Shown here one piece after another: positions 1-40,660 of a DNA stretch of 40,660 nucleotides; positions within the stretch are counted from its first letter, which is position 1; each line of letters opens with the position of its first letter. The notes under the pieces were generated by a model. It saw nothing but the letters and a program-made list of their open reading frames with translations. It had not been told where the DNA came from and did not search any database. This DNA is from Bdellovibrio sp. (lineage in GTDB: Bacteria > Myxococcota > SpSt-1050), in contig DYEF01000040.1 in the NCBI GenBank assembly GCA_020725805.1, forward strand, positions 1 to 40,660, in the 5' to 3' direction. Made by a program: the position numbers and the translations under genes.

Positions 1-492
1 AAAACCGATATTTTTTACAGCAGAAACCCATAAATCTCATTAGTTGAATGAAATACAGATTAAATTTTTATTCTCCTGCTGGATTAATCCTGATTTTTTA
101 CCAGAGAAACACTAAAAAAACATTACATCGCAAAATGCTCGATCTTAAAAAAAACTATCACCTTCAGCTCTTCAGCCTTCAGCACTATATCACTTTTTTC
201 TGTGGTCTGTGGACTATTGAACTATACAATTTTTCTGTGGTCTGTCGACTGTGGACTAATATTGAACTTCAGCTCTATAGCACTAATCCCTCTGTGGACT
301 ATAAATCGTGGCTTCGATACACTATATTATTCAGCGACCTTTCAAGCACAAGGGCGTTGAGTAGTGAGCAAAGCGAGCATATCGAAACGCCTGATATTAC
401 CGTGGCTTCGATACGCTTCGCTACTCAGCCAACTTAGTAGTCCTATTACCTTCAGCTCTTCAGCACTAAATATCGCCTGCGGATTTTTAAGA
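1..492. other. Non-coding region with degenerate short repeats downstream of bamA
   Basis: No convincing gene lies here; the open frames present are AT-rich and low in complexity and resemble no protein. The stretch is a patchwork of short imperfect direct repeats. CCTTCAGCTCTTCAGC followed by a CACTA element occurs near 161-187 and 449-468, with a worn copy at 267-285. CTGTGGTCTGT plus GACT occurs at 200-215 and 235-257. CGTGGCTTCGATAC occurs at 307-320 and 401-414. It lies 3' of the lysS-lolC-lolD-bamA operon, which is transcribed toward it. I see no clear intrinsic terminator for bamA. Confidence 0.7.
355..432. repeat. REP-like imperfect inverted repeat
   Basis: The left arm (355-389) contains GTTGAGTAG, then AAGCGAGCATATCGAAACG. 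The right arm (401-432), read on the opposite strand, gives GCTGAGTAGCGAAGCGTATC and then GAAGCCACG. The arms therefore match except for a few inserted bases and can fold around a spacer of about 11 bases. A partial copy of the right arm's start is at 307-320. The arm type (…CTTCGATACGCTTCGCTACTCAGC-like) resembles short dispersed palindromes in many bacterial genomes. Only one clear pair is visible here. Confidence 0.6.
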
Positions 493-2874
493 TTAAAAAG
501 AAGAACCTATGGTAAATTCAAACTTGAAGGTGTCATCGATATATATGTTTGTCCCCGGCAGATTTCTTCTCGTCAGCGGGAATCCCCACTCGAATCTGAG
601 CGGGCCCATAGGAGAGAACCACCTGAAACCGAACCCCCACGAATAAAGCAGACCAAGCGGAAAGTCATAATACGGGTCATTGAAGAAGAAACTCTTTTCA
701 TCGTAGGCATTGCCGGCATCGAAGAAGAAGACTCCCCTGATACCTGCCTGCTGGATAATAGGAAATTCAAATTCGAGATTAAGAACGAGTTGTTTATTCC
801 CTCCCGAGTAGAAGATATCAAGTTCGCTCGACGGGTCTATGCCGTATTTAGCCACCTCAAGAAACGGAGAGATAGAGCGCAGTGTATAACCTCTGACCGA
901 ATACATACCACCCACATAGAACCTCTCGGAAATCGGGATACCAGAGGAGCCAAAGGGAGTGATATAGCCGATGGTGGCCGCTGCCTTCAGGACGATATAG
1001 TAAGGCAGCTGAAAGTAGAAGTTGTCTTTCAGATATGTTCTCAAAAATTCATTTTCCGAACCGAATACAGATGAAGCAAGTTCGGCCGAGACAGAGTGTA
1101 ACTGTCCTTTAGAGGGATATATCCTGTTGTTTCTGGAATCCCAGACCAGTTTCAGGGTAAATGAAGAGGTAATCCCCTCAGAGTAGAGATTCTTGATTCT
1201 CCTCTGATTTTCGAAACTGACACCGGACTCTACTAGGACATCCTCGAGGGTATATGTGATATAAGTCCTAAGATAATAACTCAGGGGATAACCGGTGGTA
1301 AGTCTGAATCCCGTGGACGAACGGTAAAATTCGAAATAATTCCAGCTCGTATTATAGAGGTCAACGGCAAGAGTCCAGCTGGTGTCCAGAAAATACGGCT
1401 CCGTGAAGGAGAGTTCGAACATCTTTCTGATAGACGACATAAGAGCCATAAGAGAGAGGGACTGCCCGTTCCCGAGGAGATTATACTGCCCGATCTGAGC
1501 CTGAACAAGGAAGTTCTCTGCGGATGAAAATCCTGCACCCACATTAAATGTACCGGTGGCCTTCTCCTTTACCTCGAACTCGACACTCACAAGGTCCGGA
1601 GCGCTCCCCTGACGGGTACGGTATTCTACTTTTTCAAAATAACCGAGTGCCTCGATTCTGCGCTTCGAGGTTTCGAGGGAAGTAAACGTATACTGGTCGA
1701 ACTCATTTATGGTCATCTCCCTGCGGATAACCTTGTCCCTTGTCTTGACGTTACCGACAATCTCTATTCTCTCGAATTTACATACCGGTCCCTTCTCGAT
1801 AATCAGGTCTATATCAAGAACTCTCTTGCTTTCATATTCTTTGTACGGAGTTTCGATATTGACATATGCAAACCCCATATCCTTATAGAGAACCGTCACT
1901 GCCTCGAGGTCCCTTGCAAAGAATTGTGTAGTATTGAATATGTCTCCCTTTTTGAGTGAAATTAGTTTTCTTATCTCCTGCTCCGGCACCACAAGGTCAC
2001 CCGAAATCTTTACCTCCCCAAGTCTGTACTGTTCCCCTTCCTCCACCGGAATGAATATGTAGAGAAATTTCTTGTCAGGAGTCAGTTTTAAGGAAGGTAT
2101 TCCGACTTTTGCCTTGATGAAGCCCTTCTCACGGTAGTACTGGGTGATTCTCATCATATCCTTCTGGAAAGCCTCTTCCTTATATGTCCCGGCACCGGTA
2201 AGGAATGAAAACCACCCGCCCTCGCGTGTCTCTATAACAGACTTGAGTTCATCCGGACTGATCTTTGAGGTTCCGGAAAAATATATGCCTTTGACAATGA
2301 CCTTTGCGTGCTCTGATATTATGAATTTCAGGTCGACTGAATCCTGACCCAGAGCCTCCTCGACAGATGACGGCTGATAACCGACATCCGAAAGGAAGAA
2401 ACCCTTCTCGACATATAGTTCCTTAATCTTCTGTGCTGTTGCTCTTATCTTGTTGATATCAAAGGGAGAGTTGACCTTAATTGTGATAACCTTTTCTATA
2501 TCCTCTTTGTCAATCTCATCATTACCTTCGATTTGTATCGATTTTATTGCCGGAATCTCCTTTACATAGAATACGAGGTCTGCCTTTCTGTCCCCCGTAA
2601 TATTCTCGAGTTTAACCTGAACATCCCAGAAGAATCCGAGTTCAAGCACAGAGAGAATGTCTCTTTTCACCTTCTCCCTGTCCAGCGGTTCGCCCTTCTG
2701 ACTGCTTATCCTTGCAAGCACCGCCTCCTTCTCTACCCTCTTTGAATTTTCAACCCTGATATCGCTGATGATATATAAGCCCGGGTCATTACCGCCCAGA
2801 CCGAGATTCAGCTCCTTTGCATAAAGATTAGCCAATGAGAACATCAGCAGCAAAATGATAATAAACCTGTTCAT
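493..2874 (-). CDS. bamA: Outer membrane protein assembly factor BamA
   Basis: Core subunit of the BAM complex, which folds and inserts beta-barrel proteins into the outer membrane. A signal peptide ends near residue 19 (…NLYA). Repeated POTRA domains fill about residues 30-430, seen as recurring beta-alpha-alpha-beta patterns (for example SIQIEGNDEIDKEDI). A 16-strand-type barrel follows. The loop-6 VRGY motif is at residues 660-663 and the chain ends in phenylalanine, the usual outer-membrane barrel signature. At 793 residues the length is normal. The ATG overlaps the lolD stop codon by four bases, so the two are translationally coupled in a lysS-lolC-lolD-bamA operon. In many Deltaproteobacteria-type genomes skp and lpxD follow bamA; here the operon ends in repeats. 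Identification is firm. Confidence 0.95.
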   Translation of the reverse strand: MNRFIIILLLMFSLANLYAKELNLGLGGNDPGLYIISDIRVENSKRVEKEAVLARISSQKGEPLDREKVKRDILSVLELGFFWDVQVKLENITGDRKADLVFYVKEIPAIKSIQIEGNDEIDKEDIEKVITIKVNSPFDINKIRATAQKIKELYVEKGFFLSDVGYQPSSVEEALGQDSVDLKFIISEHAKVIVKGIYFSGTSKISPDELKSVIETREGGWFSFLTGAGTYKEEAFQKDMMRITQYYREKGFIKAKVGIPSLKLTPDKKFLYIFIPVEEGEQYRLGEVKISGDLVVPEQEIRKLISLKKGDIFNTTQFFARDLEAVTVLYKDMGFAYVNIETPYKEYESKRVLDIDLIIEKGPVCKFERIEIVGNVKTRDKVIRREMTINEFDQYTFTSLETSKRRIEALGYFEKVEYRTRQGSAPDLVSVEFEVKEKATGTFNVGAGFSSAENFLVQAQIGQYNLLGNGQSLSLMALMSSIRKMFELSFTEPYFLDTSWTLAVDLYNTSWNYFEFYRSSTGFRLTTGYPLSYYLRTYITYTLEDVLVESGVSFENQRRIKNLYSEGITSSFTLKLVWDSRNNRIYPSKGQLHSVSAELASSVFGSENEFLRTYLKDNFYFQLPYYIVLKAAATIGYITPFGSSGIPISERFYVGGMYSVRGYTLRSISPFLEVAKYGIDPSSELDIFYSGGNKQLVLNLEFEFPIIQQAGIRGVFFFDAGNAYDEKSFFFNDPYYDFPLGLLYSWGFGFRWFSPMGPLRFEWGFPLTRRNLPGTNIYIDDTFKFEFTIGSSF

Positions 2875-3560
2875 CTTCTGATATCTTCCTCTATTCTTCC
2901 GTCTCTGAGACGAATCAGCCTTGGCATATTCTTTGAGAAATCATCATTGTGAGTAACAATAATGAGAGTTGTCTTATGCTTTTCGCCTGCCTCAAGAAGC
3001 ATATCGAATACGATATTTCCCGTCGCTGTATCCAGATTACCGGTCGGCTCATCAGCCAGCAGAATTTCCGGATCCATAATAAGTGCCCTCGCTATCGCAA
3101 CCCTCTGCTGTTCACCGCCGGAGAGTTCAGCAGGTTTGTGGTCCAGTCTCTCTGCAAGCCCGAGTTCACTCAGCATCGCAGAACCTTTTTCGCAGGCATC
3201 TTTTCTGTTCATTCCGCTGACCAGTGCCGGCATAATGACATTTTCAATCGCGGTAAAATCAGGCAGCAGGTGATGAAACTGAAAGACAAACCCAATTTTA
3301 TGATTGCGGAAATCCGAGAGCTCATCATCACTCATCGCAAATACCTCTTTTGAATCATAGATAATTGAACCTTCCGTTGGTCTCTCTACTGTCCCGAGTA
3401 TATGAAGGAGTGTACTCTTCCCTGCCCCCGAGGCACCCATAATGCATATAAGTTCGCCTTTTCTGATGTCTATATCTATACCGTTCAATGCCTGAACGGA
3501 CTTGCTACCGAGCGAAAATGACTTCTTTATGCCTCTTACGAGTATATCTGCCTCATTCAT
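2871..3560 (-). CDS. lolD: Lipoprotein-releasing ABC transporter ATPase LolD
   Basis: ATPase that drives extraction of lipoproteins from the inner membrane for transfer toward the outer membrane. All ABC motifs are present: Walker A GASGAGKS (42-49), Q-loop Gln94, signature LSGGEQQ (146-152), Walker B ILLADEP (166-172) and switch His204. The frame is open further upstream, but I start at the ATG at 3560. That gives 229 residues, the family length, and the extra upstream residues lie within the 3' end of lolC and have no ABC homology. The start overlaps the lolC stop by eight bases and the stop overlaps the bamA start by four. MacB-type exporters share this ATPase fold, but the paired LolC-type permease supports LolD. 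Confidence 0.93.
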
Positions 3561-4821
3561 ACCTGAGTCCCTCTGTAGGCCTGAGTTTTGCTGCCTGATA
3601 GGCGGGATATATCGTTGCAATAAATGATATGAGAACAGCTGCCACGGCAACTGCTGCAAATTCGAGAGGATTCATCAGAACCGGCAGTGTAGTTATGTAA
3701 TAAACCTCCGGGTCCAGCTGGAAGTGATAGGCCGAAAGCATCTTGCAGAGGAGAAAACCGGCAATCTCACCGAAAATGGTTCCGAAAATTCCTATTATCA
3801 GCCCTTCGGTAATGAATATCCTGACAACCGAACGGTTCTTGACACCTATTGTCTTGAGAATCGCAATCTCCTTTGCACGTTCAATCACTACCATAATCAG
3901 TGTGCTGATTATATTAAAGGAAGCCACAAGGACAATAAATGCCAGAATGATAAACATAACTATCTTTTCAAGCCTGATGGCAGAGAATAGATTCCTGTTC
4001 ATCTCCATCCAGTTTCTGACCTTATAGGGATATCCGCCGATTTTATTCTTTATTGCCTCGCCCATCTCTACCGTTTTGTCTATATCATTTACAGTTACCT
4101 CCACACCGGTAACGTTCTGCATCAGACCGAAGAACTTCTGTGCCTCGCTCAGATGCACATAGACGAACTTCTGGTCGAATTCATACATACCCGAATAGAA
4201 AATCCCTACTATCTTGAATTTACGGGATTTGGGCATAGGACCGAAGGGAGAGAGCTCGCCGAGAGGAGAGAATAATGTAACCACATCTCCCAGATTCAGA
4301 TGCAGTATCTTGTTGAGTTCCCTGCCGATAATTATACCGGGCAGATTATCCTTACCGGATATCACTGTATTTCCTGTCCTCAAAAGAACATTTTCCGGTG
4401 AAATGAGATTGCTCAGGGAGCCCGATTCAATATTCTTACCGATATCCATTACCTTTATAGCCTCATCGGGAATTATACCCTTGATGATGACTCCGGAAAG
4501 ATTTGTATCTGAGGATATCATACCTTCCGACAATACAAACGGCGCCGCACCCCTGATACCCTTGATTTCATTAACTTTGGAAATAACTTCCCTGTATTCG
4601 CTGAAATTCTGACCAAACTTTATTACTATCAGATGTGCATTTGCACCCAGTATGCGGCTTTTCAGGTCAGATTCAAATCCGCTCATGACAGAAAGGACAA
4701 CGCACATTGTGGCAACGCCGATGATTATACCCATCACGGCAATAACCGTTATGATAGATAAAAAAGCAGACCTCTTCTTCGAACGGAGGTGTCGTAAGGC
4801 TATAAGTGTCTCGAATCTCAA
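3553..4821 (-). CDS. lolC: Lipoprotein-releasing permease, LolC/LolE family
   Basis: Inner-membrane permease partner of LolD. It has the family layout: one transmembrane helix near residues 22-45, a large periplasmic domain (about 46-280) and three C-terminal helices near 285-310, 330-360 and 385-410. The N-terminal pattern with RSKKRSAFLSIITVIAV, followed by IGVATMCVVLSVMSGFE, is typical of LolC/LolE. Only one such gene is present, so the transporter is probably a homodimeric, LolF-like version rather than the LolCE heterodimer of enterobacteria; a second copy elsewhere cannot be excluded. It overlaps lysS upstream by four bases and lolD downstream by eight. The several lipoproteins encoded in the window are plausible cargo. 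Confidence 0.92.
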   Translation of the reverse strand: MRFETLIALRHLRSKKRSAFLSIITVIAVMGIIIGVATMCVVLSVMSGFESDLKSRILGANAHLIVIKFGQNFSEYREVISKVNEIKGIRGAAPFVLSEGMISSDTNLSGVIIKGIIPDEAIKVMDIGKNIESGSLSNLISPENVLLRTGNTVISGKDNLPGIIIGRELNKILHLNLGDVVTLFSPLGELSPFGPMPKSRKFKIVGIFYSGMYEFDQKFVYVHLSEAQKFFGLMQNVTGVEVTVNDIDKTVEMGEAIKNKIGGYPYKVRNWMEMNRNLFSAIRLEKIVMFIILAFIVLVASFNIISTLIMVVIERAKEIAILKTIGVKNRSVVRIFITEGLIIGIFGTIFGEIAGFLLCKMLSAYHFQLDPEVYYITTLPVLMNPLEFAAVAVAAVLISFIATIYPAYQAAKLRPTEGLRYE

Positions 4822-6317
4822 GGTTTTACCTCTGGTCTTAGAAGCGGGAAGAGGATTACATCCCTGATGGAAGGGGAATCGGTAAGAAGCATAACAAGTC
4901 TGTCAATCCCGATGCCCTCACCGGCAGTGGGAGGCATACCATATTCGAGTGCATTTATATAATCCTCATCGAAAGCCATTGCCTCCTCATCTCCTTTCTC
5001 CTTTGACTCGAGCTGCATTCTGAATCTCTCTGCCTGGTCGAAGGGGTCATTCAGCTCAGAAAAGGCGTTGGCTATCTCCCTGCCCGCGATATAAAGTTCG
5101 AACCTGTCAACGAGTGACGGGTCTGAGTCCTTCTTCCGGGAGAGCGGTGAGACCTCTAAGGGAAAATCCATTACGAATGTCGGCTGAATCAGCTTCTCCT
5201 CGAGCATCTCCTCGAATATCGCCATCATAAGATACCCTTTTGTAACAAACTTCGGAATCTCGAGCCCGAGACTCTTTGCCTTATTAATCAGGGCATCCAT
5301 ATTATCGGCCTCGTCCGGTTTCATCCCGCACTCATTTACGAGCGCCTCCCTGATTCTGAGTCTCTTAAACGGCGGGGTGAAATCTATCTCCTTACCCTGA
5401 TACATTACCTTGTAACTCCCTGTTACCCTGAGCGCTATATCAGAGAGCATCTTCTCCGTAAAGACCATTAGGTCTTCGTAGGTTTTATATGCCCAGTAGA
5501 ATTCTATCATAGTAAATTCGGGATTATGCTGAGTAGAGATTCCTTCGTTGCGGAAGTTGCGGTTTATCTCGTAGACACGCTCGAAACCGCCCACGACGAG
5601 CCTCTTGAGGTACAGTTCGGGTGCAATTCTCATATAGAGCTTCATATCGAGGGCATTATGATGAGTTACAAAAGGCTTTGCATTTGCACCGGAGGGGATG
5701 GGGTGCATCATCGGTGTCTCGACCTCTATGAATCCCTCATTGTCGAGATGCTCCCTGATTAGAGCGACAATCCTGTTTCTGCGTCTGAAAATCTCCTTTA
5801 CATCATCGTTCATTATCAGGTCGAGATATCTCTTCCTGTACCTCATCTCGATATCCGAAAGACCGTGCCACTTTTCCGGAAGCGGGTGAATGCACTTCGA
5901 CAATAACCTGAACTTCTTTACTGCAATGGAGAGCTCCCCTGTACGTGTCTTGAAGGGAGAACCCTCACAGAAAATAATATCTCCGATATCTATCTCCTTT
6001 TTGAATCTTTCGAAATCCTGTTCAGATAGTCCTGAATCGCCTTTTGCTATAAAAAGCTGTATCCTGCCGCTCATATCCTTGAAATCCAGAAAATTCACCT
6101 TGCCGAACGAACGCCAGCCCATTATTCTGCCGGCAAGCGAAAAGATATCTTTGCCCAGATTTGCCTCGAGTTCTTCCCTGCTCTTCTCACCAAAGAGCCT
6201 TCGAATTTCTGCAACCGTATTTGAGACCTTTACATCATTCGGATATATCTTTTCGGTTACGGATATCTCCTTAAGTTTTTCTATTCTGACCCGTTCCTGT
6301 TCGTTATACTCCTTCAT
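4818..6317 (-). CDS. lysS: Lysyl-tRNA synthetase, class II
   Basis: Charges tRNA-Lys with lysine in the cytoplasm. An OB-fold anticodon-binding domain occupies about residues 55-145. The class II core follows with motif 1 around FIEVETP (196-202), motif 2 from FRNEGIS to FYWAY (255-277) and motif 3 GIGIDRLVML (468-477). At 499 residues the length is normal and the C-terminal LFPLLRP is typical. An AGGAGT ribosome-binding site precedes the ATG. It leads an operon with lolC, lolD and bamA, an arrangement found in other Deltaproteobacteria-type genomes. The leader is only about 30 bases, so a T-box is unlikely; transcription probably starts at the promoter at 6353-6381. Confidence 0.97.
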   Translation of the reverse strand: MKEYNEQERVRIEKLKEISVTEKIYPNDVKVSNTVAEIRRLFGEKSREELEANLGKDIFSLAGRIMGWRSFGKVNFLDFKDMSGRIQLFIAKGDSGLSEQDFERFKKEIDIGDIIFCEGSPFKTRTGELSIAVKKFRLLSKCIHPLPEKWHGLSDIEMRYRKRYLDLIMNDDVKEIFRRRNRIVALIREHLDNEGFIEVETPMMHPIPSGANAKPFVTHHNALDMKLYMRIAPELYLKRLVVGGFERVYEINRNFRNEGISTQHNPEFTMIEFYWAYKTYEDLMVFTEKMLSDIALRVTGSYKVMYQGKEIDFTPPFKRLRIREALVNECGMKPDEADNMDALINKAKSLGLEIPKFVTKGYLMMAIFEEMLEEKLIQPTFVMDFPLEVSPLSRKKDSDPSLVDRFELYIAGREIANAFSELNDPFDQAERFRMQLESKEKGDEEAMAFDEDYINALEYGMPPTAGEGIGIDRLVMLLTDSPSIRDVILFPLLRPEVKP

Positions 6318-6352
6318 AAATACTCCTCATAACGATATAAAAAAGGTAAGAT

Positions 6353-6381
6353 AAAATAGATTATGTTCTTGATTAAATCAA
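6353..6381 (-). promoter_or_regulatory. Predicted promoter of the lysS-lolC-lolD-bamA operon
   Basis: On the minus strand, TTGATT (6376-6381) is separated by 17 bases from TATTTT (6353-6358). A start site near 6347 would leave a leader of about 30 bases before lysS, containing its ribosome-binding site. This is inferred from consensus match only. Confidence 0.55.
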
Positions 6382-6382
6382 G
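6368..6382. promoter_or_regulatory. Palindrome over the lysS promoter -35 box
   Basis: CTTGATT-A-AATCAAG is a perfect 15-base inverted repeat that covers the -35 box. The half-sites TTGAT/ATCAA match those of FNR/CRP-family sites, but the spacer is three bases instead of the usual four. It may be an operator or chance in AT-rich DNA. Confidence 0.4.
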
Positions 6383-6421
6383 ATAAATGTAACCATCTTT
6401 GAACAGGAGGCATAAGAATCT

Positions 6422-7711
6422 TCACTTTTCATCACCGGTCATCTTCCTTGCAATAAATCTGTTGAACAACACCAGTCCTGCTATCGTAACGAGCCCTATA
6501 CAGGAGAAGAGCAGCCAGAGTGTCTGTGGTGAGTGTCTCTGCTTGATAAAAAAGTCATATCCGTAACCACCCAGAAGACCGCCCACAGATGAACCTATCA
6601 CACCATATAAAAATGCATAGCCCATATAGAGAGCAACCTTATCCTTCGGTGCAATCAATCCTATGTACGAAATAAACTTCGGGTGCGTCGTCATTTCCCC
6701 GATAGAAAAGATTACTATCCCGGCAATAAATACCCACGAGTAATTTGATATAGCCAGGCAGGTCATCCCGACAGTCCCGAGAAAAATACCCGCAATCATC
6801 GTCGGAAGTGCAGGTGCTTTGTTCACAAGTTTTGAAATTATTATCTGAAGGGCAATAATCGTCCCCGCGTTCAGGACTGTCACATGTTCAACGTCAAAGA
6901 GAAACCTTCGTTCTGTGCCGAACAGACCAAATACTCCGTTAACAAAATCCTGCACGGGAGTCATATCGACAAAATCCTTCAAATACCACAATACGGTATG
7001 AAACATCTGAAAGTACAGAACCCAGAAGCCGGAATAGATGCAGATCATAAGTATAAACCTGTAATCTTTCAGGACGGTTACAGCACCGGTGAGTACCTCG
7101 CCAATACTTTTTGTGTTTTCAGGCTTCGGCGGTTCCTTATACAAAAACAAAACCACAAAGAGCATTGCCGCCGTCGCAGAACCCGAAAGGGCAAAAACGT
7201 AAAACCAGTTTACGGATTTGAGGTAATTGACAAGGAAAAGAGGGAATATGAATGCACCGAGATTAATCGACCAGTAGAAAATTCCGAAACCGAGGGAACT
7301 GTTCTCCTTCGTCGTTATCCTGGCAATGGTACCCGAAGGTATGGGCTTGAACATTCCCGCCCCCAGAGCCATAATCAGCAGAGATGCAAAGACGGCGAAA
7401 TACGATGTCATAAAACCTGTGAGAAAGTAGCCGGCAGACAGAAATGAGAAGGCAAAGAGGAGAATCTTCTTATAACCGAATCTCTCTGCCATTGCACCAC
7501 TGAAAATAGGCAGAAAATACAATAAAGGGGTAATGATACCCATAACCAGTCCTATGGATTTTTCACTGAATCCGAGCACTCCGCCCCGCTCCGGTGACGA
7601 AAGATACAATGCCAGAACAGACATCATTCCGTAATAGGAGCCTCTCTCAAAAAATTCCATAAGAATTACTATCCAGAAATTTGCGGGAAAACTCTTCAGT
7701 ACTTTCTTCAT
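6422..7711 (-). CDS. POT-family proton-coupled peptide transporter (MFS)
   Basis: Inner-membrane proton symporter of the POT/PTR2 family, expected to import di- or tripeptides. The N-terminal helix carries the proton-coupling ExxER motif (EFFER) followed by GSYYGM. The family signature FYWSINLGAF sits near residues 145-154. About 12-14 hydrophobic segments fill the 429 residues, slightly short for the family (450-500). AAAGGATG precedes the ATG. It stands alone, 104 bases upstream of lysS on the same strand; with no terminator seen between them, read-through is possible. Substrate cannot be read from the sequence; some family members carry nitrate or other solutes. Confidence 0.88.
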   Translation of the reverse strand: MKKVLKSFPANFWIVILMEFFERGSYYGMMSVLALYLSSPERGGVLGFSEKSIGLVMGIITPLLYFLPIFSGAMAERFGYKKILLFAFSFLSAGYFLTGFMTSYFAVFASLLIMALGAGMFKPIPSGTIARITTKENSSLGFGIFYWSINLGAFIFPLFLVNYLKSVNWFYVFALSGSATAAMLFVVLFLYKEPPKPENTKSIGEVLTGAVTVLKDYRFILMICIYSGFWVLYFQMFHTVLWYLKDFVDMTPVQDFVNGVFGLFGTERRFLFDVEHVTVLNAGTIIALQIIISKLVNKAPALPTMIAGIFLGTVGMTCLAISNYSWVFIAGIVIFSIGEMTTHPKFISYIGLIAPKDKVALYMGYAFLYGVIGSSVGGLLGGYGYDFFIKQRHSPQTLWLLFSCIGLVTIAGLVLFNRFIARKMTGDEK

Positions 7712-7879
7712 ACATCATCCTTTCATAGAATATTTCCGGAAGACATCAAACATAAATCCGGATTACATTATTCCGAACGAATATTCAAGAATTAGCGTAG
7801 TGCAATCTTACGGTATTTTTTTGATGATAAACCGGTACACTATTGACAATAAAAGACATTCAAATACAGATAAAAGTCT

Positions 7880-7903
7880 GCTGCACGGATACCTATGTGC
7901 AGC
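7880..7903 (-). terminator. Possible hairpin terminator after the secreted protein gene
   Basis: GCTGCAC and GTGCAGC form a perfect 7-bp stem with a 10-base loop, 17-40 bases past the stop codon of the gene ending at 7920. On the minus strand it is followed only by AGACTTTTATC, a weak U-tract, so this is a tentative call. The rest of 7712-7919 is AT-rich and I see no gene in it. Confidence 0.35.
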
Positions 7904-7919
7904 TGGCACCAGAAAGGTC

Positions 7920-9149
7920 TTACTGAAAGAAGAGTACTTCTGAAATACAGGTCCGGGGATTTTTCTTGTTACTCCCTTTGTCAACCTTATCGATCAGAAT
8001 TTCGACTGAATATGTGACGGTGTTTTCCTCAAAATAGACCATATACTGAAACGCACCCTGCGTCTCTGCCCTGGCCGACTCGGTAACACCAAGAACGGGG
8101 GAAGATACCGTATTATACTTACCCTTCACTATCTGTGATTCGGAGCCGTTGGAGAGTCTTACTGAAAATGCCGTAATCCTGTTGTTGGGTTCCCACGAAT
8201 CCTCCGTATCCATACAACCCGGAATGAGTATCATAGCCTTTATGGACTGATTTCCGTCAAATTCGAAACGGATACTCTCTTTAGAGTTCTTCTTTGCCTT
8301 TGATGGGTCGGGAGACCAGCTTGAGCCTATATTACCGTCAGATGCCCACTTTGCGGGATTGAGTATCTCCGGCTCTGCCTTTTCACCCTTCTTTGCCTTT
8401 TTTGGTTTTTCAGAGAGTTCACTCGATGCCTCGACACTCTTAATCTTAACCGGCGATAAAAAGTTTACAACCTTGGGATTCTCATCCTTTACGAATGCAC
8501 CGCTCTTGTATCTGTAAATATCATACACCCCACCGTATATTACCGTTACCGGAGGTTTGGTATGACCGAAATACACAAGCTTCTTCTCTCTGGGAACCAG
8601 TATCTCCTTCGAACCGTTCTTATCCTCGTCGACTAGATTGATTCCCTCCTTTATCTCACCGTACTGTATAATTTTTTCAGCAGAAGAAGCGGCCTCGGAT
8701 TTCGAAAAATAATAACTGCCCTCAAATACCTTCTTAAAAACCGTGCCGTAGGAGGCAATTATAATCAGATGACTCCCGTTTTCATCCGGAGATTCATCCC
8801 TGAGCCATATCAACAGGTCCGCCCTCTTATCTCCGGTAACATCATCGATCTCGTACTTCTCAAGGGTAAATCCCTCTTTTATTTTGTATTCGATCATCTC
8901 CTGATAATTCTTCTTATCATCCGTCGCCTTGAGTACAATAAAGGATTTCTTATCCTTCTCCCGGTTTAAGAGCAGTATCACCTCCTTGATATTGTCACCA
9001 TCCATCTCTGTGAAATCTTCAGAGACAATCTCAGCTTTCTTCTTCATCAGTTCCTTGTAATAGGAGCTGCTCTTCAACGGGACCGTCTCCTGTGCATAGA
9101 GAGTCTGGCACAAAAAAGACACAAGGAAAAGGACCGATAAATATCTCAT
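7920..9149 (-). CDS. Secreted protein with FG-GAP-like repeats and a C-terminal NADase-type glycan-binding domain
   Basis: A signal peptide ends near residue 19 (…TLYAQE), so the protein is exported. Residues about 40-200 contain Asp/Gly loops such as DVTGDKRADLLIW and DEDKNGSKEILV, like calcium-binding FG-GAP/propeller repeats. A Lys/Glu-rich hinge (about 247-262) follows. The C-terminal 150 residues match the discoidin-like 'NADase-type glycan-binding' domain: a KWASDGNIGSSW-type start, IRFEFDG, NNRITAFSVRLSNGS and the closing CISEVLFF. That family is known from surface and secreted proteins and is a sugar-binding fold, not an enzyme. AGGAGG precedes the ATG. It is monocistronic, divergent from the Cys-rich gene at 9268. 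The domain call is from memory of the family pattern; the cellular role is unknown. Confidence 0.7.
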   Translation of the reverse strand: MRYLSVLFLVSFLCQTLYAQETVPLKSSSYYKELMKKKAEIVSEDFTEMDGDNIKEVILLLNREKDKKSFIVLKATDDKKNYQEMIEYKIKEGFTLEKYEIDDVTGDKRADLLIWLRDESPDENGSHLIIIASYGTVFKKVFEGSYYFSKSEAASSAEKIIQYGEIKEGINLVDEDKNGSKEILVPREKKLVYFGHTKPPVTVIYGGVYDIYRYKSGAFVKDENPKVVNFLSPVKIKSVEASSELSEKPKKAKKGEKAEPEILNPAKWASDGNIGSSWSPDPSKAKKNSKESIRFEFDGNQSIKAMILIPGCMDTEDSWEPNNRITAFSVRLSNGSESQIVKGKYNTVSSPVLGVTESARAETQGAFQYMVYFEENTVTYSVEILIDKVDKGSNKKNPRTCISEVLFFQ

Positions 9150-9176
9150 AAATCCTCCTTTGATACGGATGCGGCA

Positions 9177-9205
9177 TATTTACCACTTCGGACAGGGTTT
9201 ATCAA
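9177..9205 (-). promoter_or_regulatory. Predicted promoter of the secreted protein gene
   Basis: On the minus strand TTGATA (9200-9205), a 17-base spacer and TAAATA (9177-9182) precede the gene starting at 9149. The -35 box lies only 7 bases from that of the divergent promoter at 9213-9241. Confidence 0.6.
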
Positions 9206-9212
9206 ATAAAAA

Positions 9213-9241
9213 TTGACAATACACTTTATACCTCATAATAT
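9213..9241 (+). promoter_or_regulatory. Strong predicted promoter of the Cys-rich secreted protein gene
   Basis: TTGACA (9213-9218), a 17-base spacer and TAATAT (9236-9241) make one of the best consensus promoters in the window. The predicted start site is near 9248, just before the ACGGAGG ribosome-binding site (9256-9262) and ATG (9268). Confidence 0.72.
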
Positions 9242-9267
9242 CCGTCAATCATCTTACGGAGGTTCTG

Positions 9268-9633
9268 ATGAAGAGATTAATTACATTACTGATTGTATTC
9301 ATCTTTGCTTTTACCGCCTTTAATCTGTATGCCGCAAAAGATGAGAATACGGCGCAAAAAGCAGAGGCGAAGTGTAACTGTGGTACAAAAGACTGCAAAT
9401 GCGGTTCAGCAGATAAAGGGTGCAACTGCTCCAGTGAAAAATGTAACTGCAAGGAGAAAAACTGCAACTGCAAAAATTCCGGAAAATGTCAGAACTGCGA
9501 CAAAAATTGTCCTCACAAATGCAAAAACAATGACGGGCATAAATGTAACTGCGGTTACTGCGGCAGCGAAAGTACAGAGACTGAAAAGGAACACGACTGC
9601 CCGCACAAAAACAAAAATTTCCCTCAGGAATAA
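9268..9633 (+). CDS. Secreted metallothionein-like Cys-rich protein with CNC repeats
   Basis: A 121-residue protein with a clear signal peptide (residues 1-22, ending LYA). The mature part has 18 cysteines in about 100 residues, mostly as CxC pairs: CNC, CKC, CNC, CNC, CNC, then CQNC, CPHKC and CNCGYC. Lys, Asn, Asp, Glu and a few His fill the gaps; aromatic residues are almost absent. This is metal-thiolate-type composition, like metallothioneins, but with an export signal, so it would act outside the cytoplasm. I recognise no named family. A near-consensus promoter and a good ACGGAGG site suggest high expression. It is the only plus-strand gene in the first 15 kb and faces queH head-on 36 bases downstream. 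Metal binding is inferred from composition; a disulfide-linked surface protein is the alternative. Confidence 0.75.
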   Translation: MKRLITLLIVFIFAFTAFNLYAAKDENTAQKAEAKCNCGTKDCKCGSADKGCNCSSEKCNCKEKNCNCKNSGKCQNCDKNCPHKCKNNDGHKCNCGYCGSESTETEKEHDCPHKNKNFPQE

Positions 9634-9669
9634 TTTATATAGAAACTTTTTAAGTTCCCGGGACAGACT

Positions 9670-10215
9670 TCAGACGGAAAATCTTTCCTTATAACTGTAT
9701 TCACATCCGCAGTAATTCTGCCTGTAGAGATTATGCTCCCTCGACAACTCACAGGACTTCCTGAATCCGTCTTTCTTCTTGAAATCCTCTTTCAGAAATA
9801 TAAGGCCATACTTTCCCGATATCATATCGCCTATCCTGAAAATCCTTTTCGAATCTTTCATCGGCGCAATTGTAAGAGTCGTTGTAAAGTATCCGATATC
9901 AAGGCTCTTTGCCTCCCTCGCACACCTGTCAAGCCTCATCGCAAAACATACATTACACCTGCTCCCGCCTTCTTTTCTGTCTTTGAGTTTATCAGTCATT
10001 TTGTACCACAAATTTACATCCGAGATATCGGAAACGAACTTCAGGTTGATATCCGAAAAGAACCTTCTTGCCTCTTTTTCCCTCTTAATCAGTTCGTCCG
10101 GGGGGAAAATATTCGGATTATAAAAGAAACCCGTTACATCATACCCTTTTTCTTTCAGAAGAAGCGCAGAATGTGTCGCACAGGGAGCACAGCAGATATG
10201 CAGCAGAATCTTCAT
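9670..10215 (-). CDS. queH: Epoxyqueuosine reductase QueH
   Basis: Reduces epoxyqueuosine to queuosine in the last step of tRNA wobble-base synthesis; non-orthologous replacement for QueG. The 181-residue sequence has the family's cysteine clusters: CCAPC at residues 8-12, GGSRCNVCF in the middle and YRQNYCGC near the end, with the NPNIFP and FTTTLT segments also typical. These cysteines hold an iron-sulfur cluster and an additional metal in characterised members. The start overlaps the ctpA stop by four bases, so it is the last gene of the ftsE-ftsX-envC-ctpA operon. No other queuosine genes are in the window. Confidence 0.93.
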   Translation of the reverse strand: MKILLHICCAPCATHSALLLKEKGYDVTGFFYNPNIFPPDELIKREKEARRFFSDINLKFVSDISDVNLWYKMTDKLKDRKEGGSRCNVCFAMRLDRCAREAKSLDIGYFTTTLTIAPMKDSKRIFRIGDMISGKYGLIFLKEDFKKKDGFRKSCELSREHNLYRQNYCGCEYSYKERFSV

Positions 10216-11498
10216 TTCGAATCCTTACTCTTGCCTTTTTTCAGATTGCTGTTCACCGCTACAATTGCCTTGAGATAGTTGTATGCCTGATAAAGAACAT
10301 TGTCATTTTCAAGGAGTTTGTTCTTCGTAAGCACTTCGTCCTGACCCTGTTTCCTCTTGTTCTTCAGATGTCGCGGGAGGTCCTTCTCCTTTAAAGATTC
10401 TTCCTTCTTCTCCTCTTTCTTCTCTGCTGCAACCTCATTTATCTCTATATCCGGGATAATCCCGACCTCCTGAATCGCCTTTTTTGAAGGTGTAAAATAT
10501 CTGGCTATAGTCAGTTTCAGCGCCGATTTATCTTCGAGTTCCAGTATTGTCTGGACTGACCCCTTACCGAAAGTGCTCGTTCCGGCAATAACCGCCCTCT
10601 TATGGTCCTGAAGGGCACCTGCCACAATCTCGGACGCAGAGGCACTCCCCGAATTTACAAGACAGAGCATAGGATAATCGGGCTGGGTATCATCAGGATG
10701 AGCCATCTCTGCCTCATACTCCTCCTTCTTCCCCCGTCCCTGCGTATACACAATCACACCTTCCGGTATAAAGAAATCTGCGACACGGACCGACTGTTCG
10801 AAGAGTCCGCCCGGATTATTCCTCAGGTCCAGAATAAGCCCCTTCAGTTCCCCGCCAGCCTTCTCCGTTATCTGCTTAATGGCCTCCCTCATCTGAACAT
10901 ACGTCTTGTCCTGAAAGCTGGATATCCGCACATATCCGATACCTCCGTCAAACAGGTCGGAGGAGACAGACTGCATTCTGATTCTTTCCCTGATAAGCTT
11001 AACGGTAATCAGGTCAACAAGCGGTTTTCTCTTTATTCTGAGCGTTACCTCCGACCCCACAGGGCCCTTGAGCATCTTGTTTACCTCATCAACAGTTATC
11101 TTTCTGGAAAGGAACTTGTCATCTATCTGAACAATTACATCCCCGTTCTTTATACCGGCATTAAAGGCAGGAGAATCATCTAATGCCGAAACGACGATCA
11201 CCTCACTCTCCTTGATAGTAATCTCCACTCCGATACCGGCATATTCACCGGTGGTCCCTTCCCTGATACTTACATACTGTTCTGGAGTCAGAAAGGCCGA
11301 ATGGGGGTCCAGTACATCTATCATCCCCTGAATGGCCGCATATACAAGTTTCTCGTCCGGGATATCCTCTACATAACTGTTTTTAATATATGAATAGACC
11401 TGTGAAAAGACTGACAGCTTTTTATAAACAATGTCCGTCCCCTTTGCTGCCATTAGAATCAGAATGGAAAATACCAGCAAAACACTGATTTTCTTCAT
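10212..11498 (-). CDS. ctpA: Carboxyl-terminal processing protease, S41 family
   Basis: Periplasmic serine protease that trims C-terminal tails. An N-terminal signal or anchor (residues 1-20) precedes a PDZ domain (about 87-160) and the S41 catalytic domain. The nucleophile lies in SASASE (285-290) and the general base is Lys312 in STFGKGSVQ, the Ser-Lys dyad of the family. The tail after about residue 356 is rich in Lys and Glu and looks disordered. The start is 15 bases downstream of envC. In other bacteria such proteases control peptidoglycan hydrolases or their regulators, which suits this position next to envC, but the substrate is unknown. Confidence 0.94.
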   Translation of the reverse strand: MKKISVLLVFSILILMAAKGTDIVYKKLSVFSQVYSYIKNSYVEDIPDEKLVYAAIQGMIDVLDPHSAFLTPEQYVSIREGTTGEYAGIGVEITIKESEVIVVSALDDSPAFNAGIKNGDVIVQIDDKFLSRKITVDEVNKMLKGPVGSEVTLRIKRKPLVDLITVKLIRERIRMQSVSSDLFDGGIGYVRISSFQDKTYVQMREAIKQITEKAGGELKGLILDLRNNPGGLFEQSVRVADFFIPEGVIVYTQGRGKKEEYEAEMAHPDDTQPDYPMLCLVNSGSASASEIVAGALQDHKRAVIAGTSTFGKGSVQTILELEDKSALKLTIARYFTPSKKAIQEVGIIPDIEINEVAAEKKEEKKEESLKEKDLPRHLKNKRKQGQDEVLTKNKLLENDNVLYQAYNYLKAIVAVNSNLKKGKSKDSK

Positions 11499-11513
11499 CT
11501 CAAAGCCTCCGTT

Positions 11514-12599
11514 CTATTTGATATAATTCATCGGGTCAACCGCCTTGCCGTTTTTGCGCAGTTCAAAATAGAGAATCACACCCTCGTTCGAACCTGTATC
11601 TCCGACAAATCCTATAATATCCCTCTCCTTTACAATATCGCCCTTTGAGACCTCCGCCCTTGCAAGATGCGAATAGACCGAGATAAAACCCTGTGAGTGC
11701 TCCAGAATCACTGTATTCCCGAACCCCTTCAGCCAGCCCGAAAAGAGAACCTTTGCATCCGAGACGGCATAAACCTCTGACAGAAACGGTGCCTTAATTA
11801 TTATGCCGCGCGAAAATTTCTCGAGATTCATACTCTCATCATAATATCCTCCATACTCTCTTAAGACATCTCCCTGTCTTACCGGCCAGATAATACTGAA
11901 AGCAGACACTCTTTCCCCTGAATCCTCCTTTTCTGATGCAACGTTACCACGCTTTGTTACCTCATCTATCTTCTTGACCGACTCCTCTTTTGCTGACATC
12001 AAGAGCCTCTTTTCCTCCTTACCGGTCTTTACCAGATTACTGTTTTTGATCTCCATAAACTGATATATCTCTCCTATCTTCCTGTCCAGCACCTGCTTTG
12101 CCTGAACTGATTTGGCGAGCCTTGAATTCAGTTCGTCAGCCTGTTGCCTGTACTCCTCATTCAGAACCGCTATCTTCTGCAGATTTTCATCATATTTCGA
12201 GATAAGACTCTTTATATACTCACCATATCTTATGTTCTTTGTCTCGATATCCTTCAGTAAAAAATGATTCAGTTTCTTCTCCAGACTGATAAAGTACAGG
12301 ACTTTTATAATATTACTGATTTCCTGCCTGATATCATCTGAAGTCTTCTTGTTCTTTTCGATCTTGAGCTTAATGTTTTCAATCTCCTTTTCAAGAGAGA
12401 TAATCTCGGATTTTATTCTTCCGGCTTCATCTTCGAGACGAATCAGCTCCTTCTCCGCCTTTTCGTATTCCTTGTACTCCTTAGCATACAGTTCCCCGCC
12501 GAAAAGGATTGATACAGCACCAGTTTTCAGAATACCAAAGGATATCACTGCAAACACGGTAAGAAAGCTTCGTATTGTATTACAAACTTTCTTCCTCAT
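11514..12599 (-). CDS. envC: EnvC-like murein hydrolase activator with degenerate LytM domain
   Basis: Predicted periplasmic partner of FtsEX that switches on septal cell-wall amidases. A basic N-terminus with a hydrophobic segment (about 8-35) ends near LYA. A long coiled coil (about 40-205) is followed by a C-terminal M23/LytM domain (about 255-361). The zinc ligands of active M23 enzymes are lost: the HxGxD segment reads SRGII, and the final HLHFE reads ILYFE; only YSHL keeps its histidine. This is what activators such as EnvC look like, not endopeptidases. It overlaps ftsX by 20 bases. Confidence 0.88.
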   Translation of the reverse strand: MRKKVCNTIRSFLTVFAVISFGILKTGAVSILFGGELYAKEYKEYEKAEKELIRLEDEAGRIKSEIISLEKEIENIKLKIEKNKKTSDDIRQEISNIIKVLYFISLEKKLNHFLLKDIETKNIRYGEYIKSLISKYDENLQKIAVLNEEYRQQADELNSRLAKSVQAKQVLDRKIGEIYQFMEIKNSNLVKTGKEEKRLLMSAKEESVKKIDEVTKRGNVASEKEDSGERVSAFSIIWPVRQGDVLREYGGYYDESMNLEKFSRGIIIKAPFLSEVYAVSDAKVLFSGWLKGFGNTVILEHSQGFISVYSHLARAEVSKGDIVKERDIIGFVGDTGSNEGVILYFELRKNGKAVDPMNYIK

Positions 12600-13491
12600 A
12601 AAGCCCTCTGATAAATCTGTTAATAAATCTTACAACCCCGAAAAGACCCGACATTACAAGAATGGCATAAATAAGCAATGTGTCCTTCCCGTCAATCATT
12701 ACCGGGGTATAGGAGAATATTCCGGCATCAAGGACCTTCCGGGCATACGGGAATACCGCGGCCGCACCCGCATAGGCAATAAGAACCCCGAGGAAAAAAC
12801 CTATGCTTATTACCACCATTCCCTCGATGATATACGGAATCTTGATATCGAGCGAGTCTCCGCCCAGAAGTTCTATCAGTTCAATCTCACCTCTTCTGTT
12901 GTTATTCAGATTCAGTCCTATCGTATTGGAAAGGATATAAAACGAAGAGATGCACACAATAAGCAGTATTATCCCCTTGAAGTATACGGAATACTTCTTG
13001 ATTCTGAAAGAGAGCTCCATAAGGTCAGAATTTACCCTCATCTCCTTGAATGCCGCGATCTTACCCAGTTCTTCTCTGAACCGATCGTAATCCTTCCTTT
13101 CAACAGTTCTAAAAAACCGTATTTCATACAGGTGGGGCAGGAGTTTTACAGGGTCTATATCAGCCGCTGCCGAGGATAGCGAGAAAGCCTTTTTCAGTTC
13201 TTCGTATGCCTCGTCAGGAGATATATATCTCGAATGCTCAATAACCCTCTGTGCTGAAAGAAAATTTCCTGTCTTTTTAATATCCTCTTCGGTTGCTGAA
13301 TCGCGGAGAATTACCGCGGCTGAGTTTTCGGAGACGAGCCTGTCGACAAACTCCAGCACATTCTCAACAATAAAGAGCAGAAGAACCGAGAAGAAGCTGA
13401 CAACAGCGACATTGATGACCGAACTGAAATTATTCCGCCTGTTCCTGAGAAAATTGACCATCGCCCTTTTGAAGAAGAAGGTGCTTCTCAT
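12580..13491 (-). CDS. ftsX: Cell division protein FtsX
   Basis: Inner-membrane component of FtsEX, which passes the ATPase signal to periplasmic EnvC during division. The 303 residues give the family topology: a short basic cytoplasmic start, one helix at about 22-45, a periplasmic domain (about 46-170), and three further helices near 172-195, 225-252 and 272-292. It overlaps ftsE by four bases upstream and envC by 20 bases downstream, so all three are translationally coupled. Sequence conservation in FtsX is low; the call relies on topology and on the adjacent ftsE and envC. Confidence 0.92.
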   Translation of the reverse strand: MRSTFFFKRAMVNFLRNRRNNFSSVINVAVVSFFSVLLLFIVENVLEFVDRLVSENSAAVILRDSATEEDIKKTGNFLSAQRVIEHSRYISPDEAYEELKKAFSLSSAAADIDPVKLLPHLYEIRFFRTVERKDYDRFREELGKIAAFKEMRVNSDLMELSFRIKKYSVYFKGIILLIVCISSFYILSNTIGLNLNNNRRGEIELIELLGGDSLDIKIPYIIEGMVVISIGFFLGVLIAYAGAAAVFPYARKVLDAGIFSYTPVMIDGKDTLLIYAILVMSGLFGVVRFINRFIRGLYEEESL

Positions 13492-14144
13492 CTCTCCTCT
13501 ATCCTTCCTTCCCTCAGAAAGAGGACGGGCTTACTGTACCTCTTTATCATCTCTGTATTATGTGTCGCAACAATAACAGTCGTCCCTCTTGTATTCATAT
13601 CGACCAGCATATTCATTATCTCGAGAGCCCTTTCATAATCAAGATTACCGGTTGGTTCGTCTGCAATCAGAAGATTCGGATTCTTGACAATAGCCCTTGC
13701 AATACCTATCCTCTGCTGTTCACCTCCCGAAAGCTGCGGAGGAAATTTTTCCGTCTTATGAACGAGCCCCACATAGTCCAGTGCCGAAAACACCCTCTGT
13801 CTTATCCTGAATTCAGGCTCCTTGCTGATATATAGCGGCAGGGCAACATTCTCGTAAACGTTGAGATAAGGTATGAGTTTGAAATCCTGAAAGACAACAC
13901 CGATATGTCTTCTCAGTTCCTCAAGCTCTCTTCTTTTGAGATGAAGGGTATTCTTATCGTCAATCAGGAGCTGCCCTGACGAAGGAAACTCCCTCAGATA
14001 AATCAGTTTCAGAAGCGTCGATTTTCCGGCACCGGAAGGTCCTGTAACAAACAGAAAATCTCCCTTATCTATCTTCAGATTTATATCAATCAGTGCAGAC
14101 TGGTTACCCTGATAGTATTTGTAAATATGAAATGCCCGTATCAT
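13488..14144 (-). CDS. ftsE: Cell division ATP-binding protein FtsE
   Basis: ABC ATPase of the FtsEX complex. Walker A GPSGAGKS (35-42), the Q-loop in VVFQDFKL, signature LSGGEQQR (138-145), Walker B LLIADEP (158-164) and switch His195 are all present. At 218 residues it has the FtsE length, and QDFKLIPYLNVYENVALPL is very typical. No strong Shine-Dalgarno sequence precedes the ATG. It leads the ftsE-ftsX-envC-ctpA-queH operon, with a likely promoter at 14180-14206. Confidence 0.95.
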   Translation of the reverse strand: MIRAFHIYKYYQGNQSALIDINLKIDKGDFLFVTGPSGAGKSTLLKLIYLREFPSSGQLLIDDKNTLHLKRRELEELRRHIGVVFQDFKLIPYLNVYENVALPLYISKEPEFRIRQRVFSALDYVGLVHKTEKFPPQLSGGEQQRIGIARAIVKNPNLLIADEPTGNLDYERALEIMNMLVDMNTRGTTVIVATHNTEMIKRYSKPVLFLREGRIEER

Positions 14145-14179
14145 AAGATTACCGCTACCAGAAATAACACAAGCGTATT

Positions 14180-14206
14180 TTTATATCAAACTAATTTTTC
14201 GTTCAA
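14180..14206 (-). promoter_or_regulatory. Possible promoter of the ftsE operon
   Basis: On the minus strand TTGAAC (14201-14206) and TATAAA (14180-14185) are 15 bases apart, shorter than the usual 17. The good -10 box and the position 36 bases upstream of ftsE are the main support. Confidence 0.4.
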
Positions 14207-14225
14207 ATCGGCAGAAAGTCCGCAA

Positions 14226-15200
14226 TTACCATCCCAGCACATATGCAAACATAAGGGGTGCTACAATAGTAGCATCACTCTCGATTATGAATTTGGGAGT
14301 ATCGACACCAAGCTTACCCCATGTAATCTTCTCGTTGGGGACCGCCCCGCTGTATGAACCATACGAGGTTGTCGAGTCACTTATCTGACAGAAGTAGGAC
14401 CAGAGCGGGACATCCTCCCATCCGAGGTCCTGATACATCATAGGGACCACACAAATCGGGAAATCTCCTGCAATTCCTCCGCCTATCTGAAAGAACCCCA
14501 CTCCCTTACCACCGGAATTCTTTCTGTACCAGTCGGCAAGCCATATCATATATTCAATGCCTGATTTTACAATTGAAGGCTTTAACTCCTTCTTTATGCA
14601 GTATGATGCAAAAATATTTCCGATCGTCGAGTCTTCCCATCCCGGGACCACAATCGGAAGATTCTTTTCGGCCGCCGCAAGCATCCAGCTGTTTTTCGGG
14701 TCGATTTCATAATACTGTTTCAGTTCACCGCCTCTTAATATCTGATACATATATTCGTGAGGAAAGAACCGTTTCCCCGACTTCTCTGCCTTAAGCCAGT
14801 ATTTAATCAGGTGTTTCTGCAGTCTTCTGAAGGCCTCCTCCTCCGGTATGCAGGTATCCGTAACACGGTTGTAATGGTCATCCAGAAGTTCCTTCTCCAT
14901 CTCTGCGGTAAAATATCTGTACCCGGGCACCCTCTTATAGTGTGAGTGGGCAACCAGATTCATAATATCCTCTTCGAGATTGGCACCTGTGCAGGAAATT
15001 ATCTGAACCTTGTCTCTCCTTATCATTTCCGCGAGGGATATCCCGAGTTCTGCCGTTGACATAGCACCGGCGAGTGTAATCATCATCTTTCCCCCGCTTT
15101 CAATATGTCTTTTATAGGCCTTTGCAGCATCCACAAGCGTTGCAGCATTAAAATGCAGATAATGTTTTTCGATAAACCGGGAAATATTTCCTTTTTTCAT
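14226..15200 (-). CDS. Deoxyhypusine synthase-like protein (possible homospermidine synthase)
   Basis: Homologue of deoxyhypusine synthase, an NAD- and spermidine-dependent enzyme that in eukaryotes and archaea modifies eIF5A. Bacteria lack that target, and bacterial homologues are thought to make homospermidine or related polyamines by the same aminobutyl transfer. The C-terminal signature is intact: SGAVPNEKITWGK, whose lysine (residue 296) matches the catalytic lysine that carries the aminobutyl group, then SDATIVAPL. The glycine-rich IGGGIAGDFPI matches the NAD-site region. The frame extends 25 residues upstream, but I chose the ATG at 15200 because AAAGGAAC precedes it and the longer form overlaps the promoter. 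Length is 324 residues. No other polyamine gene is adjacent. Confidence 0.85.
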   Translation of the reverse strand: MKKGNISRFIEKHYLHFNAATLVDAAKAYKRHIESGGKMMITLAGAMSTAELGISLAEMIRRDKVQIISCTGANLEEDIMNLVAHSHYKRVPGYRYFTAEMEKELLDDHYNRVTDTCIPEEEAFRRLQKHLIKYWLKAEKSGKRFFPHEYMYQILRGGELKQYYEIDPKNSWMLAAAEKNLPIVVPGWEDSTIGNIFASYCIKKELKPSIVKSGIEYMIWLADWYRKNSGGKGVGFFQIGGGIAGDFPICVVPMMYQDLGWEDVPLWSYFCQISDSTTSYGSYSGAVPNEKITWGKLGVDTPKFIIESDATIVAPLMFAYVLGW

Positions 15201-15246
15201 ACGTCGTTCCTTTCGAAAATAAATTAAGTAACAAAAACAGAAAAAT

Positions 15247-15275
15247 TTTATAATTAACAGCTTCTTTGTTGTCAA
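15247..15275 (-). promoter_or_regulatory. Predicted promoter of the deoxyhypusine synthase-like gene
   Basis: On the minus strand TTGACA (15270-15275), a 17-base spacer and TATAAA (15247-15252) form a near-consensus promoter with a leader of about 40 bases. This promoter is the reason for rejecting the longer protein start. Confidence 0.72.
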
Positions 15276-15378
15276 GTAATTTATCGGTTAAATGAATATA
15301 TAACTGCGACGTAATGCATGCTAAATTTTCAAAAGCAAAGTCCTGTTCTGCCCATATTTTAAAGATATTAGTTTTACC

Positions 15379-15406
15379 TTGACAAAATTTACATTAGGGG
15401 ATAAAA
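15379..15406 (+). promoter_or_regulatory. Possible promoter of the lipoprotein/tail-fibre pair
   Basis: TTGACA (15379-15384) with a 16-base spacer to ATAAAA (15401-15406). The -35 box is perfect and the -10 box weak. It lies in the 262-base divergent intergenic region (15201-15462), which otherwise holds only AT-rich DNA. Confidence 0.4.
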
Positions 15407-15462
15407 ACAAATCAGAAATGGTTGTGTAACTTAGTTTATATTAGAAAATTCAGGAGGATACA

Positions 15463-15987
15463 ATGAAGGCATATAGGGAATCATTATTTGTAGCGGTTGT
15501 TGTAATTATCCTTTTGGTACTTTATTCCTGTTCATCGGACACCTCGGGGGCAAGCTGTGAAACCGACCAGCAGTGCCCGAGCGGTCAGTACTGCGGTGAA
15601 GACAAGATATGCCATAAAGGTTCAAAGCCTCTAAAAGATGCAGGTATTGATGCCGGGTCTGATGCGGGAAAAGACGCTGGAAAGGATGCCGGAAAGGACG
15701 TGGAATCTGACACTATTTCTGATATACAGGATGACATTCAGGAAGATGTCTTTACTGATGCGGGCGAAGATGCCGGAACAGATGTTTTGGATGATGTTTC
15801 AACGGATGTTTCGGAAGATACGGGAAATGATGTTACTATGAACGTCTTTATCCCCTCGGTATACGATATGGCTGCCGGAACAGTTAAAGCCGGCGATTAT
15901 ACAGTCAAAGCAATAACAGGCACAAGTGCCAGAACTGTAATAGATGCAAAGGACGTAAAAAATTATAGCACCAAAAAATCCAAATAA
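15463..15987 (+). CDS. Asp-Ala-Gly repeat lipoprotein
   Basis: A 174-residue predicted lipoprotein. A hydrophobic segment ends in the lipobox LYSC (Cys23). The mature N-terminus has a small Cys module, CETDQQCPSGQYCGEDKIC, of a type common in Myxococcota surface proteins. An acidic low-complexity stretch follows (about 58-128), made of DAG-K/DAG-S tetrapeptides and then Asp-Val/Asp-Ile repeats, and ends in a short non-repetitive domain (about 125-174). Residue +2 after the lipid cysteine is Ser, not Asp, which by the enterobacterial rule favours sorting to the outer membrane. CAGGAGG precedes the ATG. The next gene starts 18 bases downstream, so the two probably form a bicistron. No enzymatic function is visible. 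Confidence 0.78.
   Translation: MKAYRESLFVAVVVIILLVLYSCSSDTSGASCETDQQCPSGQYCGEDKICHKGSKPLKDAGIDAGSDAGKDAGKDAGKDVESDTISDIQDDIQEDVFTDAGEDAGTDVLDDVSTDVSEDTGNDVTMNVFIPSVYDMAAGTVKAGDYTVKAITGTSARTVIDAKDVKNYSTKKSK
15637..15696 (+). repeat. Five 12-base tandem repeats coding DAGx
   Basis: Five consecutive units of the pattern GAYGCNGGNNNN (best form GATGCCGGAAAG) encode the DAGI/DAGS/DAGK tetrapeptides. The units differ mainly at third positions, so this is an older repeat kept for its protein sequence, though copy number could still change by slippage without a frameshift. Confidence 0.75.
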
Positions 15988-16005
15988 TGAAAAAGGAGGA
16001 TTAAA

Positions 16006-17889
16006 ATGAAAGGAAAATTGTTTTTTGTGATCATTATGTTGCTGGCTGTCAATCTCTATGCGGTTCCGGGATTCATCGTTCATCAGGGTTATATGGAGGA
16101 TTCCGAAGGAAACCCGGTAAATGGTGTAATGACCATAATCATTGCAATCTACGGAAGTCCTGACGGGAATGACATGCTCTTCGAACAGGTACTTGATGTG
16201 GCAGTAAAAGACGGCTTCTACTCGGCTGAAATTAATCACGAGGCTATTATGCCTTTATTTGATGTCGACAAGAATCTCTTTCTGGAAATATCCGTAGGCA
16301 GCAACAAAGGAAAACCGAGACAGAAAATCGGCTCTGTTCCATATGCATTCTATGCAGCAAAGGCTTATGATGTAATCGGAGACATCCATCCTGACAGCAT
16401 CTACATAAACGGCAACAAAGTCATCGATGAGACCGGCAAATATATGGGCCCGATCAATGCCGTTACAAGCATAACTGCCGGCGACGGATTAAAAGGCGGG
16501 ACAATTACAGGTACGGGCACCATTGCACTTGCAGACGAATACAAGGATGGTTCTGTCTATGACAGCAGATTTGTTAACACTAACGAAGCCTCAAGTATAT
16601 CTTCCGGTATGCTCATGGACAATTCAGTAACTTCAAGTAAGATAGCGAACGGTTCTGTACTATTCCAGCACATTACGCCCTGCGGCAACGGTGAGATAAT
16701 GAAATACAACAGCACAACAGGATGGGGATGTGCCTCTGACCTGAACAATACCTACATCGCTGGCACAGGGATGATACTCACAGGAAATGCTTTTTCGGTA
16801 GAATTTGACGGTACCGGTACAGCCAAAACAGTTGCCAGAAGTGACCATAATCATGACTATGCATACTCGAGCATATATCACAATCACGATAGCTCTTATG
16901 TAAATGTAAAAGGTGATACAATGGTTGGTAAATTGGCTATTAATATCGATCCCGCAAATGATACTCCTATTGCACTCATTACCTCAAACGGTTCAGTTCT
17001 CTTTGAAGGACCGGATGGTATAACTCCTGTAAAAGGGGCCGGAATAAGGCTGATGTGGGTCCCCTCAAAGAAGGCATTGAGAGTAGGTGAGGCAGTATCG
17101 GATGAATGGGATGATACCAATATCGGAAATTATTCCTATGCATTTGGTTCAAACGTTACGGCGAGCGGGGATTTGAGTTTTGTATTCGGAGATTCAAACA
17201 ATTCATCCGCAACAAGGGCCTTTATTGCCGGCGTAAAGAATTCAGCCTCTGGAGATTTGATAAGTATTCTGGGACATGGCAACAGAGCCAGTGGCAGCGA
17301 TAACTATATAGTTGGATATGCAAACAGAATCGATGGTATCCAGAATTATGCAGTAGGAAACGAAAACGACACAGATTCCACGGCATCAGAGACCTATGCA
17401 ATGGGAAATAGAATATCCTTTGCCAATGCATCAAAGTCCGTCGGTATAGGTTCGTATATGAGCATATCTTCTTCAAATTCAGTTACAATCGGTAAAGGAG
17501 ACGACTCATCAGCTATAGGAGGACCCCTGACAAATGACACACCTAACTCTTTGATGGTTGGATTCAACTCGACACAGCCTACTCTCTTTGTAGGACCGTC
17601 AGGTGGCGGCACCACAACAGGAAATGTCGGTATAGGCAACAAAGACCCTGTTTCAAAACTGGATATCGAAGGTGGTGTAAGAACAAGACCTTCCGTTCTT
17701 AAATTTGACAGTCTCAACTCCAATTCTACAACAACATACACACCTATTAACCCGAATTATTCCTGTGATTCGAAGAACAGAGGCGAGATCAGGGTATTTA
17801 CCGTAACACCTTCTGTCGGAGTGGAATTTGATGCCCTTTGTGCTTGTCTGAAAGAGGGAAATAAATATTTCTGGAATTGCTTCAAATAA
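16006..17889 (+). CDS. Secreted tail-fibre/YadA-like surface protein
   Basis: A 627-residue exported protein with a signal peptide (about 1-19, ending LYA). The N-terminal module (about 20-125) is a beta-rich domain often seen in bacterial tail-fibre-like proteins, ending SVPYAFYAAKA. The middle has fibre-type segments (AGDGLKGGTITGTGTI) and two HNH clusters near residues 281-300, like the HxH sites that bind metal in trimeric phage fibre tips. Residues about 375-520 show the 14-15-residue beta-roll repeats of YadA-type adhesin heads (YAFGSNVTASGDLSFVFG). NVGIGNKDPVSKLDIEG (about 540-556) is typical of fibre shafts. The last 45 residues form a four-cysteine domain (…CDSKNRG…CACLKEG…WNC). There is no trimeric autotransporter anchor, so attachment may depend on the lipoprotein encoded just upstream. 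A phage origin is unlikely; no other phage genes are nearby. Confidence 0.75.
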   Translation: MKGKLFFVIIMLLAVNLYAVPGFIVHQGYMEDSEGNPVNGVMTIIIAIYGSPDGNDMLFEQVLDVAVKDGFYSAEINHEAIMPLFDVDKNLFLEISVGSNKGKPRQKIGSVPYAFYAAKAYDVIGDIHPDSIYINGNKVIDETGKYMGPINAVTSITAGDGLKGGTITGTGTIALADEYKDGSVYDSRFVNTNEASSISSGMLMDNSVTSSKIANGSVLFQHITPCGNGEIMKYNSTTGWGCASDLNNTYIAGTGMILTGNAFSVEFDGTGTAKTVARSDHNHDYAYSSIYHNHDSSYVNVKGDTMVGKLAINIDPANDTPIALITSNGSVLFEGPDGITPVKGAGIRLMWVPSKKALRVGEAVSDEWDDTNIGNYSYAFGSNVTASGDLSFVFGDSNNSSATRAFIAGVKNSASGDLISILGHGNRASGSDNYIVGYANRIDGIQNYAVGNENDTDSTASETYAMGNRISFANASKSVGIGSYMSISSSNSVTIGKGDDSSAIGGPLTNDTPNSLMVGFNSTQPTLFVGPSGGGTTTGNVGIGNKDPVSKLDIEGGVRTRPSVLKFDSLNSNSTTTYTPINPNYSCDSKNRGEIRVFTVTPSVGVEFDALCACLKEGNKYFWNCFK

Positions 17890-17916
17890 GATATTTCATT
17901 TTGAAAAAACCATTCT

Positions 17917-17946
17917 AAGGCTACTAATATAGTAGCCTTTTTTATT
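17917..17946 (+). terminator. Rho-independent terminator
   Basis: AAGGCTACT and AGTAGCCTT form a perfect 9-bp stem with loop AATAT, followed by TTTTTATTTT. It closes the lipoprotein/tail-fibre unit and separates it from rfbA. Confidence 0.92.
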
Positions 17947-17955
17947 TTAAATATT

Positions 17956-17984
17956 TTGACAGCCTAAAAATCCTGTATTAAAAG
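17956..17984 (+). promoter_or_regulatory. Possible promoter of rfbA, next to the start codon
   Basis: TTGACA (17956-17961) is perfect; a 17-base spacer leads to TAAAAG (17979-17984), a weak -10 box, with alternatives TTAAAA or TATTAA just upstream. The rfbA ATG is at 17992, so the mRNA would have almost no leader. No Shine-Dalgarno sequence is present. Confidence 0.4.
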
Positions 17985-17991
17985 AATCACT

Positions 17992-18873
17992 ATGAAAGGA
18001 ATCATACTCGCCGGCGGTTACGGAACAAGACTCAGACCTGCTTCCCTTGCAGTAATCAAGCAACTTATGCCTGTCTATGACAAACCGATGATATTCTACC
18101 CCCTCTCGATACTGATGCTATCAGAAATCAGAGACATACTGATAATAACAACAACTGAAAGTGTACAGGGCTTTAAGAATCTTCTTGGTGATGGTAGGAG
18201 GCTGGGACTTAAACTCTCTTATACTATCCAGAAAACGCCCAAAGGGATCGCTCAGGCTCTGCTCATTGGCAGGAATTTTATCAAAGACGATTCGGTCGCA
18301 CTGATTCTTGGTGACAATATCTTTTACGGGGCATATCTGGAAAGAATCCTGAAAGAGGCAAGAGAACAGGTTGAAGAAAACGGTGGTGCATATCTCTTCT
18401 GCTACAGAGTAAATGACCCGACAAGATATGGCATAGCAAAGTTTGATAAAGCAAATAAACTGGTCGAAATCGTCGAGAAACCCGACAAACCGCCATCCAG
18501 CTATGCAATAACCGGCTTATACTTTTACGACAATTACTGCGTCAAGGCTGCATCAAAGCTGAAACCCTCAAAACGCGGTGAACTTGAGATTACTGACGTA
18601 AACAACTGGTATATTGAGAATCAAAAGGCAGAATATACACTTCTCGGCCGCGGATATGCCTGGCTCGACATGGGGACATTTCAGAGTATGCTCGATGCAC
18701 AGAATTTTATTGAAACTATCGAAAAGAGACAGGGTCTGAAGATTGGCTCGGTTGAGGAAATAGCATACCGGAAAGGGTTCATCGGCCGGTCAGGATTAGA
18801 ATATTTTATTAAGCTTTACGAAGGTTCAGAATATTCGGAGTACCTGAAAGGTGTCCTGAATGACAAGGATTGA
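17992..18873 (+). CDS. rfbA: Glucose-1-phosphate thymidylyltransferase
   Basis: Makes dTDP-glucose from dTTP and glucose 1-phosphate, the first step to dTDP-sugars. The nucleotidyltransferase signature LAGGYGTRLRP is at residues 6-16, followed by KQLMPVYDKPMIFYPLS and LILGDNIFYG, which holds the metal-binding aspartate. The length, 293 residues, is standard for RfbA/RmlA. It starts a cluster with rfbC (14-base overlap) and rfbB. No ribosome-binding site precedes the ATG, and the promoter sits directly upstream. Confidence 0.96.
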   Translation: MKGIILAGGYGTRLRPASLAVIKQLMPVYDKPMIFYPLSILMLSEIRDILIITTTESVQGFKNLLGDGRRLGLKLSYTIQKTPKGIAQALLIGRNFIKDDSVALILGDNIFYGAYLERILKEAREQVEENGGAYLFCYRVNDPTRYGIAKFDKANKLVEIVEKPDKPPSSYAITGLYFYDNYCVKAASKLKPSKRGELEITDVNNWYIENQKAEYTLLGRGYAWLDMGTFQSMLDAQNFIETIEKRQGLKIGSVEEIAYRKGFIGRSGLEYFIKLYEGSEYSEYLKGVLNDKD

Positions 18874-19408
18874 GAAAACTGCATTCAACGGAATCTATAA
18901 ACTCCACCACAATAAATTTCGGGACGAAAGAGGTTTCTTCTCGGAATTATTCAGAACCGGCGAGCTGAAGGAATTTGGCTTCGGACAAGTCGTACAGCAG
19001 AACATATCGCTCTCCGGCAGGGGTGTTGTCAGGGGACTTCACCTCCAGACCAAACCGTTTGAGCAGAGCAAAATAATTTCGGTTATAACGGGCTCGGTCT
19101 TCGATATTGCACTCGACCTCAGACCTGATTCAGAGACATACCTGAAAATATTCACCATAAAGCTCGATATGGATTCCGATTTTTCGCTTTTGATATCCAG
19201 AGGATTTGCACACGGATTTCAGGCTCTCGAAGATGAAACTGTTATATTATACTCCGTTGACAACCTTTATTCACCGGATTCGGAGAGAGGAATCAATATA
19301 TTCAGCAAAAAACTGGAAATAAATTTCCCTGTCGGGGAGAAAATCATCTCAAAAAGAGATGAAAACCTTCCTGACCTTTCAGAATTTCTGGGAAAACATG
19401 AAAAATAA
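18860..19408 (+). CDS. rfbC: dTDP-4-dehydrorhamnose 3,5-epimerase
   Basis: Cupin-type epimerase of dTDP-L-rhamnose synthesis. RGLHLQ carries the catalytic histidine (His61) and is followed by FDIALDLRPDS. The SRGFAHGFQALEDE and LYSVDNLYSP segments match the family, as does the C-terminal ILS-like KIISKRDENLPDL. The 182 residues are the usual length. It overlaps rfbA by 14 bases and the rfbB start by 11, so translation is coupled. A related 3-epimerase making a different dTDP-sugar cannot be excluded, given the lack of rfbD nearby. Confidence 0.92.
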   Translation: MTRIEKTAFNGIYKLHHNKFRDERGFFSELFRTGELKEFGFGQVVQQNISLSGRGVVRGLHLQTKPFEQSKIISVITGSVFDIALDLRPDSETYLKIFTIKLDMDSDFSLLISRGFAHGFQALEDETVILYSVDNLYSPDSERGINIFSKKLEINFPVGEKIISKRDENLPDLSEFLGKHEK

Positions 19409-20348
19409 CAGAATAGTCATCACCGGAGGTTCCGGATTTATCGGTTCACACTTTGCAAGATACATTATAACTAACGAAAAGGAATCAGATATCTTCAACA
19501 TCGACTCGCTGACCTATGCCGGAGACAACCGAAGGCTCGAAGATATTTTGGGAAATCCCCGTTATCATTTTATCAGGTGCGATATCAGGGACAAGAGTAA
19601 TCTGACAAGATACCTGAAAGAGATAAAACCGGATGTAATTTTTCACTTCGCCAGCGAAACACACGTTGATAATTCCATCGAAGAGCCATCGGACTTTATA
19701 ACGACAAATATCAACGGGACATTCAATATCCTTGAACTCGTTAAGGCTCACAGGGCAAAACTTATTCATATCAGCACCGACGAAATCTACGGAGACCGGA
19801 AGATTAAGAGCCCGCTCTTCGGGGAAGACAGCAACTTCAATCCCTCATCGCCATACTCGGCATCAAAGGCATCACAGGAGATGCTCATAAACTCGTATAT
19901 GAGAACCTATGGCATCTGTGCAGTTATCATACGGCCCTGCAATCACTTCGGACCATTTCAGCACCGCGAAAAATTCATTCCGAAAAGCATTACCAATGCC
20001 TTGAATGGTAAACCAATTGAAGTTTACGGAAACGGAGAGAACATAAGGGAGTGGATATATGTCGATGACGGATGTAAGGCAATATACCTGATTTTCAGAA
20101 GAGGAAAACCATCTGAGATTTACAACATAGGCAGCGGATTCACAATATCAAATATCAACCTCGCCAAAGAGATACTGAGACTCACCGGTTGCCCGGAAAG
20201 TCTGATAAAATTTGTAAAAGACAGACCGGGTCACGACAGACTCTACGGTGTAAATTTTTCAAAACTCAGAAGACTCGGATTCAGGCCTCAAACCTCCCTG
20301 ACCGCAGGACTCAAAAAGACGATAGAATGGTACAGGGAGCACATCTGA
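19398..20348 (+). CDS. rfbB: dTDP-glucose 4,6-dehydratase
   Basis: Short-chain dehydrogenase/reductase that converts dTDP-glucose to dTDP-4-keto-6-deoxyglucose. The NAD site GGSGFIG is at residues 10-16, the active-site TDE at 127-129 and YxxxK at Tyr153-Lys157 (SPYSASK). The frame is open further upstream, but I start at the ATG at 19398: it puts the Rossmann motif at the usual position and follows GGGAAAAC. The protein has 316 residues, at the shorter end of the family. It overlaps rfbC by 11 bases. The final pathway gene, rfbD, is not in the window. Confidence 0.94.
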   Translation: MKNNRIVITGGSGFIGSHFARYIITNEKESDIFNIDSLTYAGDNRRLEDILGNPRYHFIRCDIRDKSNLTRYLKEIKPDVIFHFASETHVDNSIEEPSDFITTNINGTFNILELVKAHRAKLIHISTDEIYGDRKIKSPLFGEDSNFNPSSPYSASKASQEMLINSYMRTYGICAVIIRPCNHFGPFQHREKFIPKSITNALNGKPIEVYGNGENIREWIYVDDGCKAIYLIFRRGKPSEIYNIGSGFTISNINLAKEILRLTGCPESLIKFVKDRPGHDRLYGVNFSKLRRLGFRPQTSLTAGLKKTIEWYREHI

Positions 20349-20498
20349 ACAAATAAACGACATTAGTCATTCTAAAAAAGCAACAAATACTCAAAAACAT
20401 AAGCCCTGAAATACTTTGACTATTCATAGATTATTATGCTAAGTAAAACCTGTCAGGTACTTTGCCTGAATTTACCGGTTTTAAGGAGGAGATTTATT

Positions 20499-21962
20499 AT
20501 GAAGAAGTGTATTATCCTTTTTATCCTTTTATTACCGTTACTGAATTGTGCATCGATTGAAGAAACCAAAACACAACAGATAAATCCCGAAGTGCAGTTT
20601 GACGAGGCATTTATAAAGCAAATAATAGAAATACTCATCGGACTTGACAAAGGGAAACAGCAGGAGCTCTTTGACGGATATCAGGCAGAATATAAAAAAT
20701 CCCCGGAAGCAATTGATATTATGTTTTACTATGCACTGACACTGAGAAACCGTGAAGAGGCGTGGGGAATTTTCAATCAGATAATTACAAAAGACCCTGA
20801 AAAATATTACGGATATCTGGGTAAAGGTATAATCGAGACTGAATGGAAGGTTTTTGACAAGGCTGAAGTAAATCTGAGCAAAGCCGCAAAGATAGTCCCG
20901 AACCACTTCCTGATTAATTATTTCTTCGCCAATTTCCATTACAGAAAAGGTGAAAACGAAAAGGCACTCGAATACCTGAATAAAACCGAACCGAAATATA
21001 AGGAAAGTATTATCGTGCTCAATCTCTATGGTCTCGTCTATACGAGTATGGAAAAATACGATGAGGCAGAAAGATATTTCAGGAAATCCAGCGAGATCGA
21101 CGGCAACCAGTACACCCCTCACTTTTATCTCGGAATGATATACGAAAAGGCAAACAAGGGGGAAGAATCATATAACGAATACAAAAAGGCGGTAGATGTG
21201 AAATCCTCAAGTAAAGAGGCAATGATAAACCTTGCCCAGACGGCAGAGAAACTCAACAAGACGGAGGATGCCGCACAGTTGTATGAAAAGATAGTTGACC
21301 AGTGGCCCAACGAGTCCGGCGTCTATCTGAAGCTGGTCCCGATTCTCGAAAAACTAAATGCGGAATCAAGACTTGCAAAGGTGCTGGAGGATTCCATAAG
21401 AGTTCTGCCCGACAACGGAGATTTCAGAATGAAGCTCGCACGAATATATTTCAAGAGAGGGGATATGAACCGGGCCGAGGAAGAATATAAAGCGGTTGCA
21501 AAGATAAAGGGGAATTCAGCAGAGGTATACGTCGGGCTTGGAAGAATTGCCAAAAAGAAGGAAGACTACAAAAGGGCGATGGAGAATTTCCTTCTGGCAC
21601 TAAAGGACAAACCCGATGACAATGATGCCAAGGCGGAAATGGATGAACTCAAAAAGAGATTCAAGATATCCGACACACCGATTACGGGCAAGACTTTGGA
21701 GCAGGTGCTGGGAAATTTCTCCAAATATGTCCTGAAGTCCTATAAGGAACTCTTAAAGGAAAGACCAAAGATGAAGGGGAAGGTAGCAATCAGCATTGCA
21801 TTCGACAACAACGGGAATGTGACAGAGGTCGGATTTGAAAAGAATACAGTAAACGACCCCGTTCTTGAGGCCTGTATTTACGGAAATGCCCTCGGAATGA
21901 AACTCCCTGCCGGCAGCAAGGGGAGAGTCGGTTACGAAATGGAATTCAACCCGGCGAAATGA
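20499..21962 (+). CDS. TPR lipoprotein with AgmX/PglI-type C-terminal domain
   Basis: A 487-residue predicted lipoprotein. I start at the ATG at 20499 because TAAGGAGGA precedes it and it gives a compact signal ending in the lipobox LLNC (Cys17); the open frame upstream adds only an unconserved extension. Residues about 45-395 are tetratricopeptide repeats (around nine; for example YTSMEKYDEAERYFRKSSEI). The C-terminal 90 residues, with KGKVAISIAFDNNGNVTEV and VLEACIYGNALGMKLPAG, match the AgmX/PglI-type domain known from Myxococcus gliding and related proteins. Ala at +2 favours outer-membrane sorting. The stop overlaps the next gene's ATG by four bases. It likely scaffolds an envelope complex; the partner is not visible. 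Confidence 0.82.
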   Translation: MKKCIILFILLLPLLNCASIEETKTQQINPEVQFDEAFIKQIIEILIGLDKGKQQELFDGYQAEYKKSPEAIDIMFYYALTLRNREEAWGIFNQIITKDPEKYYGYLGKGIIETEWKVFDKAEVNLSKAAKIVPNHFLINYFFANFHYRKGENEKALEYLNKTEPKYKESIIVLNLYGLVYTSMEKYDEAERYFRKSSEIDGNQYTPHFYLGMIYEKANKGEESYNEYKKAVDVKSSSKEAMINLAQTAEKLNKTEDAAQLYEKIVDQWPNESGVYLKLVPILEKLNAESRLAKVLEDSIRVLPDNGDFRMKLARIYFKRGDMNRAEEEYKAVAKIKGNSAEVYVGLGRIAKKKEDYKRAMENFLLALKDKPDDNDAKAEMDELKKRFKISDTPITGKTLEQVLGNFSKYVLKSYKELLKERPKMKGKVAISIAFDNNGNVTEVGFEKNTVNDPVLEACIYGNALGMKLPAGSKGRVGYEMEFNPAK

Positions 21963-23140
21963 GGACCGGAACTGACAGACTTGTGAGTGAAGCAGAAAGG
22001 TATGTCAGAAAAGACAGCCGTATAGCACTGCTCTGCAATCAGGCATCGGTCAATTACAGGCTCGAACATATCGCGGATATACTGATAAAAGCCGGCAGAA
22101 AACCTGTATGCATCTTCTCTCCCGAACACGGTCTCTACGGAATATTTCAGGATATGATAAAGGTTGAGGAGATGAATCATTACAGGGGTATACCTGTAAT
22201 ATCACTCTACGGAAATTCCTTTGAATCACTATATCCTTCCGAAAGACTCTTTGATACTTTCGGCTTTGACTCACTTGTTGTTGACCTGTTTGATATAGGG
22301 ACGAGATTCTATACATTTGCCGCGACAATGTTTCTGTTTATGAAGAAGGCATCAGGCAGAGGTATCAGATTCATAATATGTGACAGACCAAATCCGATAG
22401 GAGGAAGACAGATAGAAGGTAACGGTGTAGAAGAAGAATTCAGGTCCTTTGTCGGTATTGAGAATCTCCCGGTCAGACATTCCCTCACAATCGGCGAACT
22501 TGCACTCTTTTTTAAGGAGAACAACAGGCTTGACATACCGCTTACAGTTATCAGGGTTACAGGATATGAAAGAGATAAATATCTCGACTTCTATACCCCT
22601 CACTTTATCCCGCCTTCTCCCAATATGCCGTCTCTTGATACAGCCCTTGTCTATCCTATGGGCTGTCTTTTCGAGGGAACGAATCTCAGTGAAGGCAGAG
22701 GGACTACAAGACCTTTTGAAGTATTCGGGGCTGATTTCATAGACCCTCATTTGCTCTCATCCGAACTGAACAGGTCGGGCCTCAAGGGAGTCTTCTTCAG
22801 GCCGGTATTTTTTATGCCCAAATTTCACAAATTCAGAGACAGAATTATCGGCGGTATATTTATCCATATTACAGACAGAGCAAAGTTCAGGCCATACAGA
22901 ACAGGTATAACAGTTCTTTACACAATACGGAGACTCTTTGGTGAGAGACTTGTATGGAGGACCGAACCTTACGAATTTGTATCGGACAAACCTGCAATTG
23001 ACCTACTGTTCGGAAATGATAAAATAAGGGAGATGATTGACAAATCTGAAAACCTCAAAAAGATATTAGACTTTGTAGAAGCTGAGGAGAAGAAACTGAT
23101 TAAGACGATTAAAAAATTTTATATATATAAACAGGAGTAG
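21959..23140 (+). CDS. NamZ-like exo-beta-N-acetylmuramidase (DUF1343)
   Basis: Member of the family of Bacillus NamZ, which removes terminal N-acetylmuramic acid from peptidoglycan fragments. The signature SPEHGLYG is at residues 54-61, with the Glu-His pair (56-57) implicated in catalysis. Other conserved blocks are LVVDLFDIGTRFYTFAATM, CDRPNPIGG and FEGTNLSEGRGTTRPFE. The 393-residue protein lacks a signal peptide, unlike secreted Bacillus NamZ, so it would act on fragments in the cytoplasm unless exported another way. Translation is coupled to the TPR/AgmX lipoprotein by an ATGA overlap. With the HD gene four bases downstream, it suggests an envelope-recycling operon. Confidence 0.88.
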   Translation: MRTGTDRLVSEAERYVRKDSRIALLCNQASVNYRLEHIADILIKAGRKPVCIFSPEHGLYGIFQDMIKVEEMNHYRGIPVISLYGNSFESLYPSERLFDTFGFDSLVVDLFDIGTRFYTFAATMFLFMKKASGRGIRFIICDRPNPIGGRQIEGNGVEEEFRSFVGIENLPVRHSLTIGELALFFKENNRLDIPLTVIRVTGYERDKYLDFYTPHFIPPSPNMPSLDTALVYPMGCLFEGTNLSEGRGTTRPFEVFGADFIDPHLLSSELNRSGLKGVFFRPVFFMPKFHKFRDRIIGGIFIHITDRAKFRPYRTGITVLYTIRRLFGERLVWRTEPYEFVSDKPAIDLLFGNDKIREMIDKSENLKKILDFVEAEEKKLIKTIKKFYIYKQE

Positions 23141-23144
23141 GACT

Positions 23145-23693
23145 ATGAAAGGCAGAGATGAATCTTTCGAGATTCTCAGGCAGAAAGTAAAGACAAAGAA
23201 TCTGATAAAACATATGCTCGCTGTAGAGGCAATAATGAAAGGGCTTGCAGAAAAATTCGGAGAGGACAAGGAGATATGGGGACTTGCGGGACTTATGCAC
23301 GATATAGATATCGATGAATACGGAAAGGACCCAACAAAACACGGAAAAATCGGGGCTGAGTGGCTAAAGGAAATGGGTTATGAAGAGCATATTGTAAATG
23401 CAGTACTCGCACACGCAGGGCACAAGATCCCTGAAAACCGTTTGGAGATTTCACTCTTTGCATCCGACCCTCTCTCGGGACTGATAATATCTGCCGCACT
23501 GATTCATCCTTCAAAAAAACTTTCGTCAATCGATACAAACTTCGTAATAAACCGTTTTGGGGAGAAGAGATTCGCCGCGGGCGCAAGGAGAGAGGATATC
23601 AAGAGGTGTGAAGATATCGGACTCTCTCTCGAGGAATTCATTACAATCGCTCTTAACTCAATGAAAGGGATATCAGATGAACTCGGCCTATAG
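23145..23693 (+). CDS. HD-domain phosphohydrolase
   Basis: A small HD-superfamily protein (182 residues), probably a metal-dependent phosphohydrolase. His23 (KHMLAVEA), the His52-Asp53 pair in LMHDIDID, and His90/His93 in LAHAGHKI give the metal-ligand pattern of HDIG-type proteins of the COG2316 kind. Substrate is unknown; relatives hydrolyse nucleotides. It starts four bases after the NamZ gene, with AGGAGTAGG-like sequence upstream, and its 3' end overlaps the following lipoprotein gene by 17 bases. Confidence 0.82.
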   Translation: MKGRDESFEILRQKVKTKNLIKHMLAVEAIMKGLAEKFGEDKEIWGLAGLMHDIDIDEYGKDPTKHGKIGAEWLKEMGYEEHIVNAVLAHAGHKIPENRLEISLFASDPLSGLIISAALIHPSKKLSSIDTNFVINRFGEKRFAAGARREDIKRCEDIGLSLEEFITIALNSMKGISDELGL

Positions 23694-25389
23694 AATATTC
23701 GTATCTCTTGTTCTACTGCTGACCATAGTCTGCTGCACGGAAGCAATAACAGTGGAGGAATACGACACAAATCAGACAAAAGATACCAGAACGACCGATA
23801 CTCTCAGGGATACAGGCGAAGATGAAGAGTATATCGATATCCGTTCAGAAGATAGTGAAACGCAGGATATCACAGACATTCAGGACGCAGAAGCTGACAC
23901 CGGTTCCGAAGATATTATAAATCTGAATGAAGACCCGGAAAACTGCGGTTCTGTCGGTTTTGTATGTAAAGAGCACATAAATGCCGATAACCCGAACGGC
24001 AATCCTACCTCTGTCCTGTGTGTTGCAGGCAACTGCGTCGTCGAAATATGTATCCCCGGACGGGCTGACTGCAACAACAAATATGAAGACGGGTGCGAGA
24101 CATACTCCGGCTCTGACCCCGAAAACTGTGGTTACTGCGGCAACAAATGCCAGTTTACAAATGCAATATCCGATTGCCAGTTTTCCACCTGTTCACTGGT
24201 AAAATGCAACAAACCGTTTGCCAACTGTGACCAGAAGATTTCAAACGGGTGCGAGACCGATACCTCGAAGGATATCAACAACTGCGGGATGTGCCATAAG
24301 GTCTGCGCATTTCAGAACGCAAATTCTGAGTGCGTAAATTCGGAGTGCAAGTTTCTGGGATGCAAACCCGGCTTTATCGACCTGAACGGGAATATCAAGG
24401 ACGGCTGTGAATATCAGTGCACAGTCTCCAATAACGGAGTTGAAGCCTGTGACGGAAAGGACAACAACTGTAACGGATTTATCGACGAGACCTGTTCCTG
24501 CACAAACGGAAGTAAAATGCCCTGCGGCTTCAATCTGGGCAGATGCAGGGAAGGTTACTACGAATGTATTGGCGGTGTCTGGGATACTACCTGCAAGGGT
24601 TCTGTCGGTCCTGTCTTCGAGGAATGCAATAACGTCGACGACGACTGTAATGGGGTGACAGATGACAATCTCTACAGGGAGTGTCAGGGGAGTGATGCCA
24701 GTCTCTGCAATTCACCCTGCGGTATAGGATACGAATATTGTGAAAACGGGGTCTGGAAGAGATATAATCCTCCGCAACCCTCAAAGGAAATCTGTAACGA
24801 AAAGGATGACGACTGCAACGGTCTGACCGACGAGGGGACGGCTGAGTGTCCGTCCGATATGGCGGCAGTCGGGCTGTGTCTCTGCATCGACAGGTTCGAG
24901 GCATCGAGGCCGGATGCAACAGACAAATCGGCGGGAGTAAATAACAGTTATGCTACATCAAGGGCAGGGGTCTTGCCTTGGACAGACGTAGACTGGAATA
25001 CAGCCGATAAGGCCTGCAAAGCGGCCGGCAAAAGACTCTGCACCGCGGAGGAATGGAGAAGAGCCTGTCAGGGCGAAGGAGGATATGTATATCCGTACGG
25101 GAATACCTACGACCCGGCGATATGCAACGGCTCGGACGACCCGAACCCGGGAAATGTCTTCCCGGCCGGTACATACACAAAGTGCAAATCGGCATATGGT
25201 GTCTTCGATATGAGCGGGAATATCGAAGAGTGGAATGCGACAGATTATCCGGACGGCAAAAAGGGTCTGAGAGGCGGTTCATATCTGAACGGGACAGAGT
25301 TGTTTACCAAATGTGCCTATGATGCGCCACCGGTCAAGGCAGATTTTACGAGCAGAACAATAGGATTCAGGTGTTGTAAAAAGCCATAA
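23677..25389 (+). CDS. Lipoprotein with NCGxC repeats, MopE-type motifs and a C-terminal FGE-like domain
   Basis: A 570-residue predicted lipoprotein; the signal ends LLTIVCC (lipid Cys19 or 20). An acidic Asp/Thr linker (about 21-85) leads to Cys-rich modules with PENCGYCGNKC (148-158) and INNCGMCHKVC (200-210). Three MopE-type motifs (CDGKDNNCNGFIDE and relatives) lie at 258-271, 317-330 and 373-386; this motif is annotated as a putative metal-binding site after the copper protein MopE. Residues about 392-570 are a formylglycine-generating-enzyme/SUMF1-like domain (CIDRFEASRP, GKRLCTAEEWRRAC, YPYGN, GVFDMSGNIEEW, LRGGSY, IGFRCC). In such lipoproteins this fold is not known to be catalytic. 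It overlaps the HD gene by 17 bases. A second, simpler FGE-like lipoprotein is at 29831. Confidence 0.85.
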   Translation: MNSAYRIFVSLVLLLTIVCCTEAITVEEYDTNQTKDTRTTDTLRDTGEDEEYIDIRSEDSETQDITDIQDAEADTGSEDIINLNEDPENCGSVGFVCKEHINADNPNGNPTSVLCVAGNCVVEICIPGRADCNNKYEDGCETYSGSDPENCGYCGNKCQFTNAISDCQFSTCSLVKCNKPFANCDQKISNGCETDTSKDINNCGMCHKVCAFQNANSECVNSECKFLGCKPGFIDLNGNIKDGCEYQCTVSNNGVEACDGKDNNCNGFIDETCSCTNGSKMPCGFNLGRCREGYYECIGGVWDTTCKGSVGPVFEECNNVDDDCNGVTDDNLYRECQGSDASLCNSPCGIGYEYCENGVWKRYNPPQPSKEICNEKDDDCNGLTDEGTAECPSDMAAVGLCLCIDRFEASRPDATDKSAGVNNSYATSRAGVLPWTDVDWNTADKACKAAGKRLCTAEEWRRACQGEGGYVYPYGNTYDPAICNGSDDPNPGNVFPAGTYTKCKSAYGVFDMSGNIEEWNATDYPDGKKGLRGGSYLNGTELFTKCAYDAPPVKADFTSRTIGFRCCKKP

Positions 25390-25393
25390 TTTT

Positions 25394-26110
25394 ATGAAAA
25401 GACCAGTTATCGGAATTACATCAGATTATTCGGATGGTTACAGCGAAGAATATCCGTCTTTACTTACTTACAGAATAAAATCTTCATATATCAGTGCCGT
25501 CATCTCGGCCGGCGGGGTTCCTGTAATTATACCCTTTGGAAAGAATATCGAGACACAGGCCCTCCTTGACAAACTCGACGGAATTATAATCTCGGGCTCG
25601 AGGGACGATATTCATCCGTATTTTACCGGCAAAGCAAAGAGAGTGCCAAAGAAGAATTTCATAAGCAGGCAGGAGTTTGAATTCAGGCTCACATCAGATG
25701 CTATAGACAACAGAATACCCGTTTTGGGAATCTGCGGGGGTATGCAACTTCTAAATGTACTCTTCGGCGGCAACCTCATAGAAGATATTCCCAAATATAC
25801 CGGCTCAACTATTCACAGGAACGGATACTTCAGAATGGCTCATAGCATCAGAATTGCAAGGAGGTCACATCTTTTCAGGGCAGTAAGGTCTGACACTTTA
25901 ATGGTCAACTCGACACACCATCAGGCAGTTTACAATATCCCTTCCTGCCTCAATGTTTCGGCAGTAGCAGAAGACGGAATTGCGGAGGCAGTTGAACTGG
26001 ATTCAGACACCTTTGTAATGGGTGTGCAATACCATCCCGAGGCGCTGATTAAGTACAAAAGTCATCTTATGCTATTTGAATATTTTATAAAAAAAGCGAG
26101 GAGAAAATGA
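25394..26110 (+). CDS. Class I glutamine amidotransferase, peptidase C26 (gamma-glutamyl hydrolase-like)
   Basis: A 238-residue member of the gamma-glutamyl-gamma-aminobutyrate hydrolase (PuuD) type family. The nucleophile is Cys114 in LGICGGMQ. The catalytic His-Glu pair is His214 and Glu216 in VQYHPEA, and STHHQAV is the usual substrate-side motif. The natural substrate could be a gamma-glutamyl amine such as gamma-glutamyl-GABA, or another gamma-glutamyl compound; no other puu gene is nearby. It starts four bases after the preceding stop and overlaps thiD by four bases, so it is part of the same transcript. Confidence 0.88.
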   Translation: MKRPVIGITSDYSDGYSEEYPSLLTYRIKSSYISAVISAGGVPVIIPFGKNIETQALLDKLDGIIISGSRDDIHPYFTGKAKRVPKKNFISRQEFEFRLTSDAIDNRIPVLGICGGMQLLNVLFGGNLIEDIPKYTGSTIHRNGYFRMAHSIRIARRSHLFRAVRSDTLMVNSTHHQAVYNIPSCLNVSAVAEDGIAEAVELDSDTFVMGVQYHPEALIKYKSHLMLFEYFIKKARRK

Positions 26111-26883
26111 AAATTGCCCTTTCGATTGCCGGTTATGACCCGTCTGCAGGCGCAGGAATACTTGCAGACATAAAAGTCTTCTCATCTATGGGAGTCTATG
26201 GCTTCGGAGTTGCCACAGCCATTACTGCCCAGAATTCAACGGATTTAACTGTCGTAAGCCCGATCAGCAGTTCGATGCTTATCAGACAACTCGAGCTCCT
26301 GTTTTCTGACTTTCATATAGATGCAATCAAGATCGGAATGATTTCGTCGAGGTCGAATATCGTTGCAGTCACAAGATTCCTGAAGGATATCGGATTTTCG
26401 GGTCCGGTAGTACTCGACCCGATAATCGTATCCTCAACCGGTGCATCGATTATGGACCCGATCTCCGTGAGAACACTGATAAAGGAGATGATACCAATAT
26501 CAACAGTTGTAACACCAAACCTGAGAGAGGCAACCGTCCTGTGCGAGACAATCGTCAAGGATACAGAGTCGATGATGGAGGCAGCACGCAGAATACACAA
26601 TATGGGAGCACAATATGTAGTTATCAAGGGAGGTCACCTAAAGGATGAGGCAATTGACATACTCTATGATGGTGAAGAATTTACAAAAATCTCCTCCAAG
26701 AAGATACCCAAGGAAGTCCACGGGACAGGATGTCACTTCTCGGCGGCCATCTGTGCAAATCTGGCCTCCAGTATGGATATCTACGAAGCCGTCAGAGGCG
26801 CAAAATCATATATGGACGAACTCTTTGCCAGATGGATATTCAAGCCCGGCAGAGGTATGTATTATTTCATAGACCACAGGTGA
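26107..26883 (+). CDS. thiD: Hydroxymethylpyrimidine/phosphomethylpyrimidine kinase
   Basis: Ribokinase-like kinase that phosphorylates HMP and HMP-phosphate for thiamine synthesis. SIAGYDPSAGAGILADIK (6-23) is the family's N-terminal hallmark. VVLDPIIVSSTG and the anion hole/catalytic GTGC (206-209) are in place. At 258 residues the length is normal. Its ATG overlaps the amidotransferase stop by four bases. No thiamine riboswitch and no thiE or thiC is seen, so it may serve salvage. Confidence 0.93.
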   Translation: MKIALSIAGYDPSAGAGILADIKVFSSMGVYGFGVATAITAQNSTDLTVVSPISSSMLIRQLELLFSDFHIDAIKIGMISSRSNIVAVTRFLKDIGFSGPVVLDPIIVSSTGASIMDPISVRTLIKEMIPISTVVTPNLREATVLCETIVKDTESMMEAARRIHNMGAQYVVIKGGHLKDEAIDILYDGEEFTKISSKKIPKEVHGTGCHFSAAICANLASSMDIYEAVRGAKSYMDELFARWIFKPGRGMYYFIDHR

Positions 26884-26887
26884 TAGT

Positions 26888-27484
26888 ATGACAAAGGGAC
26901 TCTTTCTTGATTTCGGGGGAGTAATAGCGGACGAGGGATACAGGGACGGGCTCTTTCTTATCGCACAGAGATTCAACATCGACAGGGAAATATTCTTCAG
27001 AAAATGTGCAGACCTTATCTATGATACCGGTTACATAACAGGAGATTGCAGCCAGAAGGAATATTTCGGTGCAATCAAGGCATTTTTTAATATCAAAATT
27101 GAAGATTCAGAGTTTGAGAAACTGATGCTCACCTCTTTCAGGATAAGAAGAAAAATTCTTGAATGTGTCGAGACAATAAGGAAGAAAGGGATAATCACAG
27201 CAATCCTTTCAGACCAGACCGACTGGCTGGACAAACTCAACGAAAGGGAAGACTTCTACAGATATTTTGATTTTGTCTTTAACTCGTATCACATAAAAAT
27301 GGGGAAAAGAGACGTAAACACATTCGGATACGTGGCAGAAAAGGTATCCCTTAAACCTTCAGAGATAATATTTATTGACGACCAGAGACCAAATATAGAA
27401 AGAGCAATCCAATCAGGGATGAAGGGAATCTGCCTTACCGAAGAAGATGAAATAATTGACTTTCTCAGAAAAGAATTTTTGTAG
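26888..27484 (+). CDS. HAD-superfamily hydrolase
   Basis: A 198-residue HAD-like protein, subfamily IA type. The nucleophile is Asp8 in FLDFGGVIAD; the second acidic position of the classical DxD is Gly, as in several HAD-IA proteins. Motif 2 is ILSDQ (around 112-116), the motif 3 lysine probably lies in HIKMGKRD, and motif 4 is IFIDDQRPNIERA. The small cap is alpha-helical. Substrate is unknown; phosphatase is likely. It follows thiD by four bases and precedes cstA by 11. Confidence 0.82.
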   Translation: MTKGLFLDFGGVIADEGYRDGLFLIAQRFNIDREIFFRKCADLIYDTGYITGDCSQKEYFGAIKAFFNIKIEDSEFEKLMLTSFRIRRKILECVETIRKKGIITAILSDQTDWLDKLNEREDFYRYFDFVFNSYHIKMGKRDVNTFGYVAEKVSLKPSEIIFIDDQRPNIERAIQSGMKGICLTEEDEIIDFLRKEFL

Positions 27485-27495
27485 GAGTACATAAA

Positions 27496-29133
27496 ATGTT
27501 ACTTGCTATCTTTCTTTTCATACTTCTGATTTTCTATATAGCCTACACTTATTACGGAAAAAGGGTTCTGTCCGGACTCTTTGGTATAAATGACGACAAC
27601 AGAACACCTGCCCATACAATGAACGATAATGTGGACTTTGTGCCGACGAATCCGCTTATCCTTTTCGGACATCATTTTTCATCTATAGCAGGGGCGGGTC
27701 CGATTGTAGGTCCGGTCATTGTAGGAGTAGCATTCGGCTGGCTGCCGGCACTTCTCTGGATAATTCTGGGCTCCATATTCATCGGCGGTGCTCATGATAT
27801 GGGTGCGATAATAGCATCAATACGGCATCAGGGGCGTTCGATATCGGAGATTGCAAACAAATACATTTCGAAACTCTCATATAAATTATTTCTGCTCTTT
27901 ATATGGCTTGCCCTCGTCTATATTCTCATCGTCTTTGCCGACCTTACATCCGGTTCCTTTGTCGAAGACGGAGCGACGGCAACGGCATCCTTTTTTTATA
28001 TATTAGTTGCGGTAGTATTCGGTGTATCAATATACAAATTCAGACTAAAAACCCTCTATGGCACTATGATATTCGTTCCTCTCATATTTCTCGGAATCTT
28101 CATCGGTATTGAATTCCCGTTGAAAAATGTCCCTGAATTCTTGGGTTCACAGGCAAGATTCTTCAACGTTATACTTCTCGTTTACGTATTTCTCGCCTCC
28201 ACTCTGCCTGTCTGGATTCTGCTGCAGCCGAGAGATTACCTGAGTTCCTATCTCCTTTATTCTTCTGTTGCAGCAGGCATAATCGGGATTATTCTCGGCA
28301 ATTTTGAAGTAAGTTATCCTATCTTTACATCATACCGTTCGGATTATCTGGGCCCGCTCTTCCCCCTTGTATTCGTCACAATCGCCTGTGGTGCAGTATC
28401 GGGATTTCACGCACTCGTGGGTTCAGGAACTACCTCAAAACAGATTGACAGGGAAAGCGATGCATTAAAAATCGGTTACGGAGGAATGCTTGTAGAAGGA
28501 ATCGTGGCTGTTATTGCGCTTTCAACTGTAATGATACTCTTACCCTCAAAGGAATTATCCCAGAAAGCACCGCTTACAATTTATGCCGAGGGAATTGCAA
28601 AATTTCTGGCAGTGACAGGACTACCTCAGAATATAGGAAGGACCTTCGGTCTGCTGGCACTGTCTTCGTTTATCCTGACAACACTCGATACAGCAACGAG
28701 ACTCGGAAGGTATATCTTTCAGGAATTTACCGGATACAATAAACCTTCCCAGAGGTGGGTAGCAACAATAATAACACTCATTCTTCCGGCAATCGGGCTC
28801 TTCTCTAAAATGGAAGACCCGATAAGCCACAAAATTCTCCCTGCATGGAAGGTGATATGGCCATTATTCGGCACGACGAATCAGCTCCTTGCGGGTTTAG
28901 TCCTGCTTGTCCTAACTGTTTATCTTTTAAAAAACGGCAGGACGATCTGGTATACTTTTATTCCATGCGTATTTATGGTTCTTATGAGCCTCTGGTCACT
29001 GACCGAACTGATTCTTAAATACAGGTTTTCGGTAGTCGGCACGATTGCAATAACAATTCTGGTTTTATGCCTGCTAATCTGTATCGATTCGGCAATTACT
29101 CTCGTAAAATATAAAAGAGACTCAGCAAAATAA
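27496..29133 (+). CDS. cstA: CstA-family carbon starvation transporter
   Basis: Inner-membrane protein of the CstA family, members of which import peptides or pyruvate. The N-terminus has the hallmark DFVPTNPLILFGHHFSSIAG, then GPIVGPVIVG, and SGFHALVGSGTTSKQI around residues 303-318. About 14-16 hydrophobic segments fill 545 residues; this is the shorter CstA form, without the long C-terminus of the E. coli protein (about 700 residues). AGGAG precedes the ATG. It ends the long operon that starts at the TPR lipoprotein; no terminator was seen before the next promoter. Confidence 0.9.
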   Translation: MLLAIFLFILLIFYIAYTYYGKRVLSGLFGINDDNRTPAHTMNDNVDFVPTNPLILFGHHFSSIAGAGPIVGPVIVGVAFGWLPALLWIILGSIFIGGAHDMGAIIASIRHQGRSISEIANKYISKLSYKLFLLFIWLALVYILIVFADLTSGSFVEDGATATASFFYILVAVVFGVSIYKFRLKTLYGTMIFVPLIFLGIFIGIEFPLKNVPEFLGSQARFFNVILLVYVFLASTLPVWILLQPRDYLSSYLLYSSVAAGIIGIILGNFEVSYPIFTSYRSDYLGPLFPLVFVTIACGAVSGFHALVGSGTTSKQIDRESDALKIGYGGMLVEGIVAVIALSTVMILLPSKELSQKAPLTIYAEGIAKFLAVTGLPQNIGRTFGLLALSSFILTTLDTATRLGRYIFQEFTGYNKPSQRWVATIITLILPAIGLFSKMEDPISHKILPAWKVIWPLFGTTNQLLAGLVLLVLTVYLLKNGRTIWYTFIPCVFMVLMSLWSLTELILKYRFSVVGTIAITILVLCLLICIDSAITLVKYKRDSAK

Positions 29134-29181
29134 ATACCGGAATTGTCTATGTGATAAAAATTACAAATAATTAATTTATGT

Positions 29182-29210
29182 TTGACTAAAAAGAGAAGTT
29201 ATGCAATAAA
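29182..29210 (+). promoter_or_regulatory. Predicted promoter of the small Cys-rich lipoprotein gene
   Basis: TTGACT (29182-29187), a 17-base spacer and AATAAA (29205-29210; ATAAAT one base on). The start site would be near 29217, leaving a leader of about 40 bases with AAGGAGG at 29246-29252. Confidence 0.5.
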
Positions 29211-29256
29211 TAACAATCAGTTAAATGAACTTTTAACCTTTAGCCAAGGAGGCAAA

Positions 29257-29574
29257 ATGAAGAAGGTAGCTATTTTATCAGTCTTTGCAGCATTAGTTAT
29301 TGCTGCAGCATTTCTGGCACAGTGCGGTGATGACAAGAGCCCCTGTGAGGAACTTGCAGACAAGATTATGGATTGTATGAAGACAGCATGCAAAGGCAAG
29401 ACAGACTGTGCAGCCTGCAAATGTATAAATGACCCCAAGGCAGAAGGCTGTTCAGACAGCGGTACCACCACTGAGGCAAAGTGCGAAGGTGATACCAAGA
29501 CCGCAGCTGAAGCTGCACTTAAGGATTTCAAGTGCGACACATATGATGCAGCCATCAAACTGGCCTGCCCCTAA
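29257..29574 (+). CDS. Small Cys-rich lipoprotein
   Basis: A 105-residue secreted protein. I use the ATG at 29257 because AAGGAGG precedes it; an earlier in-frame ATG would lie over the promoter. The hydrophobic signal ends FLAQC, with Gln at -1 of the lipid cysteine, an uncommon but possible lipobox. Ten further cysteines follow in about 85 residues (SPCEEL, MDCMKTAC, TDCAACKC, and so on), so the mature part is probably a disulfide-bonded small fold. Ala, Lys and Asp are frequent. It resembles abundant small lipoproteins of Myxococcota-type genomes, but I know no named family. It is monocistronic between its own promoter and a strong terminator. Confidence 0.8.
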   Translation: MKKVAILSVFAALVIAAAFLAQCGDDKSPCEELADKIMDCMKTACKGKTDCAACKCINDPKAEGCSDSGTTTEAKCEGDTKTAAEAALKDFKCDTYDAAIKLACP

Positions 29575-29599
29575 TTCTTAGCTAAATTTATCAATCTAT

Positions 29600-29626
29600 A
29601 AGCCCGCATTTTGCGGGCTTTTTTGT
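29600..29626 (+). terminator. Rho-independent terminator
   Basis: AGCCCGCA and TGCGGGCT form a perfect 8-bp GC-rich stem (9 with the flanking A-T pair) around loop TTT, followed by a run of T. It ends the small lipoprotein transcript. Confidence 0.95.
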
Positions 29627-29690
29627 GTTAAACAAGGGCAAAAAAATCCCCCTTTCCGGTGCCGGGCATATTTATAACCCTTTGATATCA

Positions 29691-29718
29691 TTGACAAATA
29701 TATAACAGCCTGTATAAA
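29691..29718 (+). promoter_or_regulatory. Predicted promoter of the second FGE-like lipoprotein gene
   Basis: TTGACA (29691-29696), a 16-base spacer and TATAAA (29713-29718), preceded by TG (extended -10). The leader to the first ATG at 29831 would be about 105 bases. A closer -10-like TAATAT (29819-29824) also lies exactly upstream of that ATG. The rest of 29627-29830 shows no gene. Confidence 0.6.
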
Positions 29719-29830
29719 AGTGCCAGGTATCAATTCTCCGGATTCTTCCGGTTTTTCACAATACCAACCATTACCTTAAGCTCTCCCGTTTTTATGCTGT
29801 TATTTGTTGCCCGACAGATAATATGGATAT

Positions 29831-30982
29831 ATGTTAAGGTTCATAAAGCGATCTGATATCACAGATGTCAAATCGCATAAAGAATATCTGGTAGCGACTA
29901 TGTACTTTAATAAGATTTTTTCTGAAAAGACATACCGCCTGATTTTAGTATCAGCTGTAATCTCACTTCCTTTTCTATTAACACCTTCCTGCAGCGAAAA
30001 CCAGACGGCAATAACAACAAAAGATGAATTAATCCCCGAGATTTTTACTGAAATGACCGATCTATATCAGGACGGATATAACGATAAGGACGTTTTTGAT
30101 ACAGACTTAAAAACAACATCAGACACAACAGAGCCCGAAGACATACAGGCAAATAATGATACATATATCATCGGCGACACTTCAGAAGAGTCTGATGATT
30201 ATTCCCCCCTTGATACAGAACCCGATTATAAGGATATCACACCGGATGAGGAATACAAGGACATATTTCAGGTTGACAATGAGGCCGGAAGTGATACCGA
30301 GGTTATTACAGATACATTTTTTAATATCTGTCCGGAGAATATGGCAAATATAGAAGGGAAATTCTGCATTGATATGTTTGAAGCAAGACTTGAAGAGTTT
30401 CTAAACGGTGAGTGGGTCCCGAGGTCCCCATACATCACAGTCGGGAACTCCACTGTAAGGGCAGTCCCTGCCAACAACAGCTATCCTCAGGCATATATAT
30501 CCGGAAAAGAGGCCGAGACTGCATGCAAAAATTCCGGAAAAAGGCTCTGTACCCTTTCCGAATGGCTGACGGCCTGCAAAGGTCCCTACAACTGGACATA
30601 TCCCTATGGCAACCAGTACGAAAAAGACTTCTGTAATGATACATATATATCGGGACACCATCCGCTCTGCGATTATTTCAAACTCAATCCCTGTGACCCG
30701 TCCAAACTCAGCTATCAGCAGTTCAACGACCCAGGAATAAATCAGATGCCGGATACAATTTCAAGGGGCGGGGAGTTCGGTCTCTGTGTCAGTTATTACG
30801 GAGTCTATGATATGCACGGCAACCTTCACGAATGGATATCCGACCCCAACGGCACGTTCAAGGGAGGTTTCTACGGTGATGCCAAAATCAACGGCAACGG
30901 TTGTAATTATACCACAACTGCCCACGAGTTTACCTATCACGATTACTCGACAGGATTCAGGTGTTGTAAGGATATAAATTAA
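29831..30982 (+). CDS. FGE/SUMF1-like lipoprotein
   Basis: A 383-residue lipoprotein (360 if translation begins at the second Met, 29900); neither start has a Shine-Dalgarno sequence. The lipobox is TPSC (Cys54 of the long form). An acidic Asp/Glu/Thr linker (about 60-160) carries a C-terminal formylglycine-generating-enzyme-like domain (about 165-383): CIDMFEARLEE, GKRLCTLSEWLTAC, YPYGNQYEKDFC, GVYDMHGNLHEW and TGFRCC. The same blocks occur in the MopE/FGE lipoprotein at 23677, so the two are paralogues in this domain, but this one has no MopE motifs and its insertions differ. It is probably a structural or binding module, because FGE catalysis has not been shown for such lipoproteins. Confidence 0.8.
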   Translation: MLRFIKRSDITDVKSHKEYLVATMYFNKIFSEKTYRLILVSAVISLPFLLTPSCSENQTAITTKDELIPEIFTEMTDLYQDGYNDKDVFDTDLKTTSDTTEPEDIQANNDTYIIGDTSEESDDYSPLDTEPDYKDITPDEEYKDIFQVDNEAGSDTEVITDTFFNICPENMANIEGKFCIDMFEARLEEFLNGEWVPRSPYITVGNSTVRAVPANNSYPQAYISGKEAETACKNSGKRLCTLSEWLTACKGPYNWTYPYGNQYEKDFCNDTYISGHHPLCDYFKLNPCDPSKLSYQQFNDPGINQMPDTISRGGEFGLCVSYYGVYDMHGNLHEWISDPNGTFKGGFYGDAKINGNGCNYTTTAHEFTYHDYSTGFRCCKDIN

Positions 30983-31004
30983 GATAATGAGTCTTAACAG
31001 GGGA

Positions 31005-31060
31005 AGGGCTAATACTCCAAATTTTATTGTAAAAAAATAAAAATTTTGGTATGAAGCCCT
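31005..31060. other. Long imperfect hairpin before the aminotransferase gene
   Basis: AGGGCT (31005-31010) pairs with AGCCCT (31055-31060). Inside it, CCAAATTTTATT pairs with AATAAAAATTTTGG around an A-rich loop. No T-run follows, so it is not a standard terminator. It ends 20 bases before the aminotransferase ATG and could be a leader structure or a processing site. Confidence 0.5.
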
Positions 31061-31080
31061 ATTACTGAAAGGAGCTCTAT

Positions 31081-32274
31081 ATGCTTTCAAAGCGTGTAAA
31101 TATGATTCACCCCTCTCCCACACTGAAAATTACCGCGCTGGCGAAAAAGATGAGGTCCGAAGGGAAACCCGTTATCTCGTTTGCGGCAGGTGAACCGGAT
31201 TTTGATACCCCTCAGAAGATAAAAGAGGCAGCCATCAATGCACTCAATGAAGGGAAGACCAAGTATACAGCCACCTCCGGGATCCCCGAGCTCAAAGAGG
31301 CAATCTCAAGAAAACTTGAACAGGAAAACGGCCTGAAATATTCAAATAATGAAATTATCGTTTCAAACGGTGCAAAACAGTGTATTTTCAACGCCCTGCT
31401 CTCCCTCTTAAACGAACACGAAACTATTCTGATACCTCTCCCCTACTGGGTATCATATCCCGAAATAGTAAACTTTGCCGGTGCAAAGTATAGACTGATC
31501 GGCGGGGACAAAAACAATAAATACAAATTTTCCGCGCGTACGCTGAGGGATTCCATTGATTCCAGCGTAAAGGCACTGATCATCAACAGTCCGTCGAATC
31601 CCACCGGTGCTGTCTACTCCAGAGAGGAACTTGCAGAAATTGCCGTTGTCCTCAGGGATAATCCGCAGGTATGGATTCTCTCAGACGATATTTACGAAAA
31701 GCTTATTTATACCGGTGAACGTTTTACATCCATTCTCAATGTTGCCCCTGACCTCAGATACAGGACTATTATAATCAACGGATTGTCCAAATCGTTCTCT
31801 ATGACAGGCTTCAGAATAGGATATGCAGCTGCAAATCCTGATATTATCTCAGCAATGGAAAGAATTCAGGACCATACCACCTCAAACGCTTCCACGATAT
31901 CACAGTATGCAGCGCTTTATGCCCTCTCCCACCCTGTTGACGAAATCGATAAAATGAAGAATGAATTCAGTAAACGTCTCAATATTATGTTCGAAGGTCT
32001 CTCTTCAATCAACGGATTGATACCTATAAAACCGGACGGTGCATTCTATATGTTTACTGATATTTCATCTTTTATAGGCAAAAAATTCAGGGATAACATC
32101 ATTAAGAGTTCCGAAGACTTTTCCCTGAAACTCCTCGAAAATTACTACGTTGCCACAATTCCGGGACTGGCATTCGGTACAGACAACTTTATGAGGCTCT
32201 CATTTGCCACATCAGAAAAGGATATCAGGGAAGGTATTGAAAAGATAGCCAGATTTACATCCGAAATAAAGTAG
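31081..32274 (+). CDS. PLP-dependent aspartate aminotransferase-type enzyme
   Basis: Class I/II aminotransferase of the AspC subgroup I-gamma (Ib) found in many bacteria. The PLP lysine is Lys237 in NGLSKSFSMTG; NPTG (173-176) and SDDIYEKL (201-208) are the other cofactor motifs. AAGEPDFDTP and KYTATSGIPELKEAI at the N-terminus are hallmarks of this group. At 397 residues the length is standard. Aspartate is the likely amino donor; some members also act on prephenate. AAAGGAG precedes the ATG, downstream of a hairpin. The coiled-coil gene follows 11 bases later. Confidence 0.93.
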   Translation: MLSKRVNMIHPSPTLKITALAKKMRSEGKPVISFAAGEPDFDTPQKIKEAAINALNEGKTKYTATSGIPELKEAISRKLEQENGLKYSNNEIIVSNGAKQCIFNALLSLLNEHETILIPLPYWVSYPEIVNFAGAKYRLIGGDKNNKYKFSARTLRDSIDSSVKALIINSPSNPTGAVYSREELAEIAVVLRDNPQVWILSDDIYEKLIYTGERFTSILNVAPDLRYRTIIINGLSKSFSMTGFRIGYAAANPDIISAMERIQDHTTSNASTISQYAALYALSHPVDEIDKMKNEFSKRLNIMFEGLSSINGLIPIKPDGAFYMFTDISSFIGKKFRDNIIKSSEDFSLKLLENYYVATIPGLAFGTDNFMRLSFATSEKDIREGIEKIARFTSEIK

Positions 32275-32285
32275 AGGGCTATAAT

Positions 32286-33047
32286 ATGGAGTCAAACATC
32301 ATTTTTATTCTGATTATTGCAGTACTTCTGATATCAAACGGTTTCATTCTTTATCTGTTTATGAGCCGTACGAATCAGATAAACCGCTTTGAACAGGAAA
32401 AGCAGGATATAAAAAACCAGAATGATACACTTGCAAAAGAGATAGACAAGACCCAGAAGGAACTCAAGGAATTAAGGGAGGAAAGTCTGGAAATCAAGAA
32501 CAAATACAAACAGACAAAGGCCGAATTGTTCGATGTCCAGACGAAGAATAAGGAACTCTCGGAAAAATGTGAAATATCCGAAAAGAAGCTCGCTGAATCC
32601 GAGGAGACCATCAGAAGACTCAATATAGAGCTGGAGGACATAAAATCAAAGGAAACAAAACCCACCGATAAGACGGGAGTTGAATCTGCTGCCGCCAGAG
32701 ATAATCAGGAGAATCAGCAGAAAATAATCAGAGAACTCAACAACAAAATTAAGGAACTCGAGAAAAAGGTTACAATCTACGAAAACGAACATAAACTCGA
32801 AGAATATAAAAACAACATACAACTGTATCAGAACAGAATAAAAATACTGGAAGACCAGCTATTAAAGATTAAGACAATTGCCGAAGAGAAGAGCCGTGAA
32901 GTCCTCTCCCTCAGAACCAAAAACGAGAATCTCGACAAGGCGTATATGACAATAAGGGGAGAACTTGCCGCCGCCCTCGACAAAATTGCGGCATTAAAGG
33001 GAGAAGAAGGAAAGAATTTTCATGATGAAACCGAGAATAAAGGCTGA
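32286..33047 (+). CDS. Membrane-anchored coiled-coil protein
   Basis: A 253-residue protein with one N-terminal transmembrane helix (about 5-26) and an almost continuous charged coiled coil to the C-terminus (about 30-245), rich in Lys, Glu, Asn and Leu with heptad spacing, broken only near 120-140. I recognise no domain. It starts 11 bases after the aminotransferase gene, and the FHA-GGDEF gene follows with its own promoter. The cytoplasmic side of the coil depends on orientation, which I cannot settle. Confidence 0.8.
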   Translation: MESNIIFILIIAVLLISNGFILYLFMSRTNQINRFEQEKQDIKNQNDTLAKEIDKTQKELKELREESLEIKNKYKQTKAELFDVQTKNKELSEKCEISEKKLAESEETIRRLNIELEDIKSKETKPTDKTGVESAAARDNQENQQKIIRELNNKIKELEKKVTIYENEHKLEEYKNNIQLYQNRIKILEDQLLKIKTIAEEKSREVLSLRTKNENLDKAYMTIRGELAAALDKIAALKGEEGKNFHDETENKG

Positions 33048-33107
33048 TTTTTTTAATTGCAAGTTGACTAATTTGGTGATTATTATCATTTTGTCTTGAT
33101 TATATGT

Positions 33108-33136
33108 TTGATATTTTTAACTTTTTCTTCTATATT
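33108..33136 (+). promoter_or_regulatory. Predicted promoter of the FHA-GGDEF gene, leaderless type
   Basis: TTGATA (33108-33113), a 17-base spacer and TATATT (33131-33136). The predicted start site, about seven bases on, falls at the ATG (33143), and no ribosome-binding site is present. Confidence 0.6.
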
Positions 33137-33142
33137 TGAACT

Positions 33143-34051
33143 ATGAGTAACGGAGAGAAAGAAGAAAAGACCCGAGTCATAGACCTCAAGGAGATAAAGT
33201 CGGACCCCAAAAACCGGCATCCCTATTTTATATGCATTTCGGGTAAAATTGCCGGCAAGATGTTCAAGGTCGAACAGAATGAGATGCTTATAGGCCGTTC
33301 GGATGACGCCAATATTCAGATTGAGGACGAAGGGGTTTCAAGGAAGCACGCAAAGATTACAAAACTCGCGGACGGTCAGATAATGATTATAGACCTCGGA
33401 AGCACTAACGGCACTTTCTTCAACGGCACCAAGATATCCGAACACATACTGAAGGACGGCGACAAGATACAGATAGGTTCAACGACCATACTGAAATTCA
33501 GCTATCAGGATGACCAGGAGGAGCAGTTTCAGAAGCAGCAGTATGACAGTGCCACAAGAGACCATCTTACAAAGATATTCAACCGGAAGACCTTTGCCGA
33601 AAGATTCATAGAAGAATTCAGTTATGCCCTCAGGCACTCCAAGATATACTCCCTTGCAATAATGGATATTGACCACTTCAAGAAGGTCAACGACACTTAC
33701 GGTCATCAGGCAGGTGACTACGTACTGAGACAGCTTGCAGATGTGGTTTCACAGCTCATAAGAAATGAGGATATCTTTGCAAGATACGGAGGAGAGGAAT
33801 TTGTCCTGTTACTTCGCGATACTGATGAGGAGAAGGCCTTTGTTTGTGCAATGCGAATCAGAAGGGCAATAGAAAAACACGAATTCAAATTCCAGGACAA
33901 GGTAATTCCGATAACAATCAGCATAGGAATCAGCACGCTTAAGGGCGGCAACTTCAAGACCCCCGAGGAGATGTTCAGAGAGGCAGATGAATATCTCTAT
34001 AAAGCCAAAAACAACGGCAGAAACCGTGTTGAAAGTATCATTAATGCCTGA
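33143..34051 (+). CDS. FHA-domain diguanylate cyclase
   Basis: A 302-residue cytoplasmic protein that should make cyclic di-GMP under control of a phosphothreonine-binding domain. FHA domain at about 28-119 with GRS (51-53), SRKH (66-69) and GSTNG (86-90), the phosphopeptide-binding residues. GGDEF domain at about 136-300 with DHLTKIFNRKTF, DIDHFKKVNDTYGH and the active-site GGEEF (216-220). The inhibitory-site motif RNED (207-210) lies five residues before it, so product feedback is expected. No transmembrane segment. The input is presumably a Ser/Thr kinase substrate, not seen in the window. A PilZ protein, a possible c-di-GMP receptor, is at 39251. Confidence 0.94.
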   Translation: MSNGEKEEKTRVIDLKEIKSDPKNRHPYFICISGKIAGKMFKVEQNEMLIGRSDDANIQIEDEGVSRKHAKITKLADGQIMIIDLGSTNGTFFNGTKISEHILKDGDKIQIGSTTILKFSYQDDQEEQFQKQQYDSATRDHLTKIFNRKTFAERFIEEFSYALRHSKIYSLAIMDIDHFKKVNDTYGHQAGDYVLRQLADVVSQLIRNEDIFARYGGEEFVLLLRDTDEEKAFVCAMRIRRAIEKHEFKFQDKVIPITISIGISTLKGGNFKTPEEMFREADEYLYKAKNNGRNRVESIINA

Positions 34052-34081
34052 CAAGGTAATTCAAACAGCCAACTAATCAAA

Positions 34082-34462
34082 ATGAGGAACTATCTGATTC
34101 CGATATTCTTTATTTTTACAATTCTCTCAGTACCACTCAATCTGTATTCCGCAGATAGCAGCATCAGGCACGAACAGGAACTCAGTATGCCTCTGGGACT
34201 GACTTTGTCTGTATTACCGGGCTTCGGAGCGGGCAATTACTATGCAAAGAATTATTCAAAGGGAGTGACATTTACCTTTATTGACGCATCACTGACGGGT
34301 ATATCGGTATGGGCATATACCAGTACCAAGGTCACGGATTATTCAATTATCTCAATAGGTGTCATTCCGGCAATTCTTCTGATGTTCAAGGCTATTCAGT
34401 TCAAAACCGTCTATGATGATATCGAGGCATATAACAACAGATACATTTTTACGAAGCCATAA
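34082..34462 (+). CDS. Small membrane protein of unknown function
   Basis: A 126-residue protein with a signal peptide or first helix (about 1-23, …NLYSA), then PGFGAGNYYAKNYSKG, a pattern like that of small membrane proteins annotated DUF5683, and two hydrophobic segments (about 65-80, 88-105). It probably sits in the envelope. There is no Shine-Dalgarno sequence before the ATG. It lies between the FHA-GGDEF gene (30 bases upstream) and trmJ (5 bases downstream). Function unknown. Confidence 0.65.
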   Translation: MRNYLIPIFFIFTILSVPLNLYSADSSIRHEQELSMPLGLTLSVLPGFGAGNYYAKNYSKGVTFTFIDASLTGISVWAYTSTKVTDYSIISIGVIPAILLMFKAIQFKTVYDDIEAYNNRYIFTKP

Positions 34463-34467
34463 TACTG

Positions 34468-35205
34468 ATGGACCTGTTCACCAATACCTACATTATCCTC
34501 GTAAGACCGGAAAAGATCAGAAATATCGGGCAGACGGCAAGGGCTATGAAGAATTTCGGATTTACAAATATGAGAATAGTATCTCCTCCTGCAGGAAATA
34601 TGAGGGAGGCCTATGAGAATGCCGTGGATGCAAAGGATATTCTGGACAAAAGAGAGATATTCAGCACGATAAAAGATGCAGCATCAGACCTGAATCTCAT
34701 TATTGGAACCACAAGCCGTCATCAGATGCAACCGCTTGCCCCATGGGAAATTTCTGACTTTATGGTATCAAATCCGGAGATGAAATACGGTATTATCTTC
34801 GGAACAGAATTCAGGGGACTCTCCAACGAAGAGCTGGACCTGTGCCACAAGGTGGTCTCGATACCTACTTCGGAACTTTATCCATCGATGAATCTTTCAC
34901 ACTCGGTCTGCCTTATATGTTATGAACTCAGAAAGGCATTTATGCCAGACCAGAACCAGAGATTCATAAACAATGAGCCCCTTGCATCGGTATCAGAGAT
35001 AGAAAATCTGCTCGAACATTCAAGAAAGACCTTAGGCGATATAGGATTTCTGAAAGACTCGGCACCCGGTCATCTGATACCCATCCTGAGAAGACTCTCT
35101 GCAAACGTCTATCTGACATCAAAGGATATACGTATTCTGAGAGGGATACTCAGACAGATAGACTGGATTTACTCAAAAACCGTTGAAAAGAGAGAAAGCC
35201 GTTGA
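34468..35205 (+). CDS. trmJ: tRNA 2'-O-methyltransferase, TrmJ-type (SPOUT)
   Basis: SPOUT-fold methyltransferase expected to methylate the ribose at position 32 of certain tRNAs with S-adenosylmethionine. N-terminal RPEKIRNIGQTARAMKNFGF carries motif 1 (Asn and Arg). Motif 2 is FGTEFRGLSNEEL and motif 3 is SELYPSMNLSHSV, which forms the cofactor knot. At 245 residues it matches E. coli TrmJ. The gene ends in TTGA shared with the next start. TrmH-type relatives with other targets remain possible. Confidence 0.88.
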   Translation: MDLFTNTYIILVRPEKIRNIGQTARAMKNFGFTNMRIVSPPAGNMREAYENAVDAKDILDKREIFSTIKDAASDLNLIIGTTSRHQMQPLAPWEISDFMVSNPEMKYGIIFGTEFRGLSNEELDLCHKVVSIPTSELYPSMNLSHSVCLICYELRKAFMPDQNQRFINNEPLASVSEIENLLEHSRKTLGDIGFLKDSAPGHLIPILRRLSANVYLTSKDIRILRGILRQIDWIYSKTVEKRESR

Positions 35206-35867
35206 GAATAATTATCAAACTGGCAGTAATGCTTCTGCTGATACCGCTCATTATCGGGTATTCTGTTGCCCTGTTTGAAACATCTGTCAAATTAATATAT
35301 TCGTTCACCGAATACTGGCAGTTTCTGTCAGGGGCGATTGCGGGAATTCTGCTCTTCCCTCTTCTCTCCCGCAGAAAATTCATACGGACTTTCGAACATG
35401 AAATGACGCATCTGATCTTTGCAAAGCTCTTTTTCGGCAGGATAAAAGAACTCAATGTCACGTCCGAAGGTGAAGGATTTGTTGAATACACAGCTACGCC
35501 AAACCCCTTCATCGGACTTTCTCCCTACTTCTTCCCCCTCTTTTCTGTATTCATATCAACCATTATCCCTCTCTTAAATCCTGTTTTTGCAAAATATTTC
35601 TATATTGCATCAGGTTTTTTCCTCACAAATCACCTGCTCTCTTCTGTAACGGAGATATTCTCATCCCAGCCCGATATCAGAAACGAAGGAATAATTTTTT
35701 CATTAATATTCATCAGTTTTTTCCTCATATTCATATACGGCCTTATACTTGCAGAAACCATTTCATATAGTCACATCCTTATATTCATAAAAGAAGGATT
35801 TGTCAGGTCTGTCTCCAGCCTGATTCATCTTAAAAATCTCATAATCTCACTTTTTGCATCTTTATAA
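35202..35867 (+). CDS. Membrane protein with M50-like HEMTH motif
   Basis: A 221-residue protein with about six hydrophobic segments. The segment EHEMTHLIFAKLFFGRIKELNV carries an HExxH zinc motif (HEMTH) and a downstream pattern typical of M50-like intramembrane metalloproteases. The likely third ligand is the Asp of SSQPDIRNEG after LTNHLLSSVTE, as in M50B-type proteins. Start is TTG, sharing TTGA with the trmJ stop (four-base overlap); AGAGAAAG upstream is a weak binding site, and an ATG at 35229 is the alternative. No substrate is suggested by the context. The protease call rests on the motif alone. Confidence 0.62.
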   Translation: MRIIIKLAVMLLLIPLIIGYSVALFETSVKLIYSFTEYWQFLSGAIAGILLFPLLSRRKFIRTFEHEMTHLIFAKLFFGRIKELNVTSEGEGFVEYTATPNPFIGLSPYFFPLFSVFISTIIPLLNPVFAKYFYIASGFFLTNHLLSSVTEIFSSQPDIRNEGIIFSLIFISFFLIFIYGLILAETISYSHILIFIKEGFVRSVSSLIHLKNLIISLFASL

Positions 35868-35880
35868 AAACTCTGACCCG

Positions 35881-35909
35881 TTGACATACCGTATAAAAAG
35901 TAATATAAA
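35881..35909 (+). promoter_or_regulatory. Predicted promoter of the nitrilase gene, leaderless type
   Basis: TTGACA (35881-35886), a 17-base spacer and TATAAA (35904-35909). The start site would be near 35916, three bases before the GTG start codon at 35919. Confidence 0.7.
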
Positions 35910-35918
35910 CCAGAGGTT

Positions 35919-36719
35919 GTGAAAGTTGCAACAGTACAGATGAACATAAAATTTGCCGATGTCTCATATAACGTTGAGCATGCACTCGACCTGATTAAAA
36001 GATCGGACGCAAGGCTGATCGTCCTGCCGGAACTCTTTAATACCGGATATATGTTCGATTCACCTGAAGAGATTCTTGCATTTGCAGAGGATAAAAACGG
36101 ATTCACAATACAAAGTTTTCTAAGGATTGCAAAAGAGAAAAACTGCTATATCACAGGCGGATTTGCGGAAAAGGAGAGAGACAAAATCTATAACAGTTCC
36201 TTTCTGGTAGGACCGGAAGGGCTATCAGGTATTTACAGAAAGGTTCATCTGTTCAGGGATGAAAAGAAGATATTCAGCCCCGGAAATCTGCCTCTGAGAT
36301 TATATAACATAGACGGATTCAATGCAGGCCTTATGATCTGTTTTGACTGGCTCTTTCCCGAGATTGCACGGTCATATGCACTTATGGGTGCAGATATAAT
36401 CTGCCATTCCGCAAATCTCGTCCTCCCGTACTGCCCCGATGCACTCATAACTAGGGCGCTCGAAAACAGGGTATTCTTTATCCTCTCAAACAGAATCGGC
36501 AAAGAGAGTATGGGGGACAGAATTCTCAGATTCATCGGCAAAAGCGAAATAGTTGCTCCGGACGGAGATGTGCTTCTGAGAGCCGGGACGGATACAGAAG
36601 GGATATTCGAAGCAGAAATAGAACCCTCTATGGCAAGGGATAAGAATATAACACCCCTCAACAATATCTTTGAGGACAGGAGATGTGACATTTATTCGGA
36701 AAAAATATTAAAGAAATAA
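35919..36719 (+). CDS. Nitrilase-superfamily carbon-nitrogen hydrolase
   Basis: A 266-residue enzyme of the nitrilase/omega-amidase superfamily. The catalytic triad is Glu38 (VLPELFNTGY), Lys108 (YRKVHLF) and Cys141 (MICFDWLFPE). The size and the YRKVHLF and FDWLFPE blocks resemble small amidases acting on carbon-nitrogen bonds of short acids or carbamoyl compounds; the substrate cannot be read. Start is GTG; only AGAGG, two bases before it, could serve as a binding site, and the predicted transcript starts almost at the codon. The pgi gene begins 11 bases after the stop. Confidence 0.9.
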   Translation: MKVATVQMNIKFADVSYNVEHALDLIKRSDARLIVLPELFNTGYMFDSPEEILAFAEDKNGFTIQSFLRIAKEKNCYITGGFAEKERDKIYNSSFLVGPEGLSGIYRKVHLFRDEKKIFSPGNLPLRLYNIDGFNAGLMICFDWLFPEIARSYALMGADIICHSANLVLPYCPDALITRALENRVFFILSNRIGKESMGDRILRFIGKSEIVAPDGDVLLRAGTDTEGIFEAEIEPSMARDKNITPLNNIFEDRRCDIYSEKILKK

Positions 36720-36730
36720 CCGGAGGATAT

Positions 36731-38074
36731 ATGGCACTTACATTTTTATTCGATTCACTTTTTGATGAGAGGCTCAAGGAGAATGCATTCAGAAAAGAGG
36801 ATTTAGCAAAGATATCTGGTCTTACAGAAAATGCGGCAGAAGAGGTCCTGAGTGACATCAGAAGCGGAAAGAGGGGTTATGCCGAGATTGTAAGCAACAG
36901 AAATTTAGCAGATGCATCAGTCAAACTTGCAGGCGAGATTTCATCCAGATTCAAAAACCTCGTAATTGCGGGGATTGGGGGTTCAGCCCTTGGTCCACGT
37001 GCCCTTTTCAGAGCCCTCAGACACCCGTTTCATAATATGCTCCCGCAGGAGAAACGTGGTAAAGGTATGAATCTGTATTTTCTGGAAAATGTCGACCCTG
37101 ATACATTCAGGTCCACATTCGATGTAATTAATGAAAGTGAAACAGCCTTTCTGATAATTACCAAATCCGGTTCCACAGTAGAGACGATGTCACAGTTTAT
37201 GATAATAAGGGACCTGCTCACAAAAAAATTCGGTGAAAACGGTTACAGGGAGAGGACAATTGCCATTACCGACCCGCAGAACGGCAGACTGCGGGATATT
37301 GTAAAACACGACAGGCTCTGCTCACTGCCGATTCCCGAGAACATAGGCGGCAGATTCTCCGTATTCTCCCCCGTCGGTATTTTTCCGGCCGCCTGCTGCG
37401 GGGTCGACGCCGAAAAACTCCTAAAGGGAGCAGAAAAGATGAGCAGGGAGATACTAAGTTCAGGCACAGAGAATAACCCCGCACTCAGATTTGCACAGCT
37501 TATGTATCTTGCTCAGGAATTCTACAAAAGGAATATTCTGGTTGTAATGCCCTACAGAGACGCCCTGCTCGATACCGCCGAATGGTTTCAGCAGCTGTGG
37601 GCAGAATCTCTCGGCAAGGAGAAAAACAATAAAGGCGAGAGAGTAAATACCGGAATGACTCCTGTAAGAGCATTAGGAGTCATTGACCAGCATTCACAGC
37701 TGCAGCTCTATATGGAGGGACCACACGACAAGGTAGTTCTCATAATAGGAGTTAAAGAATTCAGAAATACAGTAATGGTGCCCAGAACACTCGAAGAATT
37801 TCCCGACGTTGCCTACATAGGAAATCATTCATTAAACGAGATTCTCAAGATAGAAGAGAATGCAACAGCCGAATCACTGACAAATGCCCAAAGACCTGTA
37901 TTCAGAATCGAACTGGACAGAGTTGACGAAGAAGATATAGGTGCACTGATGATGTTCTTTGAATTTGCGACCGCATATGCGGGCGGTCTCTATCAGATAA
38001 ATGCCTTTGACCAGCCCGGAGTGGAACACGGGAAGAAAATCCTTTACAAAGCCCTCAAAAAGCCCGGTTATTAG
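36731..38074 (+). CDS. pgi: Glucose-6-phosphate isomerase
   Basis: Interconverts glucose 6-phosphate and fructose 6-phosphate. The family blocks are present: GIGGSALGPRALF (near 80-92), KSGSTVETMSQF, the signature GGRFSVFSPVGIFP, YMEGPHDKVV and the C-terminal FDQPGVEHGKK. At 447 residues it is the shorter form, as in Bacillus or Thermotoga. GGAGG precedes the ATG, 11 bases after the nitrilase gene. The stop codon overlaps that of the convergent fbp gene (TTAG). Confidence 0.95.
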   Translation: MALTFLFDSLFDERLKENAFRKEDLAKISGLTENAAEEVLSDIRSGKRGYAEIVSNRNLADASVKLAGEISSRFKNLVIAGIGGSALGPRALFRALRHPFHNMLPQEKRGKGMNLYFLENVDPDTFRSTFDVINESETAFLIITKSGSTVETMSQFMIIRDLLTKKFGENGYRERTIAITDPQNGRLRDIVKHDRLCSLPIPENIGGRFSVFSPVGIFPAACCGVDAEKLLKGAEKMSREILSSGTENNPALRFAQLMYLAQEFYKRNILVVMPYRDALLDTAEWFQQLWAESLGKEKNNKGERVNTGMTPVRALGVIDQHSQLQLYMEGPHDKVVLIIGVKEFRNTVMVPRTLEEFPDVAYIGNHSLNEILKIEENATAESLTNAQRPVFRIELDRVDEEDIGALMMFFEFATAYAGGLYQINAFDQPGVEHGKKILYKALKKPGY

Positions 38075-39051
38075 GACCTGAAAACCTCTCTCATTTCTTC
38101 AACAAGCTTCTTTGACCCTACATATAGAGTAGTCCTCTGATGGTGTTTTGACGGAAGAATATCGAGAATATTCTCTCCCCTCTCGTTGATTGCACCGCCA
38201 CCGGCCTCTTCACACATAAATGCCACTACATTTGCCTCATACATAAGTCTTAATTTGCCCTCGGGTCTGTTCTTCTTCGGGTCAGGGTGGTTGAGAATTG
38301 CCGGATACATAAAGAGTCCCCCGTTTGTCAGAATCCTGTGAAAATCACCGGCAAGTGCACCAAGATATCTGAAAGCGTATTTTGCCTCATTCTGCTCGAT
38401 CCAGTTTCTGACTTTCTCCGAATATGTATGCCAGTTAGACGGGTTGAAGGAGAGTTCCCATGTTTTGGGGCTGTCCGGAAGGGTCATTTTTGTAGGTTTT
38501 ACGTAATTCATCACCTCATCGATATGAAATCTGAAACAACCGCTGTTTTTCAGAGCAATTGTAAAGGTACCCGTAGGGATTACAAACATCCCTGCGCAGA
38601 TATAATCCCTCCCCTTCCTCAGATGCATATCCTCTTCTCCCTCGAGATTTCTCTTTGCGATACCAAACAGAAAACCTATGGGAAGATTATGAGGGACATT
38701 CGAAGAGCCATCCATAGGGTCGAAATATACAAAATATCTCCCATCCGGATTCAGCATTACAATATCATCATTCTCCTCGGATACAACACTTATTACCCTT
38801 CCGCACTTTTTCAGATAATGAAGCACCACTTCATTTGCAATCTCATCCATTCTCATAACATCCTCACCCTGCACATTCACAGAGCCGGCAAGTCCAAGAT
38901 TACCTCTCAATGCACCGGTAAGATAATAATACTGAATCCTCTTGGCAGAATTGAGAATTGCATTCATCAGAATCAGGAAGTGATAGGTCCTTTTGTGTCT
39001 CTCCTGATGCTCAATCAGAAAATCCATAAAGGTCTGTTCAAAATGAAGCAT
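38071..39051 (-). CDS. fbp: Fructose-1,6-bisphosphatase, class 1
   Basis: Gluconeogenic phosphatase making fructose 6-phosphate, the substrate of pgi. The metal-binding core YFDPMDGSSN and the preceding SEENDDIV are intact, as is the sugar-phosphate site region KYAFRYLGALAGDFHRIL and GGLFMYPAIL. At 326 residues the length is normal. GGAGG precedes the ATG. Its stop (TAA) overlaps the pgi stop (TAG) by four bases on opposite strands, so the two genes converge with no space between them and neither has a terminator there. Confidence 0.95.
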   Translation of the reverse strand: MLHFEQTFMDFLIEHQERHKRTYHFLILMNAILNSAKRIQYYYLTGALRGNLGLAGSVNVQGEDVMRMDEIANEVVLHYLKKCGRVISVVSEENDDIVMLNPDGRYFVYFDPMDGSSNVPHNLPIGFLFGIAKRNLEGEEDMHLRKGRDYICAGMFVIPTGTFTIALKNSGCFRFHIDEVMNYVKPTKMTLPDSPKTWELSFNPSNWHTYSEKVRNWIEQNEAKYAFRYLGALAGDFHRILTNGGLFMYPAILNHPDPKKNRPEGKLRLMYEANVVAFMCEEAGGGAINERGENILDILPSKHHQRTTLYVGSKKLVEEMREVFRS

Positions 39052-39075
39052 TTCAAAACCTCCGAATTTGTAAAA

Positions 39076-39104
39076 CTTATATCACAAAAAAAATATATAT
39101 TCAA
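39076..39104 (-). promoter_or_regulatory. Predicted promoter of fbp
   Basis: On the minus strand TTGAAT (39099-39104), a 17-base spacer and TATAAG (39076-39081). The start site would be near 39069, leaving a leader of about 18 bases with GGAGG. Confidence 0.6.
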
Positions 39105-39250
39105 ACATAAGGTCTAAAGGCTTTCTGCTTGCCCCCAAAATTGTCGTTTTATCCGGCGAAATTCAGATAACACTCTGAAATTTTTTTTACTTATCCTTCA
39201 TAAAAACACTGATATTTTGCTCACTGAAAAATAATCAGGATGTGAATTCG

Positions 39251-39586
39251 CTACTGTGAGATGACGATCTCTTTTTCAAGTTCCTCAAATACCTTTGAGA
39301 ACTTAAGTCCCATTCCCGGAGGGAGATTGGGATTACTCGAATATTCCCTCCTCCATATCACCTCTGAGGGGATAATAAATTCCTGACCCGAGACCATAGA
39401 TTTCCATCTCACTTTAACCACTTCACCTACAGAGAGGGGGGAATAGGTCTTGATAAATGCACCACCCTGACCGATATTCAGAATCTCTACATACATGGTC
39501 ACAGACTTGCTCTCACACCAGCATCTGCTCCTGACAGGAAATCTTACAAACTGCCTTCTCTCTTTATACATATCATCTATGTCCAA
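39251..39586 (-). CDS. PilZ-domain protein
   Basis: A 111-residue single PilZ domain, possibly a c-di-GMP receptor. RxxxR (RQFVR) near the N-terminus is followed by NIGQGG, where the canonical [DN]xSxxG has Ser replaced by Gly, so ligand binding is uncertain. GGAFIKT, the SEVIWRR strand and PPGMGLKFSKV match the Myxococcus-type PilZ paralogue family (TIGR02266-like). I choose a TTG start at 39586: GGGGAGG is five bases upstream, and the predicted promoter's start site (about 39602) leaves a leader of 16 bases. An ATG at 39637 would lie inside the promoter, and the ATG at 39571 is too far from the binding site. The FHA-GGDEF cyclase at 33143 is a candidate source of ligand. Confidence 0.82.
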   Translation of the reverse strand: MDIDDMYKERRQFVRFPVRSRCWCESKSVTMYVEILNIGQGGAFIKTYSPLSVGEVVKVRWKSMVSGQEFIIPSEVIWRREYSSNPNLPPGMGLKFSKVFEELEKEIVISQ

Positions 39587-39591
39587 AATAA

Positions 39592-39598
39592 CCTCCCC
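39592..39598 (-). promoter_or_regulatory. Ribosome-binding site that fixes the TTG start of the PilZ gene
   Basis: GGGGAGG on the minus strand, with five bases to TTG (39584-39586). The next ATG (39569-39571) is 20 bases away. Confidence 0.7.
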
Positions 39599-39608
39599 AA
39601 CTAAAACT

Positions 39609-39637
39609 ATAATAGTGATAAAGGTCACATTTGTCAA
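39609..39637 (-). promoter_or_regulatory. Strong predicted promoter of the PilZ gene
   Basis: On the minus strand TTGACA (39632-39637), 17-base spacer and TATTAT (39609-39614), close to consensus. The -35 box overlaps the palindrome CAAATATTTG (39635-39644). Confidence 0.75.
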
Positions 39638-39684
39638 ATATTTGGAAAAAAACCTGTCAGGCGGATTAAGTAAAACACCTTATT

Positions 39685-39716
39685 TAAAATAAAAAAGGCG
39701 GCTTAAAAGCCGCCTT
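39685..39716 (-). terminator. Rho-independent terminator of the Cys-rich repeat gene
   Basis: AAGGCGGCT and AGCCGCCTT form a 9-bp GC-rich stem with a short loop (39695-39716). On the minus strand it is followed by TTTTATTTTA, the right orientation to end the gene at 39742. Confidence 0.92.
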
Positions 39717-39741
39717 AATATCGGATATCAGATCCTAAATA

Positions 39742-40660
39742 TTACTGACAGGGATTACCGGCGTTGTTGTCGCAGATTACCCAGTCATAACCCATCATCA
39801 TAACATTCGAAAGGGTACCAGTTGTCGGGGCCTTACCACCGGTACCAACGGCTGTGAAGTTGATTGTTCCTTCAATACCAAGTGCGTGGAGCATAGCCTT
39901 GACTGTGTTGTATGATGAATCAACAACAATCTCATAGACTACCGGCTGAACCTTTTCGCCAATCTGCTGTGAACCAACGACATGTGCCGACGGGTCAATG
40001 ATTATGTTATACAGATATACTATCTTCTTGGTCTGGAGTTTCGATGTGTCATAGATCTGGACAATCCAGAATGTACCGTCTGTATCCACAATCTCGAAGT
40101 CACCAACGCACATAGTGAAGTTGTACGAAATGCCGCCAAGTGTGAACTTGATGCTGGCTGTTCCGGGCTGATCTGTCTGACCGGGCTCTTCACCATCCTT
40201 GTAGGATTTGCAGTTTGAGAATGTACCGTTGGCAATGGTGGTTACCTCAAAGCATGCACCCTGACCCTGCATCCAGCCTATACACTGCTGGGTGGAGGAA
40301 CATACTGTCTGGTCATTTGTACAATCCTTGTAGCACTTCGAATCCTTCTGGTCCTGAGCAAGTGTTACGCAGGCAAGCCCTTCACAGCAGGGTTTGTTGT
40401 CGATGTTACATGCAGCACCTTCGCTGCTTACACACTGTCCAGTGCTCTCACACTTCCATGTGGTCTGGTTGCAGGTCTCGTTGGCATTTGCACATGCAGT
40501 GCACTTACCGCCGCAGCCATTGTCATCACCGCAGAACTTGCCGGTGCAGTTCGGTGTACAACCACTTTCGCACTTCCATGTGGTCTGGTTGCAGGTCTCG
40601 TTGGCATTTGCACATGCCGTGCACTTACCGCCGCAGCCGTTGTCATCACCGCAGAACTTG
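39742..40660 (-). CDS. Cys-rich repeat secreted protein (3' part, start outside window)
   Basis: The frame is open to the window edge, so this is a partial gene of at least 305 residues; a start at the internal ATG at 40272 is unlikely because the Cys-rich sequence continues in frame upstream of it. The visible N-terminal part holds two 40-residue repeats starting KFCGDDNGCGGKCTACAN, then CNQTTWKCES. A further Cys-rich segment (CNIDNKPCCEGLACV, CYKDC, CIGWMQGQGAC) follows. Such CGxDGCGG-type repeats are common in Myxococcota surface proteins. The C-terminal 170 residues are a beta-rich domain with few cysteines that I do not recognise. Export is inferred from the cysteine content. A strong terminator follows. 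Confidence 0.8.
   Translation of the reverse strand, partial: KFCGDDNGCGGKCTACANANETCNQTTWKCESGCTPNCTGKFCGDDNGCGGKCTACANANETCNQTTWKCESTGQCVSSEGAACNIDNKPCCEGLACVTLAQDQKDSKCYKDCTNDQTVCSSTQQCIGWMQGQGACFEVTTIANGTFSNCKSYKDGEEPGQTDQPGTASIKFTLGGISYNFTMCVGDFEIVDTDGTFWIVQIYDTSKLQTKKIVYLYNIIIDPSAHVVGSQQIGEKVQPVVYEIVVDSSYNTVKAMLHALGIEGTINFTAVGTGGKAPTTGTLSNVMMMGYDWVICDNNAGNPCQ
40421..40660 (-). repeat. Two 120-base tandem coding repeats
   Basis: Positions 40451-40540 and 40571-40660 are 90 bases long, offset by exactly 120, and differ at only two sites (40498/40618 and 40519/40639). The remaining 30 bases of each unit diverge. The array probably continues outside the window. Confidence 0.9.

Follow-up and report, generated by a model that had tools for sequence, protein, structure and literature searches.

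A candidate Sec-exported, metallothionein-like CxC protein encoded in a Bdellovibrio sp. genome (Myxococcota)

The gene at 9268..9633 and its product

The window, i.e., the whole stretch of DNA that was analysed (40,660 nucleotides; Bdellovibrio sp., contig DYEF01000040.1), contains a plus-strand gene at 9268..9633 for an apparently exported, cysteine-rich CxC protein of 121 amino acids with 18 cysteines (Cys protein). The open reading frame is a real gene, as read from its sequence and from a syntenic ortholog in a sister species. Its translation consists of MKRLITLLIVFIFAFTAFNLYA, which ends at the predicted cleavage point after LYA, followed by AKDENTAQKAEAKCNCGTKDCKCGSADKGCNCSSEKCNCKEKNCNCKNSGKCQNCDKNCPHKCKNNDGHKCNCGYCGSESTETEKEHDCPHKNKNFPQE, a mature part of 99 residues. 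All 18 cysteines (ca. 18% of the mature chain) are located in this mature part, with none before residue 36. These numbers agreed with a preliminary description of this DNA, which had reported a signal peptide followed by 18 cysteines in about 100 residues and a near-absence of aromatics; two aromatic residues occur in the 99 mature residues.

A cysteine-rich body (9370..9564, plus strand) contains 17 of the 18 cysteines and all six CxC motifs, and includes a core, DKxxCxCxxEKCxC, in common with the ortholog. Five of the six CxC motifs are CNC (shuffle mean 0.44, P = 0.0001), and CC pairs are absent from the mature chain (shuffle mean 3.1, P = 0.023), which also has two CxxC motifs. Linkers between the CxC motifs are made up of Lys, Asn, Glu, and Ser. 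The earlier characterization of the cysteines as mostly CxC pairs applied to the N-terminal two thirds of the protein, the remainder having CxxC and single cysteines instead. A C-terminal motif, HDCPHKNKN, is encoded at 9592..9618 (plus strand); its CPHKNKN part is the same in the ortholog, where three codons differ synonymously. In a generic test for metallothionein composition (small, cysteine-rich, CxC/CC/CxxC arrays, few aromatics), the Cys protein showed the expected features, with the exception of CC. An AlphaFold model built from a two-sequence alignment was of low confidence (pLDDT 44) and placed no helical bundle after the signal peptide.

The signal peptide (9268..9333, plus strand) starts with MKRLITLLIV and has neither a twin arginine nor a lipobox. 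Cleavage by signal peptidase I probably occurs after NLYA (residue 22), a site that was assigned by eye from the sequence, the LYA motif of the window, and the ortholog. The same LYA ending was found in other exported proteins encoded in the window: a BamA-type protein at 493-2874 (NLYA) and the products of 7920-9149 (TLYA) and 16006-17889 (NLYA). Because of this shared cleavage motif, and because the signal peptide is retained in the ortholog, the export proposed in the preliminary description is well supported as a prediction from sequence.

Upstream of the gene, a promoter-like site, TTGACA-17-TAATAT, was identified at 9213..9241 (plus strand) by consensus match only, and a Shine-Dalgarno sequence, GGAGGT, at 9259..9264 (plus strand). 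Start codon, reading frame, Shine-Dalgarno sequence, and TTGACA are all preserved in the ortholog. The promoter had previously been called near-consensus, which is correct for the -35 element, a perfect match kept in the sister species, but less so for the -10 element, which fits at four of six positions at a spacing of 17 bp; moreover, the number of promoter-like sites in the region (two) was at the level expected by chance (2.6 in shuffled DNA). No metal-responsive operator was recognised near the gene. A conserved block, TTTATCAAATAAA, was considered as a metal operator and rejected: it reads TTGATA on the minus strand and TTGACA on the plus strand and fits the back-to-back -35 boxes of a divergent gene pair equally well, so no regulator is claimed.

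Elsewhere in the window, a small putative lipoprotein (LAQC; 29257-29574, plus strand) has 11 cysteines in 105 residues, with a different spacing and a single CxC, and is probably disulfide-bonded. Tandem cysteine-rich repeats, CTPNCTGKFCGDDNGCGGKCTACANANETCNQTTWKCES, are encoded at 39742-40660 (minus strand), where the gene is cut off at the contig end. A lipoprotein-like protein (15463-15987, plus strand) has DAGxDAGKDAGKDAGKD repeats of Asp, Ala, Gly, and Lys after a short cysteine-rich segment.

An ortholog in a sister species and searches for further relatives

Among 97 relatives that were searched, an ortholog was found at the same genomic place in a metagenome-assembled genome, 'Deltaproteobacteria bacterium isolate SKW273' (G001, contig JAOAFA010000111.1), the only other genome of the genus in the set. 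The ortholog has 126 residues and 14 cysteines and is 36-39% identical to the Cys protein. Gene order is common to both species and comprises genes for a Ctp protease, QueH, the Cys protein, and a discoidin-like protein. With 39% identity in the pairwise alignment, as compared to 68-81% for its neighbours, the Cys protein is the fastest evolving protein at the locus. Signal peptide, CxC style, the core DKxxCxCxxEKCxC, and the C-terminal HxCPHKNKN are nevertheless fixed between the two orthologs, whereas the middle part is poorly conserved.

Conservation of cysteines in relatives had been proposed as a check on the preliminary description. This check was passed only in part: it yielded one homologue, in which 12 cysteines aligned with those of the Cys protein, a number barely above that obtained with shuffled sequences (mean 9.3, P = 0.05). 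Between these two sequences, cysteines are thus conserved in style, with differences in overall number and spacing. CNC was also enriched in the ortholog (P = 0.02), and CC was absent from both proteins. All histidines were located within two residues of a cysteine (4/4 in one ortholog and 5/5 in the other, P = 0.12 and 0.013, respectively). In the two sequences available, CxC/CNC bias, absence of CC, and cysteine-adjacent histidines would suit a thiolate metal binder.

No relatives beyond SKW273 were found by protein or profile searches of 195 Myxococcota genomes, nor in viral contigs and plasmids. A search of GTDB genome contigs returned 127 pattern matches, among which SKW273 alone was confirmed as a relative. 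G002, a genome from the same order, has the discoidin-like neighbour but lacks the gene. Several weaker candidates were discarded: an in-genome match (G000:C24) lies inside a long open frame (592 aa) of another gene, a match in G007 contains two stops, and N-terminal-only matches reflected signal-peptide similarity.

The Cys protein matched no Pfam family at E<=10, metallothionein profiles included, showed NCBIfam matches at chance level only, and gave no match in PDB with either the whole protein or the mature chain, in searches with HMMER, which handles such compositions poorly and whose composition filters may hide such sequences. The earlier statement that no named family fits the protein therefore held in all three databases. 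The metallothionein profile PF02069 was found in none of 58 genomes of the phylum, including this one, with a positive Synechococcus control, and titles and abstracts of the open-access literature yielded neither a bacterial metallothionein with a signal peptide nor any myxobacterial metallothionein.

A second exported CxC family in Myxococcota

When 189 genomes of the phylum were scanned with a DNA pattern that encodes one CNC and then two CxC motifs, a different small exported protein was encountered in several genomes of one family (f9). In a profile search, this second CxC family was found as one copy each in 87 of 195 Myxococcota genomes, all belonging to f9 and covering 20 genera; a further weak match (G003) contained a stop. 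Its members include L051:1393-1671, L045:1381-1659, L047:1390-1851, L049-L054, and L068-L097. The sequences that were read, eleven of which were aligned, showed a signal peptide, a seven-cysteine module, CxC-x5-CTC-x4-CxC-x2-C, and a tail, ARxDAxxGxF[IL]. The same seven cysteines were present in 31/31 sequences that were read. In genera g84 and g71 they are the only cysteines of the mature chain, an odd number that makes full intramolecular disulfide pairing impossible; members from g45 have one additional cysteine upstream. In L045, L047, L051, and L052, the gene is located between genes for a methyltransferase-like and a multi-pass membrane protein.

No clear match of the second family was found in Pfam and NCBIfam, the best metallothionein match (PF02066, E = 0.011) being below the cut-off. 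Its cysteine spacing resembles that of the vertebrate metallothionein beta domain (CxC-x5-CTC-x3-CKCKxC), but a PDB search with the 25-residue myxobacterial module, a composition of the kind that HMMER handles poorly, returned nothing to confirm this likeness.

The second family resembles the Cys protein in having a signal peptide and a short cysteine-rich module that opens with CNC or CxC, and in occurring in the same phylum. It differs in its single seven-cysteine module, invariant spacing, and conserved tail, and is absent from this genome. Only short CNC stretches aligned (BLASTP E = 0.01), and the two proteins are apparently unrelated. Exported CxC proteins thus recur in Myxococcota, most members of one large family having retained the seven-cysteine form and this genus having the many-cysteine form.

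Possible function of the Cys protein

Compared to known systems, the Cys protein is reminiscent of generic CxC-rich metallothioneins in its small size, cysteine content, repeated CxC motifs, scarcity of aromatics, and lack of a predicted apo fold. It differs from them by its signal peptide, by the absence of CC and of a profile match, and in that its metal binding is putative. Chlamydial outer-membrane-complex proteins of the OmcA type are likewise small, exported, and cysteine-rich; however, OmcA is a lipoprotein and the Cys protein has no lipobox. With SmtA, BmtA, and PmtA (PF02069) it shares the features of a small Cys/His-rich bacterial protein, but it has a Sec signal and no match to their profile; PmtA has been reported on the cell surface of P. 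aeruginosa even though it lacks a signal peptide (PMC11237414). Csp1 is an exported, cysteine-rich extracytoplasmic copper store, a role comparable to that of a candidate metal buffer, but it has a Tat signal and holds its cysteines within a rigid four-helix bundle (PMC7558416), neither of which was seen in the Cys protein or its low-confidence model. Judged by its sequence, the Cys protein is a candidate exported metallothionein-like protein that appears to fit neither PmtA nor Csp1.

The most likely reading, to which we assign an even chance, is that the Cys protein acts as a Sec-exported metal-thiolate buffer. After export by the Sec route, signal peptidase I would free it into the periplasm, as neither lipobox nor anchor is present. 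The mature chain, probably unfolded without metal, could then wrap soft metal ions with its CxC thiolates and neighbouring histidines, and thereby buffer Cu(I), Zn(II), or an ion of similar kind outside the cytoplasm, in the manner of a metallothionein. The CxC style, few aromatics, absence of CC, and histidines beside cysteines are consistent with metal binding. Fast divergence, with signal peptide, CxC bias, and C-terminal motif kept, is what one would predict for a metallothionein-like chain, where the supply of thiols matters more than their exact spacing. A metal buffer is further favoured by the presence of Cu-ATPases in both species and of metal-RND-type pumps in this genome, by the recurrence of a second exported CxC family in the phylum with an odd cysteine number in g84 and g71, and by the low CxC content of those exported cysteine-rich proteins of the window that are presumably disulfide-bonded, such as the product of 23677-25389 (two CxC in 50 cysteines). 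The metal handling at the periplasm or surface that had been suggested previously is plausible and partly supported, with export and CxC style in its favour. No metal gene adjoins the Cys-protein gene, its neighbours being those for QueH, the Ctp protease, and the discoidin-like protein, and a VKOR is encoded. Even cysteine counts (18 and 14), mostly unconserved spacing, and the lack of a metallothionein profile or PDB match also argue against a metal buffer.

A homologue of VKOR, a disulfide-forming enzyme, is encoded in both this genome and its sister, and periplasmic thiols could therefore be oxidised. This makes a disulfide-rich envelope protein, in which intra- or intermolecular bridges stiffen or cross-link the envelope or merely stabilise the protein outside the cell, a serious rival, if an unlikely one. 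It would agree with the even cysteine counts in both orthologs, with export, and with the many other cysteine-rich exported proteins of the window. However, CNC far above chance combined with low spacing conservation would be unusual for a fixed disulfide fold, hydrophobic residues for a core are almost absent, and the window's other proteins with presumed disulfides are not rich in CxC. We consider it quite improbable that the Cys protein is mainly a sacrificial thiol pool that scavenges periplasmic oxidants or reactive electrophiles. High thiol content and variable spacing fit such a role, and surface metallothionein PmtA has been reported in oxidative-stress protection (PMC11237414), but thiols alone would require neither CxC nor flanking histidines, and no partner gene for a thioredoxin-like protein, a peroxidase, or a reductase was found alongside. 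Least probable is a lineage-specific, fast-drifting protein that has no strong role and is kept by low-complexity CNC/K codon expansion. Its occurrence in only two species, low complexity, and poorly conserved middle part point in that direction, yet signal peptide, start region, -35 element, CxC style, and CPHKNKN persist despite 36% identity, and synonymous changes occur inside CPHKNKN. A RiPP precursor was dismissed, as no maturation enzyme is encoded nearby.

Metallothioneins are regarded as cytosolic because periplasmic thiols oxidise easily. If both CxC proteins bind metal, they would represent a periplasmic or extracellular class of metallothioneins for which no curated family exists, and Myxococcota may keep metals at an extracytoplasmic site, as metallothioneins rarely do. 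Tentatively, and with somewhat less than even confidence, we suggest that Myxococcota evolved Sec-exported metallothioneins at least twice independently, as a many-cysteine, fast-evolving form and as a single-module, seven-cysteine form. Recurrent and uncatalogued, these proteins would exemplify an extracytoplasmic thiolate buffer unlike the helical Csp1, and, through the conserved myxobacterial family, the idea can be tested in organisms that are in culture.

Two further cysteine-rich proteins were observed in the genomes compared. At L048:1387-3054 and downstream (G175:C3), an exported protein of >550 aa has runs of aromatic-rich CNCYNY/CNCYWY repeats followed by many NCGxCG-type repeats. 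In a small-genome relative (L057:1327-1611), a small protein has a LiaF-like transmembrane region and then a cysteine-rich tail, CNCCMKSGSCSCGRSDCKCCSKSSC.
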